Positions 1 to 64,000 of a stretch of DNA of 64,000 nt are shown in pieces. A model generated the notes under the pieces. It was not told where the DNA came from and did not search any database. It saw only the letters and a list, made by a program, of their open reading frames with translations. The stretch spans positions 1 through 64,000 of the forward strand of contig JACRPL010000012.1 in the NCBI GenBank assembly GCA_016223245.1, read 5' to 3'. Position 1 is the stretch's first letter. The number at the start of each line of letters is the position of its first letter. This DNA comes from Candidatus Saganbacteria bacterium. GTDB taxonomy: Bacteria > Margulisbacteria > WOR-1 > XYC2-FULL-46-14 > XYC2-FULL-37-10. The position numbers and the translations under genes were made by a program.

Positions 1-7
1 CGGATAT

Positions 8-43
<36 letters not shown>

Positions 44-48
44 ACGTA

Positions 49-80
<32 letters not shown>

Positions 81-94
81 AACCTGCTCCAGCT

Positions 95-132
<38 letters not shown>

Positions 133-157
133 ATCGTCGATATGAACTCTTGGATGC

Positions 158-196
<39 letters not shown>

Positions 197-349
197 GCGA
201 TGGCCCTTCCATCCAGTAGCCACCGGATCACTAAATCCTACTTTCGTACCTGCTCGACATGTACGTCTCGCAGTCAAGCTCCCTTATGCTTTTACACTCT
301 ACGCACGATTTCCAACCGTGCTGAGGGAACCTTTGAACGCCTCCGTTAT

Positions 350-387
<38 letters not shown>

Positions 388-711
388 AACTCTGTCCCCA
401 AAAATACACTTTCCAGGTTAGAACTCCAACACAATCAGGGTGGTATTTCATATTTTGGCTCCGTCCCGCCCTAAAGCAAGACATCAAAGCCTCCCACCTA
501 TGCTACGCAGATAATATCGAAATCCAAAGCTAGGATACAGTAAAGCTCCACGGGGTCTTTCTGTCCTGATGCAGGTAGGCCGTGTCTTCACAGCCATACC
601 AATTTCACCGAGTCTCTCTCCGAGACAGCGCTCCTATCGTTATGCCTTTCGTGCGGGTCGGAACTTCATTTTTGTCAATAAGTTAATTCCTTATTGAATC
701 AGACTATACCT

Positions 712-1248
712 TCATCTTGCAGCTAATTTTAGGAGGAATTCTTTTGTATATTTTCTTTTTCCGGATTCATTCATCTGATAAGCTTCATTGATAAGCCCGA
801 TCAAATGTGTAGGGGAAAAATGCAGGTTCTTATAAACCATGGAACAAATCAATTTGAAATGTTCAAAATCTTTTTGCTTGGCCGTTTTCAAAGGATGATC
901 TTCAAAAAAAGGTATTATTTTCAATACCAGATCTTTTATTGACCTAACTTCATACTTATAAGTCCTATCACAATTGCAAAATCTTATGGATCCGCATTTA
1001 AAATAAATACGGATATCGTTTAAGATATCAAAATTTCGCATATTTTGACTTATTGAGAAGCTAGGCCTGACTTCAATCCCAGTTTTTAACCTTTTCCGCA
1101 AGTTAAATGAAACTGAAAAACAGCCTTCGCCATCAACAAAACCTGTTATATACCAAGAACTCTCCATAACCAGCCTTTTTATCCCGCCAGACCTGCCTGC
1201 CGGTAGGCAGGGGCGGGCATGTGCAAGAGCTGACATATTATCCACCAT
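712..1248 (-). CDS. LAGLIDADG homing endonuclease encoded in the 23S intron
   Basis: The protein carries one LAGLIDADG signature (WYITGFVDGEGCFSVSF near residues 32-48), which in this family forms both the helix interface and the active site. Single-motif enzymes of about 150-180 residues act as homodimers that cleave the intronless rRNA gene and so spread the intron. The longest frame starts at 1248, but residues 13-22 are encoded by a dispersed 20-bp palindrome (1192-1211). A start at 1167 (MESSWYITGF) would give 151 residues without that insert and is at least as likely. Its location inside the intron supports the call. Confidence 0.85.
   Translation of the reverse strand: MVDNMSALAHARPCLPAGRSGGIKRLVMESSWYITGFVDGEGCFSVSFNLRKRLKTGIEVRPSFSISQNMRNFDILNDIRIYFKCGSIRFCNCDRTYKYEVRSIKDLVLKIIPFFEDHPLKTAKQKDFEHFKLICSMVYKNLHFSPTHLIGLINEAYQMNESGKRKYTKEFLLKLAAR
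1192..1211. repeat. family-1 20-bp palindrome (copy 1)
   Basis: CCTGCCTGCCGGTAGGCAGG is an almost perfect palindrome found again at 5391-5410, 14436-14455 and 61267-61286. Here it lies in the open frame of the intron ORF and is read as CLPAGR. Confidence 0.85.
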
Positions 1249-1407
1249 AGGCGGATATCACCTTTCGGATCAGTCGTTACGGGGTTATTCTAACATAATA
1301 ATTAGAAAACTTCCCACGGTATCTCCCCAATCACATCAGGGTTTCTACCGTTATGAGTCAGTTTGCTTATTCTAAATCACTTCAGAATTCGGACAAGTTT
1401 ATTTCTG

Positions 1408-1461
<54 letters not shown>

Positions 1462-2183
1462 TGGCGCTTCGGTTAGGTCCTTGATATAATCTCAAACCAC
1501 CCCTTAACGTTCCAGCACTGGGCAGGCATCAGCCCCTATACATCCCCTTGCGGGTTTGCAGAGACCTGTGTTTTTGTTAAACAGTCGCAAGAGCCTAGTA
1601 TCTGCGACCCCGACGTTACGTCGGGGCATCCCATCTTCCGAAGTTACGGGATCACTTTGCCTAGTTCCTTAGAGAGAGTTATCTCGCGCGTCTTGGCTTA
1701 CTCAGCCTGTCCACCTGTGTCGGTTTGTAGTACGATCGTCTGCAGCAATAATCTAGGCTTTTCTCGTCAGCGTGGAGTCACTCAAAAACCCGGATAAATC
1801 CAGGCAACACAATCCAATAAGTGTATGAGCTATCCTTCTGCGTCCCCTAAACTATTAACGCTACAGGCGGTAACGGAATATTAACCGTTTTACCATCGCC
1901 TACGCCTCTCGGCCTCAGCTTAGAAATCGACTTACCCTGGGAGGACGAACCTTCCCCAGGAAACCTTGGACTTTCGACGGACGGGATTTACACCCGTCTT
2001 TTCGTTACTTATGCCGACATTCTCACTTCTGTTTCGTCCATCCAAGCTCGCGCTTGAACTTCACACTACAACAGAACGCTCCCCTACCACTTAAATGTGA
2101 CGTATCACAAATAAATCCGTAGATTCGGTATTATGCTTGAGCCCCGGGTGTTTTCGGCGCAAGATTCCTCGACCAGTGAGCTG

Positions 2184-2232
<49 letters not shown>

Positions 2233-2628
2233 TTGTGGAACCTCACTTCCTGAACCACTTAGCATAAATTTAGGGACCTTATCTGACGGGCTGGGCTGTT
2301 TCCCTTTAGAGCACGAAGCTTATCCCTCGCACTCTCACTCCCAAGTAATTACTCCATGGTATTCGGAGTTAGCAAGAAGTTGGAACTTCTTTCGAAGCCC
2401 TAGTTCAAACTGTACTCTACCCCCACGAAGATACACTTAAGGCTGGCCCTAAAACCATTTCGGGGAGAACCAGCTATCTCCGAGCTCGTTTAGCTTTTCA
2501 CTACAATCCTCAAGTCATCGAAAGACTTTTCAACGTCTACTCGTTCGGGCCTCCCCCCGATTTTACTCGGGGTTCACCCTGCTCAAGGATAGATCGCTTC
2601 GGTTTCGGGTCTACAACTGCAAACTAAT

Positions 2629-2659
<31 letters not shown>

Positions 2660-2800
2660 CGGGTTAAAACGCCCTAAGCTTGCTTGCAACTGTAAGTCGC
2701 CGGCTCATTCTTCAATAGGCATGCCATCATCCCGACTTTACGTCGGGACTCTGACTGCTTGTAGGCACACGGTTTCAAGTTCTATTTCACTCCCATTCCT

Positions 2801-2833
<33 letters not shown>

Positions 2834-3425
2834 ACACTATCGGTCACTGATTAGTATTTAGCCTTGGATGATGGTCCACCCTGATTCCTACGGGATTACA
2901 CGTGTCCCGTAGTACTTGGGATACCGCTAGGCCCTCCGAATTTTTCGCTTACAGGTCTGTCACCTTCTATGGAATTGCTTTCCAGCAAAATTCAGCTAAA
3001 TTCTTTGGTACCATATCGCGGTCCCGCAACCCCGCCCGATAAATCGGACGGTTTAGGCTGTTTCGGTTTCGCTCGCCACTACTACCGAAATCTCAATTGA
3101 TTTATTTTCCTCAAGATAATTAGATGTTTCAGTTCTCCTGGTTTGGCTTCCACAACATAACATCATGGAAATCTGGGCATTATCCCAGATAGGTTCTCCC
3201 ATTCGGAAATCCCCGGATCAAAGCTATTTTGACAGCTCCCCGAGGCTTATCGCAGCCAATCACGTCCTTCATCGCCTTTCAGTGCCAAGGTATTCTCCAT
3301 GCGCCCTTATAAATATTCAGGCGAGAATTAATTCTCGCAATTCTTAACTCTTTATATCCTAACAACAATATATATTTCGTCGTAATATATATCTATTCAA
3401 TTTTCAAAGATCTTAGTTTATCAAC

Positions 3426-3448
3426 AAAAAACGCACATCAAAGTGCGT
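3426..3448 (-). terminator. terminator-like hairpin in the 23S leader
   Basis: On the minus strand ACGCAC and GTGCGT form a 6-bp stem with a 6-nt loop, followed directly by six T. It lies between the 23S promoter (3523-3551) and the start of 23S. It may be an attenuator or part of the rRNA antitermination leader. The stem is short, so its terminator strength is uncertain. Confidence 0.45.
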
Positions 3449-3522
3449 CTCTCGTGAAACCTTTTTGATGTTACTCGATGTTTATTTATGTGAAAATATT
3501 TGTCATCAAGTCGGTATTGGTG

Positions 3523-3551
3523 ATTATATGCAAAAACAATAAGCTTGTCAA
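3523..3551 (-). promoter_or_regulatory. consensus sigma-70 promoter for 23S rRNA
   Basis: The complement shows TTGACA, a 17-bp spacer and TATAAT, a full consensus match. It shares the upstream context GCGCTTGACAAG with the promoter in front of 16S (7182-7210). It lies between the inserted IS and the 23S gene, so 23S can be transcribed independently of 16S. Confidence 0.85.
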
Positions 3552-3564
3552 GCGCTTTTTATGA
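3551..3564. repeat. target-site duplication, left of IS
   Basis: AGCGCTTTTTATGA occurs here and again at 4941-4954, directly flanking the IS. The pair is best read as a 12-14 bp target duplication. The exact length is ambiguous because the element ends differ by a base or two. Confidence 0.7.
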
Positions 3565-3628
3565 CCTGTTATTTAAAGTTCAAAAGTGGACTATTTAAAG
3601 TTGAAAAGTGGACTCTAGTTGGATGCTA

Positions 3629-3652
3629 AAATCCTCCTAAAAAGGAGGATTT
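3629..3652 (+). promoter_or_regulatory. hairpin that buries the transposase ribosome-binding site
   Basis: AAATCCTCCT (3629-3638) and AGGAGGATTT (3643-3652) form a perfect 10-bp stem with a 4-nt AAAA loop, and the Shine-Dalgarno AGGAGG is inside the stem just before ATG 3655. This should limit translation of transcripts that enter from outside, a control known for several IS elements. Confidence 0.7.
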
Positions 3653-3654
3653 CT

Positions 3655-4905
3655 ATGCAATTGCACAAGCGTCTCGCACAGGAACAGGTTAGGGCTCTTT
3701 TTGATAACTATCTCAAGGGGCTCATCACCGTAAAGGAGGCATTAGAGTTTCTTGGAATCGGAAGAAGCCGTTTCTTTGTGCTTCTGCGGAAATACAAAAA
3801 GAACCGGGAATCTTTTTCTGTTGCTTATGCTAGGCAGCCCCACAAACATATTAGTAAGCAGAACGAGCAAAAGATCAAAAAAGAACTAGTCGCCGATCAA
3901 AAACTTGTCCAAGATCCCAAAATCCCCATCACAACCTACAATTATTCCGCCATACGCGATAACCTAAAGAAAGAAGGCGTCAGGGTTTCGGTCCCCACCA
4001 TCATCCAACGTGCCAAGGAATATGGCTGCTATCAGCCAAAGAAGGAACGGCAAGTCCACGATCGGGAAGTCATAACTACTGCTATCGGAGCCTTGATTCA
4101 GCATGATGCTTCCTATCATTTGTGGAGCCCCTACGCTGAAAGGAAATGGATACTAATTACATCTTTGGACGACTACTCCCGTTTTCTGCTTTATGCCAAT
4201 TTGATTGAGGCTGAATCAACCTGGGCGCACATTGAAGCGGCGCGGGAAGTTATGACGACAAATGGCATTCCTTTACAGTATTATGTTGACAGCCTGCGCG
4301 TTTTCCGATTTGTCTGTCATGGGGAAAGTATTTGGGTGCCGCAATATCACAAAACCGATGAAGTGAATCCCCAATGGAAACAATGCGTGGAAGCTGCTGG
4401 ATCAAAAGCAATTTATGCGCTATCACCTCAGGCTAAGGGGAAGATTGAGAGGCCTTACCGCTGGCTGCAAGACCGGATTGTCCGCACCTGCGCCAGAGAG
4501 AAGATCACCGCGATTAAAGATGCCAGAGAAGTCCTGCGATATGAAGAGGAAAGATACAACAAACATCAGGTACATTCCACAACAGGGGAAATTCCCGTGA
4601 TGCGGTTTACGCGGGCCAGAGAATCTGGCCAAACTTTTTTCCGACCCTTTGTTATTCCCCAACCATATACCAGCTTAGATGATGTGTTCTGCCTGCGAGA
4701 GGTTCGTCAGACAGATGGGTACCGCAAGATTTCGTTGTGGAACCAAGTTATACAGGTTCCCAAAGTAGATCCGTACGAAGAGGTCAACATTCATATTATC
4801 CCGGACAGAAAATCCCAAGCAATTGACATCCGAATCTGGCATGAAAACCGTCTTGTGCTTTCAACTTCGTATCCAAAATCAATGTTCCCTAAAGTCCACT
4901 TTTGA
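3655..4905 (+). CDS. DDE transposase (integrase-core fold) of the spacer IS
   Basis: The 416-residue protein has an N-terminal helix-turn-helix region (around LITVKEALEFLGIGRSRF) for end recognition, then a retroviral-integrase-type catalytic core. The likely D-D-E residues are in QHDAS, YYVDSL and KIERPYR. A beta-rich C-terminal region follows. ATG 3655 was chosen over the upstream TTG 3619 because AAGGAGG precedes it at proper spacing. The gene is intact, so the element may be active. It is longer than typical IS481 transposases, so an ISNCY-type group is also possible. Confidence 0.85.
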   Translation: MQLHKRLAQEQVRALFDNYLKGLITVKEALEFLGIGRSRFFVLLRKYKKNRESFSVAYARQPHKHISKQNEQKIKKELVADQKLVQDPKIPITTYNYSAIRDNLKKEGVRVSVPTIIQRAKEYGCYQPKKERQVHDREVITTAIGALIQHDASYHLWSPYAERKWILITSLDDYSRFLLYANLIEAESTWAHIEAAREVMTTNGIPLQYYVDSLRVFRFVCHGESIWVPQYHKTDEVNPQWKQCVEAAGSKAIYALSPQAKGKIERPYRWLQDRIVRTCAREKITAIKDAREVLRYEEERYNKHQVHSTTGEIPVMRFTRARESGQTFFRPFVIPQPYTSLDDVFCLREVRQTDGYRKISLWNQVIQVPKVDPYEEVNIHIIPDRKSQAIDIRIWHENRLVLSTSYPKSMFPKVHF

Positions 4906-4940
4906 ACCTTAAATCAGTCCACTTTTCAACTTTAGCTAAC

Positions 4941-4954
4941 AGCGCTTTTTATGA
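4941..4954. repeat. target-site duplication, right of IS
   Basis: Second copy of AGCGCTTTTTATGA that flanks the IS (see 3551-3564). Confidence 0.7.
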
Positions 4955-5041
4955 TAATTTGATTTGTTATTGTAATTGTCCTTGTTCTATTTTGCGAACC
5001 ACAATAACAATCACAAGAATAAATTTTGCATGCAAAATTTA

Positions 5042-5114
5042 TGGAGCCGACCGGGATTGAACCGGTGACCTCCTGCTTGCAAAGCAGGCGTTCTCCCAGC
5101 TGAACTACGGCCCC
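5042..5114 (-). tRNA. tRNA-Ala (TGC)
   Basis: The complement folds as a 73-nt tRNA with acceptor GGGGCCG, anticodon loop TTTGCAA (anticodon TGC) and T-loop GGTTCAATCC. No CCA is encoded. It lies in the 16S-23S spacer downstream of tRNA-Ile, the usual bacterial order. A CCGACTTCGTCGG palindrome lies next to its 5' end. Confidence 0.96.
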
Positions 5115-5269
5115 ATTACCGACTTCGTCGGAATTGACCAATGACCAAATCCCAATAACCAAACAAATTCCAAATCACAATTTTCAAATACCAGAATGGA
5201 ATATTCGAATTATACCATAATTGGTCATTGGTAATTGGACATTGGCCATTACCCGACGCAACGTCGGGT

Positions 5270-5346
5270 TGGTGGGCCAAGGAGGAATCGAACCTCCGAC
5301 CTTACCCTTATCAGGGGTACGCTCTAGCCATCTGAGCTATTGGCCC
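5270..5346 (-). tRNA. tRNA-Ile (GAT), CCA encoded
   Basis: The complement folds as a tRNA with acceptor GGGCCAA, anticodon GAT in CCTGATAAGG and a genome-encoded CCA (5270-5272). A palindrome ACCCGACGCAACGTCGGGT follows directly at 5251-5269. A broken copy of its 5' end lies just upstream at 5378-5420. Confidence 0.96.
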
Positions 5347-5377
5347 ACATATTCATCAAAAAGATTCCCGTCATTCA

Positions 5378-5420
5378 CTAGCATCTGAGCCCTGCCTGCC
5401 GGCAGGCAGGTATTGGCCCA
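5378..5420 (-). pseudogene. tRNA-Ile 5' fragment interrupted by a 20-bp palindrome
   Basis: On the minus strand TGGGCCAATA, then the 20-bp family-1 palindrome, then GCTCAGATGCTAG reproduce the first 22 or so nt of the neighbouring intact tRNA-Ile with one base missing. The copy then diverges. It lies 31 bp upstream of the intact gene. Confidence 0.8.
5391..5410. repeat. family-1 20-bp palindrome (copy 2, perfect)
   Basis: CCTGCCTGCCGGCAGGCAGG is a perfect palindrome inserted within the tRNA-Ile fragment, between the acceptor strand and the D-arm. Confidence 0.9.
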
Positions 5421-5650
5421 AAAAAACTTCAAACGAAAAACTTCCAACTCAAAACTTCAAAACAAATCGAAATAAAATATTTTATTATTTTATCAGAAAT
5501 GATGCTCTTATACAATTATAAATTTGTTGAAATAAAAATTGGTCGAGAAAAAATAAGAAAGAAAGCTTTGGAGGATGATAACTAAATAGGTAAGTTTGGG
5601 CGAGGTTCTAACGACCTATGAAAAAAATAATTTTTTCAATTTCTCCTTAG

Positions 5651-6990
<1,340 letters not shown>

Positions 6991-7181
6991 GTTTGTCTAG
7001 CTCTAAAAAACTAATAAAATAAAAATTAACAAGAACACTCGCTCCAAACATTTACCTATTTAGTTATCAAAGATCTTTAAAGACAAAAAAAACATAAAAA
7101 CCCGAAACTCTTGTTTTCTTGAGTCTCAAGGCTTTTACTCTTCAAGTTATCAGCGGGAAACTATCCCCTATGAGTGGATTA

Positions 7182-7210
7182 ATTCTATAGGGAAAAGATA
7201 ACCTTGTCAA
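7182..7210 (-). promoter_or_regulatory. rRNA operon promoter upstream of 16S
   Basis: The complement shows TTGACA, a 17-bp spacer and TAGAAT, with the same GCGCTTGACAAG context as the 23S promoter. The transcript leader to 16S is about 190 nt (6991-7175). I see no gene in that leader. Confidence 0.8.
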
Positions 7211-7249
7211 GCGCTTTTATAATTTTCTTGGAAATGTTATCATTTTCCC

Positions 7250-8008
7250 ATGGGATCAAGGTCTCAAGCAATTCTCAACGGGATAAAAACCACGAAAAAG
7301 ATCGCAAACGCATACTTATTTACGAACAGCGACAATGCGTCAAAACTCAATGCGGCGATAGATTTCGCGAGATCGCTCAATTGCTCGTCAATTAAAATCG
7401 ATGCTCCTTGCGGTGTTTGCACAAGCTGTAGAAAAGCAGTTAAAAATATCAATCCCGACATCATACTTATCGAAAAAGATAAAACAAGCATCAAGATCGA
7501 TCAAGTCAGGAAATTAAAAGAAATAACAAGATACGGGCCATCCGAAAATCCTTGGCAAATTGTTATTATTAATGAAGTGGACACGATGACACAAGGCTCC
7601 GCAAATAGTTTCCTGAAGATACTCGAAGAACCACCGGCGAATGTTGTTTTTATTTTGATCGCCGAACGCGAAGGCACGCTTCCGATGACGATACTTTCAA
7701 GATGCCAAAAAATTATTTTTGAAGAACAACAGGTCGCTGAACCAAACGATGAAGCAAAAAAATCATTCTCGAAGATCACCGCGAAGCCTTTCGATTATAT
7801 AGAAGTTTCCCAAATATTATCGGATTCAAAAGAACCAAAAGAATTATTAAAACAATTCTTTGCATTATTTGCGATCTCAAAAAAAGCGAAAGAAGCAAGA
7901 ATAGTCCTTGAAACGATAAAAGGATTGGAAAGAAAAGTTAATCCAAAACTGGCACTAGACCTACTTTGTTTGAAATTATGGAAAAAAAATAACAACTTAC
8001 CAAGTTAG
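7250..8008 (+). CDS. holB: DNA polymerase III delta-prime subunit (clamp-loader ATPase-like)
   Basis: The 252-residue protein resembles the AAA+ domain of the clamp loader. It has a zinc-type cysteine cluster (CGVCTSC near residue 55), a Walker B-like segment (IVIINEVDTM), the LKILEEPP motif and the SRC sensor motif. The Walker A loop is degenerate, as is usual for delta-prime, which does not hydrolyse ATP. It loads the sliding clamp at replication forks. The gene is divergent from the rRNA operon and lies ahead of ricT, a common holB-ricT order. It is shorter than E. coli HolB (334), with a reduced C-terminal collar region. Confidence 0.85.
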   Translation: MGSRSQAILNGIKTTKKIANAYLFTNSDNASKLNAAIDFARSLNCSSIKIDAPCGVCTSCRKAVKNINPDIILIEKDKTSIKIDQVRKLKEITRYGPSENPWQIVIINEVDTMTQGSANSFLKILEEPPANVVFILIAEREGTLPMTILSRCQKIIFEEQQVAEPNDEAKKSFSKITAKPFDYIEVSQILSDSKEPKELLKQFFALFAISKKAKEARIVLETIKGLERKVNPKLALDLLCLKLWKKNNNLPS

Positions 8009-8014
8009 GAACCA

Positions 8015-8074
8015 CGAGGAAACCGCGACGCTTGTCCCGATTCCCACATCGGGATTTAGTCGCTGGTTTCCGAG
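8015..8074. repeat. family-3 60-bp palindromic repeat (copy A)
   Basis: The element runs CGAGGAAACCGCGACG...TAGTCGCTGGTTTCCGAG and folds on itself, with an inner TCCCGAT/ATCGGGA stem. It is the same over 60 bp as 14477-14536 and matches an inverted copy at 37466-37525. Confidence 0.9.
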
Positions 8075-8101
8075 GCTGAGATTTTCTCACTATTCTCCTT
8101 T

Positions 8102-8130
8102 TTGAAATACCCGCAATAAAATGATATAAT
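8102..8130 (+). promoter_or_regulatory. ricT promoter giving a near-leaderless mRNA
   Basis: TTGAAA (8102-8107), a 17-bp spacer and TATAAT (8125-8130, with extended TGA). The expected start point is about 5 nt before ATG 8142, and no Shine-Dalgarno is present. Confidence 0.7.
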
Positions 8131-8141
8131 CCATAAATAAT

Positions 8142-8807
8142 ATGGAAAACAAATTGGCGGTCAAATTAAGGAAATTTAACAGGATCTGCCCTATTACCGG
8201 CTACAAAGAAGAATCTATCAAAGTCGGATCGTCCCTTATAGTCCTGACCGACCGTGGAGAAGAGTTTGGAACAATAGTTTCTTATGTAAAAGAACCTCCT
8301 AAAACAAATTCGGACGTAAGGCTAAAAAAAGTCTTGAGATATGCGACTGAAAATGACCTTAGGACCGTCGACGGCCTCCCTGAAAAAGAAGACAAGGCCG
8401 TAGATATCGCGCAAGCCAAGGCTAAAGAATTCGAAATGCCGATAAAAATAATCGGCGTCGAATATTTGTTCGATACAAGCAAAATAAATGTCTATTACAA
8501 ACAGGGAAAAGACAACAAGACACCTGACTTGAAGGCCTACAGGAAAGACCTCTCCTCAACACTTAAGGCGGAGATCACTATGAGAGCTGTTACACCAAGG
8601 GATGAAGCCCGCTTCGTTGGAGGGCTTGGGCCATGCGGGAGATCGCTTTGCTGCGTTTCATGGCTACAAAAGCCGAAGCACGTAACAGTTAAAATGGTCA
8701 AAGACCAAGGTTTGCAGATATCGCCTACAAAAACTTCCGGCGTTTGCGGAAGGCTTATGTGCTGTTTTAGCTATGAAAATGAAGGGCTAGCGAAGGAAGG
8801 GCGCTAA
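8142..8807 (+). CDS. ricT: PSP1/RicT family protein
   Basis: The 221-residue protein has the PSP1 C-terminal domain with its conserved cysteine clusters (GLGPCGRSLCC near 165 and CGRLMCC near 205). In Bacillus subtilis RicT (YaaT) joins RicA and RicF in an Fe-S-bearing complex that directs RNase Y cleavage and affects competence and sporulation. No ricA or ricF lies nearby, so a role in RNA processing here is inferred from the family. The promoter is tight against the ATG. The HIT gene follows after one base, so they form one transcript. Confidence 0.88.
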   Translation: MENKLAVKLRKFNRICPITGYKEESIKVGSSLIVLTDRGEEFGTIVSYVKEPPKTNSDVRLKKVLRYATENDLRTVDGLPEKEDKAVDIAQAKAKEFEMPIKIIGVEYLFDTSKINVYYKQGKDNKTPDLKAYRKDLSSTLKAEITMRAVTPRDEARFVGGLGPCGRSLCCVSWLQKPKHVTVKMVKDQGLQISPTKTSGVCGRLMCCFSYENEGLAKEGR

Positions 8808-8808
8808 T

Positions 8809-9153
8809 ATGACTGATTGTCTTTTTTGTAAAATAATTAAAAAAGAGATCCCTTCGGAAATAGTTTTTGAGAGTGAAAATGCGGTAGCTTTTATGGATAT
8901 TAATCCGCAAGCGCCTGTGCATTTCCTCGTTATCCCAAAGATCCATTTAAGCTCTATAACAAAAGTAGAAAAAGAGCATGGGAGCATAATGGCCGAGATG
9001 GCAAGGATAATAAATGAAGTCGCTAAACAAAAAAATATTGAAAAAAGCGGTTTTAGGGTTGTCGTAAACCACGGGAAAGATTCCGGGCAAGCTGTGCCGC
9101 ATCTGCATTTCCATGTTCTCGGCGGACGAAAATTAAAATGGCCGCCGGGCTAA
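8809..9153 (+). CDS. hinT: HIT family nucleotide hydrolase (HinT type)
   Basis: The 114-residue cytoplasmic protein has the N-terminal CLFCKI metal-type motif and the C-terminal histidine triad HLHFHVLGG (His 98, 100, 102). Bacterial HinT enzymes hydrolyse purine nucleoside phosphoramidates and adenylated intermediates. Length is typical of the family. It starts one base after ricT stops and is followed by rpsU after 54 bp. Confidence 0.93.
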   Translation: MTDCLFCKIIKKEIPSEIVFESENAVAFMDINPQAPVHFLVIPKIHLSSITKVEKEHGSIMAEMARIINEVAKQKNIEKSGFRVVVNHGKDSGQAVPHLHFHVLGGRKLKWPPG

Positions 9154-9207
9154 AAAGGATAAGCATTAAGGATAAGAATTAAGTGAGAAAAAAGGAGGTA
9201 TGATTTT

Positions 9208-9402
9208 ATGGCGAAAATTGAAATCCGTAAAGGAGAATCAATTGACAAAGCGTTGAGGAAATTTAAAACCCAGATCAGGCGCGAAGGCTTGATCGACGAG
9301 ATCAAGGACCGCGAGCACTACGAAAAACCCAGCGAGAGAAGGCGCAAACAGCTTGCAAAAGCCGTAAGGCGCGAACAAAAAAGACAGCGCGAAGAAGATT
9401 GA
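9208..9402 (+). CDS. rpsU: 30S ribosomal protein S21
   Basis: A 64-residue basic protein that begins with the conserved RKGESIDKALRKFK and ends in an Arg/Lys-rich helix, as in S21. It sits near the anti-Shine-Dalgarno end of 16S and helps initiation. A strong Shine-Dalgarno AAAGGAGG (about 9191-9198) precedes ATG 9208, unlike several leaderless neighbours. The spacer before it holds a repeated word (AAGGATAAG.ATT twice). Its stop overlaps the next start (TTGA). Confidence 0.95.
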   Translation: MAKIEIRKGESIDKALRKFKTQIRREGLIDEIKDREHYEKPSERRRKQLAKAVRREQKRQREED

Positions 9403-10475
9403 GAATAATTGACCGTTATATTACAAAAGAGACTCTGTCGCCATTTTTTTTGGGGATAGTTGGTTTTGTCATGGTCATGACGGTCGACCTGCTTTTTACT
9501 TTTGTCGACCTTATCATAAACAAAGGAATACCTTTTTTTGCGGTAATGGAGCTTCTCCTGTATAAGCTCCCGTCAATTTTGATCTTGACCTTCCCGGTCG
9601 CCACCCTGTTTGGCGTTGCGATGGCTATCGGCCGATTAAGCAAAGACAACGAAATTTCGGCCCTTAGGACCTCGGGGGTTTCTTTTGGGAGGATAGCGGC
9701 TCCCATATTGATTATTTCGGTAATTATTTCTCTTGTCTCATTTTTCACTAACGAAAAGATCGTGCCTTACGCTAACCAGAAATCGCAAAAGATCATAAGG
9801 GAGATATTGCTGAAACAGCCCCTTCCCGCGATCCAGGAAAATATTTTTTTCAAAGACGCATATAACAGGCACTTTTATGTGCAAAAAATAAATAACAGGG
9901 AAAAAACCATGGAAAACGTCATGGTCTACGAACTGATAAGGGAAAACCTCCCTCGCATAGTAACCGCAAAGTCCGCGAAATTAGAAGGATTAAAGCTCAC
10001 GCTTAATTCCGGGCTCATCCATAAGTTCGACAATAACGGCCAATTGGCTTATGAAGCATCTTTTGAGGCCATGGAATTTAATTTGAACGAAAATGCGTTC
10101 GCGGGCGAGGGCCAAAAAACTACTGAAGAAATGAATACCACTGAACTAGAAAAACAGATAGATTCGCTTAAAAAAAGCGGAGTTTCGGTCAATTCACTGC
10201 AGACTGACCTGTTCATGAAATATTCGATCCCGGCAACTTCGATCATCTTTGCGATAATCGGGCTCACGCTTTCGCTAAGCGGCATGAGAAGCTCGAGGAC
10301 CTGGGGAATGGTATTTACGATCGTTATCATGTTCACATTTTATGTATTTGCGTCGGTCTTCCGGTCTCTCGGGCGCGGAGGGGCGATCGCGCCGTTTTTT
10401 GCCGCATTTACACCGCAAATATTTTTTGGTATATTAGGGCTGGTCCTCTTGATAAGAGAGATCAAGCTCAAATGA
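9399..10475 (+). CDS. lptF: LptF/LptG family LPS-export permease
   Basis: The 358-residue protein fits the YjgP/YjgQ family. It has an N-terminal block of three predicted membrane helices (about residues 12-115), a periplasmic beta-rich domain (about 125-255) and a C-terminal block of three helices. LptF and LptG form the inner-membrane channel of the LptB2FG transporter that lifts lipopolysaccharide to the Lpt bridge. Only one paralogue is present here, so F versus G cannot be decided. The start is TTG at 9399, within the rpsU stop. With lptC at 29425 it indicates an outer membrane. Confidence 0.88.
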   Translation: MRIIDRYITKETLSPFFLGIVGFVMVMTVDLLFTFVDLIINKGIPFFAVMELLLYKLPSILILTFPVATLFGVAMAIGRLSKDNEISALRTSGVSFGRIAAPILIISVIISLVSFFTNEKIVPYANQKSQKIIREILLKQPLPAIQENIFFKDAYNRHFYVQKINNREKTMENVMVYELIRENLPRIVTAKSAKLEGLKLTLNSGLIHKFDNNGQLAYEASFEAMEFNLNENAFAGEGQKTTEEMNTTELEKQIDSLKKSGVSVNSLQTDLFMKYSIPATSIIFAIIGLTLSLSGMRSSRTWGMVFTIVIMFTFYVFASVFRSLGRGGAIAPFFAAFTPQIFFGILGLVLLIREIKLK

Positions 10476-12826
10476 TCACTGAACTTGAAGAATTAACAAA
10501 AACACTGCAAAGCAATCCGAGAAACAGTAAACTGCTCCGGCAGTTAGGATACTATTACCTCAAGAACGGTTATTATAAGCAAGCGCGCGACGAATACCAT
10601 TTGGCCGGACTTTTTTCTCCGCGGATGGTTTCGGAGATCATGCTTGACCACGAAAAAGTAATAAGCGAAAACCCTTCAGACATCCAGGCAAGGTTGACGC
10701 TTATAAGTTTTTGCCTTGGCCATATGGACCTCGATTCGGCGACTCTTGAGCTCGAAGAATTGCTCGAGATTAACCCGCGAAACGTTCAAGCTTACAATGT
10801 GCTCGGCAAAATACTGATCAAGCTTGAACGTATAGACGAAGCAATGTCCCTTTTAGAAAAAGCGTTCGATCTTGGAGCAAAGGACCTTTCGATATCGGAA
10901 ATGCTTGCTTCTGTTTATCTCGAAAAAGGCCGTTTTGAAGAAGCCATCCATTTTTTTGAAGCCCTGCCCGTCGACAAAAAAAACCTAAGGACGCTTGCGG
11001 AGCTTTATGCGCGCATCGGGAAATTTGAAAATTCGGCCGAAAAATATTTCAAGATGTACGAACTCGATTCGGAAGTGGCGCAGGAAGTCCAGATGAAGCT
11101 GGAAGAACTTCTCGTGCGCAACATCGAATCGCTGCGGATCCGGGAACTGCTGTCCGAAATATACGCAAAGACTCTTAAACCCGACCTTGCAGTGCAAAAA
11201 TTCTCGGAGATTATAAAGATCTCGCCAAAAAAGAATACCGAGGTAATCACAAAATTAAAACAGCTCCTAAAAAGCTATCCGCTTAATCCCGAAGCAACAC
11301 TAGCCCTTGCCGAAAACCTGTCGAAAACCGGAAGCTACAGCGAGGCCATCGAAGAATATTACAAGCTTGTAAAAGACAAGCCCGACCTGACTGACAAGGC
11401 TATCGCTGGCTGTAGATTAATAATCGAGCAATTTCCCGAACAATATCTCGCGCGGCAATTCTTGATTGAAACATATATTAACCAGGGAAGAATAAAAGAC
11501 GCAGCGGGAGAGATAAAATCACAGCTCCGCTCATACCCTGATTCCGCCGATTGGATAATCGGAAAATTGCGGGACCATGCAAAAAAGCATCCGGAGCTTC
11601 GGGAAAGCTTGGGATATGCATACCTTGCAAAGTCCGACTTTACCCTTGCCTCGGCTGAAGCCGAAACCCTGCTCTCGCAAAACAAGCAAAATATCGGGGC
11701 TTTGCTGCTTTTGGGCGAAATACTTCTTAAGCAGAAGCAATGCCGCAAAGCCGTCGACACCCTGCATAAAGCCCTGGAACTTTCGCCGTACGACACGGAT
11801 ATCCACGAAAAATTTGAGGAAGCAAAAATGCGCGAATACGAGATCGAAGCGCTCACATTAAAAAAGCGGATATCCGAAGACGAGTGGAAAGTGTCGCTCC
11901 ACATTGACCTTGGCAAGAACGCGATTTCCCGCGGCGACCGCGATTGCGCAATAAGGGAGCTTCAGGCGTCAAGCAAAGACACGCAAAAAGCGTCATATGT
12001 GTTCGGCCTGCTCGGCCAATTCTATAGGAACGAAGGGCTATATGACCAATCGCTCGATGCGTTCAGGAAAGCTTTGCAATTTGCAAACAATGAGTCGTCC
12101 GACCAGCTAAAAAAGGCGAAGTTCGGGATGGCGTTGACCTACGAAGCTCAAGGACAGATCAAATATGCGGTCAAGCTGTTGGAGGAGATCGAGCAGGAAG
12201 ATATTGATTTTTCCGGGCTCCGGGAAAAAATAAGGTATCTAAAGAACACAAGCTTGTCTTCGATCCAAAACAAATCAATTATCCTCGCAATAAAGGATTT
12301 TAAGAGCGGCCTCTTGGTCGGCATGTGGGGAAGGGAATCGAAAAAAACAGGGAACCGACCACAACTTTCAGTGTCGTTCGGGCAAAACTACAACAACAGC
12401 GGGATCGAATTTTTCCTAAAGGGCATGAACCAGGCGGCGGAAGAAGAATTCAACCTGTCGTCCCAACTCGATCCGCATTACACGGCCGGAGTCAATAATT
12501 TGGCCGCCGCCCAGATGCTTGCGCACAAAGGCAATGAAGGATTGAATAATTTCAGGCGCGCTTACGAAGTTGATTCGGCGGCCGCCATTGTCTTGAACAA
12601 TCTCGGGATCGCCCTGATGCTTAACGGGGATCTTCCGGACGCCAGAATAAAACTTGTAAGGGCGGCCGAACTTGACCCTGAACTATCCGCCGCAAAGTTG
12701 AGCCTGGGGGACGTTTATTATAGGACAAACAGGGTCAAAGACGCTCTTGAATTATACAAGCAGATTAATCGAGCAGACCTATTGTACGACATCGCGCAGA
12801 AAAGATTGGCTTACAAACTACCTTAG
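10472..12826 (+). CDS. large tetratricopeptide-repeat protein
   Basis: A 784-residue protein with TPR-like helical pairs along almost its whole length (for example residues 24-57, 105-140, 440-475, 680-770). No signal peptide or membrane segment is visible, so it should act in the cytoplasm as a protein-interaction scaffold. It overlaps lptF/G by ATGA and is probably co-transcribed and translationally coupled with it. A link to envelope assembly is only suggested by this context. A repeat-poor segment at about 600-650 separates two TPR arrays. Confidence 0.85.
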   Translation: MITELEELTKTLQSNPRNSKLLRQLGYYYLKNGYYKQARDEYHLAGLFSPRMVSEIMLDHEKVISENPSDIQARLTLISFCLGHMDLDSATLELEELLEINPRNVQAYNVLGKILIKLERIDEAMSLLEKAFDLGAKDLSISEMLASVYLEKGRFEEAIHFFEALPVDKKNLRTLAELYARIGKFENSAEKYFKMYELDSEVAQEVQMKLEELLVRNIESLRIRELLSEIYAKTLKPDLAVQKFSEIIKISPKKNTEVITKLKQLLKSYPLNPEATLALAENLSKTGSYSEAIEEYYKLVKDKPDLTDKAIAGCRLIIEQFPEQYLARQFLIETYINQGRIKDAAGEIKSQLRSYPDSADWIIGKLRDHAKKHPELRESLGYAYLAKSDFTLASAEAETLLSQNKQNIGALLLLGEILLKQKQCRKAVDTLHKALELSPYDTDIHEKFEEAKMREYEIEALTLKKRISEDEWKVSLHIDLGKNAISRGDRDCAIRELQASSKDTQKASYVFGLLGQFYRNEGLYDQSLDAFRKALQFANNESSDQLKKAKFGMALTYEAQGQIKYAVKLLEEIEQEDIDFSGLREKIRYLKNTSLSSIQNKSIILAIKDFKSGLLVGMWGRESKKTGNRPQLSVSFGQNYNNSGIEFFLKGMNQAAEEEFNLSSQLDPHYTAGVNNLAAAQMLAHKGNEGLNNFRRAYEVDSAAAIVLNNLGIALMLNGDLPDARIKLVRAAELDPELSAAKLSLGDVYYRTNRVKDALELYKQINRADLLYDIAQKRLAYKLP

Positions 12827-12839
12827 ATCCCACTGCATC

Positions 12840-12904
12840 AGATCCCAATTAATGTTATTAATTATAACTTCATTGTTGGGGCCTGGGATCTGGGAAATTG
12901 GGAT
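12840..12904. repeat. inverted word repeat between convergent genes
   Basis: AGATCCCAATT and AATTGGGATCT form 11-bp arms around a loop of about 40 nt that contains further CTGGGATC words. It sits between the TPR gene and the convergent FemAB gene and could end transcription on both strands, but has no clear T-run. Confidence 0.55.
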
Positions 12905-13966
12905 CTATTCTTCAAGCGAATCAGAAATCTTTCCTTTCAATAATAAGCTTCTTATGTTTTTGTATAGAGATATCCCGTTTTCAAGTAGGAAATACATAAA
13001 TTTATTATATACAAGATCATAGACGCCGATATATTTCATGAGTTTCCCGTTAAAACCTTTCTTGAAACGATAAACTCCCCAAAGGGGATGGGAAGGGTTC
13101 GGCGTCGAGGGAATACCGAACAGATCATAACTGGCATAACCTTTCTCCTTTGCCCACTTGATGATGTGCCAGTGCAATGCATGGTTCGGCATAATATTTC
13201 TATATGAAGAAAGAGAGGCTCCGTACATATACCAAACGCGCGATCCGAAAATAAAAGTGAACACTCCGGCAACAGGAATGTCATTATGATATGCAATAAA
13301 AATGTTTGCCATTCTCTTATCGACTAAAATTTTTTTGATATTTTTATAATATTTTATCGGATGGATAAGAAAGTTGTCGCGTTTTGCCGTTTCTTTATAA
13401 ATATTGTAAAAGATTTCGACACCTTGGTCATCGGACATTTCTTTGACAGTAACGCCTTTTTTCAAAGACAAACGGATGTTATAGCGGGTTTTTTCTTCAA
13501 AGGTCGACATTAATTGGTCTATCGGCCAATCCAAGCTAACAATAAAAGTTGTACGAGGTTGGACATTTTGTTTTTTGTATTGGAACCCTCGGCTCTTAAG
13601 CAGATTCGTAACATGTTGATCGTCTTCTAATATTTGGGGATCGATCTTTAAAGCTATGGCGCTATGTCGCTTTGTTTCTATGTCAATTGCCTTGAGTAGA
13701 AAATCAAAGGCTTCGATGTTTTTGTAATCGAGAACGGGACCGCGTGGCGCGTAAAATAAACAGTAAGGCAAGCGAGGGAGTTTGCGTTTCAAAATAGAGA
13801 TCGCGGCAACTATATTGCCATTATCTTCAACAGCAATTCGGATCGGTGTCCAGCCGTGAAGAGACTTCAACTCGCTCCATTCGTAAGATTGGAGGATATC
13901 CGGCTCCGGAAAATCCTTGATAAAATCATTCCATTCGCTTGGAGAAATTTCTTTCTTAATTTGCAG
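12905..13966 (-). CDS. FemAB-family aminoacyl transferase, start codon disrupted by a repeat
   Basis: The protein matches the FemAB/GNAT-fold family that transfers amino acids from aminoacyl-tRNA to lipid II in peptidoglycan cross-bridges; related proteins have other acceptors. The conserved N-terminal pattern W..F...P....QS.EW...K is encoded upstream of the first TTG (13870), so the true start must be near 13966. In that frame a stop lies just before CTG 13966, and a palindromic repeat (13969-14012) adjoins it. CTG preceded by GGGGGTGAG is the best remaining start, giving 353 residues. The original ATG was probably removed by the repeat. Substrate is not predictable. Confidence 0.75.
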   Translation of the reverse strand: MQIKKEISPSEWNDFIKDFPEPDILQSYEWSELKSLHGWTPIRIAVEDNGNIVAAISILKRKLPRLPYCLFYAPRGPVLDYKNIEAFDFLLKAIDIETKRHSAIALKIDPQILEDDQHVTNLLKSRGFQYKKQNVQPRTTFIVSLDWPIDQLMSTFEEKTRYNIRLSLKKGVTVKEMSDDQGVEIFYNIYKETAKRDNFLIHPIKYYKNIKKILVDKRMANIFIAYHNDIPVAGVFTFIFGSRVWYMYGASLSSYRNIMPNHALHWHIIKWAKEKGYASYDLFGIPSTPNPSHPLWGVYRFKKGFNGKLMKYIGVYDLVYNKFMYFLLENGISLYKNIRSLLLKGKISDSLEE

Positions 13967-14393
13967 CTAACTCACCCCCTTTTATTCCCCCTCTCTTAAA
14001 AATAGAGGAGGATAGGATTCGACTTAATCGACTATTGATCAAATTTATTACAGAGTCTATATTCTTCTCAACCTCAATGTTTTTGATCCTGATAACTTCT
14101 AAACCTAATGCGTTTAAGGCGAAATCTCTTACTTGATCATAATTTTTTTGCCTATCGTGAATTTTGCCATCTAATTCAATAATGAGTTTTGCTTCATAAC
14201 AATAGAAATCGGCAATTAAAAAACGTTTTTGATTATTCCATTTGAAAATTATTGGGAATTGGCGAAGAAATTTACAGTTTAAAAGTTGCCTATTTCTAAT
14301 ATATTCCCAAAGAATGCTTTCACTTTCAGTCTGGTTAATCCTCAACTTCCTAACTGTTTCCTTGATTGTACTCTTAAAATCTTGATTTCTCAT
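13956..14393 (-). CDS. DUF559 family nuclease-like protein
   Basis: A 145-residue protein related to Vsr-type PD-(D/E)XK folds. The conserved core is IADFYCYEAKLIIELDGKIH (about residues 79-98), where D and E of the fold are visible. DUF559 proteins are widespread and of unproven function, possibly DNA nicking or repair. The last 18 or so residues (IFKRGGIKGGELAAN) are encoded by a dispersed palindrome, which has replaced the native C-terminus and overlaps the start region of the FemAB gene. Confidence 0.82.
   Translation of the reverse strand: MRNQDFKSTIKETVRKLRINQTESESILWEYIRNRQLLNCKFLRQFPIIFKWNNQKRFLIADFYCYEAKLIIELDGKIHDRQKNYDQVRDFALNALGLEVIRIKNIEVEKNIDSVINLINSRLSRILSSSIFKRGGIKGGELAAN
13969..14012. 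repeat. family-2 G-rich palindrome (copy 1)
   Basis: AACTCACCCCCTTTTATTCC followed by CCCTCTCTTAAAAATAGAGG is nearly the same as the right half of the repeat at 24350-24423. It forms the 3' end of the DUF559 gene and abuts the FemAB start. Confidence 0.8.
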
Positions 14394-14415
14394 ATTTTAT
14401 TAATATTGAGACTAG

Positions 14416-14470
14416 TTAGGAACCTGCGAGTGAACCCTGCCTGCCGGTAGGCACGGCTCGCGGTTCCTAA
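14416..14470. repeat. nested palindrome containing a family-1 element
   Basis: TTAGGAACCTGCGAG and CTCGCGGTTCCTAA form outer arms. Between them is a 20-bp family-1 palindrome (14436-14455) with one mismatch. It lies directly beside the family-3 repeat at 14477. Confidence 0.8.
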
Positions 14471-14476
14471 AATCTA

Positions 14477-14536
14477 CGAGGAAACCGCGACGCTTGTCCC
14501 GATTCCCACATCGGGATTTAGTCGCTGGTTTCCGAG
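14477..14536. repeat. family-3 60-bp palindromic repeat (copy B)
   Basis: Same 60 bp as copy A at 8015-8074 in the same orientation. It lies between DUF559 and pabA. Confidence 0.9.
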
Positions 14537-14568
14537 TTGCTAACTGGTCTCATATTATTACATTTATA

Positions 14569-14591
14569 CCCCTCTCTTTTTAAGAGAGGGG
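14569..14591. repeat. family-2 hairpin (copy 2)
   Basis: CCCCTCTC TTTTTAA GAGAGGGG hairpin followed by ATAGGGATGAG, a short member of the G-rich palindrome family, just upstream of the pabA promoter. Confidence 0.7.
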
Positions 14592-14605
14592 ATAGGGATG
14601 AGTTA

Positions 14606-14614
14606 TGTTATAAT
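14606..14614 (+). promoter_or_regulatory. extended -10 promoter, leaderless pabA
   Basis: TGTTATAAT is an extended -10 element. Six bases separate it from ATG 14621, so the transcript should begin at the start codon. No good -35 is seen. GTTATAATTATAAC here is also a perfect palindrome. Confidence 0.65.
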
Positions 14615-14620
14615 TATAAC

Positions 14621-15187
14621 ATGATATTAATGATCGATAACTACGACTCGTTCACCTACAATCTCGTCCAATATCTAATGGAATTAGGCGAGGAACTCAA
14701 AGTTTACCGCAATGACAAGATCACGATTTCCGAGATCGAAAAACTAAACCCCAAGCAGATAATAATATCACCCGGACCGGGAAGCCCTGAAAATGCGGGC
14801 ATTTCACCTGAAACGATAAAGCATTTCGCGGGGAAGAAGCCGATCCTAGGCGTTTGTCTTGGCATGCAGGCGATCGGCTATGTTTTTGGCGGAAAGATCG
14901 TTAGGGCGAAATCATTGATGCACGGAAAGACCTCAAAAATATATCATGACGGAAAAACTATTTTCAAAGACATCCCCTCCCCTTTCACGGCAACCCGCTA
15001 TCATTCGCTTGTTGTCGAAAGGGAATCGCTTCCTAAAACTTTGGAAATTTCGGCGTGGACAAAAGAAGACGATGAAATAATGGGATTGAGGCATAAGGAA
15101 TTAAAAATTGAAGGAGTACAATTCCACCCAGAGTCAATATTAACCGAACATGGAAAACAATTGCTTAAGAACTTTCTTTATTTATAA
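14621..15187 (+). CDS. pabA: glutamine amidotransferase of anthranilate/p-aminobenzoate synthase
   Basis: The 188-residue class I amidotransferase has the nucleophile motif [11 protein letters not shown] and the downstream H-P-E (FHPES) triad. It starts with the hallmark [16 protein letters not shown]. It supplies ammonia to PabB or TrpE. No trpE/pabB partner lies in the window, while folP and folK do, so a folate role is plausible; trpG is the alternative name. ATG 14621 was chosen because the -10 box sits six bases before it and the upstream frame runs into a repeat. Confidence 0.9.
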
Positions 15188-15221
15188 ATCCGAATTCCCT
15201 AAATCCTAAATCAAAACAATG

Positions 15222-15494
15222 TTAGGATTTCGATGTTTCTGATTTCGGATTTTCCGTTTTGGGGCTTTCGGTTTTTGGAGCTTCTACTTTTGGAGGATCA
15301 GAAGATTTAGGATCTTTCTTCGCGTAATCAGTCACATGGAACCCTGATCCCTTAAAAACTATCCCAGCGGCAGATATCAATCTCTTAATTATTCCCTTGC
15401 ATTCCGGGCAGAATTTTAATGGTTCTTCCGTTATTCTTTGGACAATTTCAAATATATGTCCGCACTGTTCGCATTTATAATCGTAGGTAGGCAT
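15222..15494 (-). CDS. FmdB-type zinc-ribbon regulatory protein
   Basis: A 90-residue protein that begins MPTYDYKCEQCGHIFE, with a second CPEC pair, forming a four-cysteine zinc ribbon typical of FmdB/CxxC family proteins. Function in this family is mostly unknown; some members are linked to amidase or methanogenesis regulation. The start at 15494 fits family alignments. The C-terminal 30 residues are a Pro/Lys/Ser-rich tail made of repeated PKTE/PKSE units, encoded by a degenerate CGGATTTT/CGGTTTT word array. A CAAATGTCAAATG array lies directly upstream. Confidence 0.85.
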   Translation of the reverse strand: MPTYDYKCEQCGHIFEIVQRITEEPLKFCPECKGIIKRLISAAGIVFKGSGFHVTDYAKKDPKSSDPPKVEAPKTESPKTENPKSETSKS

Positions 15495-15497
15495 GTT

Positions 15498-16919
<1,422 letters not shown>

Positions 16920-16960
16920 TCAGAGGTCTCATTAAGAAGTATTACAAGGAGGAATAAAAA

Positions 16961-17416
16961 ATGAGTTTTTTTTACAGATTGTTAGGTGTAGGGACTTTTG
17001 ATTCGAGCCGATTGGTAAGGTTTTGCGCTAGAACATCTTCCGCAATAGCCTCTTTTCATCGTACTGAGAATATCATCTCTAGGTTAAGCGTTAGTTTTGA
17101 CCCGATAACCCTTCCAAACGGCAGGAAATTCATGCCGATCACAAGGGACAATATAACTAAATTAAAAAGCTTGATCGCGCGCGAGATAATGGCAAACGGC
17201 GCCATTGATCTCACATACGGCAAGCTGCAAGTCACAAATTTTGAAAATGTAATTTACCCTGAAGGTAAAACCATTAGGCCTTCCTTATTGGGAATATTAG
17301 GATACACCGATAAAATTACTAAAAGTTTTGCGGTTGGCATTGTCGGATGCACCGTTAACGAGGTACGTGTGAACTTCAACGAGCCGTTCATTGTAAGGGT
17401 CAAGACAACCGACTAG
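16961..17416 (+). CDS. hypothetical protein
   Basis: A 151-residue protein that I do not recognise. It has no clear signal peptide; the first 12 residues are hydrophobic and aromatic. Composition is basic in the N-terminal third, and residues 60-150 alternate in a way that suggests a beta-rich domain. A strong Shine-Dalgarno (ACAAGGAGGAATAAAAA) fixes ATG 16961. It is divergent from serS and convergent with cysS. The good ribosome-binding site and conserved-looking frame support a real gene. Confidence 0.7.
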   Translation: MSFFYRLLGVGTFDSSRLVRFCARTSSAIASFHRTENIISRLSVSFDPITLPNGRKFMPITRDNITKLKSLIAREIMANGAIDLTYGKLQVTNFENVIYPEGKTIRPSLLGILGYTDKITKSFAVGIVGCTVNEVRVNFNEPFIVRVKTTD

Positions 17417-17469
17417 CGGGATCCGTTTTTCTCCCAACAGAAGACAAAAAAACAGGAAGTTTTGATCTC

Positions 17470-18948
17470 CTAACTCTTACTCCACTTCGTCCCATAAGCC
17501 GTGTCTTCGAGGATAATGCCTGATCCCAATAGCTGTTTTCGCATTTCATCCGCGCGTTTGAAGTTTTTGCTTGCGCGAGCTTCGTTTCTCTCGGAAATGA
17601 GTTTTTCAATGTCAGGATTATCGATACTTGATGCTTGATTCTTGATACTGGATTCTCGATCCTCGATTTTCAAGCCCAATATGCCGCATAATTCAAAAAT
17701 AAGCTTCTTATATTCCTTAAGTGAGCCGGTATCGATCTTCTCTCGCTTAATATGCTTATTTACAAACCCGATGAATTCAAAAACAATTCCGATAGCTTTA
17801 GCTGTATTAAAGTCATCATCCATCGCAGATACGAATTCATTTTTGAATCTCGCAAGCTCATCATCGGTTTCAAGGACTTCGATCTCGGCTTCAGGCTCGC
17901 GGACTTTTGATATCAAGAAATCTATTTCGTAAACGATATTTACGATCTTTGAATAAGCGGTTTTTGCTTCATTTAACTGCTCATCTGAAAAGTTTATCGG
18001 GCTCCTGTAATGAGTCATCAATAAAAACAAACGAACAATCATTGGATCATATTTTATAAATATATCCGTAAGTGTGAAGAAATTCCCAAGTGATTTCGAC
18101 ATCTTTTGCGAATTAATATTCACAAAACCGTTGTGCATCCAATATTTGACCCATGGAACTTTATTGGTCAAAGCCTCTGTTTGTGCGATCTCGTTCTCAT
18201 GATGAGGAAATTCAAGATCAAGTCCTCCGCCATGGATATCGAATTGCTCGCCAAGATATTTTGTAGACATTGCGGAACACTCTATATGCCAGCCCGGCCG
18301 CCCAGCGCCCCATGGCGACTCCCATGATGGCTCGCCTTCTTTAACTAGCTTCCACAGGGCGAAATCTAAAGGATTTCGTTTCTTTTGGTTAACATCTACT
18401 CGCGCACCCGATTCCATCTCGTCCAATTTTCTTCCCGAAAGTTTTCCATAATCTTTGAATTTCGAAACTTCAAAATATACCCCGTCATCCAATAGATAAG
18501 CAAATCCTCGATCGATCAAACCTTTTATCCACGAGACCATTTCAGGTATATGTTCAGTGGCTTTTGGGTAAATATTAGCTCTTTTAATATTTAGCTTATC
18601 CATCACTTCAAAATACGAAGCAATATATTTCTCTGAAACTTCCCTGCATTTTTGTTTTGGATTTTGTAATTCTGATTTTGAGTTTGTTTCGGATTTCGGA
18701 TTTCGGATTTCGGATTTTTTAATGATCTTATCATCAACGTCCGTAAAGTTCTGAACATGTTTGACTTCATAATTTAGAAATTCGAAATAGCGCCTCACAA
18801 TATCGAAAGTTATATATGCGCGCGCATGGCCCAAATGCGTTTCGTCATAAGGGGTTATTCCGCAGACATACATCGAAACTTTGTCAGGGTTCAATGGAGA
18901 AAACTCGTCGAACTTGCGGGTCAGGTCGTTGTAGATCTTAAGAGCCAA
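17470..18948 (-). CDS. cysS: cysteinyl-tRNA synthetase with two word-repeat insertions
   Basis: A 492-residue class I synthetase that charges tRNA-Cys. It has the HIGH-type motif (THLGHAR), zinc-site residues including GWHIECS and the HHENEIAQ block, and KMSKSLGN. It differs from the family at two places. Residues around 75-100 ([14 protein letters not shown]...) are encoded by a run of CGGATTT words (18656-18720). Residues near 428-445 ([16 protein letters not shown]) are encoded by TTGATACTTGATT-type words (17622-17670). Both keep the frame and fall where family members vary. It overlaps cysE by 11 bp. Confidence 0.96.
17622..17670. repeat. TTGATACTTGATT word array inside cysS
   Basis: Degenerate 8-9 nt words (GATACTTGATGCTTGATTCT, GATACTGGATTCTCGATCC) in frame within the cysS C-terminal linker. 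Confidence 0.7.
18656..18720. repeat. CGGATTT word array inside cysS
   Basis: At least three consecutive TTTCGGAT words with related TTTTGGATTTTGTAATTC units, in frame within the segment between the DDKII motif and the VSEKY helix of CysRS. Confidence 0.8.
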
Positions 18949-19534
18949 TTTTTTCTTCCAGCTTCTTTATTCTTTTTTCGAGATCTTCGATAATATCGGG
19001 AAGGTCCGCATGCGCAAGGGTTTCTATCCTCTTCCCGTCGCGGACAACGAATCGAGCGGGATTTCCGACAACGGTCGAATTTTGCGGAACAGATTTTGTA
19101 ACAATAGATGCCGCGCCAATTCTCGAGTTATCGCCGATCGTAATATTCCCAAGCACGATTGCTTCGGCGCCAATAACAACGTTATCGCCGATCGTTGGGT
19201 GGCGCTTGCCTCTTTCTTTTCCTGTACCGCCAAGAGTAACGCCTTGATAAATAGTCACATCGTCGCCTATTATTGCCGTTTCACCTATCACAACCCCGTT
19301 GCCATGGTCGATAAAAAATCTTCTTCCTATCTTAGCTCCAGGATGTATCTCTATCAGTGTAAGCAGCCTGGATATCTGTGATATCAAGCGCGGAATGACA
19401 GGTATGCCCATTAAATATAATATATGCGCGATCCTGTAAAAAAACATAGCCCACAATCCCTGGTACAGCAATACTTCAAAAATATTGGCCGCAGCCGGGT
19501 CTCTTTCAAATATCGTCCTAAATCCGTCAAACAT
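18938..19534 (-). CDS. cysE: serine O-acetyltransferase
   Basis: A 198-residue protein of the short EpsC/SAT type. The left-handed beta-helix hexapeptide repeats run from about residue 62 to 150, with the conserved [12 protein letters not shown] and GVTLGGTGK...RHPTIGD blocks that carry the active-site His residues. It makes O-acetylserine for cysteine synthesis. It overlaps cysS, so cysteine supply and charging are co-expressed. The C-terminus ends in a coiled-coil-like stretch ([13 protein letters not shown]) rather than the usual feedback-binding tail. Confidence 0.95.
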
Positions 19535-19545
19535 TTTATTCCACC

Positions 19546-20541
19546 TTACTTTATTAATTTATCAAGAATATCCAACTGCTTCGGGGTCCCGATCGCGACC
19601 AATATATCATCTGTTTCGATTTTTGATTCCGCGACAGGCTGATAATTAAATGTGCCGCTGCTTCCTCTGATCGCGACAATATACGCCCCGGACTTCTGCC
19701 TGAGCTGCAATTCTCCCAAGGTTTTTCCGGTTAAATGGCTTTTACCGTCAACATCAAATTCCCGCATTTCCATTTCCAAATGCTCGCTATGCAAAACAGT
19801 ATCCAAAAAGTCCATACCGATCGGTTTTGTGACCATAGCCGCCAGACGTTTTCCGGCAATGAAATAAGGGGAAATAACCCTGTTCGCTCCGGCTTTTTTT
19901 AATTTTTCTTCCACATCAATACTGCCGGCTCGGGCTAATATTGTCATGGAGGGATTTGCAACTCGAGCCGAAAGCGTGACATAAACATTTGCGGTATCGG
20001 AATCATTCGCCGCGATCATTCCTTTCGCCCTTTTGATCCCGGCATTTTCAAGAACAGCATCATTGGCTCCATCGCCGATTATATATGGTATGAATTTAGC
20101 ATCCAATTCGGTGGCGGTTTCCGGCTTATTGTCGATTACCATGTACGGAATCTTTGCCGCGTCAAATTCTGCCGCGACTTGATGCCCAACGCGCCCAAAT
20201 CCGCAAATAATATAATGATCCTTCATCCCGTTTATTTTTTTCTCCATTTTTTTTCTCCTTCTATACCCAATAATTTCCCCTTCAACTATCATTTCGACGA
20301 TCTGGCTTAAAGTATAAACCGCCGCGCCAACGCCTGTCACGATAATACCCATGGTGAATATTTTTCCAAGGGTATTTAAAGGATGGACCTCGCGGAATCC
20401 AACAGTCGACAAGGTAATTACGACCATATAGATCGAGTCTATAAGCGGCCATTTTTCAATATATGAAAAGCCAAAAATCCCAATGCCAATTATCGAAAGA
20501 AGCATTAGAACAGGTATTATCAGTCGTCTTAAAGGATTCAT
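19546..20541 (-). CDS. potassium channel with RCK (TrkA-N and TrkA-C) domains
   Basis: A 331-residue protein with two membrane helices (about 6-25 and 60-88) around a pore loop, then an RCK_N Rossmann domain ([16 protein letters not shown], about 112-230) that binds nucleotide, and an RCK_C domain near the end. The pore signature is [13 protein letters not shown], with GFR in place of the canonical GYG. The start at 20541 was chosen because it begins at the first helix. It overlaps the methyltransferase gene by 4 bp. Confidence 0.9.
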
Positions 20542-21170
20542 TTTATTAAATACACCGTAAAATCTCCCGGATGATAGTCGTGCCTTATTACAAATCGATC
20601 GCAAAGCCCTTTTGCCATTGCAGTGATCTCTTCGGGTTTTGAATAAAAATACTGCTTTTGGTTTAGGTCTTCGTCCTTTACATAATATAAGGCTTTGGAC
20701 GAAAGGAAATTCACTCCTACTGCTATCTTACACAATTCGAACATCCTAATCAACATTGATTTTATGTATTCCATATGGATATCGCGGTCGGTAAAACAGA
20801 TATTCAGCGCACCGCATAGAAAGATAAAATCGCGCTTTTCAATATTTTTTGTTTGAAGTATATCGCAAACATCGAATTTTGCCTGGGGATATTTTTTGCG
20901 CGCCATGTCGATGATCTTGGGAGCAATATCGAAGCCCGTGTATGAATATTTATAATTTTGTTTGCGCAAAAAGTCATATAGATCGCCAAACCCGCAGCCC
21001 ACATCCAAGACAGAAAAGCTATCCGGCACGAACATATTGATAAGATCGGCAAAGACGTTGAATCTTATACCTTGGCTTTCCGGGCTCTTCCAGTCCAGCG
21101 ACAAGAAGTGGTCTCCATAGGTCGAAAGCAGGTTTTCGTAGTAGTCCGCTTGTTTTTTGATGTCGGCCAT
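20538..21170 (-). CDS. class I SAM-dependent methyltransferase
   Basis: A 210-residue protein with SAM motif I (VLDVGCGFGDLYDFL, about 55-70), an acidic loop after strand 2 (YTGFDIAPKIIDMA) and motif post-I. The substrate cannot be inferred. It is translationally coupled (ATGA) to the downstream potassium channel gene. ATG 21170 is preceded at 7 nt by TGTTATAAT, so its mRNA should be nearly leaderless. Confidence 0.87.
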   Translation of the reverse strand: MADIKKQADYYENLLSTYGDHFLSLDWKSPESQGIRFNVFADLINMFVPDSFSVLDVGCGFGDLYDFLRKQNYKYSYTGFDIAPKIIDMARKKYPQAKFDVCDILQTKNIEKRDFIFLCGALNICFTDRDIHMEYIKSMLIRMFELCKIAVGVNFLSSKALYYVKDEDLNQKQYFYSKPEEITAMAKGLCDRFVIRHDYHPGDFTVYLIK

Positions 21171-21177
21171 AAAGAGG

Positions 21178-21186
21178 ATTATAACA
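21178..21186 (-). promoter_or_regulatory. extended -10 promoter of the methyltransferase gene
   Basis: The complement reads TGTTATAAT, followed by CCTCTTT and ATG. The start point falls at or one base before the start codon. Confidence 0.65.
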
Positions 21187-21270
21187 TTATGAAACAATTA
21201 ATTTAAACGATGAAATTATTTATACGCTTCTAGGCTCGGGCCTTTTGTTATTGACCTTTATTCGTCCATA

Positions 21271-22434
21271 TTGGAACGCGGAGATTCATCAAAATTCCCT
21301 CCAAATTTTTGGCGAGGCTGCCAAGGGCTCCAAAATTTATTGATAATAGGACATCATGTCCTTGAAACAGAATGCGAGCTGCAAATGGGAGAGAACGGAT
21401 CACAGATCGATGCAAGGCTATTCCCGGAGAACCAGACTTCTTTCTTGGCGGGACTGGTAAAAGGCCAAGATGCTACTTGGACAAAACTCTTTGAAGAAAA
21501 AAGAATAGTAAGCGGAATAAGGACCCAAAAGATGTCTCAATTGGATTTTTTGAGATCGCTATGGCCAAAAGCTTTTGATACGGCAACTCCCGCCGGAGAA
21601 CATTTGGACCCTTGGTGGTTCCGGGTGAGGAATGAATGGAACGGTACGCCGCAAAACGAGATCGATCATGCTATTTCACACACTTTGGAAGTCCACTTCG
21701 GCATGCATATGGACAGAGCGAAAAGATCGATCGATCCCCGATTATCAAGCGACGGCGCCAAAGATTATCTTGCGGCACAAGGCTGCAAAGACTGGAGCGA
21801 TCTGGCGGAAAAAGCAAAATTATTCCCAATGGTCAATTGCGTTCCGGCATATAAAATGAGCTTGATACTTGCATTAAGATCAATTTATTCTTGGGCTTTT
21901 GATCTTACAACTTCGGAAGGAAAACATCTACACTTTTGGCAGTTATTTCCTCATGGCTCAACACTTTGGAGCGATAAAAAAGATGTGATCGCCGCAGTCA
22001 GGCATGAAACCCTTGTTCACGATAATATCGAGATAAAAGATATCCCGCATAAATGCGGCATTAATTGGTTAAGATCAAAAGGGCTGATCGCATTAATGCA
22101 CCAATATACTCTATTGGAGCTGATCAATTTATGTTTTATTGATGAAATAGCTAAAGGACAAATAAAGATCGAAGACCTCGATTATATTACCGACAATTAC
22201 AAAACAATGGACCCTAGAGAAAGAGTGATGATCGAAAATATCAGATACTGTTTTCCCAAAGAATTGAATAGCCTCCTCGCAAAACGCATCGATAAAGAAA
22301 CGATTGGATTATTTGAGGCAAAGGATGATGGAGATTTGAGAGTCTTTGTCTTGAAATATAAGCTCGACCTGGCGAAACTTAATACCGAAAAGAAATGGCA
22401 CAATCTAGAAATGTCCGATCTCGTCCCCGCTTAG
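21271..22434 (+). CDS. hypothetical protein with an internal duplication
   Basis: A 387-residue soluble protein I do not recognise. Two segments look like repeats of each other: residues about 95-125 (LRSLWPKAFDTATPAGEHLDPWWF) and 200-230 (LRSIYSWAFDLTTSEGKHLHFWQLF). Each is preceded by a helical part ending in an L..QG/KG..W motif. The repeat pattern is like tandem domains seen in some phage or large-DNA-element proteins, but no function is proposed. Only TTG (21271) opens the frame; an internal ATG at 21385 is an alternative. It is convergent with asd. Confidence 0.72.
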   Translation: MERGDSSKFPPNFWRGCQGLQNLLIIGHHVLETECELQMGENGSQIDARLFPENQTSFLAGLVKGQDATWTKLFEEKRIVSGIRTQKMSQLDFLRSLWPKAFDTATPAGEHLDPWWFRVRNEWNGTPQNEIDHAISHTLEVHFGMHMDRAKRSIDPRLSSDGAKDYLAAQGCKDWSDLAEKAKLFPMVNCVPAYKMSLILALRSIYSWAFDLTTSEGKHLHFWQLFPHGSTLWSDKKDVIAAVRHETLVHDNIEIKDIPHKCGINWLRSKGLIALMHQYTLLELINLCFIDEIAKGQIKIEDLDYITDNYKTMDPRERVMIENIRYCFPKELNSLLAKRIDKETIGLFEAKDDGDLRVFVLKYKLDLAKLNTEKKWHNLEMSDLVPA

Positions 22435-22438
22435 TAAT

Positions 22439-23461
22439 TTAGATCAAGCCGTCTTTTATCATTCGTTCGGCGATCGCAACAGCATTAAAAGCCGCGCCGC
22501 GCCTTAAATTATCGGATACGATCCACATCTCGATGCCGTTCTCTTGGGAGATATCTTCACGGATGCGGCCGACTAAAGTATCATTTGACCCCTCACAATC
22601 GACTGGCGTTGGATAAAGACTTTTTGACGGATCGTCGACGATCTTTACAGTCGGGAATGCAGCCATTAGTATTTTAGCGTCCGCGATAGATATCTTTTTC
22701 TTGGTTTTAATATTTACCGATTCGGAGTGTCCTATTGCGACAGGAACCCTTACGCAAGTTGCTGTCACTTTAATATTTTTGTCCTCGAATATCTTCTGGG
22801 TTTCGTTTACCATCTTCAATTCTTCTTTTGTATATCCGTTATCGGCAAATTGGTCGATCTGCGGAATGACATTGAATGCGATCTGTTTCGGCAAATATTT
22901 CACATCGACTTTCGCTTTCGGGTTAGCTAGCAAAGTTTTTGTCTGCTCGTACATTTCGGCAATAGCTTCCTTGCCCCACCCTGATGTCGATTGATAAGTG
23001 GATACAACTATTCTTTCGATCCCGACCGTGTCATGGATCGGTTTTAATGCCATGAGCATTTGAGCAGTTGAGCAATTTGGATTGGCAATTATTCCTTTGT
23101 GATCTTTGATCGCGTGGCCGTTAACTTCAGGAACGATCAGTGGGACATTCGGGTCCATGCGGAATTCGGATGTATTATCAATTACGATGCAGCCTCTTTT
23201 TGCGGCTTCGGGAGCGAGAACTTTGGATATTTTTGCCCCCGCGGAAAACAATCCGATATGCATGACTTCGAATGACTTTGGTTCGGCAACCTCTACGGTG
23301 TATTCTTTACCTTGAAATTTTACTTTTTGTCCGGCGGTCCGCTCGGAAGCCAAAGGAAGGAATTTGTCGACTGGGAAATTCTGTTCCTCTAGGACCTTTA
23401 TCATTACTTGGCCGACCATTCCGGTAGCACCCAATACACAAACGTTGTACTTCTTAGACAT
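22439..23461 (-). CDS. asd: aspartate-semialdehyde dehydrogenase
   Basis: A 340-residue enzyme that reduces aspartyl phosphate to aspartate semialdehyde for lysine/diaminopimelate, threonine and methionine. It has the N-terminal GATGMVGQ nucleotide-binding loop, the active-site Cys in ANPNCST (about 131) and the catalytic His region (VPVAIGHSES). It starts with a Shine-Dalgarno (AGGAG) and a TATAAT upstream, so this one is not leaderless. Length is normal. Confidence 0.96.
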   Translation of the reverse strand: MSKKYNVCVLGATGMVGQVMIKVLEEQNFPVDKFLPLASERTAGQKVKFQGKEYTVEVAEPKSFEVMHIGLFSAGAKISKVLAPEAAKRGCIVIDNTSEFRMDPNVPLIVPEVNGHAIKDHKGIIANPNCSTAQMLMALKPIHDTVGIERIVVSTYQSTSGWGKEAIAEMYEQTKTLLANPKAKVDVKYLPKQIAFNVIPQIDQFADNGYTKEELKMVNETQKIFEDKNIKVTATCVRVPVAIGHSESVNIKTKKKISIADAKILMAAFPTVKIVDDPSKSLYPTPVDCEGSNDTLVGRIREDISQENGIEMWIVSDNLRRGAAFNAVAIAERMIKDGLI

Positions 23462-23499
23462 GTTTTACTCCTATCTTCTTTATTATATCAAAAAAATAA

Positions 23500-23580
23500 C
23501 ATTACGTCGAAGGGTTGCGCGGCTCGAAACAGCAACCGTAATACGTCGTACGATTCCAGTCGCGCGGCCGCAACCGAATA
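23500..23580. repeat. GC-rich imperfect palindromes between asd and the JAB gene
   Basis: The spacer holds ATTACGTCG/TACGTCGTACG words and facing GGTTGCGCGGC and GCGGCCGCAACC arms. Base composition is unlike the AT-rich spacers around it, and it resembles the ACGCG word arrays inside the genes at 59776 and 60881. Confidence 0.5.
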
Positions 23581-23589
23581 TGTTAAACT
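23581..23589 (+). promoter_or_regulatory. extended -10 promoter of the JAB gene
   Basis: TGTTAAACT lies 7 nt before ATG 23597, placing the start point at about the start codon. Confidence 0.5.
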
Positions 23590-23596
23590 AAATCGA

Positions 23597-24040
23597 ATGT
23601 ACATAATAACAGTCAAGCATTTCCATACAATAGTCCAGCACTGCCTTGATTATCTTCCATATGAAGCGGGAGGATTTTTGGGCGGAAGAGACAATGTGAT
23701 CCTAGGGATATTCCCTCTAAATAATTTCGCAGGATTCGAAGGCAAGGAAAAATTCGAGGTCGCGTCATTTATGACATCGGCAGTCTATGAATACTTCAAA
23801 AAAAATAAAATGAAAGTTATCGGATTCTACCACTCCCACCCTGACCGAAATCTTCCGATACCTTCAAAGCAAGACATGCTCGCATCGCAAACAACACATG
23901 GAATAAGATCAAATATGATAGTAAGCATTGATGATAAGCTTGATGTAAGATGCGCGCTTTTTGAAACGATCGGTGGAAAGCCATCAAAACAAGTGATCAA
24001 AGTAGTTCGCGACGGCTCGATCGACAAGTATCTGATTTAA
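23597..24040 (+). CDS. JAB/MPN-type metallopeptidase (Mov34 family)
   Basis: A 147-residue protein with the JAMM motif: E in YEAGGFLGG, H-S-H in YHSHPDRNLPIPSKQD, giving the zinc-binding E...HxH...S..D set. Bacterial members cut small ubiquitin-like or sulfur-carrier proteins, or process cysteine-linked sulfur carriers. No partner sulfur-carrier gene is adjacent. ATG 23597 matches domain start and promoter; the longer frame upstream crosses repeats. Its stop overlaps the end of the convergent small gene. Confidence 0.85.
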   Translation: MYIITVKHFHTIVQHCLDYLPYEAGGFLGGRDNVILGIFPLNNFAGFEGKEKFEVASFMTSAVYEYFKKNKMKVIGFYHSHPDRNLPIPSKQDMLASQTTHGIRSNMIVSIDDKLDVRCALFETIGGKPSKQVIKVVRDGSIDKYLI

Positions 24041-24324
24041 TCCTCGGGTGGCTTGATCCTTTTTATCTGGTAAGGGTTCGCCATAAGAGTTGAATCGGAG
24101 CCTATCAATTTCTTCATAGCATTAATGTCAACGCTACCCCGCTCCGGTTTTTCGTCGATATGTTCGGGGATCGCTTCGATCGTTGATCTTTTTATATTAG
24201 GATTTAGAAGCGTTATAAGTTCCCCGTAATACACGATATCCGGCGAATCGCTTTTAATTTCCGACGCAAAAGTAAAATATTCTTTAAACTTTTTTTGCGT
24301 CCAATCGGGCTTCATGTTTATCAT
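24037..24324 (-). CDS. small hypothetical protein
   Basis: A 95-residue protein I do not recognise, with no signal or membrane segment. It is predicted mostly helical with a PEHIDEKPERGSVD loop. ATG 24324 is supported by TGCTATAAT exactly six bases upstream, so the mRNA should start at the ATG. The match of promoter and frame supports a real gene. It is convergent with the JAB gene by 4 bp. Confidence 0.65.
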   Translation of the reverse strand: MINMKPDWTQKKFKEYFTFASEIKSDSPDIVYYGELITLLNPNIKRSTIEAIPEHIDEKPERGSVDINAMKKLIGSDSTLMANPYQIKRIKPPED

Positions 24325-24330
24325 GAAGAA

Positions 24331-24339
24331 ATTATAGCA
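24331..24339 (-). promoter_or_regulatory. extended -10 promoter, leaderless small gene
   Basis: The complement reads TGCTATAAT, TTCTTC, ATG. The +1 position coincides with the start codon. Confidence 0.65.
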
Positions 24340-24349
24340 TAAAGACCAC

Positions 24350-24423
24350 AACTCACCTCCTTCCGCCTGCGGCGGCTTTCCCCCTCTCTTAATAAGAGAG
24401 GGGGAATAAAAGGGGGTGAGTTA
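24350..24423. repeat. family-2 G-rich palindrome (copy 3, full form)
   Basis: Outer arms CAACTCACC and GGTGAGTT enclose a nested CCGCCTGCGGCGG hairpin and the stem CCCCCTCTCTTA/TAAGAGAGGGGG. It lies between two divergent genes, directly ahead of the lexA promoter. Confidence 0.85.
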
Positions 24424-24427
24424 ATAC

Positions 24428-24456
24428 TTGACAATATGTATACGCTTGTATACTAT
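24428..24456 (+). promoter_or_regulatory. lexA promoter with a probable LexA operator
   Basis: TTGACA, a 17-bp spacer and TACTAT. The spacer and -10 are covered by the dyad ATATGTATACGCTTGTATAC, with symmetric GTATAC half-sites. Its position is right for autorepression. This is the candidate SOS box of the organism. Confidence 0.72.
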
Positions 24457-24476
24457 ATATCCAAGAGGTGTTTTTT

Positions 24477-25055
24477 ATGGACAAAAAAGAACAGATCCTC
24501 CAATTCGTCACAGATCACATATCGAATAAAGGCTTTGCTCCGTCGATAAGAGAAATTGCAAAAGCGTTCAAGTTCGCGTCCCCCCGCTCCGCCCAAAAAT
24601 ATTTGGAAGCGTTGGAAGACGAAGGACATCTGATCCGCGAAAAAGTATCACGCGGGATAAAAGTCGCGTCGCTTTCGATGCAAACAGTTGTGCTCCCTTT
24701 TCTGGGATACATCGCCGCAGGCGCGCCTATTGATGTTATAGAACAAAGAGAAATGATGGAAGTACCAAAAGCTCTTTTAGGACGAAAGCCGTGCTACATA
24801 TTGCAGGTCAAAGGCGAAAGCATGATCGAAGACCATATCTTGAACGGAGATTTCATTGTAGTTGAAAAACGAGAAACTGCCGATGACGGAGAAGTTGTCG
24901 TCGCTTTAATAAACAACGAATCGGCAACACTAAAAAAGCTCTACAGAGAAAAGACAAGAGTCCGCCTTGAGCCGTCAAATTCAACAATGAAGCCTATTTA
25001 TGTAAAAGATGTGGCGGTGCAAGGAGTGGTCAAGGGATTATTTAGAAAATTTTAA
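24477..25055 (+). CDS. lexA: LexA repressor
   Basis: A 192-residue SOS repressor. The N-terminal winged helix-turn-helix (about residues 1-65) has the SAQKYLEALEDEGHL recognition region. The C-terminal S24 domain has the Ala-Gly cleavage site in YIAAGAPI, the nucleophile Ser in GESMIEDH and the Lys in ESATLKKLY. ATG 24477 follows AAGAGGTG at proper spacing; the GTG at 24468 is part of the Shine-Dalgarno. The upstream dyad suggests self-regulation and DNA-damage induction by RecA. Confidence 0.96.
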   Translation: MDKKEQILQFVTDHISNKGFAPSIREIAKAFKFASPRSAQKYLEALEDEGHLIREKVSRGIKVASLSMQTVVLPFLGYIAAGAPIDVIEQREMMEVPKALLGRKPCYILQVKGESMIEDHILNGDFIVVEKRETADDGEVVVALINNESATLKKLYREKTRVRLEPSNSTMKPIYVKDVAVQGVVKGLFRKF

Positions 25056-25070
25056 GACCAGATAAAAAAG

Positions 25071-25098
25071 TTGAATAAAATAGCGGATGGGGTATAAT
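25071..25098 (+). promoter_or_regulatory. promoter of the DNA methyltransferase gene
   Basis: TTGAAT, a 16-bp spacer and TATAAT. The -10 ends one base before ATG 25100, so that ATG would lie upstream of the start point. The second ATG (25109) is therefore the likely start, with a 4-nt leader. Confidence 0.65.
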
Positions 25099-25108
25099 TA
25101 TGGAAGAA

Positions 25109-25981
25109 ATGCAACACAAAACTAATGGCAAAAAAATAGAAAGTGACAAAATTTATTGTGGTGATTGCTTAAAAGTTCTCCCCAAGATACCCGATAATTC
25201 CGTTAACTTGATTATAACCTCGCCTCCTTATGCAGATAATCGTAAAATTATTTACGGCGGTATACACCCAGATCAATATGTAGAATGGTTTTTGCCTATT
25301 TCCAACGAGCTTAAAAGAGTTTTAAGGCCCGATGGTTCTTTTGTCCTAAACATCAAAGAGAAGGTTGTCGATGGGGAAAGGCATACGTATGTGATAGAAC
25401 TAATTCTGGCTTTGCGCAAACAGGGGTGGTTATGGACCGAAGAATATTGCTGGCATAAAAAAAATTGCTACCCTGGGAAATGGCCAAACCGTTTTCGAGA
25501 TGCATGGGAGCGTTGCTTACACTTTACAAAGCAAAAGGATTTTAAAATGTTTCAAGACGCCGTCATGGTTCCAGTGGGAAGCTGGGCCAAAAGCCGTTTA
25601 TCCAATCTATCTTCCGTTGATCTCGTTCGCGATGAATCGAAAACGCAAAGCGGATTCGGCAAAAAGATAGTGAATTGGATTGGTCGAGATAAGGCATATC
25701 CTTCAAATGTTTTGCACATGGCAACAGAATGTTCAAATAAAAATCATTGCGCTCCATTCCCCATTGAACTTCCATCTTGGTTCATCAATCTTTTTACGGA
25801 GGGAGATGATATTGTCCTCGATCCATTTCTTGGGTCAGGCACAACAGCCTTAGCGGCGAAGCAGCTAAATAGACATTTTATTGGCATAGAACTTCACAAA
25901 GAATATTGCGAACTAGTCAAACAATATCTTTCTCAAACCAATATATCAATTTTCGAAAACTTAGCAGGAGTTGGGAAATAG
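25109..25981 (+). CDS. type II DNA methyltransferase (m4C/m6A, beta class)
   Basis: A 290-residue enzyme with motif IV TSPPY near residue 34 and, at the C-terminus, the SAM-binding motif DPFLGSGTT. This IV-before-I order is the beta class. SPPY favours N4-cytosine methylation, though adenine targets occur. It would protect DNA from its partner enzyme, encoded by the decayed gene that begins at its stop codon. Start at 25109 follows from promoter spacing; an in-frame ATG lies at 25100. It may now act as an orphan. Confidence 0.9.
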   Translation: MQHKTNGKKIESDKIYCGDCLKVLPKIPDNSVNLIITSPPYADNRKIIYGGIHPDQYVEWFLPISNELKRVLRPDGSFVLNIKEKVVDGERHTYVIELILALRKQGWLWTEEYCWHKKNCYPGKWPNRFRDAWERCLHFTKQKDFKMFQDAVMVPVGSWAKSRLSNLSSVDLVRDESKTQSGFGKKIVNWIGRDKAYPSNVLHMATECSNKNHCAPFPIELPSWFINLFTEGDDIVLDPFLGSGTTALAAKQLNRHFIGIELHKEYCELVKQYLSQTNISIFENLAGVGK

Positions 25982-26583
25982 TGAAAACAACAAACGCAGG
26001 ATTGCAAAAACTTATTGTTCAATGCCTTAATGACTTCTACAATCGAAGAATGAATAGGCTTAACACTTTAAAACTTAAGCATGTCCTTCGCCGTAAAAAT
26101 CCTTATCTCTACAAAGCGCTAGGCAATCAAAATGCCACTGAAATCATCGAAGAAATACTATCTGCCTATTTAAGTTCTTCGGATGAAGGAATATTTGGAG
26201 ACGCTTTTTTTGAACCAATAGCAAAAGCTGTTTCCGGCGGAATAGTTTCTCCCAGCGAAGGAGTAGACATCGCGATAGAAACAAAAAAATAAATATGTTG
26301 CCATCTCTGTTAAATCCGGCCCGAATCAATATAATAGCAGCCAAAAAAAGCGTCAAAATGATGAATTTCAAACATTACGCAGTCGTCTAATGAAAATCAA
26401 AAAACAATTTGACGCAATTCTTGGACATGGCTATGGCAGACTAAAAACAGAACCATCAAAAAATCGTATCTATAGGGATATTTCTGGCCAAAGATTAGAG
26501 AATTCACAAATGAATTCTGTGATTCAAAAGGAGCCATTGTTTGGGAAAAGCTTCTTAAATTTAATAGTGGCGTGGAACAATAA
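25981..26583 (+). pseudogene. decayed type II restriction endonuclease (two frameshifts)
   Basis: The first frame (GTG 25981 to 26292) ends at a run of seven A (26283-26289). Removing one A continues the reading as ETKNKYVAISVKSGPN, a plausible PD-(D/E)XK core, up to ISGQR. A second shift near 26493 restores REFTNEFCDSKGAIVWEKLL, ending at 26583. The layout (methyltransferase then endonuclease with 1-bp overlap) fits a PmeII-like restriction system. Two shifts argue for decay, though sequencing error in the A-run is possible for one of them. Confidence 0.78.
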
Positions 26584-26648
26584 TTAAACGCCTCTCCTCC
26601 CACGACCTAACCCACTTCTCACATCCCGTTACCTCACATCTACTTTTA

Positions 26649-26657
26649 TGTTATAAT
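26649..26657 (+). promoter_or_regulatory. extended -10 promoter of the gmhA operon
   Basis: TGTTATAAT, about 19 nt before ATG 26677. A Shine-Dalgarno ACGGAGG lies between, so this transcript has a short normal leader. Confidence 0.6.
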
Positions 26658-26676
26658 TTCAATCTACGGAGGCAAA

Positions 26677-27246
26677 ATGCAAGACACGATCAAGGCTGAT
26701 CTCAAAGAATCAATTAGCGTTAAAAACGACGTATTAAACGCCCTCGTTCCAAAGATCGAAGAGGCCGTAAAAATGATCCTCGCCGCACTAAAAACCGGCA
26801 ATAAGATATTGATCTGCGGGAACGGCGGCTCGGCTGCCGACGCCCAGCACTTTTCGGCGGAACTTATTAGTAGGTTCAAAAAAGAACGCCCTTCTATTCC
26901 AGCGATAGCACTAACTACCGACACTTCAATAATAACTGCGATCGGCAACGATTATAGTTTCGATGTTGTTTTCTCCCGCCAAGTTGAGGGATTGGGAAAT
27001 AAGGGAGATATATTTTTTGGGATATCCACATCAGGCAATTCAAAAGATGTAATTGAAGCAATAAAGGCCGCAAAGAAAAAAGAGCTAAAAACCATCGGCT
27101 TGCTTGGCTGCGACGGTGGAAAAATAAAAAATGAAATTGATCTATCGATAACGATCCCTTCAAACAATACGCCAAGGGTCCAAGAAGCGCATATTTTGAT
27201 CATCCATATTTTGTGCAATCTTATAGAACAGGAGCTGTTCGCTTAA
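26677..27246 (+). CDS. gmhA: phosphoheptose isomerase
   Basis: A 189-residue SIS-domain protein that converts sedoheptulose 7-phosphate to glycero-manno-heptose 7-phosphate, the first step of LPS heptose synthesis. Conserved blocks are ICGNGGSAADAQHFSAEL, TTDTSIITAIGNDY and GISTSGNSKDV. Length and motifs match GmhA. It is followed directly by hldE, the next pathway enzyme. Confidence 0.95.
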   Translation: MQDTIKADLKESISVKNDVLNALVPKIEEAVKMILAALKTGNKILICGNGGSAADAQHFSAELISRFKKERPSIPAIALTTDTSIITAIGNDYSFDVVFSRQVEGLGNKGDIFFGISTSGNSKDVIEAIKAAKKKELKTIGLLGCDGGKIKNEIDLSITIPSNNTPRVQEAHILIIHILCNLIEQELFA

Positions 27247-28710
27247 ATGATCGAAACCATCTTAAAAAAAATCCTCCCGAATTTTTCAGGCAAAAAGATA
27301 TTGATCGTCGGCGACATCATGCTAGATGAACATATTTGGAGCAAAGTAAATAGGATAAGCCCGGAAGCTCCAGTCGTTATTGCGGATGTTACACGGATAT
27401 CTCATGTACCAGGAGGCTGCGGGAACGTCGCGGCAAACATCAAGGCGCTTGGTGGGACCCCGCTGCTCGTGGGCCTTGTAGGAAACGATAGCTCCGGCGA
27501 CAAGCTTCTAGTTTCCTTGAACAATTGCGGCATTCAGACAAATTTAATTATCAAGACCGGCGGACGGCCAACAATCCTAAAATCCAGAGTGATCGCGGGA
27601 AGCCAGCAAGTTGTGCGCGTTGACCGCGAAGACAAAGGCCCTCTTCCCGTAAATCTATCAGAGAAAGTATTAAAGGCGGCATTAAAACAAATTAAGAACG
27701 CAGATGCGGTAATAATTTCCGATTATGGCAAGGGTATAACATCGGAACATTTGTGCCAATCGATGATCAAGGCCGCAAAACAAAACAAGATCCCGGTTCT
27801 TGTTGATCCCAAAGGAACAAATTATTCTAAATATAAAGGGGCGACTATCATCACCCCAAATCTTTCGGAAGCATCCGTTGCAAGCAAAGTAAAAATTGAC
27901 GACGAGAAAACACTTTCAAAAGCAGGGAACTTCCTTCTTAAAACACTAGACCTGCAATACGCATTGATCACAAAAAGCGAGAATGGGATGAGCCTTTTTG
28001 CAAAAAATGGACAAGTAATTAATATTCCTGGAATAAAAAGAGAAGTATTCGATATAACGGGTGCCGGCGATACCGTGATCGCAACGATCGCTCTTTCCCT
28101 GGCATCGGGCGCTAAAATCGAAGAAGCCTGCCACCTTTCGAATATCGCAGGCTCCGTCAAAGTCACGAAGATAGCCACACAGCCCGTACATGCAAACGAG
28201 CTTGAAGCGGCGCTTGAAGAAAAAGAGCCAACATCGCGCAAAATAAAAACCCGCAAAGAGATCTCCGAGATCGCCAAACGATTGAAATCCGAGGGCGCTC
28301 GCATTGCTTTTACGAACGGGTGTTTTGATATTCTGCATCTGGGACATGTCAGATATTTAAAAGAAGCTAAGAAATTGGGCGATGTTTTAATAGTCGGATT
28401 AAATAGCGATCGATCGGTAAAATCTTTAAAAGGCTCCACCCGCCCGTATGTCTCCGGATTGGAAAGAGCGGAAATATTGGCATCGCTTGAGAGTGTTGAT
28501 TATGTCGTGATCTTCGACGAATCGAGACCAGATAATTTGATAAGATCGATCGGCCCAAATGTTCATGTTAAAGGCGGAGACTACAAGATCTCGCAACTAC
28601 CCGAAAGAAAGCTAGTAGAACAACTAGGCGGAAAAGTAGTTGTAATCCCCCCTACAAAAGGCCGTTCAACTTCAAATATCATTGACAGAATCCTTGGGAG
28701 GCAGCAATGA
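27247..28710 (+). CDS. hldE: bifunctional heptose 7-phosphate kinase / heptose 1-phosphate adenylyltransferase
   Basis: A 487-residue fusion. The N-terminal PfkB-type kinase domain (about 1-320) has the GDIMLDEH and GAGDTVIA motifs. The C-terminal nucleotidyltransferase domain (about 345-487) has GCFDILHLGHVRYL and the GGDYK segment. It makes ADP-heptose precursors for the LPS inner core. The full fusion is as in E. coli HldE. It follows gmhA without a gap and overlaps the next gene by ATGA. Confidence 0.96.
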   Translation: MIETILKKILPNFSGKKILIVGDIMLDEHIWSKVNRISPEAPVVIADVTRISHVPGGCGNVAANIKALGGTPLLVGLVGNDSSGDKLLVSLNNCGIQTNLIIKTGGRPTILKSRVIAGSQQVVRVDREDKGPLPVNLSEKVLKAALKQIKNADAVIISDYGKGITSEHLCQSMIKAAKQNKIPVLVDPKGTNYSKYKGATIITPNLSEASVASKVKIDDEKTLSKAGNFLLKTLDLQYALITKSENGMSLFAKNGQVINIPGIKREVFDITGAGDTVIATIALSLASGAKIEEACHLSNIAGSVKVTKIATQPVHANELEAALEEKEPTSRKIKTRKEISEIAKRLKSEGARIAFTNGCFDILHLGHVRYLKEAKKLGDVLIVGLNSDRSVKSLKGSTRPYVSGLERAEILASLESVDYVVIFDESRPDNLIRSIGPNVHVKGGDYKISQLPERKLVEQLGGKVVVIPPTKGRSTSNIIDRILGRQQ

Positions 28711-29423
28711 CCAATTCCCTCACTCATCTTTCCCAATTTTGGAAGTTTAAAGCTATTTCACCCTCTCCCATTGGGAGAGGGGTTAATTGTAATAAGATTT
28801 CAAAAATAAAAAATTGGGTGAGGGCTGATTCTTTTTTGGTCATTGGGATCTGTTTAATAATAATGCTATCTATTTCAGCAAACGCTTGGCAAACGACCAA
28901 AGAACTCGAGAAAGAAGTCTCTGTCAAGAGAGCCGCCCTAAAAGCAAGCCCAACGGCAGACAATTATTTTGATCTTGCAATATCTTACGCTTATACAAAC
29001 CGCATACAGGAAGGATGGGCACTGCTAAAAAAAGCAGACGAAGCGGATAGTCAATTCAAGAACAGGTCATACAAGGAATATACGGAGAAAGTCATAGCTG
29101 ATCCTCAAGATTGGAAATTAAGATTTAGATTGGCTTTTTCCCTGTATTTTGCCGGAAAGAAAACCGAGGCTATTAGGGAATTAAAGAACGTATTGATAAT
29201 AGATCCATACAATGTTTGGGCATGGGGATATATTTCTTTGATATATGGTGAAATAGGCGAAACCGATAAGGCGATCGAAGCCGCAAGATCGGGACTAAAA
29301 ATAGATACCCTTGTCGCAGCTCTCCACCTGCTCCTTTCCGCCGGTTACTACAAAAAAGGGGATTCTTGGGGCGGCCTATTGGAAGGCGGGACAGCTTTAA
29401 GGCTCAAAGCCCAAGGTTACTGA
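28707..29423 (+). CDS. TPR protein whose N-terminus is repeat-derived
   Basis: The 238-residue frame has a hydrophobic segment at about 45-62 (SFLVIGICLIIMLSISANAW), then TPR-like repeats (about 85-235). The first 44 residues are largely encoded by a family-2 palindrome (28757-28825, read as ISPSPIGRG) and look foreign. The original gene may have begun nearer the hydrophobic segment, which would then act as a signal peptide or anchor, placing the TPRs in the periplasm. It overlaps hldE by 4 bp and precedes lptC. Confidence 0.78.
   Translation: MTNSLTHLSQFWKFKAISPSPIGRGVNCNKISKIKNWVRADSFLVIGICLIIMLSISANAWQTTKELEKEVSVKRAALKASPTADNYFDLAISYAYTNRIQEGWALLKKADEADSQFKNRSYKEYTEKVIADPQDWKLRFRLAFSLYFAGKKTEAIRELKNVLIIDPYNVWAWGYISLIYGEIGETDKAIEAARSGLKIDTLVAALHLLLSAGYYKKGDSWGGLLEGGTALRLKAQGY
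28757..28826. repeat. family-2 palindrome in the TPR gene (copy 4)
   Basis: CACCCTCTCCCATTGGGAGAGGGG forms a stem, and TCACCC at the left faces GGGTGAGGG at the right (28815-28823). The whole element is read in frame. Confidence 0.75.
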
Positions 29424-29424
29424 T

Positions 29425-30444
29425 ATGGAATTCTTGAAAAGATTTTCTTTATTTATATTTTGCGTATTTATTTTAATTCTTTTTGTTTGGGCCCTTTACG
29501 CGCCAAAGCAGGACGTCACAAAACAGCTGGCAAAAACAATTGAAGAGCAAAAAGATAGACTGGACCTTCTGTATAAGGGCGTAACCTTCCAAGAGACATT
29601 GAATGGGGTCAAATATTGGGAGATCAAAGCGAAGTCGAGCAGTATTAATCGTTCGACAAGCATTGCGTCGCTTGAAGGGACCGAAGGGACCTTTTTTGAA
29701 AAAGGGCTTCCAACATTAAAGTTTGTTTCCCCCGCCGCGTCCTGGTTCATGGATAAAAAAGAAATAAAGCTTAAAAAAGTCATAGGCTATGACGCCAAAT
29801 CGGACCAGAAAGACATCGAAGAACTTAAAGCTCAAGACCATAATGTACCGAGCTATTTCGAACTGCCGGGATCGTACAAAGGACGGGGAAAAGGATTTTT
29901 CTTTAAGTCCGAAAATTTAAGCTGGAACATAAAAGACAAACAATTAGTGTGCGATAACGGCCTTTGGCTTAAGAAAGGTGAGATCGCAGGTCTTGCAAGA
30001 AAACTTACAAGCGATGTTGCCATGGAAAAAGTCAGGATATCGGGCGACCCCAAAATAAATATCTCGAATGGGGTGCCTGCAATGCTTCGCGCGAAAGAAT
30101 TTGAAGTCGACAGCGTTAGGAATATTTTGACCGCAAAGGATGGCGTCTCATTGAACGCAAACGATATAAAGATCGCGGCCTCCCAAGCTGCATACGAACA
30201 GGACAGCGGGAATATTAAATTGGCCGGCGGAGTCGCGGTGAATTATAAGAATTATAAAGCAACATCTTCTACGGCATTATACAGCGTTAAGAATGAAAAT
30301 ATGGTCCTATCAAAGGACGCAAAACTATTCCGCGACGGGAGCACATTAAGCGGGCAAGAGATATTTGTAGATATTAAAACGAGAGCGTTCTCGGTCAGGG
30401 GAAAAAGCAAGATAGTTGTCCCCGAAAAGGAGTTGAATAAGTAA
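29425..30444 (+). CDS. lptC: LPS export protein, LptC-type with OstA-like extension
   Basis: A 339-residue protein with one N-terminal membrane helix (about 6-26), then beta-strand-rich periplasmic repeats typical of LptC/LptA. At nearly twice the length of E. coli LptC (191), it appears to contain two such beta-jellyroll units, so it could serve as both LptC and part of the LptA bridge. Neighbours gmhA-hldE and the distant lptF/G support an LPS role. Confidence 0.82.
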   Translation: MEFLKRFSLFIFCVFILILFVWALYAPKQDVTKQLAKTIEEQKDRLDLLYKGVTFQETLNGVKYWEIKAKSSSINRSTSIASLEGTEGTFFEKGLPTLKFVSPAASWFMDKKEIKLKKVIGYDAKSDQKDIEELKAQDHNVPSYFELPGSYKGRGKGFFFKSENLSWNIKDKQLVCDNGLWLKKGEIAGLARKLTSDVAMEKVRISGDPKINISNGVPAMLRAKEFEVDSVRNILTAKDGVSLNANDIKIAASQAAYEQDSGNIKLAGGVAVNYKNYKATSSTALYSVKNENMVLSKDAKLFRDGSTLSGQEIFVDIKTRAFSVRGKSKIVVPEKELNK

Positions 30445-30445
30445 C

Positions 30446-31417
30446 ATGAAAACAGCAGAAGAAGTTAAAGCCATGCCAAAGCTTGAAGCTATTGTCCAAA
30501 ACGCAGGCCCCCATTTTGATCTCATAATCATAGGCGGAGGTCCTGCGGGACTGACAGCCGCGATCTATGCAGGGCGCTCGCGCTTAAAAATGCTCGTCAT
30601 CGAAAAAGCGCTCGTAGGCGGCATGGCAACAACAACATTCCACATAGACAATTATCCAGGCTTTCCGGAAGGCATAAGCGGGATCGAAATAAGCCAAAGG
30701 CTCGAACAGCAGGTGCAAAAACTTGATGTGCCGATATTTTACGGCGATGTAACAAACGTCCACAAAGACAGGTCGATCGAAATTGATGGAAAAAAACTTA
30801 CCGCAAAAGCTTTGATCATTGCGACTGGGTCCGAAACCTTAAAATTAAATGTACCCGGTGAAAAAGAACTTCGAGGGCGAGGCGTATCATATTGCGCTAC
30901 ATGCGACGGCGCTTTTTATCGTGAAAAGAATATCGCTGTCGTGGGAGGCGGCAATTCCGCTGTTGAAGAAGCCATTTATTTGACCCGTTTCGGGAAAACC
31001 GTTAATATAATCCACAGGAGAGACAGGCTTCGCGCCGATAAAATATTAGCTGAGCAAGCGACGATCAACCCCAAGATTTTTATCCATTGGAATTCGGTTG
31101 TCCAAAAGATCGAAGGCGAAAAAAAGGTTGAAAAGATATTACTCGAGAACGTGAATACAAAGATCAAGTCAAAGATCCCGGTTGACGGCGTTTTTATTTA
31201 TGTCGGCATGAAACCGAATACGGATATCGTGAAAAAAATAGTCAAATTATCGGAAAATGGATCGATCGTCGCCGACCACGATATGAAAACATCGGCTCCG
31301 GGAATATTTGCATGCGGGGATGTGATCGATAAATCCTTGCGGCAAATAGTTACCGCTTGCGGAGATGGGGCGATCGCCGCGGAATCGGCCAGGAAATTCA
31401 TCGAAGAAGGGAAATAA
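30446..31417 (+). CDS. trxB: thioredoxin reductase family protein
   Basis: A 323-residue flavoprotein with FAD motif GGGPAGLTAAIYAGR near residue 30, redox pair CATC (about 152-155) and NADPH motif VGGGNSAVEEA. It reduces thioredoxin with NADPH. It has an N-terminal extension of about 22 residues ahead of the Rossmann fold. It lies one base after lptC and its stop overlaps the AEC gene start. Confidence 0.94.
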   Translation: MKTAEEVKAMPKLEAIVQNAGPHFDLIIIGGGPAGLTAAIYAGRSRLKMLVIEKALVGGMATTTFHIDNYPGFPEGISGIEISQRLEQQVQKLDVPIFYGDVTNVHKDRSIEIDGKKLTAKALIIATGSETLKLNVPGEKELRGRGVSYCATCDGAFYREKNIAVVGGGNSAVEEAIYLTRFGKTVNIIHRRDRLRADKILAEQATINPKIFIHWNSVVQKIEGEKKVEKILLENVNTKIKSKIPVDGVFIYVGMKPNTDIVKKIVKLSENGSIVADHDMKTSAPGIFACGDVIDKSLRQIVTACGDGAIAAESARKFIEEGK

Positions 31418-32316
31418 TGCCGATCTTTTTTAAAGTCTTGAATTTAATGCTTCCACTGATACTTATCTCTTTTGCGGGCTTTGTCTTGGCTAAGCTAAAG
31501 AAATTCAACACCCAAACATTTTCGGACATGATAATATATTTAACCGCCCCCGCCCTATTTATTGTTTCTTTAAGTACGAACAGCTTTGAGACAAAAGAAC
31601 TTTTAACGATAATATTGACTTCATTCCTGACCATTTGCTTGTCGGCTCTTTTTGTTTGGATATTAAAGAAAAGAATGGATATCCCCCTTGGCTTTTATCT
31701 TCCGGTAATTTTTATGAACTCGGGTTTTATTGGCCTGCCATTGATTCTCATGATGTTCGGGGCAGAAGGGCTTGCGCGCGCGATAGTTTACGACGTTGTG
31801 AACGGGCTTCTTATTTTTTCGCTTGGCATATATATTATCTCGAACAAAAAAGACAGGTTTGAAATATTCAAGACCCCGATACTATATGCCGCGGTAATCG
31901 GGATCCTAATAAATTATTTAAAAATTACTATCCCCTATCCGATCCAAATATCGCTTAGCATGGTCGGAAGCATAACTATCCCCCTCGCTTTGATAACGCT
32001 TGGGTATCAGCTCGGAAAAATAAAGATCAGGACGATCAAACTCCCCATCTTTGGGGCGGCAATAAGATTGGCATTTGGATTATTTATCGCATTTTCAGTG
32101 ATCAAACTTTTCAATGTTAGAGGTGAACTTGCGAACATATTGGTCATTATGTCGGCGCTTCCATCGGCGCTAAACGGCATAGTGCTATCGGAAAAATACA
32201 GGAAAGAGGATTCCGATGTTATTGCGTCAACGATCGCCATAAGCATTCTGGCATCCATTATTTATCTGCCGATAATAATATCTTTGATAAAATGCATACA
32301 AAGCAAGACGAGCTAA
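31417..32316 (+). CDS. AEC family transporter
   Basis: A 299-residue membrane protein with about ten predicted helices, matching the auxin efflux carrier (Mem_trans) family of small organic acid or malate permeases. The start at 31417 shares its A with the trxB stop; the longer frame is not supported. The C-terminus overlaps larE by 25 bp. The substrate is unknown. Confidence 0.88.
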   Translation: MPIFFKVLNLMLPLILISFAGFVLAKLKKFNTQTFSDMIIYLTAPALFIVSLSTNSFETKELLTIILTSFLTICLSALFVWILKKRMDIPLGFYLPVIFMNSGFIGLPLILMMFGAEGLARAIVYDVVNGLLIFSLGIYIISNKKDRFEIFKTPILYAAVIGILINYLKITIPYPIQISLSMVGSITIPLALITLGYQLGKIKIRTIKLPIFGAAIRLAFGLFIAFSVIKLFNVRGELANILVIMSALPSALNGIVLSEKYRKEDSDVIASTIAISILASIIYLPIIISLIKCIQSKTS

Positions 32317-33107
32317 GAAAAATATTAACAAATATGGAAAGAGTATTGGTCGCGTACTCGGGCGGCGTCGACAGTACATATCTTTTAAAAATGGCGTTAA
32401 ATGCTTTAGGGAAGCATAATGTTCTGGCGGTGATAGCCTCATCTGAAACTTATCCGGAATTTGAAAAGAAAGAAGCTATAGAGCTTGCGGAAGAATTCGA
32501 CGCGAACTTCAAAGTGATCGAAACAAGCGAGTTTTTGGATGAAAATTTCAGAAAAAATCCCGACAACAGATGCTTCTACTGCAAGAGCGAATTGTTCTCC
32601 AAACTGCGAGATATCGCGAAAGAATTAAAATATAATTTTGTCGTCGACGGCTCGAATGCTGATGACCTTGCGGATTATAGGCCGGGAGCCAAAGCTAAGA
32701 AAGAAAATGGAGTCAGAAGCCCTCTTCAAGAAGCAGCTTTAACCAAAAAAGAAATACGCTCCTTTTCAAAAGAATTAGGGCTCAAAACTTGGAATAAGCC
32801 ATCTTACGCGTGCCTTGCGTCGCGCATCCCCTATGGAACAGAGATCACGCTCGATTCTCTAAAGAAGATCGACCTTGGCGAGCAATTCCTAAGAGATCTA
32901 GGATTTTCGCAATTAAGGGTCCGCCATCATGGCAGCATTGTGAGGATCGAGATTAATAAAGATGAACTACCTCAAATAATTGAAAACGACCTGTTGGATG
33001 TAATAAGCCGAAAATTCGAAAGCCTCGGATATACATATGTCACCCTTGATCTTAAAGGCTATCGAACTGGATCTATGAATGAATCCATCTTGACAAAGAA
33101 GGCTTAA
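32292..33107 (+). CDS. larE: LarE-like ATP-dependent sulfur transferase
   Basis: A 271-residue PP-loop protein (AYSGGVDSTYLL) with the RCFYCK segment and PSYACLASRIPYG, where LarE has its sulfur-donating Cys 176. LarE adds sulfur to the nickel-pincer cofactor of lactate racemase. larA, larB and larC are absent from the window. It ends just before the iscS-iscU-mnmA operon, whose -35 box lies within its last codons. A wider sulfur-transfer role is possible. Confidence 0.88.
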   Translation: MHTKQDELRKILTNMERVLVAYSGGVDSTYLLKMALNALGKHNVLAVIASSETYPEFEKKEAIELAEEFDANFKVIETSEFLDENFRKNPDNRCFYCKSELFSKLRDIAKELKYNFVVDGSNADDLADYRPGAKAKKENGVRSPLQEAALTKKEIRSFSKELGLKTWNKPSYACLASRIPYGTEITLDSLKKIDLGEQFLRDLGFSQLRVRHHGSIVRIEINKDELPQIIENDLLDVISRKFESLGYTYVTLDLKGYRTGSMNESILTKKA

Positions 33108-33128
33108 ATAGGTATAATTTATACCTAT
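33090..33128 (+). promoter_or_regulatory. iscS operon promoter with a perfect operator-like palindrome
   Basis: TTGACA (33090-33095), a 17-bp spacer and TATAAT (33113-33118). The palindrome ATAGGTATAA T TTATACCTAT (33108-33128) has perfect 10-bp arms and covers the -10 box. A repressor, perhaps an Fe-S-sensing Rrf2-type protein, could block this promoter. The regulator is not in the window. Confidence 0.8.
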
Positions 33129-33145
33129 TATAGAAAGGAGCGCAT

Positions 33146-34312
33146 ATGAAGAGAATATATTTGGATTACGCGGCCTCAACCCCGCTTTATCCTGAAGTTG
33201 TTGAAGCAATGAAACCATTCTATTCCGAAATCTACGGTAACCCGTCATCTATCCACCAATTCGGACAAGAAGCTAAAAAAGCGATCGAATCGGCTAGAGA
33301 AAAATTAGCGGAACTTCTTTCTTGCAGTCCCGAAGAGATCGTGTTTACTTCAAGCGGAACAGAAGCCGACAATTTGGCGCTTGAAGGCATCGCCTACGCG
33401 AAAAAGAACAAGGGAAACCATATCATAACGACAAAGATCGAACATCATGCCGTCCTCCACTGCTTGAAGTTTCTTGGAGGCCAAGGGTTTGAAGTAACAC
33501 ATCTTGATGTGAACAAAGACGGATTTGTAAACCCGGAAGACATAAGATCGGCGATCAAACCTTCAACAATTCTGGTATCGGCCATGCATGCAAATAACGA
33601 AATTGGAACGATTCAGCCGATAAAAGAAATCTCAAAGATAACAAAAGAAAAAGGAGTCGCTTTTCATACTGATGCGGTGCAAACTGTCGGCCATATCGAA
33701 ACGAATGTAACAAAACTTGGCGTCGATATGCTTGCTCTTTCGGCTCATAAGCTATACGGCCCCAAAGGCATTGGCGCCCTATATATAAGGAAAGGGACAA
33801 AGATCATCCCGTTGATCCATGGCGGAGCACAGGAAAGAGGGAGAAGAGCTTCAACCGAAAATGTACCGGGGATTGTTGGCCTTGGCGTTGCGGCAAAGAT
33901 CGCAAAGGATAAAATGCAGGAATTCGCCATAACCCAGACCGAATTAAAAAACATGCTTATTGATGGGATATTATCTAAGATAAAAGAAAGCTCCATTAAC
34001 GGATCAAGGAACGATCGCCTGCCAAACAACGTCAATGTTTCAATAAAATACATCGAAGGTGAATCAATGCTCCTCAATTTGGATATGGAAGGGATCGCCG
34101 CGGGAACAGGCTCCGCTTGCTCTTCAGGATCGCTTGATCCGTCGCATGTACTGATGGCGATAGGCCTCAAGCACGAGCTCGCGCATGGAAGCCTAAGATT
34201 CTCACTTGGTAGACTGACGACAAAAAAAGATATAGAATATGTATTGGAAAAGCTTCCACAAATAGTTAATAAACTGCGGGCTATGTCGCCGCTGTATAAA
34301 GGAGAGAAATAA
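33146..34312 (+). CDS. iscS: cysteine desulfurase (NifS/IscS type)
   Basis: A 388-residue PLP enzyme that takes sulfur from cysteine for Fe-S clusters and tRNA thiolation. It has the PLP lysine in SAHKLYGPKG and the catalytic loop Cys in GSACSSGS near residue 325. It starts after AAAGGAG. It is first in an iscS-iscU-mnmA operon. The direct link with mnmA suggests it supplies sulfur for tRNA 2-thiouridine. Confidence 0.96.
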   Translation: MKRIYLDYAASTPLYPEVVEAMKPFYSEIYGNPSSIHQFGQEAKKAIESAREKLAELLSCSPEEIVFTSSGTEADNLALEGIAYAKKNKGNHIITTKIEHHAVLHCLKFLGGQGFEVTHLDVNKDGFVNPEDIRSAIKPSTILVSAMHANNEIGTIQPIKEISKITKEKGVAFHTDAVQTVGHIETNVTKLGVDMLALSAHKLYGPKGIGALYIRKGTKIIPLIHGGAQERGRRASTENVPGIVGLGVAAKIAKDKMQEFAITQTELKNMLIDGILSKIKESSINGSRNDRLPNNVNVSIKYIEGESMLLNLDMEGIAAGTGSACSSGSLDPSHVLMAIGLKHELAHGSLRFSLGRLTTKKDIEYVLEKLPQIVNKLRAMSPLYKGEK

Positions 34313-34314
34313 TC

Positions 34315-34752
34315 ATGGCTTCACCATATTCAACGAAGGTAATGGACCATTTTATGCACCCACGGAATGTTGGTGAAATGGAAAATCCCGATGGAACTGG
34401 GCATGTCGGAAATCCGACCTGCGGCGACATAATGGAAATGTATATAAAAGTTAAAGATAACGTCATAACCGACGCAAAGTTCAAGACCTTCGGCTGCGGC
34501 GCCGCAATTGCTACATCTTCAATGGCGACAGAAATGATCAAAGGCAAAACGATCGATGAAGCCTTGGCCGTTACAAATAAAGCTGTCGCGGAAGCGCTAG
34601 GCGGTCTTCCTGCCGTCAAGATGCACTGCTCGGTCCTTGCCGAAGAAGCTCTCCAATCGGCAATTGACGATTATTTAAAAAAAACTACGGGAAAAGGTCT
34701 TCCGGGATTTAAGCCTCACGATGATATCCACGAAGAAGTACACGGCAATTAA
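34315..34752 (+). CDS. iscU: Fe-S cluster scaffold protein (IscU/NifU N-terminal type)
   Basis: A 145-residue scaffold with the three cluster ligands Cys36 (NPTCGD), Cys61 (FGCGAA) and Cys105 (HCSVLA), and the Asp38 next to Cys36. It has a C-terminal extension of about 17 residues beyond the fold. It takes sulfur from the upstream desulfurase. Its end overlaps mnmA by 32 bp. Confidence 0.95.
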   Translation: MASPYSTKVMDHFMHPRNVGEMENPDGTGHVGNPTCGDIMEMYIKVKDNVITDAKFKTFGCGAAIATSSMATEMIKGKTIDEALAVTNKAVAEALGGLPAVKMHCSVLAEEALQSAIDDYLKKTTGKGLPGFKPHDDIHEEVHGN

Positions 34753-35860
34753 TAACAAAAAAGTCCTGGCCGCAATGTCGGGCGGTGTCGATTCATCGGT
34801 TGCCGCAGTATTACTCAAACAACAAGGATACGATCTTGTCGGCATTACAATGAACCTCTCCTGCGTTGAAAATTCGTCCGACAGAAGCTGCTGCAGCGCG
34901 GAAGCCGCAAACGACGCAAAAAAAGTTGCCGATGCTTTAGGCTTCTCCCACTACACCCTGAATTACAAGGACGAATTCAAAAGATTCGTCATAAGTAATT
35001 TTATCGATGAATACAAGAACGGCCGCACGCCAAACCCGTGCGTCAGATGCAACCAGTTTTTAAAATTCGACTTATTAATAAAAAAAGCGAAAGAGCTTGG
35101 GTGTGATTATGTTGCGACTGGGCATTATGCACGAATTGAGCCCTCACCCCTATCCCCTGTCCCCTTCCCCCTTACTAAGGGGGAAGGGGAAAAAGGGGTT
35201 AGGGGTTATAAACTTCTAAAAGGAATTGACTCAAAGAAAGACCAATCATACTTTTTATACACAATGGGTCAAGAGGCTCTGGCGCATACGCTTTTTCCGC
35301 TCGGGGAATTAACCAAAGATGAAGTGAGAAAGATTGCAAGAAAAAATAGGCTTTCAGTTGCCGAGAAAAAAGAAAGCCAAGAGATCTGCTTTGTACCCGA
35401 CGACGATTATTCAAAATACATTAAAGAAAACGCCCCAGAATTGGTCAAACCCGGAAATATAATTGATACAACAGGAAAAGTAGTTGGGCGCCATGACGGG
35501 ATAGCATTTTATACGATCGGCCAAAGAAAAGGGATCGGAGCGCATAAAGGCAAGCCAAAATATGTTGTTGGGCTTGATACAAAGAGAAATGAGGTCATTA
35601 TCGGCAATAACGATGATACGTTATTAGATAATTTTACAGCACATAGTGTGAGTTTTATAAATGGATCGATCCCGGAAAAAAGCATGGAAATAAATGCCAA
35701 AATTCGTTATAATTCAAAAGAAGCTCCTGCAGTATTATCGGATCTGGGAGAGAAGACCTTTAAAATTAAATTCAAAGAGCCGCAGAGAGCTCTCACGCCA
35801 GGCCAATCGGTCGTTTTCTATTTTGGGGACGAACTATTGGGCGGCGGGATCATTAATTAG
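34721..35860 (+). CDS. mnmA: tRNA-specific 2-thiouridylase with an in-frame palindrome
   Basis: A 379-residue PP-loop enzyme (AAMSGGVDSSVAA) that makes 2-thiouridine at wobble position 34 of Lys, Glu and Gln tRNAs. Catalytic cysteines are in TPNPCVRCN and QEICFVPDDDY. Between GHYARIE and YKLLKGIDSKKDQSYF, where homologues have a short loop, about 20 extra residues (PSPLSPVPFPLTKGEGEKG) are encoded by a family-2 palindrome (35142-35206). The frame is kept and both active-site parts are intact, so it is likely functional. Confidence 0.95.
   Translation: MISTKKYTAINNKKVLAAMSGGVDSSVAAVLLKQQGYDLVGITMNLSCVENSSDRSCCSAEAANDAKKVADALGFSHYTLNYKDEFKRFVISNFIDEYKNGRTPNPCVRCNQFLKFDLLIKKAKELGCDYVATGHYARIEPSPLSPVPFPLTKGEGEKGVRGYKLLKGIDSKKDQSYFLYTMGQEALAHTLFPLGELTKDEVRKIARKNRLSVAEKKESQEICFVPDDDYSKYIKENAPELVKPGNIIDTTGKVVGRHDGIAFYTIGQRKGIGAHKGKPKYVVGLDTKRNEVIIGNNDDTLLDNFTAHSVSFINGSIPEKSMEINAKIRYNSKEAPAVLSDLGEKTFKIKFKEPQRALTPGQSVVFYFGDELLGGGIIN
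35142..35206. repeat. family-2 palindrome inside mnmA (copy 5)
   Basis: Arms CCTCACCCCTATCCCC and GGGGTTAGGGG flank the stem CCCCTTCCCCCTTA/TAAGGGGGAAGGGG. The element is read in frame and adds about 20 residues to MnmA. Confidence 0.88.
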
Positions 35861-35872
35861 GGGAAAACAAAA

Positions 35873-36100
35873 ATGGCAGGAAAAAGGATCAAATTCTCGT
35901 TCAAACCGGAAAAAAGCTGCGAAAATGTACACCTCGCGGGTGATTTTACCGATTGGCAAACAAATAGCATTTTGATGAAAAAAAACAAGACAGGCGAATG
36001 GACATACACAAAATCGCTTACCTATGGCATGCATGAATATAAATTTATCGCGGATGGCGAGTGGCAGCCAGGGGAAAACTCGGTAATTCAAGTTGCCTGA
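35873..36100 (+). CDS. small CBM48/AMPK-type glycogen-binding domain protein
   Basis: A 75-residue protein that is almost entirely an early-set glycan-binding domain: FSFKPEKSCENVHLAGDFTDW and the later YEYKFIADGEW-like segment (MHEYKFIADGEWQPGEN). Such stand-alone domains bind alpha-glucans or act as protein adaptors. It overlaps nadA by 8 bp. Its role is unknown. Confidence 0.88.
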   Translation: MAGKRIKFSFKPEKSCENVHLAGDFTDWQTNSILMKKNKTGEWTYTKSLTYGMHEYKFIADGEWQPGENSVIQVA

Positions 36101-37007
36101 TAGTTTAATTTCAAAAATCAACGCCCTCAAAGCTAAACGCAATGCGGTGATCATTGCCCACAATTACCAAAATGAAGAAGTTCAGGATATTGCCGACTTC
36201 GTTGGCGATTCGCTGGAGCTGTCTATAAAAGCATCCCAAGTAACTTCAAGAGTGATCGTTTTCTGCGGCGTGCACTTTATGGCGGAGACCGCAAAGATAT
36301 TGAATCCCGACAAGATAGTTCTTATGCCGGATGACAATGCCGGTTGCCCCATGGCTAATATGATAACCACAGCCGATGTGATTTCTCTAAAAAAAGCCCA
36401 TCCAAACGCCGCAGTAGTAACATATGTGAATTCTTCGGCCGCCGTAAAAGCTAAATCGGATATTTGCTGTACGTCCGCAAATTCGGCAAAGATCGTAAAT
36501 TCAATTACAGGCACGGACGAGATAATTTTTATTCCAGACAAATATTTAGGCGCGTACACGGGATCCCAAGTTAAAAATAAAAAGTTCTTCTTTTGGGACG
36601 GCTATTGCCCGACACACATGAGAATACTTCCCACAGAAATAGAAGACGCCAAAGCCGCACATCCTGGAGCATTAGTCCTTGTCCATCCCGAATGCAGGCC
36701 GGATGTGATAGCCATGGCGGATCATGCCCTATCCACCGGAGGGATGCTTAAATTCGCAAAAGGATCGAATACGAAAGAATTCATAATCGGGACCGAGGTT
36801 GGAATAATACATCGGTTGAAAAAAGAAAATCCGGATAAGAAATTCTACCCTGTAACAGATAAGGCGATCTGCCCTAATATGAAGCTTACAACTCTCGAAA
36901 AAATACTTTGGTCTTTGGAGGATATGAAAACACAAATTGAAGTTCCAGCTGATATTGCTTCAAAAGCTCGCCTTGCTATTGAAAAAATGCTATCGATCGG
37001 AAAGTGA
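36093..37007 (+). CDS. nadA: quinolinate synthase A
   Basis: A 304-residue [4Fe-4S] enzyme that condenses iminoaspartate with dihydroxyacetone phosphate in NAD synthesis. It has the conserved AHNYQNEEVQDIADFVGDSL start and the three cluster Cys in DDNAGCPMA, HPECRPD and AICPNMK. The start is TTG 36093, overlapping the CBM48 gene. No nadB is in the window. It is convergent with the response regulator with a 1-bp gap. Confidence 0.95.
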   Translation: MPDSLISKINALKAKRNAVIIAHNYQNEEVQDIADFVGDSLELSIKASQVTSRVIVFCGVHFMAETAKILNPDKIVLMPDDNAGCPMANMITTADVISLKKAHPNAAVVTYVNSSAAVKAKSDICCTSANSAKIVNSITGTDEIIFIPDKYLGAYTGSQVKNKKFFFWDGYCPTHMRILPTEIEDAKAAHPGALVLVHPECRPDVIAMADHALSTGGMLKFAKGSNTKEFIIGTEVGIIHRLKKENPDKKFYPVTDKAICPNMKLTTLEKILWSLEDMKTQIEVPADIASKARLAIEKMLSIGK

Positions 37008-37008
37008 T

Positions 37009-37440
37009 CTAGTGGATCGATGGAGGAGGGATTACGGGCCCTTCCTTTTTGACACCTTTTGAACGCCTTCTGCGCAAGCCGCGGTCGCAAAGCTCATATA
37101 TCTCTTCCATGAGGAAAGGCTTCCTCAAATATTCGAGGGCGCCTAAAGTGATGGCATTTGCATGCGAGGCTTCGGTGGCGTAAGCTGTGACAATTACAAC
37201 TTCGATATCAGTATCGATCTCTTTTATCTTTTTTAATACTTCCAGCCCGTCCATGACTGGGAGTTTGTAATCGATGAAAGCCATATCGTAGACGCCTTTT
37301 TTGAGGGATGCAAACGCTGCCGGGCCGTCCGGATAGGTATCTACAAGATAATCTTTGATCTTAAGGATCATCTTGAATGATTCTAAAACTGAAGGCTCGT
37401 CATCTATGACCATTATTTTGATTTCTTGCGCCAACGACAT
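37009..37440 (-). CDS. single-domain response regulator
   Basis: A 143-residue CheY-like receiver with acidic pocket DDE (about 13-15), phospho-acceptor Asp in AFIDYKLP near 57, Thr in VIVTAYA and Lys in YLRKPF. A short basic tail (RRRRSKG) replaces an output domain. ATG 37440 is preceded by AAGAGGAG. The partner kinase is not in the window. It could serve chemotaxis or another phosphorelay. Confidence 0.92.
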   Translation of the reverse strand: MSLAQEIKIMVIDDEPSVLESFKMILKIKDYLVDTYPDGPAAFASLKKGVYDMAFIDYKLPVMDGLEVLKKIKEIDTDIEVVIVTAYATEASHANAITLGALEYLRKPFLMEEIYELCDRGLRRRRSKGVKKEGPVIPPPSIH

Positions 37441-37465
37441 TCTCCTCTTTGAAGTCAGTATCAAC

Positions 37466-37525
37466 TTAGGAAACCAGCGACTAAATCCCGATGTGGGAAT
37501 CGGGACAAGCGTCGCGGGTTCCTAA
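37466..37525. repeat. family-3 palindromic repeat (copy C, inverted)
   Basis: Inverted copy of the 60-bp repeat at 8015 and 14477: GGAAACCAGCGACTAAATCC ... GGGACAAGCGTCGCGGGTTC. Differences are confined to the outer arm. Confidence 0.88.
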
Positions 37526-37560
37526 CTTGTGTCATTTTACCTTATTAGCCCATCAGAGTG

Positions 37561-37612
37561 CAAGCCCCGATTTTCTATTTTACAAGAATAGATTATAGAG
37601 AATCGGGGCAAG
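37561..37612. repeat. CAAGCCCCGATT palindrome
   Basis: CAAGCCCCGATTTTCTATT faces AATAGATTATAGAGAATCGG and GGCAAG around a short loop, a variant of the TCCCGA/TCGGGA family upstream of the tRNA. Confidence 0.75.
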
Positions 37613-37680
37613 TAGAATTTAACTTCTTAATATGATAAACTTATTAATAAAATTTGACATTTAAAATTTGTCATTTTTAA

Positions 37681-37754
37681 GGCTGGGTAGCTCAGTTGGC
37701 TAGAGCGAGGGACTCATAAGCCCTAGGCCGCCAGTTCAATCCTGGCCCCAGCCA
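37681..37754 (+). tRNA. tRNA with CAT anticodon (elongator Met, or Ile2)
   Basis: Acceptor GGCTGGG/CCCAGCC, anticodon loop CTCATAA, T-loop AGTTCAATCCT and A73. No CCA is encoded. It is not an initiator (first pair G-C). Elongator tRNA-Met and lysidine-dependent tRNA-Ile2 share the CAT anticodon. tilS lies 377 bp downstream, which is suggestive but not proof of Ile2. Confidence 0.93.
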
Positions 37755-37789
37755 GTTTATCCTTATCCTAATCCTAAAAAGGAAGCAAT

Positions 37790-38134
37790 ATGGAAAAGAT
37801 CAAAACGCAAGAAAGGCTCCTATCGGCATGCGCATATTTATTCTTTGTGGTCGCGTTGTATATCATATTGACCGATAAGCGGAAAATCAAATATGATGCC
37901 TACAACGCCGCCCAAGCATTGCTCCTTTGGCTTTCTTATTTGCTGATTTTTATAGCTTTGCGGATCATTTATGCGCTCCTTTCGGGAATTCATTATTTTA
38001 TCTTTTATGATATGCTTGTTAAACTAGCTTATATTTTGATGTTTGCTTATGTTTTCTACATTGCTTATTCAACTTATAATGAAAAGGAATTCTATATCCC
38101 GTACATTTCAAACTTATCGGAAAAAATATTATGA
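37790..38134 (+). CDS. small membrane protein (DUF4870/Tic20-like)
   Basis: A 114-residue protein with three or four predicted membrane helices, an N-terminal YKIKYDAYNAAQALLLW-like segment (KRKIKYDAYNAAQALL) and charged ends. Layout resembles DUF4870/Tic20-type small membrane proteins, of unknown function in bacteria. It overlaps tilS by ATGA, so the two are coupled. Confidence 0.72.
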   Translation: MEKIKTQERLLSACAYLFFVVALYIILTDKRKIKYDAYNAAQALLLWLSYLLIFIALRIIYALLSGIHYFIFYDMLVKLAYILMFAYVFYIAYSTYNEKEFYIPYISNLSEKIL

Positions 38135-39516
38135 TCGCAAAAAAAGCGCTGGAATCAATAAAAGAATATAAAATGATAGCTCCGGGCGATTCGATCCTTA
38201 TCGCGGTTTCGGGCGGAGCCGATTCGACAGCCCTTCTTAATTTGCTTTATTCTAACAAGGAAGAATTGAAGATATCATCGCTTTATGTCGCCCACATGAA
38301 CCATCTTTTGCGAAGGGAAGAAGCGGAGATGGACCAAAGATATGTCGAGAACCTTGCAAAGAACCTGGGATTGCTCTGCCTTTCCGAATCAGCTGATGTC
38401 GAGGCATATGCCGCCCGCGAAAAATTAAGCATCGAGGATGCCGGACGGCGCCTTCGATACGGGTTCTACGATGCCTGCGCAAAAAAAGTCGGGGCAAACA
38501 AAATAGCCCTGGGTCATACGGCCGACGATATGGTCGAGACTTTCCTGATGAGGCTATTGCGTGGAGCTGGACTAAAAGGGCTGACCGGCATCCCGCCTGT
38601 CCGCGGCAATATTTTCAGGCCATTAATTAAAATATGGCGAAAAGAGATCGACAACTATATTGCAACCCTAAAACTCGTACCCAGGATAGACCATACCAAT
38701 TACGAATCAAAATACCTGCGCAACCGCGTCAGGCTAAAATTGATCCCCCAATTGAAAATTTACAATCTAAATATTAAAGAAATATTATTGCAGACAGTGC
38801 TGCTTTTGACGGAAGACTACCTTTACATGGAATCAAAAACGTCCGACGCCATAAAAGAAATGATCTCGCGCGAAAAAGAAGGCGAAATCGAGATCGAAGC
38901 GGACAAATTAAGGAAACTGCCCCTTCCTATTGCCGGCCATTTGATAAGGACATCGATCGAAAGGGTCAAAGGCAACCTTGCGGAGCTTGGCTTCTCGCAT
39001 ATCCAGAATATTATCAAGAATCTCGATTCGACCGAAAAATGGGAGCTCCACTTGCCGGACAGCACATTCGTCTTTGGCGCAAAGAATCTCCTGACAATAA
39101 CAAAATCTGCCCCGAAAGCAGCCGAAAAGATATCTTTCCATTATAACCTTAAAGCCCCTGCAAGCATCGTGATCAAAGAAACCAATATTAAAATATCGGC
39201 TGAAATCCTCGAGAGCGCAAGCGGATGGAGCGAATCGCAAAATACCGCTGTCCTTGATTTCGACGAAACAGGGATAGACCTAATAATACGTTCCCGAAAA
39301 GACGGCGACAGGTTTTTCCCGCTCGGAATGCGGGGAGCAAAAAAAGTTCAGGATTTTTTTGTTGACTTAAAGATCCCCCAGGATATGCGCGATTGCGTCC
39401 CGATAGTTGAAGCCGCGGGCCGCATCGTCTGGGTTGCGCCGTACAGGATCGATGAGCGGAATAAAGTGACAAAAAAGACAAAAAAAGCTGTCAAGCTTAG
39501 TTTTGAAAAGATATGA
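38131..39516 (+). CDS. tilS: tRNA(Ile)-lysidine synthase
   Basis: A 461-residue N-type ATP pyrophosphatase (AVSGGADSTALL) that changes C34 of tRNA-Ile(CAU) to lysidine. It has the GHTADDMVETFLMRLLRGAG block and a complete C-terminal TilS domain (KDGDRFFPLGMRGAKKVQDFF). Length is normal. It overlaps folP by 4 bp. Confidence 0.95.
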   Translation: MIAKKALESIKEYKMIAPGDSILIAVSGGADSTALLNLLYSNKEELKISSLYVAHMNHLLRREEAEMDQRYVENLAKNLGLLCLSESADVEAYAAREKLSIEDAGRRLRYGFYDACAKKVGANKIALGHTADDMVETFLMRLLRGAGLKGLTGIPPVRGNIFRPLIKIWRKEIDNYIATLKLVPRIDHTNYESKYLRNRVRLKLIPQLKIYNLNIKEILLQTVLLLTEDYLYMESKTSDAIKEMISREKEGEIEIEADKLRKLPLPIAGHLIRTSIERVKGNLAELGFSHIQNIIKNLDSTEKWELHLPDSTFVFGAKNLLTITKSAPKAAEKISFHYNLKAPASIVIKETNIKISAEILESASGWSESQNTAVLDFDETGIDLIIRSRKDGDRFFPLGMRGAKKVQDFFVDLKIPQDMRDCVPIVEAAGRIVWVAPYRIDERNKVTKKTKKAVKLSFEKI

Positions 39517-40727
39517 GATACTTGCCTTACTTGGTGCAGGTCAATTCATTGGAAGAATCCGAATCGATCTTTTCTGGCATCGATGTTGATCCGATGGGAA
39601 TCAAACTTATGGAAGACAAAGCATTATTCTACCCATTAATGCTTAAAGACCTGACGCCCCCCCAGGCAAACATCATTAAACAATATTTGTTATCATGCGG
39701 AGGAGAAGCTGTCTGCGGAAGAGGCGTCATTAATAATTCGATCAAGAATTCGGATGTCTTATTGCTTGCGACGCTTAACCAATACAGGAAGCTGATCAAT
39801 AAGCTCAAGGCGAATAAATTCGCCCTTCCAGAAATTGCCCATATATTGGGCGAAACCCTAAAAAACATCGAGAGCGTTCCGCCGCCTATAAAAATCAAAA
39901 ACCGTCCAACTTTGGATTTTGGCAAGAGAACCTACATTATGGGAATAATAAACGTGACACCGGATTCATTTTCCGATGGCGGCAAATTTTATGCTCCCCA
40001 AGCCGCGATCGCCCATGCAAAAAGCATGATCCATGCAGGCGCCGATATTATTGATATCGGCGGGGAATCGACCCGCCCTGGATCGCAGCCGATATCCGCC
40101 AAAGAAGAACTTAGACGGATAATGCCGGTCATTGAAACCTTAGCCAAAAACAGAAAATGCATCATTTCCGTCGATACGCAAAAATCAGAAGTAGCCGATA
40201 TGGCGCTAAAATCCGGAGCCCATATTATTAATGACGTAAGTGCATTAAGATCTGACAAAAAGATGGCCAAGACAATAGCAAAATATAAAGCTTCGGTAAT
40301 ACTCATGCACATGCGAGGGACGCCGGATATAATGCAGGTAAAACCGGCATACAAAGACCTCTTTTTTGAAATATTAAGCTCATTAAAAGACAGCCTTGAA
40401 ATTGCGAATAAAGCTGGTATACTATTTTCCCGTATAATAGTTGACCCGGGATTTGGTTTCGGCAAAAGCTTAAGTGATAATTTCATGATCCTTAGGAATT
40501 TGCGCACCTTCAAGGTGCTGGGGCGACCAATCCTTGTCGGGGCATCGCGTAAAAAAATGATAGGCAGTATTTTAGGCGTGCCGCCGGATAAGCGGCTTAT
40601 TGGGACGGCCGCAACAATTCCGGTTGCAATTTTGAACGGGGCGAATATAATACGGGTGCATGATGTTTTTGAGATGAAACAATCCGCAAAAATAGCGGAT
40701 GCGGTAATCGGAAGGAGATTGAGATGA
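39513..40727 (+). CDS. folP: dihydropteroate synthase with N-terminal extension
   Basis: A 404-residue protein. The catalytic TIM barrel starts near residue 140 (MGIINVTPDSFSDGGKF) and contains IDIGGESTRPG and the DPGFGFGK signature. It joins p-aminobenzoate to dihydropterin pyrophosphate. The first 130 or so residues form an extra alpha/beta domain also known in some clostridial and archaeal homologues. It sits in a tilS-folP-folK run with 4-bp overlaps. Confidence 0.95.
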   Translation: MRYLPYLVQVNSLEESESIFSGIDVDPMGIKLMEDKALFYPLMLKDLTPPQANIIKQYLLSCGGEAVCGRGVINNSIKNSDVLLLATLNQYRKLINKLKANKFALPEIAHILGETLKNIESVPPPIKIKNRPTLDFGKRTYIMGIINVTPDSFSDGGKFYAPQAAIAHAKSMIHAGADIIDIGGESTRPGSQPISAKEELRRIMPVIETLAKNRKCIISVDTQKSEVADMALKSGAHIINDVSALRSDKKMAKTIAKYKASVILMHMRGTPDIMQVKPAYKDLFFEILSSLKDSLEIANKAGILFSRIIVDPGFGFGKSLSDNFMILRNLRTFKVLGRPILVGASRKKMIGSILGVPPDKRLIGTAATIPVAILNGANIIRVHDVFEMKQSAKIADAVIGRRLR

Positions 40728-41374
40728 AAAAGAAGAAAAAAACAAAAAAACCAACAGGCAAAAAACCGGCAAAAAAAACAAAGAAACACTCCAAAAATGC
40801 CGCAAAACACCAAAACAATAAGAAGGGCCCTAGGATTGCTTATTTAAGCCTTGGAAGCAACGTCGGTGACCGCGAAGAGTACATCGAACAGGCGGTGTTC
40901 CTTATTGGCAGGTTGAAAGGCGTTGAAATAATGAAGAGATCGGGCAATTACGAAACCGAACCGGAAGGCAATGCAGACCAGCCAAAATTCATAAACTGCG
41001 TACTAGAGATCAAGACAACGCTTGCTCCGCATAATTTGCTTGAAGAGCTCCAAACAATCGAGAATGCGCTCGGCCGCGAGCGTGAAATAGAATGGGGGCC
41101 AAGGACTATTGACATTGATATCTTGATCTTTGGTGATTTTGTCATAAGCGACGACAAGCTCCAAATACCTCATCCTCTTCTGCATGAAAGGCTGTTCGTT
41201 CTCCAGCCGTTAAAAGAAATAGCGCCAAGGCTTATCCACCCTATGCTTGAAAAGACCATCGTTGCACTCTACGACGAAAGAAAATCTGAACTTGGAGCCG
41301 ATAAATACGATGATGAGCTCCCCGGCTTTAAAGAGATCAAAAAAGGCGGCGTTGACGACTACGAACGTTGGTAA
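40724..41374 (+). CDS. folK: HPPK (folate pyrophosphokinase) with lysine-rich leader
   Basis: A 216-residue protein. The HPPK domain (about 36-165) has YLSLGSNVGDRE and the catalytic WGPRTIDIDIL motif; it adds pyrophosphate to hydroxymethyl-dihydropterin. The first 35 residues are almost all Lys, with Pro and Thr, and are encoded by an A-rich stretch. About 30 extra residues follow the domain. An internal start near residue 36 is possible but there is no clear Shine-Dalgarno. It overlaps folP by 4 bp. Confidence 0.93.
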   Translation: MKKKKKTKKPTGKKPAKKTKKHSKNAAKHQNNKKGPRIAYLSLGSNVGDREEYIEQAVFLIGRLKGVEIMKRSGNYETEPEGNADQPKFINCVLEIKTTLAPHNLLEELQTIENALGREREIEWGPRTIDIDILIFGDFVISDDKLQIPHPLLHERLFVLQPLKEIAPRLIHPMLEKTIVALYDERKSELGADKYDDELPGFKEIKKGGVDDYERW

Positions 41375-41380
41375 GCGTTC

Positions 41381-41415
41381 GTAATGACAAATTACAAATG
41401 ACAAATGTCAAATGA
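41381..41415. repeat. CAAATGTCAAATGA array at the tsaE start
   Basis: AATGACAAATTACAAATGAC and AAATGTCAAATGAAA words. The ATG of tsaE is part of the array. Confidence 0.75.
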
Positions 41416-41821
41416 AATCCTAACCACTCATTCCGCCGAAGAGACCGTTGAACTCGGGAAGAAGATCGGACAGGAATTAAAGCCAAACGATATTGTTGCC
41501 CTTTATGGCGGGCTTGGGGCGGGAAAAACGACGCTTGTGCAAGGCATAGGATTAGGATTAGGCATAGGTGAAATGATCACCTCCCCCACTTTTATCTTGA
41601 TCAACGAATATCCCGGCCGGATCCCGCTTTATCATATCGATCTCTATAGATTAGACGATATTTCACAAGTTGAAGATCTGGGCATCGAAGAATATTTTTC
41701 AAAAGGCGGCGTTTGCATAATTGAGTGGGCAGAAAAACTCGGGAACTTGCTTCCGAAAAATGCAAAGACCATTAAAATTGAAATTGTTTCAGAAAACGAA
41801 AGGAAAATATGGCGATCTTAG
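41405..41821 (+). CDS. tsaE: tRNA threonylcarbamoyladenosine ATPase TsaE
   Basis: A 138-residue P-loop ATPase (YGGLGAGKTTLVQGI) with the Thr/Ser switch (SPTFILINEY) and the HIDLYRLDD and CIIEWAEKL motifs. With TsaB and TsaD it makes t6A37 in tRNAs reading ANN codons. The start codon lies in a CAAATG word array, so the first residues (MSNEI) may be repeat-derived. It overlaps tsaB by 13 bp. Confidence 0.94.
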   Translation: MSNEILTTHSAEETVELGKKIGQELKPNDIVALYGGLGAGKTTLVQGIGLGLGIGEMITSPTFILINEYPGRIPLYHIDLYRLDDISQVEDLGIEEYFSKGGVCIIEWAEKLGNLLPKNAKTIKIEIVSENERKIWRS

Positions 41822-42495
41822 GCATAAGCAGTGCAACTAAAATAGTATCGGTAGGATTTTGCAGTGAAGGAGATATCTTGGCTGAAATGAATGTAGCCGG
41901 AAAACAATCATTCACGGAAGACCTGATGGCATATATCGATGAAACCGTAAAACAGGCGGATGTAAAACTTTCAGGCATAGCTGCAGCATCAGGGCCCGGA
42001 TCATATAATGGCTTAAGAGGAGGCCTTTCAACAGCTAAAACCCTAGCGCAAACGCTGTCATTGCCATTGATAGAGGTTTCAACGCTGGAAGCCATAGCTT
42101 ATAATTTGATAGATATCGAGGCGACAATTTGCGCCGTATCGGATGCCAGGCGCGACGAATACAATCTCGCTTTCTTCGCGTCATCTAATAATTCAGTTAG
42201 AAGATTAACAAAAGATTCCTTAATACATTTAGATAAAATAGTTGAACTATTATCAAAAGTCGCAGGCATTATCCGCTTAAGCGGCGTTACAGATGATATA
42301 TACACCGCAATAAAAGCATTAAACCCTGATACTCAAATAAAACAAATGAGCCAAGAGCTTTCGATCGCAAAAGGTATAAACGTCGCTTTGATCGGAGAAC
42401 AATTACTTAAAGATGGGAAGACTTCGGATGTATTGACGCTAACTCCCAAGTATTCGGTTGAACCAAACATCAGAGAGTTTAAGGGTAAGGGTTAG
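41809..42495 (+). CDS. tsaB: tRNA threonylcarbamoyladenosine protein TsaB
   Basis: A 228-residue ASKHA-fold protein with MAILGISSAT, the SGPGSYNGLRGGLSTAKTL block and the DARRDEYN segment. It is the platform for TsaD in the t6A37 pathway. Co-transcribed with tsaE; tsaD is not in the window. It is convergent with ispE; the 75-bp spacer holds GTTTGG/CCAAAC arms without a clear T-run. Confidence 0.93.
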   Translation: MAILGISSATKIVSVGFCSEGDILAEMNVAGKQSFTEDLMAYIDETVKQADVKLSGIAAASGPGSYNGLRGGLSTAKTLAQTLSLPLIEVSTLEAIAYNLIDIEATICAVSDARRDEYNLAFFASSNNSVRRLTKDSLIHLDKIVELLSKVAGIIRLSGVTDDIYTAIKALNPDTQIKQMSQELSIAKGINVALIGEQLLKDGKTSDVLTLTPKYSVEPNIREFKGKG

Positions 42496-42570
42496 GAGGC
42501 CAGTTTGGTTATTTGGTTGGGTTATTAGGCCAAACGTCTAAACCCAATAACAATACCGGCATCATAACCT

Positions 42571-43416
42571 TCACCCGACTTCTATACCTTTCCCAACAGG
42601 CTCAACAATATAAGCTTGAGAATATTCTTGCTTCATTTTATTATATATCCTGGTCGCCGTTTGCTTATCGGGAGCTAATCCGAAGACAGAAGGGCCGGAT
42701 CCAGACATGATTGCTTGAAGACAACCTAACTGAATAAGCTGTTTTTTGATCTCTTGGACTTTTGGAAATTTTGAAAGCACGACTTTTTCAAGGTCATTAA
42801 AAAGAGAAATAGATTCCATCTGATGATGCGTCCCCACTAATCTATTTTCAGCGATCCATACTAGATCAAAATTATCATAGACCCACTTGGTCGATACGGA
42901 AAAATCCGGTTTTACAATAATATACCATGTTGGGATCCGGGATTTGGGATCTGGGATCTTTTCCACCAGCTCTCCTCTTCCACGACATCTACAAATGCTG
43001 CCGACAAGACAAAACGGAACATCAGAACCAACTTCAGCGCCTAAAACCGAAAGGTTTGATTCGGATAATTTTGCCTGATAAAGCTGGTTCAATCCGATCA
43101 GCACCGCTGCTGCATCGGCCGAGCCTCCCGCCAAACCCGCAGCTATTGGAATAATTTTTTTGATATCGATTTTAACCGATGGAGCAACGCCCGTCTTATC
43201 AAAAAAAACTTCCGCGGCTTTGTAAGCGGTATTTTTGTTGTCTAATGGGACTTGAGGATTGTCGCTTGTAAGTTCGATCCCGTTATTTATTCGTGACACA
43301 GAGACATAGTCGCATAGCGACACGGATTGCATTATAGAGTCAATTTCGTGATAGCCGTCTTCGCGCTTGCCTATTACCTGCAAAGCAAGGTTTATCTTGG
43401 CGTGGGCCTTAAGCAT
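42571..43416 (-). CDS. ispE: 4-diphosphocytidyl-2-C-methyl-D-erythritol kinase
   Basis: A 281-residue GHMP kinase of the MEP isoprenoid pathway. It has the N-terminal AHAKINLALQVIGKREDGYH, the ATP loop PIAAGLAGGSADAAA and the C-terminal MSGSGPSVFGL. Residues KIPDPKSRIPT near 157 are encoded by GGGATCTGGGAT words (42925-42960) and look like an in-frame insert before IIVKPDFSVST. ATG 43416 is preferred over GTG 43422. It lies directly after rpsT. Confidence 0.95.
   Translation of the reverse strand: MLKAHAKINLALQVIGKREDGYHEIDSIMQSVSLCDYVSVSRINNGIELTSDNPQVPLDNKNTAYKAAEVFFDKTGVAPSVKIDIKKIIPIAAGLAGGSADAAAVLIGLNQLYQAKLSESNLSVLGAEVGSDVPFCLVGSICRCRGRGELVEKIPDPKSRIPTWYIIVKPDFSVSTKWVYDNFDLVWIAENRLVGTHHQMESISLFNDLEKVVLSKFPKVQEIKKQLIQLGCLQAIMSGSGPSVFGLAPDKQTATRIYNKMKQEYSQAYIVEPVGKGIEVG
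42925..42960. repeat. GGGATCTGGGATC word array inside ispE
   Basis: GTTGGGATCCGGGATTTGGG and ATCTGGGATCTTTTC words in frame within ispE, the same word family as at 12840-12904. Confidence 0.7.
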
Positions 43417-43421
43417 TAACA

Positions 43422-43661
43422 CTATTTTGCTGAAATAAGCCTCATTAATCTGGATTTTTTTCGCGAGGCCAAATTCTTGTGGACTACATTTTTGCTTGCG
43501 GCTTTATCAAGCCATTTGATCGCGGTCCTTATATCTTCTGCTTTTTTTGAGGCTATTGCGGCTTTGACTGCTTTTTTGATCTTGCCTTTGTAAGACAGGT
43601 TCTTTAGCCTGTCGCGCTTTGAAGTCCTTATTCTTTTAATAGCTGATTTAATATTTGCCAT
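43422..43661 (-). CDS. rpsT: 30S ribosomal protein S20
   Basis: A 79-residue basic helical protein that begins MANIKSAIKRIRTSKRDRLKN and matches S20, which binds the 5' domain of 16S rRNA. Its ribosome-binding site is doubled by a 16-bp tandem duplication (43660-43691). ispE follows with its start within 6 bp of the stop. Confidence 0.96.
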   Translation of the reverse strand: MANIKSAIKRIRTSKRDRLKNLSYKGKIKKAVKAAIASKKAEDIRTAIKWLDKAASKNVVHKNLASRKKSRLMRLISAK

Positions 43662-43691
43662 TGAACTCCCCTTTTATTGAACTCCCCTTTT
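43660..43691 (-). repeat. 16-bp tandem duplication of the rpsT ribosome-binding site
   Basis: On the minus strand AAAAGGGGAGTTCAAT occurs twice in a row directly before the rpsT start, so the Shine-Dalgarno GGGGAG and spacer are present in two copies. Confidence 0.85.
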
Positions 43692-43805
43692 AAAATTGAA
43701 CCTTGACAACCATCCTGCAAACTTTTATAATTTTATCATATGTAAATGTTTCGCGCAACGGTTTTCCATCTTTCCTACTCATAAATCCCAGGAAAAAACA
43801 AATAA

Positions 43806-44678
43806 ATGGCCAAATTATCGATCCACGAGTGGTTCAAACAAAAGAAAAAAGCAAGACAAAAAGAACCGGCCGCGCCGGCAGAAAGGTTGAACATCCCGGA
43901 AAACCTTTGGGTAAAATGTTATTCCTGCAACACCGCGATATTCTCGAAAGAGCTCAAAGAGAACCTGAAGGTCTGCCCAAAATGCAATTACCATTTCAGG
44001 CTTTCCGCAAATGAAAGGATCGAAATGCTTGCGGATGCCGGAAGCTTCAAAGAAATAGCGCGGGACCTCAAAGCCGCCGATTTCTTAGGCTTTGTCGATT
44101 CAAAGCCGTACAAATTAAGGATTGAGGAAGCAATGCTTAAGTCGTCATTGAACGAAGCGATGATCGTGGGCGAATCATTGATCGAATCGCTTCCGGCGGC
44201 ATTAGGCGTTATGGACTTTTCTTTTATGGGCGGCAGCATGGGATCGGTTGTCGGCGAAAAGATCACCCGGCTGGTAGAGCTTGGGATTGAGCGCAAATGC
44301 CCGGTCATTGTTTCAACGTCTTCCGGAGGCGCACGCATGCAGGAAGGTATAATATCTCTCATGCAAATGGCAAAAGTTTCTGCCGCGCTCGGGCGTTTAA
44401 GGGAATTTGGCATACCTTATATAGTCCTGCTTACCGACCCGACGACCGGCGGCACAACCGCAAGCTTTGCGATGCTCGGGGATATCCAGATCGCGGAACC
44501 CGGCGCATTGATAGGTTTTGCCGGCCCCCGCGTCATCGAACAGACAATAAGGCAAAAACTGCCTCCGGGCTTCCAGCGGTCGGAGTTCCTTTTGAAGCAC
44601 GGGATGGTTGACATGATATGCGCCCGAAAAAACCTTAAAGAAACTTTGGGTAAAATATTGAGGTTTTTCAAGGATTAA
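43806..44678 (+). CDS. accD: acetyl-CoA carboxylase carboxyltransferase beta subunit
   Basis: A 290-residue subunit with an N-terminal zinc ribbon (CYSC about 38-41, CPKC about 57-60) and the crotonase-like carboxyltransferase fold (SSGGARMQEG, TTGGTTASFA, GFAGPRVIEQT). With AccA it transfers carboxyl from biotin to acetyl-CoA for fatty acid synthesis. The adjacent accD-accA pair is an expected arrangement. Confidence 0.96.
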   Translation: MAKLSIHEWFKQKKKARQKEPAAPAERLNIPENLWVKCYSCNTAIFSKELKENLKVCPKCNYHFRLSANERIEMLADAGSFKEIARDLKAADFLGFVDSKPYKLRIEEAMLKSSLNEAMIVGESLIESLPAALGVMDFSFMGGSMGSVVGEKITRLVELGIERKCPVIVSTSSGGARMQEGIISLMQMAKVSAALGRLREFGIPYIVLLTDPTTGGTTASFAMLGDIQIAEPGALIGFAGPRVIEQTIRQKLPPGFQRSEFLLKHGMVDMICARKNLKETLGKILRFFKD

Positions 44679-44680
44679 CA

Positions 44681-45655
44681 ATGCCTGATAAAACATCTTC
44701 GACAAAATACCTGCTTGAATTCGAAAAGCCCCTCCACGAGCTTTACCGCAAGATCGACGAATTAAAAAAAATGTCCGAAAGCGGAAAGTTCGATATGTCC
44801 GAAGAGATCCGTATGATAAATCGACGCATCGATTCGATGCGGCAGGATATTTTCTCGAATTTGTCAGCTTACCAAATAGTACAGATCGCACGGCATATCA
44901 TGCGCCCGACCACATTAGATTATGCCGACCTGATCTTTAATGATTTTCTGGAGCTTCACGGCGACAGGAATTACGGCGACGACCTGGCAATGGTGTGTGG
45001 GATCGCAAAATTAGACGGCCAATCAGTAATTGTTGTCGGGCACCAAAAGGGCCATACTACAAAAGAACTTATTTCCCGCAATTTCGGCATGGCTCATCCT
45101 GAAGGGTACCGTAAAGCGTTAAGGGTTATGCGTCTGGCGAACCGCCTGCAAAAGCCCATAATAAGCTTTATCGACACACCCGGGGCATATCCCGGGATCG
45201 GCGCCGAAGAAAGAGGACAATCCGAAGCGATAGCAAAGAACTTAAGAGAAATGGCCGGACTGAATGTCCCGTTCATCAGTGTTATAACTGGCGAAGGCGG
45301 GAGCGGAGGCGCCCTCGGTATTGGAATGGGGAACCGCGTTTTGATGCTTGAGCACGCAGTATACTCTGTCATTTCGCCCGAAGGCTGCGCGTCGATACTT
45401 TTCCGCGACGCGGCGCGAGCGCCTATCGCCGCCGAAGCTTCAAAGATCACCGCGAAAAACCTGTTGGAATTTGATATAATAGATGAGATAATAAAAGAAC
45501 CGATAGGCGGCGCGCACAACGACTATAAACGCGCAGCCGGCAATATAAAAGCCGCAATTCTTAAGAATTTACAAGAACTTCTCAGGCTTTCACCGCGTGA
45601 ATTGATCGCGGATCGTTATAACAAATTCCGAAAAATGGGAATATTTGTCGAATAA
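44681..45655 (+). CDS. accA: acetyl-CoA carboxylase carboxyltransferase alpha subunit
   Basis: A 324-residue subunit. The N-terminal coiled-coil region (about 5-55) precedes the carboxyltransferase fold with HGDR, FIDTPGAYPGIGAEERGQSEAIA and GEGGSGGALGI. Length and motifs are normal. It starts two bases after accD and is the last gene before a tRNA-Leu cluster. Confidence 0.96.
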   Translation: MPDKTSSTKYLLEFEKPLHELYRKIDELKKMSESGKFDMSEEIRMINRRIDSMRQDIFSNLSAYQIVQIARHIMRPTTLDYADLIFNDFLELHGDRNYGDDLAMVCGIAKLDGQSVIVVGHQKGHTTKELISRNFGMAHPEGYRKALRVMRLANRLQKPIISFIDTPGAYPGIGAEERGQSEAIAKNLREMAGLNVPFISVITGEGGSGGALGIGMGNRVLMLEHAVYSVISPEGCASILFRDAARAPIAAEASKITAKNLLEFDIIDEIIKEPIGGAHNDYKRAAGNIKAAILKNLQELLRLSPRELIADRYNKFRKMGIFVE

Positions 45656-45676
45656 AGGCTAACCCAAATCAAGAAT

Positions 45677-45726
45677 GCCGCTGTGGTGGAATTGGCCCCG
45701 ACGTAAAGTCGGGGCAAGCAGACTGC
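45677..45726 (+). pseudogene. tRNA-Leu 5' part, D-loop interrupted by a palindrome
   Basis: GCCGCTGTGGTGGAATTGG is the 5' acceptor strand and D-arm of a tRNA-Leu. Then comes CCCCGACGTAAAGTCGGGG (a palindrome) and CAAG, then CAGACTGC, the expected D-arm continuation. The complete tRNA-Leu(CAA) begins directly after. Its acceptor GCCGCTG pairs perfectly with CAGCGGC at 45858-45864. Confidence 0.8.
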
Positions 45727-45811
45727 GCCGACGTGGTGGAATTGGTATACGCGTCCGCCTCAAAAGCGGATGAGATAACATCTCATGCCGGTTCGACTCC
45801 GGCCGTCGGCA
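45727..45811 (+). tRNA. tRNA-Leu (CAA)
   Basis: An 85-nt tRNA with acceptor GCCGACG/CGTCGGC, anticodon loop CTCAAAA (anticodon CAA), long variable arm TGAGATAACATCTCA and A73. It sits exactly between the two halves of another tRNA-Leu. Confidence 0.96.
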
Positions 45812-45865
45812 TGTCGGTTCGCTTGTCCCGATCGCGAAGCGCATCGGGAACCCCGACCAGCGGCA
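45812..45865 (+). pseudogene. tRNA-Leu 3' part, T-loop interrupted by a palindrome
   Basis: TGTCGGTTCG, then CTTGTCCCGATCGCGAAGCG and CATCGGG (palindrome), then AACCCCGACCAGCGGCA. GTCGG/CCGAC is a T-stem and CAGCGGC + A is a 3' acceptor strand that pairs 7 of 7 with GCCGCTG at 45677. This is the other half of the split tRNA-Leu. Confidence 0.78.
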
Positions 45866-45892
45866 TAAAATACAGGCCCATAAAATACAGGC
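45863..45892. repeat. tandem ATAAAATACAGGCC
   Basis: ATAAAATACAGGCC occurs twice in a row (one extra C between) immediately before tRNA-Leu(CAG). Confidence 0.8.
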
Positions 45893-45972
45893 CGCGGTGG
45901 TGGAATTGGCATACACGTACGATTCAGGTTCGTATGGGAAAACCCATGGGAGTTCAACTCTCCCCCGCGGCA
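45891..45972 (+). tRNA. tRNA-Leu (CAG)
   Basis: An 82-nt tRNA with acceptor GCCGCGG/CCGCGGC, anticodon loop TTCAGGT (anticodon CAG) and long variable arm TGGGAAAACCCA. Very similar to the tRNA at 48486. Confidence 0.95.
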
Positions 45973-46003
45973 TGATTGAAAATGATCAATAAGGAGGAAA
46001 ATA

Positions 46004-47251
46004 ATGGACATCGTTGAATTGGAAGGGAAAACTCTGCAAGACCTTTACGAGGTGGCAAAAAAACTTGAGATCCAAGGTTTCAGGCAGCTTAAGAAACATG
46101 ATCTGATATTCAAGATATTGGAATTCCAAACACAGAAGAACGGGAACGAATTCGTGCCAAAAGGCATTTTGGAGATCTTGCCTGAAGGCTACGGGTTTTT
46201 AAGGACCGGCGGATATTTGCCGTCGCGCGAAGATATCTATGTGTCGCAAACCCAGATCAGGCGTTTTGACATGCAGAACGGCGACCTGGTTTCAGGACAG
46301 GTCCGCCCGCCAAAAGACGGCGAAAAATATTACAGTTTGCTTAAGATCGAAGCGATAAACAGCCTGAACCCTGAACAGGCAAGGGACAGGATACCTTTTG
46401 AGAATTTAACGCCAATCTTTCCTGAAGAAAGATACACTTTGGAATATTTGGGCTGTCCTATTGCTTCCAGATTGATAGACCTCTTATCGCCTATCGGCAA
46501 AGGCCAGCGGGCAATGATCGTTTCTCCCCCTAAAGCCGGTAAAACAACAATTCTAAAGAATATCGCAAATAGTATAACTGCCAATCATCCTGACACGGTG
46601 ATCAAAGTATTGCTTGTCGATGAAAGGCCTGAAGAAGTAACCGATATGGAAAGATCGATCAAAGGCGAAGTTATCGCGTCAACTTTCGATGAACCGCCAG
46701 AGGAACACATAAAAATAGCCGAATTATGCCTTGAATCCGCCAAGAGACAGGTTGAAGCCGGCAAGAATGTCCTCATCCTATTGGATTCAATAACCCGTTT
46801 AGGAAGGGCATATAACCTTGTAACCCCGCCATCAGGACGCACGCTTTCAGGCGGTCTCGACCCAACAAGCCTTCACCGCCCAAAAAGATTTTTCGGAGCC
46901 GCCAGAAATATTGAAAATGGCGGAAGCTTAACTATCGTTGCTACTGCTCTTGTTGAAACAGGAAGCCGCATGGACGATGTCATTTATGAAGAATTCAAGG
47001 GAACAGGGAATATGGAATTGCACCTAAACCGGAAGCTTGCAGAAAGAAGGATCTTTCCTGCGATCGATATCAAGCTTTCTGGGACAAGGCGCGAGGAATT
47101 GCTCCTATCCGAACAAGAGATCAAAAAAGTTTGGCTGTTAAGAAAGGTCATGTCAGACTATGAGCCCACAGAAGCCACGGAACAATTGATCGAGAGATTA
47201 AAAGAATTCAAATCGAACAAGGCATTCTTAGAATCCGCTGATAAGGGCTGA
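46004..47251 (+). CDS. rho: transcription termination factor Rho
   Basis: A 415-residue hexameric RNA helicase. The N-terminal helical and OB-fold RNA-binding domain (about 1-125, with GYGFLR) is followed by the ATPase with Walker [23 protein letters not shown], and the Q/R loops ([15 protein letters not shown]). A Shine-Dalgarno AAGGAGG precedes ATG 46004. There is no long insertion in the N-terminal domain. Its stop shares a base with the murF start. Its presence fits the scarcity of intrinsic terminators here. Confidence 0.97.
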
Positions 47252-48480
47252 TGCTTACCAGGGATGAAATCGAAAAAATCGCTTGCGGCAAAATATTGCC
47301 CGAGGACAAGCCCTTTAGATCAAACGACATATCGATCGATACCCGCACGATCGAGCCAAATGATCTTTTCATCCCTATTAAAGGAGAAAATTTCGACGGA
47401 CGAACCTTCATTAAAGATGCGCTAAAAAAGGGAGCATTTGCCATGGACGTAAAAAATGGCCTGGAAGCTCTCCAAAATTTGGCGGCATACCACAGGGCCA
47501 AGTTCAAAATACCTGTTATTGGAGTCACAGGCAGCGTCGGAAAAACAACCACAAAAGATATGCTGGCATCGATACTATCGCAAAAAATGCCGACCCTAAA
47601 AAACGAAGAAAACTTCAACAATGAAGTTGGGGTTCCCCTCACCCTGCTTAAGCTTACAAAAAAACACAAAGCCGCAGTAATTGAAATGGGAATGCAAGGT
47701 TTGGGCGAAATAGATCTTCTTGCAAAAATTGCAAAGCCGACGATCGCGATAATTACGAACATTGGCGAAGCGCATATGAAATATTTAAAGACAAAGAAAA
47801 ATATCGCCCGCGCAAAATCGGAAGTTTTTAATTATTTAAAGAAAAAAGATTTCGCAATCATAAACCAGGACGACGAATACTTCGAACACTTAATGTCAAA
47901 TGTCAAATATCAAATGTCAAATGTTCGGACATTTGGGATCTTGGAAAAATCCGATGTGACTCCAAAAGATCTTGAGGGGATAAAACTTCCAGTTCCTGGC
48001 GAGCATAATATTTATAACGCTCTAGCCGCGATCGCAGTAGCCAAAATATTAAAAATAGACAAGAAAGCGATCAAACGCGGGCTTGAGATATTCACCCCTT
48101 CAAGCAAAAGGATGGAAGTTTTCAACTGCAGAAACAAAACAAAAATAATAAACGACACTTATAATGCAAATCCGCAATCAATGGCCGCAGCTTTGAGGGT
48201 TTTAGCATCGATCCCCGGCAGGAAAATAGCCATATTAGGCGATATGCTGGAGCTTGGCCGCAAATCTAGGAATTACCACAAAAAGGTCATAAAACTCGCG
48301 CAAAAACTTAAGATCGACAAGCTGTTCCTGCTGGGAAAAGAGTGGCCCCAAAAATCTTTCGGCAATAAGAAGGAATTGATAAAAAAATTAAAGACAATTC
48401 TTAAGCCTTCTGATATAATTCTCATCAAAGGTTCGCGCGGAATGCGCATGGAAGAAATTGTATCCCGGATCGTAAATTGA
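47251..48480 (+). CDS. murF: UDP-MurNAc-tripeptide D-Ala-D-Ala ligase
   Basis: A 409-residue Mur ligase. It has the N-terminal domain, ATP loop [14 protein letters not shown] (about 89), the [10 protein letters not shown] and NIGEAH motifs, and a C-terminal domain with [10 protein letters not shown]. It adds D-Ala-D-Ala to the muropeptide precursor. The segment [17 protein letters not shown] near 216-232 is encoded by CAAATGTCAAAT words (47890-47930), an in-frame insert. A tRNA-Leu follows after 5 bp. Confidence 0.95.
47890..47930. repeat. CAAATGTCAAATA array inside murF
   Basis: TAATGTCAAATGTCAAATAT and CAAATGTCAAATGTT words in frame in murF, the same words as the intergenic arrays at 15498 and 41381. 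Confidence 0.8.
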
Positions 48481-48485
48481 AGCAT

Positions 48486-48567
48486 GCCGCGGTGGTGGAA
48501 CTGGCATACACGTACGTTTAAGGTGCGTATGGGGAAACCCATGGGAGTTCAACTCTCCCCCGCGGCA
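48486..48567 (+). tRNA. tRNA-Leu (AAG)
   Basis: An 82-nt tRNA with acceptor GCCGCGG/CCGCGGC, anticodon stem TACGT/GCGTA and loop TTAAGGT, giving anticodon AAG. It differs from tRNA-Leu(CAG) at 45891 by a few bases around the anticodon stem, D-loop and variable arm. A34 is rare in bacterial tRNA-Leu. Confidence 0.9.
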
Positions 48568-48611
48568 AGATTTTAAGTTGCCGTTACGATAGGATAACCG
48601 GAGGATATAAA

Positions 48612-49343
48612 GTGCAGCTAGCGCTAAAAGTCAACAATGTCGACAATTCGGAGTTTAGAGAAAAATTCCGCACAGGCGACGGATCATTCGAGAATGACCT
48701 GAAAACTGCAGAAAACAAATTAAATAAAAAGAAAACTTTTGATTTCCCTTTCGATTCACTGCAAAATATTTTCGGATTTATTCCGCTCCATTTCGACTTT
48801 AGGCGGGACATTGAACCGATCGACCCCGAAAAGGACAAAACCGCAATTAAACAAAATGCCGTTTCAAAAATAAAAAAACAAGCGATATCCGAACATAAAC
48901 ATTCGGGGAGCGGACCAAACGGCGCAATAACGATCGCCGATACAAAGGCTATAAAAGACGCGTTAATCAAGAACATGCCGTCCCCTATCGTTCCGATCAT
49001 TATGCCGAATAGCGGCACAGCATCAAACAATCCATCTTCATCCCCTGTTTCAAGATTAGATGTCCAAGTGATGATCGATAAAATCATCGAGCAGGCAAAA
49101 CTCATTAAAACAGGCGAAAAGGTTTTGTTGACGCTTTTGCTTTCAGATCTTGAGCTTGGACAGATGTCCCTTTCATTGGAAAGCAGGAATGGAATGGTCG
49201 CAATCCAGATCGCAACCTCAAAGGATACAAAAGAAAGCCTGGACAGGCATGTGCATGACATAGAGTCGGCTCTTAAGGCCGCGCATATTAATTTTTTGAA
49301 GATAAACATCATTGAAGCGGCCGGCCAGGAAAAAAATTGTTAG
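48612..49343 (+). CDS. FliK-like flagellar hook-length control protein (putative)
   Basis: A 243-residue protein. The N-terminal 140 residues are polar and low-complexity, with SGTASNNPSSSP; the C-terminal 85 resemble the FliK C-terminal domain (LLSDLELGQMSLSLESRNGMVAIQIA). FliK switches export from hook to filament. Sequence similarity is weak, and the placement at the head of the flagellar cluster supports it. The start is GTG 48612 after CCGGAGGATATAAA. Confidence 0.65.
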   Translation: MQLALKVNNVDNSEFREKFRTGDGSFENDLKTAENKLNKKKTFDFPFDSLQNIFGFIPLHFDFRRDIEPIDPEKDKTAIKQNAVSKIKKQAISEHKHSGSGPNGAITIADTKAIKDALIKNMPSPIVPIIMPNSGTASNNPSSSPVSRLDVQVMIDKIIEQAKLIKTGEKVLLTLLLSDLELGQMSLSLESRNGMVAIQIATSKDTKESLDRHVHDIESALKAAHINFLKINIIEAAGQEKNC

Positions 49344-49395
49344 TGGCAAATTTACTTAAGTTGCTGTAGAATCTGAAGCTAAGGAGTGATAGATA

Positions 49396-50205
49396 ATGTT
49401 TGAAGCAATGAAAATGGCGAAGAACGCGATCCAGGTTTACAATTCGGCTCTCAATGTCAGCAATGCCAATATTGCGAATTTATCCGTAACCGGCTATAAA
49501 AGCCTTGATATATCATTCCAGACGGTCTTGGACAAGATGATGAGACCCGGCACGTCTGCATCAGTATTCTCAAACTTCGGCGGGACAAATCCGCAGCAAT
49601 TCGGTCAAGGGGTCGGCGTCGCATCGATCGGGATTAATTTTTCGCAAGGGTCTCTTGTTTCTTCAAACCGGCCTATCGACCTTGCCATAAGCGGCCGCGG
49701 CTTGTTTATCGTATCAGACGACGGCGGGACAACTTACAAATATACGCGCGCTGGGGACTTTTCAATTAATGCCAATAACAGCCTTGTAACCTCTGCAGGA
49801 ATGCAGGTCTACGGTTTGAACGCAAGCGGATCGATAGTTGCAATAACAGGCTTGACCGGGGACGTTTCCGAATACGCCTGGGATACAGGGACTGGAGCGC
49901 TAAATCATAACGGGTCGGCAACAGGATATAGGATCGCAATGACATATTTTAATAACCCGGCCGGCCTCGGACAGGCATCCGGCACAACGTTCACCGAAAC
50001 ACTCTCGTCAGGCTCCCCTGCCAGCCCAATTTCCGCCAGCGGCACAGCAGGAACTATTTCATCCGGCCGGCTTGAGCAATCAAATGTCTTTTTCCTTGGG
50101 GAAAGCATCAATTCATTAGAGATCCAGAGGGCAATAAGCGCTAATTTGAACACAGTCAAAGCGGCATCCGACCTGATATCTTCATTTATAAGCAAACTGG
50201 GATAA
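49396..50205 (+). CDS. flagellar hook/rod protein (FlgE/FlgF/FlgG family)
   Basis: A 269-residue protein with the N-terminal rod motif (NVSNANIANLSVTGYKS), the FlgE/F/G signature (SQGSLVSSNRPIDLAISGRGLFIV, about 92-115) and a C-terminal rod helix (EIQRAISANLNTVKAASDLI). The middle domain is Gly/Ser/Thr-rich and short. Length fits FlgG or FlgF better than FlgE, but the FliK-like gene next door keeps FlgE possible. Confidence 0.88.
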   Translation: MFEAMKMAKNAIQVYNSALNVSNANIANLSVTGYKSLDISFQTVLDKMMRPGTSASVFSNFGGTNPQQFGQGVGVASIGINFSQGSLVSSNRPIDLAISGRGLFIVSDDGGTTYKYTRAGDFSINANNSLVTSAGMQVYGLNASGSIVAITGLTGDVSEYAWDTGTGALNHNGSATGYRIAMTYFNNPAGLGQASGTTFTETLSSGSPASPISASGTAGTISSGRLEQSNVFFLGESINSLEIQRAISANLNTVKAASDLISSFISKLG

Positions 50206-50215
50206 TATAATATTA

Positions 50216-51403
50216 ATGTCTGAAAGAGGCAAAACAGAAATATCTCCGCAGAAGCGGAGCTTGAAGCTTGCCCCGCTCCTCGGGGATTGGACCGCCTATA
50301 AGCCGCTAAGGCAGCCGGCAAAGAAAGTCAAATCCGGGCTTTACGGGTTTGACAGGCTTTCACAGGAAGAATTTGAAACCGCACACATGATACACTATGG
50401 CTTTGCGCAGAAGATGCTTCACGCAATTAAGACAAAGATCCGCGCTTCATGCGAGCTTTATTCGGTCGACGCACAGCAGAATTCTTATTCAAACTTTACA
50501 AAAAGCTTCACAATGCCTGTGTACCAGGCAAAATTCAAGTCTGACAACTTCCATGACGAAATATTTGTATCTTTCGACATGCAGCTTATAGACGCCTTGA
50601 TCAATTCCGCCTTGGGCACAAAAGAATCAAGCAGGCTTATCGAGCCGCCGACCGATGCGGAAGAGCTTGTTCTCGACACCGTTTTTGAATACCATCTATT
50701 TAGTTTTTACGAAATGTTCGACGGAGTGCTTGACGGCCAAAGGTTTGAAAAATCAGGGTCGGGAGAATTAAATATCGACAAGAGCATCAACATGCAGGCA
50801 ACTTTCGTGTACTTTACCGTCGAATTGCAAATAAACGAAAATCTTGGGCGGATAACTGTCGGCTACAGCGGGGAGTTCATTAAGACCTTGTTAAAGAAGC
50901 TCCGGGAAAAAGAAAAAGCCGGCCCTCTCCCCTTAAAAAGGCTTAATCCCCAAATATTTAACACCGTTGAGAACAAGATCAAGGTCACCCTCGGAAAGAC
51001 TCTACTTTCTATGAACGAAATAAAAGGATTAGAAACCGGCGATGTGGTATCATTTGACGAAAGGATCGACGATGCCATTCAGATCTCGCTTTCAGACGGC
51101 CATGTGATCCTTGGCCAGCCGGGAAAAAGCGGCGGCAAGTTCGCGGTAAAAGTTATAGGCATTGAAAAAGAAAAAGCCGTGAAGATCGAGCCTCCAAGCA
51201 TAGAAAAAGAGCTCGAAAATGATAATGCGCCTGTTTTAGAAGAACAAGAAGCCGCCGAAAATGCGGAAGATGTTTCAGAGGAAGAATATTCTGACGAAGA
51301 CCTGGAAGGTTTGCTTAGCGAAGGCGAAGAAAATACTGAAGGTACGGAAGAAGAAAATCTTGAAGATGAAATCGAAGAAGAGGAAGAATCCGCTGAAACT
51401 TAA
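50216..51403 (+). CDS. fliM: flagellar motor switch protein FliM (divergent)
   Basis: A 395-residue protein. The FliM middle domain begins with YGFDRLSQEEFETAHMIHYGFA (about 43-64), and a SpoA domain follows (about 230-320). The N-terminal CheY-P-binding peptide (LSQ.EID.L) is not seen; the first 40 residues are basic. The last 75 residues are a highly acidic, Glu-rich tail. It forms the C-ring with FliN, encoded next. Confidence 0.85.
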   Translation: MSERGKTEISPQKRSLKLAPLLGDWTAYKPLRQPAKKVKSGLYGFDRLSQEEFETAHMIHYGFAQKMLHAIKTKIRASCELYSVDAQQNSYSNFTKSFTMPVYQAKFKSDNFHDEIFVSFDMQLIDALINSALGTKESSRLIEPPTDAEELVLDTVFEYHLFSFYEMFDGVLDGQRFEKSGSGELNIDKSINMQATFVYFTVELQINENLGRITVGYSGEFIKTLLKKLREKEKAGPLPLKRLNPQIFNTVENKIKVTLGKTLLSMNEIKGLETGDVVSFDERIDDAIQISLSDGHVILGQPGKSGGKFAVKVIGIEKEKAVKIEPPSIEKELENDNAPVLEEQEAAENAEDVSEEEYSDEDLEGLLSEGEENTEGTEEENLEDEIEEEEESAET

Positions 51404-51421
51404 TAAGGAGGCTATATAATA

Positions 51422-51712
51422 ATGGAAGTCAATAAAGTTCAATTCCCCGACCTGGAAGAACAAGGCAAAGGGTCAAAGCTTTCTGAAGGCACGCTTTCCG
51501 AGATCCCGATCGAAGTTACGGCCGAACTTGGCCGGGCAAAACTCTCTTTGAGGGAAATCCTAGAGATCGCCGAAGGTTCTATAATTGAATTAGACAGGCT
51601 TGCAGGAGAACCGCTAGACCTTAAAGTGGGCGGATCGGTCGTCGCACAAGGCGAAGTGGTCGCAATTGACGATTACTACGGCTTGAGGATAACAAACGTA
51701 CTGCTCAAATGA
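51422..51712 (+). CDS. fliN: flagellar motor switch protein FliN
   Basis: A 96-residue protein whose SpoA domain (IEVTAELGRAKLSLREILEIAEGSIIELDRLAGEPLD, about 27-62 onward) fills most of its length, as in short FliN. It forms the base of the C-ring. It follows fliM by 18 bp with AAGGAGG before it and overlaps fliO by 4 bp. Confidence 0.93.
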   Translation: MEVNKVQFPDLEEQGKGSKLSEGTLSEIPIEVTAELGRAKLSLREILEIAEGSIIELDRLAGEPLDLKVGGSVVAQGEVVAIDDYYGLRITNVLLK

Positions 51713-52005
51713 CATACGAAGCGCTGGTCCTCCAAAAAACGCCAATAGTCACGTTCGGATACATTATGCAGGTAATACTCTCGCTCCTTATAGTCGTTGG
51801 CCTTATCTATCTTACTGCAAAATATATCCTTCCCAAACTGCAGGTATCAACGCAGGGAAAAACGATCCAGATATTGGACAGAACAGGGCTTGAACCGCAG
51901 GTTACAGCATATACAATTAAAGTCGGGAGTTTTAATTATCTTATTGTTGTCAGCAGCAAAAGCGCCACATTGATCGACAAATTCCGGGAAGGAGAACTTG
52001 GTTGA
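51709..52005 (+). CDS. fliO: flagellar biosynthetic protein FliO
   Basis: A 98-residue protein with one membrane helix (about 16-40) and a small C-terminal beta-rich cytoplasmic domain. It matches FliO, which helps assemble the FliP pentamer. Position between fliN and fliP is classical. It overlaps both neighbours by 4 bp. Confidence 0.85.
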   Translation: MTYEALVLQKTPIVTFGYIMQVILSLLIVVGLIYLTAKYILPKLQVSTQGKTIQILDRTGLEPQVTAYTIKVGSFNYLIVVSSKSATLIDKFREGELG

Positions 52006-52739
52006 AAAGACTCCTAGCCTTCCTTTTTGTCCTGCTGCCAAGCGCAAGTTTTGCGGCAGTGAAATCGCCTGTTGCAGGGCAGATCAATGTGAACGCGATC
52101 ATGAATTCGCCGCAATTTTCTTCAAGCATCCAAATGGTGCTTGGGATAGCCTTGATCTCGCTTGTCCCGTTCTTTTTGATCTCGGTTACAAGCTTCCTGC
52201 GGATAATAATTGTCTTTTCGCTTATTAAAACTGCGATCGGAACGCAGCAAGTGCCGCCGACTTCAGTCCTTGTCGGCCTCGCTTTTTTCATGACAATTTT
52301 CATCATGAACCCAGTTTTCCAGGAAGTGAACAACAAAGCCATCGTCCCCTACAACCAGGGTAAAATTACGCAGTTCAAGGCGTTTGAAACAGGCATGGAG
52401 CCTCTCCGGAAATTCATGTTGAGGCAGGTCCGCGAAAAAGACCTTGCTCTTTTTGTCCAGTTCTCCGGGATCAAGCCCCCGACCAAGCCGGAGGACGTCC
52501 CGACATATGTCATAATACCGTCATTCATGATCTCGGAGCTTAAGACCTCGTTCCAAATAGGATTCCTGCTTTTCATACCATTCATCATAGTAGATCTTGT
52601 CGTATCAAATGTTTTGCTTTCTCTAGGCATGTTCATGCTGTCGCCTGTCATGGTTTCCCTGCCGTTCAAAATACTATTGTTCGTCCTGGTCGACGGATGG
52701 AACCTTATCACGCGCGGCTTGCTCATGAGCTTCAGGTAA
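52002..52739 (+). CDS. fliP: flagellar export gate protein FliP
   Basis: A 245-residue membrane protein with an N-terminal signal peptide (KRLLAFLFVLLPSASFA), the core FliP motifs (FFLISVTSFLRIIIVFSLIKTAIG, about 55-78; QIGFLLFIPFIIVDLVVSN) and four membrane segments. It is part of the FliPQR gate. The start is TTG 52002, overlapping the fliO stop. Confidence 0.95.
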   Translation: MKRLLAFLFVLLPSASFAAVKSPVAGQINVNAIMNSPQFSSSIQMVLGIALISLVPFFLISVTSFLRIIIVFSLIKTAIGTQQVPPTSVLVGLAFFMTIFIMNPVFQEVNNKAIVPYNQGKITQFKAFETGMEPLRKFMLRQVREKDLALFVQFSGIKPPTKPEDVPTYVIIPSFMISELKTSFQIGFLLFIPFIIVDLVVSNVLLSLGMFMLSPVMVSLPFKILLFVLVDGWNLITRGLLMSFR

Positions 52740-52747
52740 AATAATAT

Positions 52748-53017
52748 ATGAACCAAGATTTTGCAGTTCAAGTCATGTATCAGGGAATAACGCTGACGCT
52801 TTTGCTTTCCATGCCGTCGGTCGGCATCGGATTGCTGGTCGGGTTTGCCATAAGCTTGTTCCAGGCAGTAACGCAGATACAGGAACAGACCTTGACTTTT
52901 GTGCCGAAAGTCATCGCCGTGCTTATGATGATCGCATTCACATCGCCCTGGATGATCTCGCTTTTAATCGACTTCACGACCACCCTTTGGTCCAGCATCC
53001 CTGCAATGGCCCGATAG
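52748..53017 (+). CDS. fliQ: flagellar export gate protein FliQ
   Basis: An 89-residue protein with two membrane helices joined by a short loop with the conserved AVTQIQEQTLTFVPK segment. It belongs to the FliPQR gate. Start is 9 bp after fliP stops. Confidence 0.95.
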   Translation: MNQDFAVQVMYQGITLTLLLSMPSVGIGLLVGFAISLFQAVTQIQEQTLTFVPKVIAVLMMIAFTSPWMISLLIDFTTTLWSSIPAMAR

Positions 53018-53020
53018 AAA

Positions 53021-53800
53021 ATGATCCTGACACTTCCGCAGATCGAAGTTTTCATGTTTATTTTGGCGCGTATCGCGGGGATCTTTATTGAAGCGCCGAT
53101 ACTCTCAAGCAAGTCTATCCCCGCGCTCGGAAAAACAGCGCTCGCGATCTGGATCACTTCGGTCCTATGGTTTGTAACTCCTGTCAATACGACCCTTCTC
53201 CCAAAAACATTAGTCGAGTTTATTGTTTTCATCGCGATCGAAGTTACGATCGGATTTTTGATCGGATTTGTCTGCAATACGATCTTTTTGGTGCTCCAGA
53301 GCGCGGGTGAATTCATCGACCTGCAAATGGGGTTATCAGTCGCACAATCTTTTGATCCGATCTTTGGCGCATCGATCTCAATCATCGGGCGAATGATATT
53401 TTTTATCGCATTGATGGTGTTTTTGTTGTTTAACGGGCATCACCTGCTCCTTTCAATGCTCCACCAAAGTTTTACGGTCCTTCCTGTCCCAACATATATT
53501 AATTTAACCTCGGCGAACTTTATTTACAATCTGTTAAATCTGGGACAGATATTGCTTGCAACTTCTGTCCAGCTTGCGGGACCGGTCATATTGGTGATCT
53601 TTCTTTCGGACTTTGCATTCGGCATTGTTTCGCGCGTAGCCCCGCAGGTCAATGTCTTCATGCTCGGTTTTCAAGTAAAGCCCGCCCTTGGGCTTTTGGC
53701 GATGCTTTTTACTATACCTATCCTCATTAAGCATATCTCCCGCCTTCTTGGATTAATGGGCGAAGAAGTGCTAAAATTACTTAGTGCATTTCGTCTTTAG
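53021..53800 (+). CDS. fliR: flagellar export gate protein FliR
   Basis: A 259-residue membrane protein with about six helices and the FliR-typical EFIDLQMGLSVAQSFDP motif near residue 98. It closes the FliPQR gate with FliP and FliQ. Length is normal. It follows fliQ by 3 bp. Confidence 0.95.
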   Translation: MILTLPQIEVFMFILARIAGIFIEAPILSSKSIPALGKTALAIWITSVLWFVTPVNTTLLPKTLVEFIVFIAIEVTIGFLIGFVCNTIFLVLQSAGEFIDLQMGLSVAQSFDPIFGASISIIGRMIFFIALMVFLLFNGHHLLLSMLHQSFTVLPVPTYINLTSANFIYNLLNLGQILLATSVQLAGPVILVIFLSDFAFGIVSRVAPQVNVFMLGFQVKPALGLLAMLFTIPILIKHISRLLGLMGEEVLKLLSAFRL

Positions 53801-53814
53801 GAGGTTTGATCTGA

Positions 53815-54921
53815 TTGGCTGAAGAAGGCGGAGATAAATCCGAAGAACCTACTCCCCATAGGCTGCGTGAAGCTCGCGAAAAGGGGCAAGTGGCAAAAAG
53901 CAAGGAAATTACAACCGCTGTCCTCCTATTGCTTAGTTATTATGTTTTAAGGTACACAGGTGATTTTACTTGGAGGGAACTTGTCGGAATGGCGCAGGGC
54001 CTTTTTTTGCAGGTCCCCGCATCCGCAAATGAATTCTCTTTCTCTTTTGTAGGATACGCCCTTCTTATAGGACTAAAAGGGCTCGCGGTCGCACTACTCC
54101 CTATCTTCAGCATAGTATTCCTTGCGGCGCTTATAGCCGAAGGGCTTCAAACTGGCCTTGTTTTTTCTTTTGACCCCATAAACCCAAAATTCGAAAGGTT
54201 AAATCCCATGGAAGGTTTCAAGAAAATATTTTCACTGCAAGGGCTCGTAGAAACTGTCAAATCAATATTAAAAATCATCATCGTTTTTTACATCACATGG
54301 GCCGCGATCCAAGACGACCTCCAAAAAATCGTAGTCTTGATGGATGGACTGCCATGGGATGCTTTGGTCCTCGGCGGATCGATCGCATATAAAGTGGCGA
54401 TCAGGGTCGGGTTATTCTATATATTGATCGCAATACTAGACTACTTGTACAAGCGGTGGGAATTTACCAAAGGGTTAAAAATGACAAAACAGGAGATCAA
54501 AGAAGAATACAAAAGGCTCGAGGGCGACCCGCAAATAAAACAAAGAATGAGAGACCTGCAGAGGCAAGTTGCCTACCAGCGCATGATGACATCGGTCCCC
54601 AAAGCAGATGTCGTCGTCACAAACCCGACGCATATTGCCGTTGCCCTGCAATACGACCAATCTAAGATGAAATCACCTCTTGTCCTTGCTAAAGGCGAGC
54701 GCAAACATGCCGAGAAAATAAAACAAATAGCAGAAGAGAATGAAATCCCAATAGTTGAAAATGAGCCTTTGGCGCGATCGATCTATAGGACGACGGGTGT
54801 CGGGCGCGAGATACCGCGCGAACTTTACCAAGCGGTCGCTGAAGTATTGGCCCACATCTATAAGCTCAAAAGAGATCGCGAAGCCAAAAGGTCGAGGCTT
54901 GCTCCGATTCTTGCTAAGTGA
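53815..54921 (+). CDS. flhB: flagellar export switch protein FlhB
   Basis: A 368-residue protein that begins with EEPTPHRLREAREKGQVAKSKE, has four membrane helices, and a cytoplasmic domain with the autocleavage motif NPTH (about 275) needed for the hook-to-filament switch. The start is TTG 53815, 10 bp after GGAGG. It is full length. Confidence 0.96.
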   Translation: MAEEGGDKSEEPTPHRLREAREKGQVAKSKEITTAVLLLLSYYVLRYTGDFTWRELVGMAQGLFLQVPASANEFSFSFVGYALLIGLKGLAVALLPIFSIVFLAALIAEGLQTGLVFSFDPINPKFERLNPMEGFKKIFSLQGLVETVKSILKIIIVFYITWAAIQDDLQKIVVLMDGLPWDALVLGGSIAYKVAIRVGLFYILIAILDYLYKRWEFTKGLKMTKQEIKEEYKRLEGDPQIKQRMRDLQRQVAYQRMMTSVPKADVVVTNPTHIAVALQYDQSKMKSPLVLAKGERKHAEKIKQIAEENEIPIVENEPLARSIYRTTGVGREIPRELYQAVAEVLAHIYKLKRDREAKRSRLAPILAK

Positions 54922-54933
54922 TAAAATCAAAAC

Positions 54934-57018
54934 ATGGCATTACCCGGTCTTGATGTAAAAGGTTTGCGAAATCTTTTCACAGGTTCAGACCTAGCTGTGG
55001 GCATAATTTTGGTCGGCATAATTGCCCTGATCATCGTTCCTCTCCCGACTTTCTTCCTTGATATATTAATGACCTTGAATATCGGTTTTTGCCTGATAAT
55101 ACTTCTAGTCGCCATGTATCTAAAAGAGCCTCTTGAATTCGCGGCATTCCCATCCATATTGCTTGTTGTAACATTATTCAGGCTGTCGCTCAATATTTCC
55201 GCATCACGGCTGATTTTATTAAATGCGAACGCCGGCCAAGTCGTGGCAGCGTTCGGAAACTTTGTCGTCGGCGGAAATTATATTGTCGGTATTATTGTTT
55301 TCGCGATCATAACTATCGTGCAATTCGTTGTAATCACAAAAGGTTCCGAGCGCGTGGCTGAAGTCGCGGCGCGTTTTACCTTGGACGCCATGCCCGGAAA
55401 ACAAATGTCGATCGACGCCGACCTTAATGCCGGCCTTATAGATGCAACAGAAGCGCGCGCGAGGCGCCGCAAGATTGAAGCGGAAGCGACATTTTTTGGA
55501 AGTATGGACGGCGCCAATAAATTCGTACGCGGCGATTCTATCGCAGGCATAATAATAGTTTTGATAAATATTTTGGGCGGGATACTTATCGGATGGCTCC
55601 AGCTTGGCATGCAGCCTTTTGAAGCTATGACAACATTCGCCCTTCTGACGGTTGGCGCGGGACTTCTTGGAACTATGACCGCCCTATTAGTTTCAGTTGC
55701 AACAGGTCTTGTCATTACAAAATCCGCATCGGAAATGAGCCTGGGCACGGATGTCGCGGCGCAGCTTTTTGCGCAACCAAGGGCATTTGCTTTTGTATCT
55801 CTTATCCTAGCATTTTTCTCAATAATCCCGGGGCTCCCGATCATTCCTTTTTTATCTCTATCTGCAGTGTCGGGGGTCGTATCGATCGCTTTACTGCAAG
55901 CAAAGACGCAAAAAGAAGAAGCGACAATGGTCAAAGAAGATATATCAGGCAAAGAAGTCTTAAAAAAACCCGAAAGCATTTTGGGGACCCTCGGCCTTGA
56001 CCCGTTATCGCTTAAAACCGGGAGGAACCTTATCCCTTTGATCGATCCTGCCCAAAAAGGCGCATTGCTTGAAAGGATAACTCTTATCAGATACCAGATC
56101 GGACAAGAATTGGGTTTCGTCATCCCAGGCGTCAGGGTCATGGACGACCTGTCCCTTCCCCCGAACCAATATGTGATAGAAATACGCGGGACCAGGGTTT
56201 CATTAAGCGAAGCTTATTTGGGCCACCATAGGGTAACAATGAAGCTGGCCGATGTAAAAGTGAAAAAACTGACCGGCATCGAAGCCAAAGATCCGATGAC
56301 AGGAGATACTGCAACCTGGGTGCCCGACGACCTTCTGCCCGAACTGCAAAAGCTTGAGATCCAATCAATTGATACGGTGGAAGCGATCGCAATCCATTTT
56401 ACCGAAATAATCAAGCGATATGCAGACGAGATCATGACGCGCCAAAATGTGCAATCATTGATCGAGCTTGTAAAGAATACGAATGCGGCTATCGTCCGCG
56501 AGCTGATCCCAGATATGCTCTCCCTTGGGCAAGTGCACAAGGTCCTCCAGCTTCTCGCAAGAGAGAGGGTTTCGATACGGGACCTGTCGACTATCCTCGA
56601 AAGGCTTGCGGATTACGCGCATCTATCCCGCGATGTAAATGTATTGGTTGAATACGTAAGGCAATCTCTTGCAAGACAAATTTGCGAACAATATACCGAC
56701 AAAGACAACGTGATAACAGTTGTTACGATCGATCCCGCCCTGGAAGAAACGCTTATAGGCGCGATACACCAGTCCGAATACGGATCATTTTTGGCGGTCG
56801 ACCCGAACGTCGGAGAGAGGATACTCCTGCAGATCCAGCGCCATATTAATAATTTTAAGAAGATGAAATTATCATCTGTGATATTATGTTCTCCCCGCCT
56901 GCGCCCCCACTTCAAGCGGTTCATCGAGCGCAGCTTCCCCGATTCGGCCGTACTTTCATACAACGAGATAGTCCCGCAGGTAAAGGTTCAGTCGATCGGC
57001 ATGATCTCTATTGAATAA
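54934..57018 (+). CDS. flhA: flagellar export protein FlhA
   Basis: A 694-residue protein. The N-terminal half has about eight membrane helices and the FHIPEP region (RFTLDAMPGKQMSIDADLNAG, about 150-170). The C-terminal half is the cytoplasmic docking platform (nonamer ring). It is the largest export-gate subunit and uses proton motive force. Complete, following flhB by 12 bp. Confidence 0.97.
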   Translation: MALPGLDVKGLRNLFTGSDLAVGIILVGIIALIIVPLPTFFLDILMTLNIGFCLIILLVAMYLKEPLEFAAFPSILLVVTLFRLSLNISASRLILLNANAGQVVAAFGNFVVGGNYIVGIIVFAIITIVQFVVITKGSERVAEVAARFTLDAMPGKQMSIDADLNAGLIDATEARARRRKIEAEATFFGSMDGANKFVRGDSIAGIIIVLINILGGILIGWLQLGMQPFEAMTTFALLTVGAGLLGTMTALLVSVATGLVITKSASEMSLGTDVAAQLFAQPRAFAFVSLILAFFSIIPGLPIIPFLSLSAVSGVVSIALLQAKTQKEEATMVKEDISGKEVLKKPESILGTLGLDPLSLKTGRNLIPLIDPAQKGALLERITLIRYQIGQELGFVIPGVRVMDDLSLPPNQYVIEIRGTRVSLSEAYLGHHRVTMKLADVKVKKLTGIEAKDPMTGDTATWVPDDLLPELQKLEIQSIDTVEAIAIHFTEIIKRYADEIMTRQNVQSLIELVKNTNAAIVRELIPDMLSLGQVHKVLQLLARERVSIRDLSTILERLADYAHLSRDVNVLVEYVRQSLARQICEQYTDKDNVITVVTIDPALEETLIGAIHQSEYGSFLAVDPNVGERILLQIQRHINNFKKMKLSSVILCSPRLRPHFKRFIERSFPDSAVLSYNEIVPQVKVQSIGMISIE

Positions 57019-57030
57019 TTCCTAAAATTT

Positions 57031-57039
57031 TGATAAAAT
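57031..57039 (+). promoter_or_regulatory. extended -10 promoter of the small gene before fliA
   Basis: TGATAAAAT, then CCTTTT and GTG 57046. The +1 position falls on the start codon. Confidence 0.5.
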
Positions 57040-57045
57040 CCTTTT

Positions 57046-57261
57046 GTGGCAGATAAAAGAATTTCAAGCGCGGGCGGCAGGATACCCTCAAGAAACATTG
57101 GAGGCGTCGCCGCTGTCCCTGCAAATATCGTCGGGCCTTTGAGGCGGTTCTGGGATTTTACGAAAAAGACCGCAAAGAGTTTCGCAAAAAATCTTAACAA
57201 CACAGAACAAAAAGAAGACGAATTCACAAAAGCAGTCGAAAAAGACTCCCGCGGATGGTAA
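57046..57261 (+). CDS. small hypothetical protein between flhA and the sigma factor
   Basis: A 71-residue basic protein of unknown function. No Shine-Dalgarno is seen; the -10 box lies six bases before the GTG. It starts 28 bp after flhA and ends 3 bp before the sigma gene, a place where flhF, flhG or small regulators often occur, but it does not resemble these. Confidence 0.6.
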   Translation: MADKRISSAGGRIPSRNIGGVAAVPANIVGPLRRFWDFTKKTAKSFAKNLNNTEQKEDEFTKAVEKDSRGW

Positions 57262-57264
57262 ATA

Positions 57265-57855
57265 ATGAGCCTAAAAGAACAAATTGAAGACAGGATAGTC
57301 AGGGTCATACGCGAAAGGTTCCTAAAATACGCGGATGAGGTTGTCGTAAAGTACAAGGAACAGATAGACAAGACGGTGAATTGGTATATTTCAACGCTTC
57401 CCTCGCATATAAGAAAGTCCGAATCGGACGACCTGGCGCAGGAAGCAAGGATTGCATTTATCGACGCCCTAAAGACATGGGACCCGCGCAAAGGCGAGCT
57501 TTGGCCGTATGTCTCGATCAGGCTTAAAGGCTCCATGCAGGATTACTTGAGAAAAAAGAAAATGGACCAGGTTTCTGGAATGTACGAGTGGATAAATTCC
57601 GCTGCCCATGTTTATATGGCATTCAACAGGGAGGCGGTCGTTTCCGACCAGGTTGACGATATCATACATGTGGATGTCGCGCTAAAAGAGCTGGACAAAA
57701 AAGAATCCCAAGTTGTCGAAGAATATTACAAAAAAGACAAGACATTCAAAGAGATTGGCGAAGAGATAGGGCTTTCGGAATCGCAGGTTTCCCGCATCTG
57801 CAACGAAGCCACCCGCAAGATGAAAAAGGCCATCAAATCCTCTGAACCGAAATAA
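57265..57855 (+). CDS. fliA: FliA/WhiG-type sigma-70 family factor
   Basis: A 196-residue sigma factor. Region 2 (SDDLAQEARIAFIDALKTWDPRKG, about 53-95) recognises the -10 element, and region 4 (TFKEIGEEIGLSESQVSRICNEATRKM, about 165-190) the -35. It is shorter than normal FliA (about 240), and region 3 seems reduced or missing. Placed after flhA, it probably directs late flagellar genes. An anti-sigma FlgM is not evident. Confidence 0.85.
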   Translation: MSLKEQIEDRIVRVIRERFLKYADEVVVKYKEQIDKTVNWYISTLPSHIRKSESDDLAQEARIAFIDALKTWDPRKGELWPYVSIRLKGSMQDYLRKKKMDQVSGMYEWINSAAHVYMAFNREAVVSDQVDDIIHVDVALKELDKKESQVVEEYYKKDKTFKEIGEEIGLSESQVSRICNEATRKMKKAIKSSEPK

Positions 57856-57858
57856 TCC

Positions 57859-58197
57859 CTAGAAATTATCGCCAAGTTCCATAACGGCTTTGTCCGCGGC
57901 CATTTTGCTTGCGGCAACATATTGGCCTAATGGAATAATTTGCGCGTTTGCCTTGCTGCCGGGCATCATTGAAGAAAAAATATCCGAGGGATTGTTTTTA
58001 TTCTTATCGTCGTCAGATGAAGAAATGAAATTGTTTAGTATCTGGTTGAAATTCTGCTGCATGCTTAGCAAGAATTCATCTGGATTTAAGCCGCCTTCGC
58101 TCGTCGCGCCTGCCTGGCCGGAGGATTTGTTTTTTAACGCGTTAATTTGAGCAGTAAGCGCATAAGCATCTGAAAATCCACTTGGAATGTTCACCAT
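57859..58197 (-). CDS. hypothetical protein next to the flagellar cluster
   Basis: A 112-residue protein with a polar middle (SSSDDDKNKNNPSDIF) and a segment NPDEFLLSMQQNFNQILNN that faintly recalls the FlgD N-terminus. A C-terminal GQYVAASKMAADKAV helix follows. I do not assign a function. It has a good Shine-Dalgarno (TGAGGAGGGATGATTT) and is convergent with the sigma gene. Confidence 0.65.
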   Translation of the reverse strand: MVNIPSGFSDAYALTAQINALKNKSSGQAGATSEGGLNPDEFLLSMQQNFNQILNNFISSSDDDKNKNNPSDIFSSMMPGSKANAQIIPLGQYVAASKMAADKAVMELGDNF

Positions 58198-58275
58198 AAA
58201 TCATCCCTCCTCAATATTGTGGTTTGAGTTTAGCATAAAAATAGACTGCGCGCTACTGGGATTCCCGATGTCGTA

Positions 58276-58548
58276 TTATGGATTATTCAGAATATCATGT
58301 GGCCCTGCATTCCTTATTCTTATCAAACCTGCTTTAAGTTCCATGGTTATACGATAGCCCCCATTAAGTCTTGCCTCATAGATATGTGGTCTTCTGCGCA
58401 TTTTTTTCAGGTTCAACGAATGACTATGTGGGTTCTCACAAATCTTCTTAATCTGCTCATTAAATGCTTCCTGTTTATGTTTAGGGAGTTTTGGGTATAT
58501 TTTCTTCCGAAATGTTTCTGGAATATCTATGAAAAAAGGAGGATTCAT
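58276..58548 (-). CDS. RelE/ParE superfamily toxin
   Basis: A 90-residue protein with the RelE-fold pattern: an N-terminal helical hairpin (PKHKQEAFNEQIKKI), then RRRPHIYEARLNGGYRITMEL and a final strand IRIRNAGPHD. Such toxins cut mRNA in ribosomes or poison gyrase. It overlaps the upstream gene by ATGA, as expected for a toxin-antitoxin pair. Confidence 0.82.
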   Translation of the reverse strand: MNPPFFIDIPETFRKKIYPKLPKHKQEAFNEQIKKICENPHSHSLNLKKMRRRPHIYEARLNGGYRITMELKAGLIRIRNAGPHDILNNP

Positions 58549-58829
58549 CCACGCAGAAAAGCAATAGCATCTTGTGAGTTAGAAAATCTTTTAAATTCTC
58601 CTTTTTTGTAATCTTCATCAATTGCTTGCTCATCCTTCTGCCAGTCATCAGCCCAAAAATAAGACTGATCAACATCTAAAATAGGCGTCCGTACCATTTC
58701 TACTTCTATCACTTTAAAGCCGCCAGTATATAACCCTGACAAATCATTCAAAGAAGAAATAGTCTTTTTTTCTTCTAAAGAAAGATGTTTAAACGTATCA
58801 AAGTTATTTTCAACTACTTGTGGTGTCAT
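58545..58829 (-). CDS. probable antitoxin
   Basis: A 94-residue acidic protein whose C-terminus (DYKKGEFKRFSNSQDAIAFLRG) is typical of antitoxins that wrap RelE-type toxins. The N-terminal part is not a recognised DNA-binding fold. It overlaps both neighbours by 4 bp, giving a tightly coupled DUF3467-antitoxin-toxin transcript. Confidence 0.78.
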   Translation of the reverse strand: MTPQVVENNFDTFKHLSLEEKKTISSLNDLSGLYTGGFKVIEVEMVRTPILDVDQSYFWADDWQKDEQAIDEDYKKGEFKRFSNSQDAIAFLRG

Positions 58830-59062
58830 TTTTTACCTTCTTCAATCAATTTTTTTATCTTTTCAGTGTGTTCTTTAATTGACTTGCCTAAAACATTGAC
58901 AAGCGAGGCCGCAATACCTGGATTTAAAACTACCGAGACCACCTTTTCAGCATCTTTTGGTTCACGGTGTTCTTTTGTCAACATTTCGAAATCAAGGACA
59001 ACTTCTGTGGGAGTAGTTGTAATGCTTACCAAATTTGAATAATACCTTTTAACATCACCCAT
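58826..59062 (-). CDS. DUF3467-like protein, first gene of a toxin-antitoxin operon
   Basis: A 78-residue protein with the DUF3467 pattern YYSNLVSIT..PTEVVLDFEML and VVLNPGIAASLVNVLGKSIKEH. Function in this family is unknown. ATG 59062 is chosen because TTAGGAG lies before it. A consensus promoter (59074-59102) drives the three-gene operon. Confidence 0.8.
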   Translation of the reverse strand: MGDVKRYYSNLVSITTTPTEVVLDFEMLTKEHREPKDAEKVVSVVLNPGIAASLVNVLGKSIKEHTEKIKKLIEEGKK

Positions 59063-59073
59063 ATATGCTCCTA

Positions 59074-59102
59074 AGTATAAATTCCTCATTCGTTAATGTC
59101 AA
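59074..59102 (-). promoter_or_regulatory. promoter of the DUF3467-toxin-antitoxin operon
   Basis: The complement reads TTGACA, a 17-bp spacer and TATACT. The leader to ATG 59062 is short and contains a Shine-Dalgarno. Confidence 0.75.
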
Positions 59103-59203
59103 GCTATTAATCTTGTCAATAATATATCGATCAGAAATACAAATGATTTCACTACTCGCTAAAGTCCTGAAGCCATTCAGATATATAGTTTATAAACTTC
59201 ATA

Positions 59204-59275
59204 TTATTTCAAAAGTTCTTCCATTTGAATCTTGAGTGCTTTTGCAATAGCGCTAATGGTTAACAACCGAAATCT
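59204..59275 (-). pseudogene. XRE-family helix-turn-helix remnant
   Basis: The complement encodes LLTISAIAKALKIQMEELLK followed by a stop, which matches the end of an XRE DNA-binding domain (pattern L..IA.AL....EELL). An in-frame stop lies a few codons before it and there is no start. It is a 5'-truncated relic 130 bp from the toxin-antitoxin promoter. Confidence 0.6.
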
Positions 59276-59303
59276 TCAGTTAACACCATTTCGGTAAAAA
59301 CAA

Positions 59304-59377
59304 TGCGCGCTACAGGGTTCGAACCTGTGACCCCTTGCCTGTCAAGCAAGTACTCTAACCAGCTGAGCTAAGCGCGC
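59304..59377 (-). tRNA. tRNA-Val (GAC)
   Basis: The complement has acceptor GCGCGCT, anticodon loop TTGACAG (GAC) and T-loop GGTTCGAACC. No CCA is encoded. First gene (lowest coordinate) of a Gly-Cys-Val tRNA run on the minus strand. Confidence 0.95.
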
Positions 59378-59398
59378 TCGCCATATAATAATTTTCAA

Positions 59399-59470
59399 AG
59401 GCGCGGGGCGGATTTGAACCGCCGCATAACTGTTTTGCAGACAGCTCCCTTACCACTTGGGTACCGCGCC
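59399..59470 (-). tRNA. tRNA-Cys (GCA)
   Basis: The complement has acceptor GGCGCGG/CCGCGCC, anticodon loop CTGCAAA (GCA) and U73, the discriminator expected of tRNA-Cys. Confidence 0.95.
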
Positions 59471-59478
59471 GTACAAAA

Positions 59479-59551
59479 AGCGGGAGACGGGGTTCGAACC
59501 CGCGACCTTCTGCTTGGGAAGCAGAAGCTCTACCAACTGAGCTACTCCCGC
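59479..59551 (-). tRNA. tRNA-Gly (CCC)
   Basis: The complement has acceptor GCGGGAG/CTCCCGC, anticodon loop TTCCCAA (CCC) and U73. A broken copy of its 5' end lies just upstream at 59576-59690. Confidence 0.95.
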
Positions 59552-59575
59552 ATAAAAATATATACATCATCAAAA

Positions 59576-59690
59576 AGCTCTACCAATCCCGATGTTCCGC
59601 CAAAGGCGGAAATCGGGATCCCGACCACATCTAATAGTAAACATTTTCAATATCAGCTCATCTTTGTGCGTCGGGACTGAGCTACTCCCG
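59576..59690 (-). pseudogene. tRNA-Gly 5' fragment split by a 90-bp element
   Basis: The complement reads CGGGAGTAGCTCAG, then a 90-bp insert (59587-59676), then TTGGTAGAGCT, which together match nt 2-26 of the intact tRNA-Gly. The insert has ends TCCCGA and TCGGGA and an inner hairpin (TCCCGATGTTCCGCC/GGCGGAAATCGGGA). The copy diverges after the D-arm. The sequence CTTTTTGATGA before the intact tRNA also follows the tRNA-Ile fragment. Confidence 0.8.
59587..59676. repeat. 90-bp TCCCGA...TCGGGA element in a tRNA fragment
   Basis: Terminal inverted TCCCGA/TCGGGA and an inner palindrome with a CCGCCAAAGGCGG stem. Related to the family-3 palindromes. Confidence 0.72.
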
Positions 59691-59759
59691 TTTACGTCCT
59701 TCGGACTCCAGCGGGCAAGCCCGCATAAGCCTTAAGATTTTAAAATTATATCACAAAAA

Positions 59760-59768
59760 TGATATAAT
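59760..59768 (+). promoter_or_regulatory. extended -10 promoter, leaderless FAD gene
   Basis: TGATATAAT lies 7 nt before ATG 59776; the start point falls one base before the start codon. Confidence 0.6.
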
Positions 59769-59775
59769 CAAAATT

Positions 59776-60855
59776 ATGATTATAGTGATCGGCGGAGGCA
59801 TTGTTGGCACAGGAATTGCTTATTTCCTCGCAAAATCAGGTTTAAAAGATATTTTACTCATCGAAAAAGAGAAATTCCTTGGCACTCAAGTAACCCAATT
59901 CTGCTCAGGCGGCGTCAGACACCAATTCACAACAGAAATTAACTGCAAATTCTCCATTCAATCAATGCCTATTTTGAATATCCTAGCCCATGAGATAGAT
60001 TATAAAAAATATGGATACTTGATACTCGATATATGCAAAGGCATTACCGAGCCAAGAGTCAAAATGCAGAACAAGCTAGGGATCGATACCGAAATTCTTT
60101 CAAAAGAAGAGATCAAGAAGAGATTTCCATTTCTAAACGATGATGGCATTATTTCAGGAAGCTTCTTTAAAGAAGACGGCGTCGCCGACCCTGCATCCCT
60201 CCTAGCCTACTACGAAAAAGGATCAAAAAAGATGGGCGTGAAATATCTCATGGACACGGAAGTGAAAAGAGTAACGCGTGACGCGCAACGCGGAACGGGT
60301 GTTATTACAAATTCAGAGGAGATCGCAGCCGATTGGGTCATTATAGCGGCAGGTATCGGATCGAAGGATCTTGGGAAAACTGTCGGGCTTGATATTCCGA
60401 TCGTACATAGAAGAAAATATATCCTAGTCATCGAAAGCTTTAAATACGACTACCCTCTTGTCATGGAGATCCCGACCGGCTGGTATATCAAAAAAGAAGG
60501 CGATGATGCATTGGTTGGCATGTCGGGAAAAGTAGAAGACAAGGATTTTGACAAACAACCGGAAGCGGAAGATGGAACAATTGAGGCAACCATTAACAGA
60601 ATTCCAGAGCTTGAAAAATCTGGGATCAAGAAAGTATTAACGAGCTTAAGCGACGAAACACCGGATAAGCATGCAATTATCGATATCCCAATCCCGGGAT
60701 TAATTATAGCAACAGGGTTTTCGGGGCATGGGTTCATGCACTCGCCTGCTACAGGCCAAATTGTCGCGCAAATAATCAAAGGCGAAAAGACATCTATTGA
60801 TATTTCGGAACTTAAACTCAAGCGCGCGCATATTAAAGAGACGATCGCAATCTAG
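59776..60855 (+). CDS. FAD-dependent oxidoreductase (DAO family)
   Basis: A 359-residue flavoprotein with N-terminal IVIGGGIVGTGIAYFLAKSG and the FAD-fold ending GLIIATGFSGHGFMHSPATG, as in sarcosine/glycine oxidase-type enzymes. The substrate is probably a secondary amine or amino acid but is not defined. Around residues 165-178 (VKRVTRDAQRGTGVIT) an ACGCGTGACGCGCAACGCGG word run appears to be inserted in frame. It precedes pyrK and has its own tight promoter. Confidence 0.87.
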   Translation: MIIVIGGGIVGTGIAYFLAKSGLKDILLIEKEKFLGTQVTQFCSGGVRHQFTTEINCKFSIQSMPILNILAHEIDYKKYGYLILDICKGITEPRVKMQNKLGIDTEILSKEEIKKRFPFLNDDGIISGSFFKEDGVADPASLLAYYEKGSKKMGVKYLMDTEVKRVTRDAQRGTGVITNSEEIAADWVIIAAGIGSKDLGKTVGLDIPIVHRRKYILVIESFKYDYPLVMEIPTGWYIKKEGDDALVGMSGKVEDKDFDKQPEAEDGTIEATINRIPELEKSGIKKVLTSLSDETPDKHAIIDIPIPGLIIATGFSGHGFMHSPATGQIVAQIIKGEKTSIDISELKLKRAHIKETIAI

Positions 60856-60864
60856 CCAAAATCA

Positions 60865-60873
60865 TGTTAAAAT
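60865..60873 (+). promoter_or_regulatory. extended -10 promoter of pyrK
   Basis: TGTTAAAAT lies 7 nt before ATG 60881; the start point falls about one base before the start codon. Confidence 0.55.
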
Positions 60874-60880
60874 ATCAACA

Positions 60881-61699
60881 ATGATCCAAGAAGACGCCAT
60901 AATTCTAGACCACAAGCAAGTTGCCCCGCTATTCTTTAAATTAACCCTACAATCAAAATATATTTCGTCACACGCAGTTCCCGGCCAATTTGTTGAAGTA
61001 AAAGTATCAGAAGAAACAAATCCTCTGCTTAGAAGGCCATTCTCAATTCATCGCATTGACCCCGCAAAGCAGATAATAGATATCTTGTATGAAATAAAGG
61101 GCATCGGCACAAAAGCGCTCAAAGAATTAAAGATCGGGCAAGTATTGAATATATTAGGGCCTTTGGGGAATGGGTTTACTATAAATAAAGAAAAAAAGAT
61201 AGCGATCCTCGGCGGCGGCGGGATGGGCGTCGCTCCCCTACTTGCTCTTGCAGACGCGTTACGCGCCGTGCCTGCCGGCAGGCAGGTCTCGTATCCCGCA
61301 TTACGCACGATCGTATTCATCGGCGCCCGCAACGCGGAATTAGTAACTTGCGAGAACGATTTCAAAAAGCTTGATGCAGAAGTTTTTATTACAACAGATG
61401 ATGGCTCTTCGGGGCGCAAAGGATTTGTTTCCGATTCCCTATTAGATATTCTTGCAAAAGAGCTAACAGCTTCCAGCTTACACCAAACGGCTATTTATTC
61501 TTGTGGACCGTTCCCAATGCTCAGATCGATCGCACAAATAGCTCACGAGAAACAAATAGACTGCCAAGTATCAATGGAGGCTTTTATGGCGTGCGGTATC
61601 GGCGTATGTTATGGATGCGCGATAGAAACCCAAAATGGGTATAAAATGGTATGCAAAGACGGACCCATATTTAACACAAAGGATATAAAATGGAATTAG
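60881..61699 (+). CDS. pyrK: dihydroorotate dehydrogenase electron-transfer subunit
   Basis: A 272-residue protein with an FAD-binding barrel (LLRRPFSIHRI), an NAD-binding domain (ILGGGGMGVAPLL) and the [2Fe-2S] Cys cluster near the C-terminus (MACGIGVCYGCA, plus a final Cys). It passes electrons from PyrD to NAD. Between GVAPLLALAD and RTIVFIGARN, about 18 extra residues including VPAGRQV are encoded by ACGCG words and a family-1 palindrome (61267-61286). ATG 60881 fits the promoter. It overlaps pyrD by 10 bp. Confidence 0.94.
   Translation: MIQEDAIILDHKQVAPLFFKLTLQSKYISSHAVPGQFVEVKVSEETNPLLRRPFSIHRIDPAKQIIDILYEIKGIGTKALKELKIGQVLNILGPLGNGFTINKEKKIAILGGGGMGVAPLLALADALRAVPAGRQVSYPALRTIVFIGARNAELVTCENDFKKLDAEVFITTDDGSSGRKGFVSDSLLDILAKELTASSLHQTAIYSCGPFPMLRSIAQIAHEKQIDCQVSMEAFMACGIGVCYGCAIETQNGYKMVCKDGPIFNTKDIKWN
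61267..61286. repeat. family-1 palindrome inside pyrK (copy 4)
   Basis: CGTGCCTGCCGGCAGGCAGG in frame, flanked by GACGCGTTACGCGC and CCCGCATTACGCACG words. It is translated as VPAGRQ. Confidence 0.85.
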
Positions 61700-62562
61700 C
61701 GGGAATTAAACTTAATAATCCGGTAATGGTCGCGTCAGGAACTTTTGGGAACGGAAAAGAATATGCCGACCTCATAGACATAGAAAAGCTTGGTGCAATT
61801 ATAACCAAGTCGATAAGCCTGAACCCAAGAGAAGGCAATCCCCCTCCCCGCATTTGTGAAACACCGTCGGGAATGCTCAATTCGATCGGGCTTCAAAACG
61901 ACGGGCTTAAAGTATTTATCGATGAACATTTAAAATTCCTTTCAAAATATAAAGTTCCGGTCATTGTAAACATAGCAGGCGAAACAGATCAAGAATGTGT
62001 TGAACTAGCAAAAGCCCTTTCAAAAGAACCGACAGTCAAAGGCTTGGAACTAAATATTTCATGCCCCAATGTCAAACAAGGCGGTATGCAATTCGGATGT
62101 TCGCCAACTGGGACCGAAGAGATAGTTAAAGCCGTGCGTAAGGCAACGGATCTGCCGCTAATAGTAAAATTATCGCCAAATGTAACAGATATCGTTCAGA
62201 TAGCAGAAGCGGCAGTATCTGCAGGAGCTGACGCCCTATCGCTAATAAATACACTTCTCGGAATGGCAGTAGATGTAAAGGAAAGAAAATTTAAGATCGC
62301 AAGGAAAGTTGGAGGGTTATCAGGCCCTGCAATCCGCCCGGTCGCCGTCAGAATGGTTTATCAGGTTGCATCAGCGGTCAAAGTCCCCGTGATCGGAATT
62401 GGCGGTATATTAACATTAGATGATGCTTTAGAATTCTTCATGGTCGGAGCTTCGGCAGTTCAGGTTGGAACAGGGAACTTTGTAGATAGTAAAACAGCCC
62501 TTAATATCATCGAAGGCTTAAAATCTTATGACCTCAACGACATCAAGGGCTGCCTGCTTTAA
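61690..62562 (+). CDS. pyrD: dihydroorotate dehydrogenase, NAD-linked class 1B
   Basis: A 290-residue TIM-barrel flavoenzyme with ASGTFGNGKEY, the active-site Cys in LELNISCPNVK (near 130) and the FMN-binding GIGGI segment. It oxidises dihydroorotate to orotate in pyrimidine synthesis. With pyrK it forms the class 1B complex. Length is normal. Confidence 0.96.
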   Translation: MELAGIKLNNPVMVASGTFGNGKEYADLIDIEKLGAIITKSISLNPREGNPPPRICETPSGMLNSIGLQNDGLKVFIDEHLKFLSKYKVPVIVNIAGETDQECVELAKALSKEPTVKGLELNISCPNVKQGGMQFGCSPTGTEEIVKAVRKATDLPLIVKLSPNVTDIVQIAEAAVSAGADALSLINTLLGMAVDVKERKFKIARKVGGLSGPAIRPVAVRMVYQVASAVKVPVIGIGGILTLDDALEFFMVGASAVQVGTGNFVDSKTALNIIEGLKSYDLNDIKGCLL

Positions 62563-62621
62563 CCCCCTCTTCCGCTTCGCTCCATCTCCCCCTTATCAAG
62601 GGGGAGATTATAGAGGGGGTG
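62562..62621. repeat. family-2 palindrome (copy 6)
   Basis: ACCCCCTCT and AGAGGGGGT form the outer arms, with the inner stem ATCTCCCCCTTATCAAGGGG. It lies between pyrD and a convergent gene and may also stop transcription, but no T-run follows. Confidence 0.85.
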
Positions 62622-62624
62622 AAA

Positions 62625-63323
62625 TTACATCTTGAACAGGTCGTCCGATATATCTTCGTTAACTTTGATATCCTTGAAACTCATTTCTGTCGCGATCTTT
62701 TTACCGAAAAGATTTACTTCCATGCCCATTTTTGATACAACATCTATCCCGGCGACTTTTGAATAGGTAAGCTGTGTCCCGCTTATCACTTTGCCGTCGG
62801 TCCCGATGACCACCAATTTTGTCGGCAAATACGCATCCTTTTTGACGACAACTTCAACTTTCGAAACAAGAGGATTTTCTTTCTTGGGGATCGCTGTGAT
62901 CACATATGAATCCGATTGCTCTTTGATGGAGAGATTATTTTTTTCCAGCCCTGCCAGAACATCCAATGGATTTTTCCCGATATCTTCTCTTCCCGATTTT
63001 TTCCTAAGATCGTCTATTTTATCTACTTTTGTCTGTCCATGGGCCGTAAGTTTAATCCTATTCCCGTTAACAATCGTTACTTTATCCTTATCCGACTCAA
63101 TCCTCATTTTATCTTTCCCTTTGAACATCATTTTAGCCAACTGCGAGGATTTTTTTGACTTTTCGCCAAGCATCTTGACCGAAATCGTAGCCGAAAACGT
63201 TTTTATTTTTTCATAATTGGCCTTTGCTTTTGAAAGCACGTCATTCGCGCTAATTGCGAAAGCACCTGTTGAAAACGCGAACAACAGGACGAAACCCAAT
63301 AATACCGATAACTTTTTACCCAT
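62625..63323 (-). CDS. LolA-like periplasmic lipoprotein-carrier protein
   Basis: A 232-residue protein with a signal peptide (KLSVLLGFVLLFAFSTGAFA, cleavage near 24), then a beta-rich half-barrel of the LolA/LolB/DUF4292 type (TFSATISVKMLG start, FKDIKVNEDISDDLF end). It probably carries lipoproteins or other lipids across the periplasm. It has a paralogue directly upstream (63335). Sequence similarity to true LolA is modest. Confidence 0.78.
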   Translation of the reverse strand: MGKKLSVLLGFVLLFAFSTGAFAISANDVLSKAKANYEKIKTFSATISVKMLGEKSKKSSQLAKMMFKGKDKMRIESDKDKVTIVNGNRIKLTAHGQTKVDKIDDLRKKSGREDIGKNPLDVLAGLEKNNLSIKEQSDSYVITAIPKKENPLVSKVEVVVKKDAYLPTKLVVIGTDGKVISGTQLTYSKVAGIDVVSKMGMEVNLFGKKIATEMSFKDIKVNEDISDDLFKM

Positions 63324-63334
63324 AATTCAACTCC

Positions 63335-64000
63335 TTATTTTATTTCGAACAATTTATCCGACAAACCTTCGTTCACCTTAACATTGTCAAATCTCATCTC
63401 GATCTCCATCTTGCCTCCCGGGACCACAATCGATGATGTGTTTTTTGATATGACCCAGATATCTTTGACTTTCGTATAATCGATATCGGATGCGCTCACC
63501 AATTTGTCCGATGTGTTGTATATCTCGATCTTGACCGGAAGATTCCTCGACCCGTCGATATAGAACTTCATCATTCCCATAAATTTGTTCTTTTCCTTTG
63601 GGACTCCGGTTATGATGTAAGATTTTGATATAACTCCCTTTTCTTCCAATTTGAGGTCAAAATAATCAAGAACTTTTGTTTGGTCGATCGGGCTCGAACC
63701 AACACTTGATTGCCCCAATTTACCCTTTAATTTCTTGAGGTCTTGGACGAACTTTTGGCCAGTTGCGGGGTTTAGCACCTCCATTTTATCTTTGTTGGTT
63801 ATCGTTACCTGGTTCAAAGGAGATGTCATTTCCATCCTGCTCGCATCAGAGCCTTTTACCATGATGGAACCCTTCTGCTCCATTGCTTTTTTATCTTTCA
63901 TATCGGATTTAATGACCGTCGTTATATCGGCGGACATGTCTTCTATTTTATTCTGGTTCGCCCTAACCTTATTCAACAAGTCTTCGATTTTTTGGTCCAT
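63335..64000 (-). CDS. second LolA-like protein, N-terminus outside the window
   Basis: The 221 residues seen match the neighbour at 62625 in the same architecture (VRANQNKIEDMSADITTVIK start, FDNVKVNEGLSDKLFEIK end). The frame reaches the last base of the window. The apparent Met at 64000 lacks a signal peptide, so the real start very likely lies beyond. Tandem paralogues may divide substrates. Confidence 0.75.
   Translation of the reverse strand: MDQKIEDLLNKVRANQNKIEDMSADITTVIKSDMKDKKAMEQKGSIMVKGSDASRMEMTSPLNQVTITNKDKMEVLNPATGQKFVQDLKKLKGKLGQSSVGSSPIDQTKVLDYFDLKLEEKGVISKSYIITGVPKEKNKFMGMMKFYIDGSRNLPVKIEIYNTSDKLVSASDIDYTKVKDIWVISKNTSSIVVPGGKMEIEMRFDNVKVNEGLSDKLFEIK

Follow-up and report, generated by a model that had tools for sequence, protein, structure and literature searches.

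The window analysed here, that is the whole stretch of 64,000 nucleotides, belongs to G000, a Margulisiibacteriota (WOR-1-like) MAG. Between accA and an intact tRNA-Leu(CAG) gene lies an outer tRNA-Leu which is interrupted three times, by a hairpin in its D-loop, by a complete tRNA and by a second hairpin in its T-loop. The features of the locus are:

44681-45655, plus strand: accA, the conserved upstream neighbour and synteny anchor
45677-45695, plus strand: acceptor 5' strand and D-arm of the outer tRNA-Leu(CAA) up to the insert, GCCGCTGTGGTGGAATTGG, the same as in the intact Leu(CAA) gene of relatives, e.g. G005 and G021
45696-45718, minus strand: hairpin insert in the outer D-loop, CCCCGACGTAAAGTCGGGGCAAG, 23 nt, a CTTG-hairpin on the minus strand; all 23 nt are identical in G018
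45719-45726, plus strand: 3' side of the outer D-arm, CAGACTGC, with one T more than in G018
45727-45811, plus strand: inner complete tRNA-Leu(CAA), found by ARAGORN, by Rfam RF00005 and in the whole-genome tRNA list
45812-45821, plus strand: 5' side of the outer T-stem and beginning of the T-loop, TGTCGGTTCG, by reading of the sequence
45822-45849, plus strand: hairpin insert in the outer T-loop, CTTGTCCCGATCGCGAAGCGCATCGGGA, 28 nt, CTTG followed by TCCCGAT..ATCGGGA, at most 1 nt from the class-wide double-hairpin site
45850-45865, plus strand: end of the outer T-loop, 3' side of the T-stem, acceptor 3' strand and discriminator, ACCCCGACCAGCGGCA
45891-45972, plus strand: tRNA-Leu(CAG), the intact syntenic neighbour, found by ARAGORN and Rfam and by synteny in relatives

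The inner tRNA-Leu(CAA) is complete in cloverleaf and anticodon according to both ARAGORN and Rfam (tRNA match of 55.6 bits), takes the exact place of the anticodon and variable arms of the outer gene, and is the sole Leu(CAA) found in the G000 assembly (whole-genome list of 36 tRNA hits). It adjoins the outer arms directly, and the ends of the hairpin elements are absent at these junctions. The outer gene is left without uninterrupted D, anticodon and T arms; its acceptor strands, GCCGCTG and CAGCGGC, form a perfect pairing of 7 bp, which is retained in the predicted RNA fold (z -4.85, with much of the stability contributed by the inner tRNA). As the outer halves are ordered 5' then 3', this is not a permuted tRNA arrangement.

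The D-loop and T-loop hairpins are one kind of element in opposite orientation, each consisting of CTTG followed by YCCCGA..TCGGGR, and a tRNA-Ala relic of G010 also has a hairpin of the D-loop type in its own D-loop. Neither sequence was matched in 100 shuffles of the window, and palindromes of the form CCCGA..TCGGG number 78 in the G000 genome against 13 for a reversed control pattern; the hairpin sequences at this locus are therefore not due to chance. Viral contigs scanned for the junctions of the D-loop and T-loop inserts held no real relative.

The closest named relatives of accA come from Margulisiibacteriota, Saganbacteria and WOR-1 MAGs. In most relatives an intact tRNA-Leu(CAA) lies between accA and tRNA-Leu(CAG), and it usually shares its acceptor and T-stem with the outer halves (G003, G005, G007, G021 and others). 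When the two hairpins are taken out of a nest found in G018, the outer halves are the same as the G005 gene bar one T/C difference, whilst those of G000 treated in the same way differ from it by a few further small changes. The match between the relatives' intact gene and the outer halves identifies the outer part as the old tRNA-Leu(CAA) of the accA/Leu(CAG) locus. Comparison with the relatives also shows that both hairpins excise cleanly and that the boundaries of the inserts are clean. G018 belongs to another family of the same class, and its nest is arranged identically at the corresponding locus, with 82% identity. The preliminary description had proposed, from the window by itself, a tRNA-Leu split around a complete tRNA-Leu(CAA) with a palindrome in each half, and had suggested a relic of nested insertion. 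Every element of that layout is in place, and both the intact ancestor in relatives, which was its own test, and the clean excision of the hairpins favour its relic reading. Its other suggestion, an expressed tRNA-in-tRNA precursor, is a possibility.

A double-hairpin repeat, traced from relics in G013 and G011, has a length of 73-94 bp and contains TCCCGA..TCGGGA twice, with TCCCGAcggaCATTAttataaaaTaATaATgGAAtcgTCGGGA as the consensus unit. The search pattern itself fixed the ends TCCCG/CGGGA; at the sixth stem pair, which the pattern left free, A-T, T-A and C-G all occur. Among 55 distinct copies the empty site matches a tRNA in 41, spread over 13 isotypes, and these sites are concentrated in the T-loop between C56 and 57 (GTTC^RA, 30 copies, nine of them assigned by reading the GTTC^ flank), with nine in the D-arm and two in the anticodon arm. 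The pattern for the T-loop site was found in 14 of the 31 genomes of the class, in none of 43 genomes from other classes of the phylum and not at all in a reversed control. Of the 28 elements in a D- or T-loop with a complete cognate tRNA nearby, 24 have it on the anticodon side, and removal of the plain elements restored a tRNA recognised by ARAGORN at just 3 of 53 loci. Two adjacent hairpins, dispersed copies and clean empty sites are the marks of a double-hairpin mobile element, and all three are present here. Since the TCCCGA/TCGGGA ends are equal and the site is within one base, the T-loop insert of the window probably belongs to the same broad kind. The CTTG tag precedes single hairpins in G000 and other genomes, and none was seen on the TCCCGA doublets. 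The double hairpins without a tRNA site come mostly from G025 or from a small number of other genomes; the G025 doublets, which have equal ends and occur on several contigs, are for the most part not located in tRNA genes, overlap in part with other palindromes, and are possibly a subfamily with another target.

A Y1/RAYT transposase was considered as the driver of the hairpin family. The corresponding domain, PF01797, is present in 21 of the 31 class genomes including G000, but its presence does not consistently follow that of the doublets, as both G016 and G021 carry doublets and have no match (G016 has nine doublets and no Y1-transposase match). No transposase could be linked to the hairpin elements in the class genomes.

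Nesting is not unique to the window and recurs in the class. G022 has an independent Leu(CAA) nest, in which the outer gene, once the D-loop palindrome and the inner tRNA are subtracted, is the intact G021 gene. Further nests involve Arg(TCG) in G022, Val(TAC) in G000, Gly(TCC) and Val(CAC) in G010, Met in G018, Val(GAC) in G020, and Ser(CGA) and Lys(CTT) in G015. The best-preserved cases are the Met nest of G018 and the Val nest of G020, in which the outer 5' half is followed by a first hairpin, by a second hairpin whose loop holds a complete cognate tRNA, and by the outer 3' half, the last with another double hairpin in its T-loop; when elements and cargo are removed, both outer genes are tRNAs which ARAGORN finds complete. 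Val(TAC) in G000 follows a similar plan, the arms ACCCCGATGG and CCATCGGGG flanking a complete tRNA. In several nests the inner and outer tRNA sequences differ. The survey covered 296 tRNA genes together with their flanks; 11 of them lie between a cognate 5' piece on the upstream side and a cognate 3' piece on the downstream side, whereas none has the inverse order at an equal threshold; some of the surveyed loci were picked for carrying elements, such that these rates are not genome-wide frequencies, and Leu-TAA is a weak case among the 11. On account of this order, simple tandem duplication was rejected as the origin of outer and inner copies. Relic pieces within 300 bp of tRNAs are on the same strand in 46 cases and on the opposite strand in seven. 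Most relics retain one half, and nesting is proven for only about a dozen loci. Pattern matches in G009, G034, G049 and G021:C51 look, on reading, like protein-coding or low-complexity sequence and not like tRNA, and a duplicated downstream flank as the source of the spacer between complete tRNA and relic was not seen in the sequences read.

Two further relics occur in the window, each next to a complete tRNA of its own kind:

59577-59690, minus strand: tRNA-Gly relic around a double-hairpin element
59587-59676, minus strand: the double-hairpin element itself, in the D-loop of the 5' relic, CGGGAGTAGCTCAG^..^TTGGTAGAGC
59479-59551, minus strand: complete tRNA-Gly(CCC) just downstream of the relic, found by ARAGORN
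5378-5420, minus strand: tRNA-Ile 5' relic with the palindrome CCTGCCTGCCGGCAGGCAGG between TGGGCCAATA and GCTCAGATG
5270-5346: complete tRNA-Ile(GAT) after the relic, found by ARAGORN

Taken together, the Leu locus is probably a broken original tRNA-Leu(CAA) with its replacement inside, produced through hairpin elements which target tRNA loops, and with the cognate inner copy as the functional gene. Short hairpin-forming elements with a preference for the loops of tRNA genes would have entered the D-loop and T-loop of the original gene, and a complete second tRNA-Leu(CAA) would have replaced its anticodon and variable arms and taken over its function. Release of the inner tRNA from the transcript would fall to RNase P and the 3' processing enzymes, with the outer halves remaining as by-products. 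We infer the order of these events, the working role of the inner tRNA and the mobility of the elements, the last from empty sites in relatives and from dispersed copies. The recurrence across the class would reflect the same process, in which hairpins break tRNA loops and a cognate copy lodged inside takes over. This inner copy may have been the cargo of an element, or it may have been acquired later and kept for rescuing the cell. As the inner tRNA at the Leu locus adjoins the outer arms without element ends, the cargo reading would apply there only by analogy with the Met nest of G018 and the Val nest of G020. More generally, and tentatively, these could be gene-free double-hairpin mobile elements which insert in tRNA loops and carry a working copy of the broken tRNA in the loop of the second hairpin, each insertion thus supplying its own rescue and driving the turnover of essential tRNA genes; we regard this stronger form as a possibility with the balance against it.

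One feature of the Leu nest sits less comfortably with the outer halves being by-products. Outside the hairpin loop, G000 and G018 differ by two substitutions in the outer halves, by 14 of 85 positions in the inner tRNA and by 24 in the neighbouring tRNA-Leu(CAG), the outer halves being less diverged than the inner tRNA (Fisher p=0.001, two genomes compared); the flanks of the nest have also diverged, and AccA of G018 is 75% identical to that of G000, no closer than the AccA of other relatives. Lower divergence of the outer halves than of the inner tRNA is not what a neutral relic predicts. Retained function could account for it: the outer halves might persist because they work as RNA, forming a scaffold of tRNA shape in which the hairpins replace the D- and T-loop contacts and which perhaps guides the processing or stability of the inner tRNA. 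The replacement of exactly the anticodon and variable arms would suit such a scaffold, as would the outer acceptor stem of the predicted fold, to which the inner tRNA also contributes. However, the pattern comes from two genomes, one of which (G000) has the extra T in the D-arm, most relatives manage without a nest, and elsewhere the outer parts have lost a half or are interrupted at differing points. Gene exchange of the whole unit, followed by replacement of the inner tRNA, could give the same pattern, and we consider a working scaffold unlikely.

A broken gene with its replacement inside has also to be weighed against splicing, in which the hairpin elements would be introns cut out of the transcript, with the outer tRNA functional too. 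The Met gene of G018 and the Val gene of G020, which are perfect after removal of the elements, are what this would produce, but such restoration is confined to the few loci given above, most outer genes lack a half or its pairing, and Rfam covariance models run over 44500-47500 of the Leu region matched no intron family. We know of no splicing machinery for such sites in bacteria, and find this explanation very improbable. An artefact of assembly or binning is harder still to credit. G000 is a metagenome assembly, the other genomes are likewise assemblies without reads, and repeats lie near contig ends; against this, the Leu nest is common to two families at 82% identity, and relics and nests occur in many separate assemblies, with relics also in the single-contig G011. 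Slightly less probable than the scaffold, though well ahead of introns or artefact, is an origin of the relics as scars which ordinary integrative islands left at tRNA attachment sites, the hairpins having landed later in dead fragments. Many 3' relics do begin near the anticodon, just behind a complete tRNA, and islands are known to cross over in the anticodon loop and in the T-loop (PMC4383910, PMC9897764). Yet there is no island or integrase between gene and fragment, the two being directly adjoining or separated by 4-65 bp in most cases; the relic pieces flank the complete tRNA on both sides and in order; and 5' relics are frequent here, whereas islands left 5' fragments in 159 of 3919 cases (PMC4383910).

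The comparison with islands extends to their mechanism. They cross over at the anticodon loop or T-loop and restore the gene (PMC4383910), leaving tRNA fragments behind (PMC9897764), and the targets, as well as a complete tRNA with a displaced cognate fragment, are also found here. Unlike the present inserts, which are gene-free hairpins of 20-95 bp, islands span kilobases, encode an integrase and restore the gene through a part which they carry; D-loops are also targeted here, and the broken gene encloses the complete tRNA. Archaea and algae have tRNA genes which are split, permuted or intron-bearing. In these, too, the gene is in pieces, but in the present case the 5' half precedes the 3' half as usual and a complete cognate tRNA forms the insert. 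Among repeats, the nearest kinds are REP-type palindromes and mitochondrial double-hairpin elements, and to our knowledge no nested cognate tRNA is associated with the latter. REPs and REPINs are likewise short palindromes dispersed singly or as doublets, and their conserved end tetranucleotide may correspond to the CTTG on the single hairpins here (PMC3733652, PMC3116915), but REPs are known as repeats between genes, whereas the present family is mostly in tRNA gene loops and has no consistent link to a Y1 transposase. The mitochondrial double-hairpin or repetitive hairpin elements resemble it as mobile-looking double hairpins which invade genomes, but they have another sequence and have been described mainly from intergenic regions and from protein or rRNA genes (PMC2800124). 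Searches of the open-licence literature turned up neither a complete tRNA lying within its cognate nor hairpin repeats with tRNA loops as their target. The statement in the preliminary description that no described case was known to it thus holds for that literature; the locus is nevertheless not an isolated one, as its architecture recurs across the class together with a hairpin family targeting tRNA loops.

Essential and conserved tRNA genes appear here to have been broken repeatedly at one loop position by short hairpins, with what is probably the working copy inside, and the nests offer a concrete route for tRNA gene replacement. The hairpin sites define a putative insertion activity specific to tRNA loops, and if it is true that the elements carry a rescue tRNA, they would amount to genetic parasites of a new, self-compensating form. 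In practical terms, annotation of this Margulisiibacteriota class will list the relics and miss the nests.

Several minor observations were made on palindromes and tRNAs. A composite palindrome, GGAAACCGCGACG-CTTGTCCCGATTCCCACATCGGGA-TTTAGTCGCTGGTTTCC, in which a CTTG-hairpin sits within the loop of a larger palindrome, is dispersed in G000 (8031-8054, 14493-14516 and 37486-37509 of the window and about 25 further places), with related forms in G019 and G028. Upstream of a tRNA-Met, at 37567-37612, is the palindrome CCCCGATT..AATCGGGG with CAAG on either side. In G010 (L322, L331, L231) complete Gly(GCC), Met, Ala(TGC) and Gly(TCC) tRNAs are flanked by inverted repeats, perfect over 13-14 bp in three of the four, beside or inside cognate relics. 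Long inverted repeats around all inner tRNAs were considered and rejected as a general feature, although a few tRNAs of G010 have them (Gly-GCC z -6.4, Met z -3.8). The same genome (L322, L329, L337) has one repeat family in the T-arms of Gly and Lys relics, GATTTTTGTTTGCACATTAATTC.., and another in the anticodon stems of Val and Gly relics, ..TTGCGTCTTG..AAAGACACAAA... The 36 tRNA hits of G000, a genome rated 100% complete, lack several expected species, e.g. His, and the assembly or the search is therefore incomplete. Finally, the tRNA-Leu at 48485-48568 of the window is predicted with the anticodon AAG in place of the usual bacterial GAG; AAG is also found in G001 and G002, and GAG in G015 and G006.
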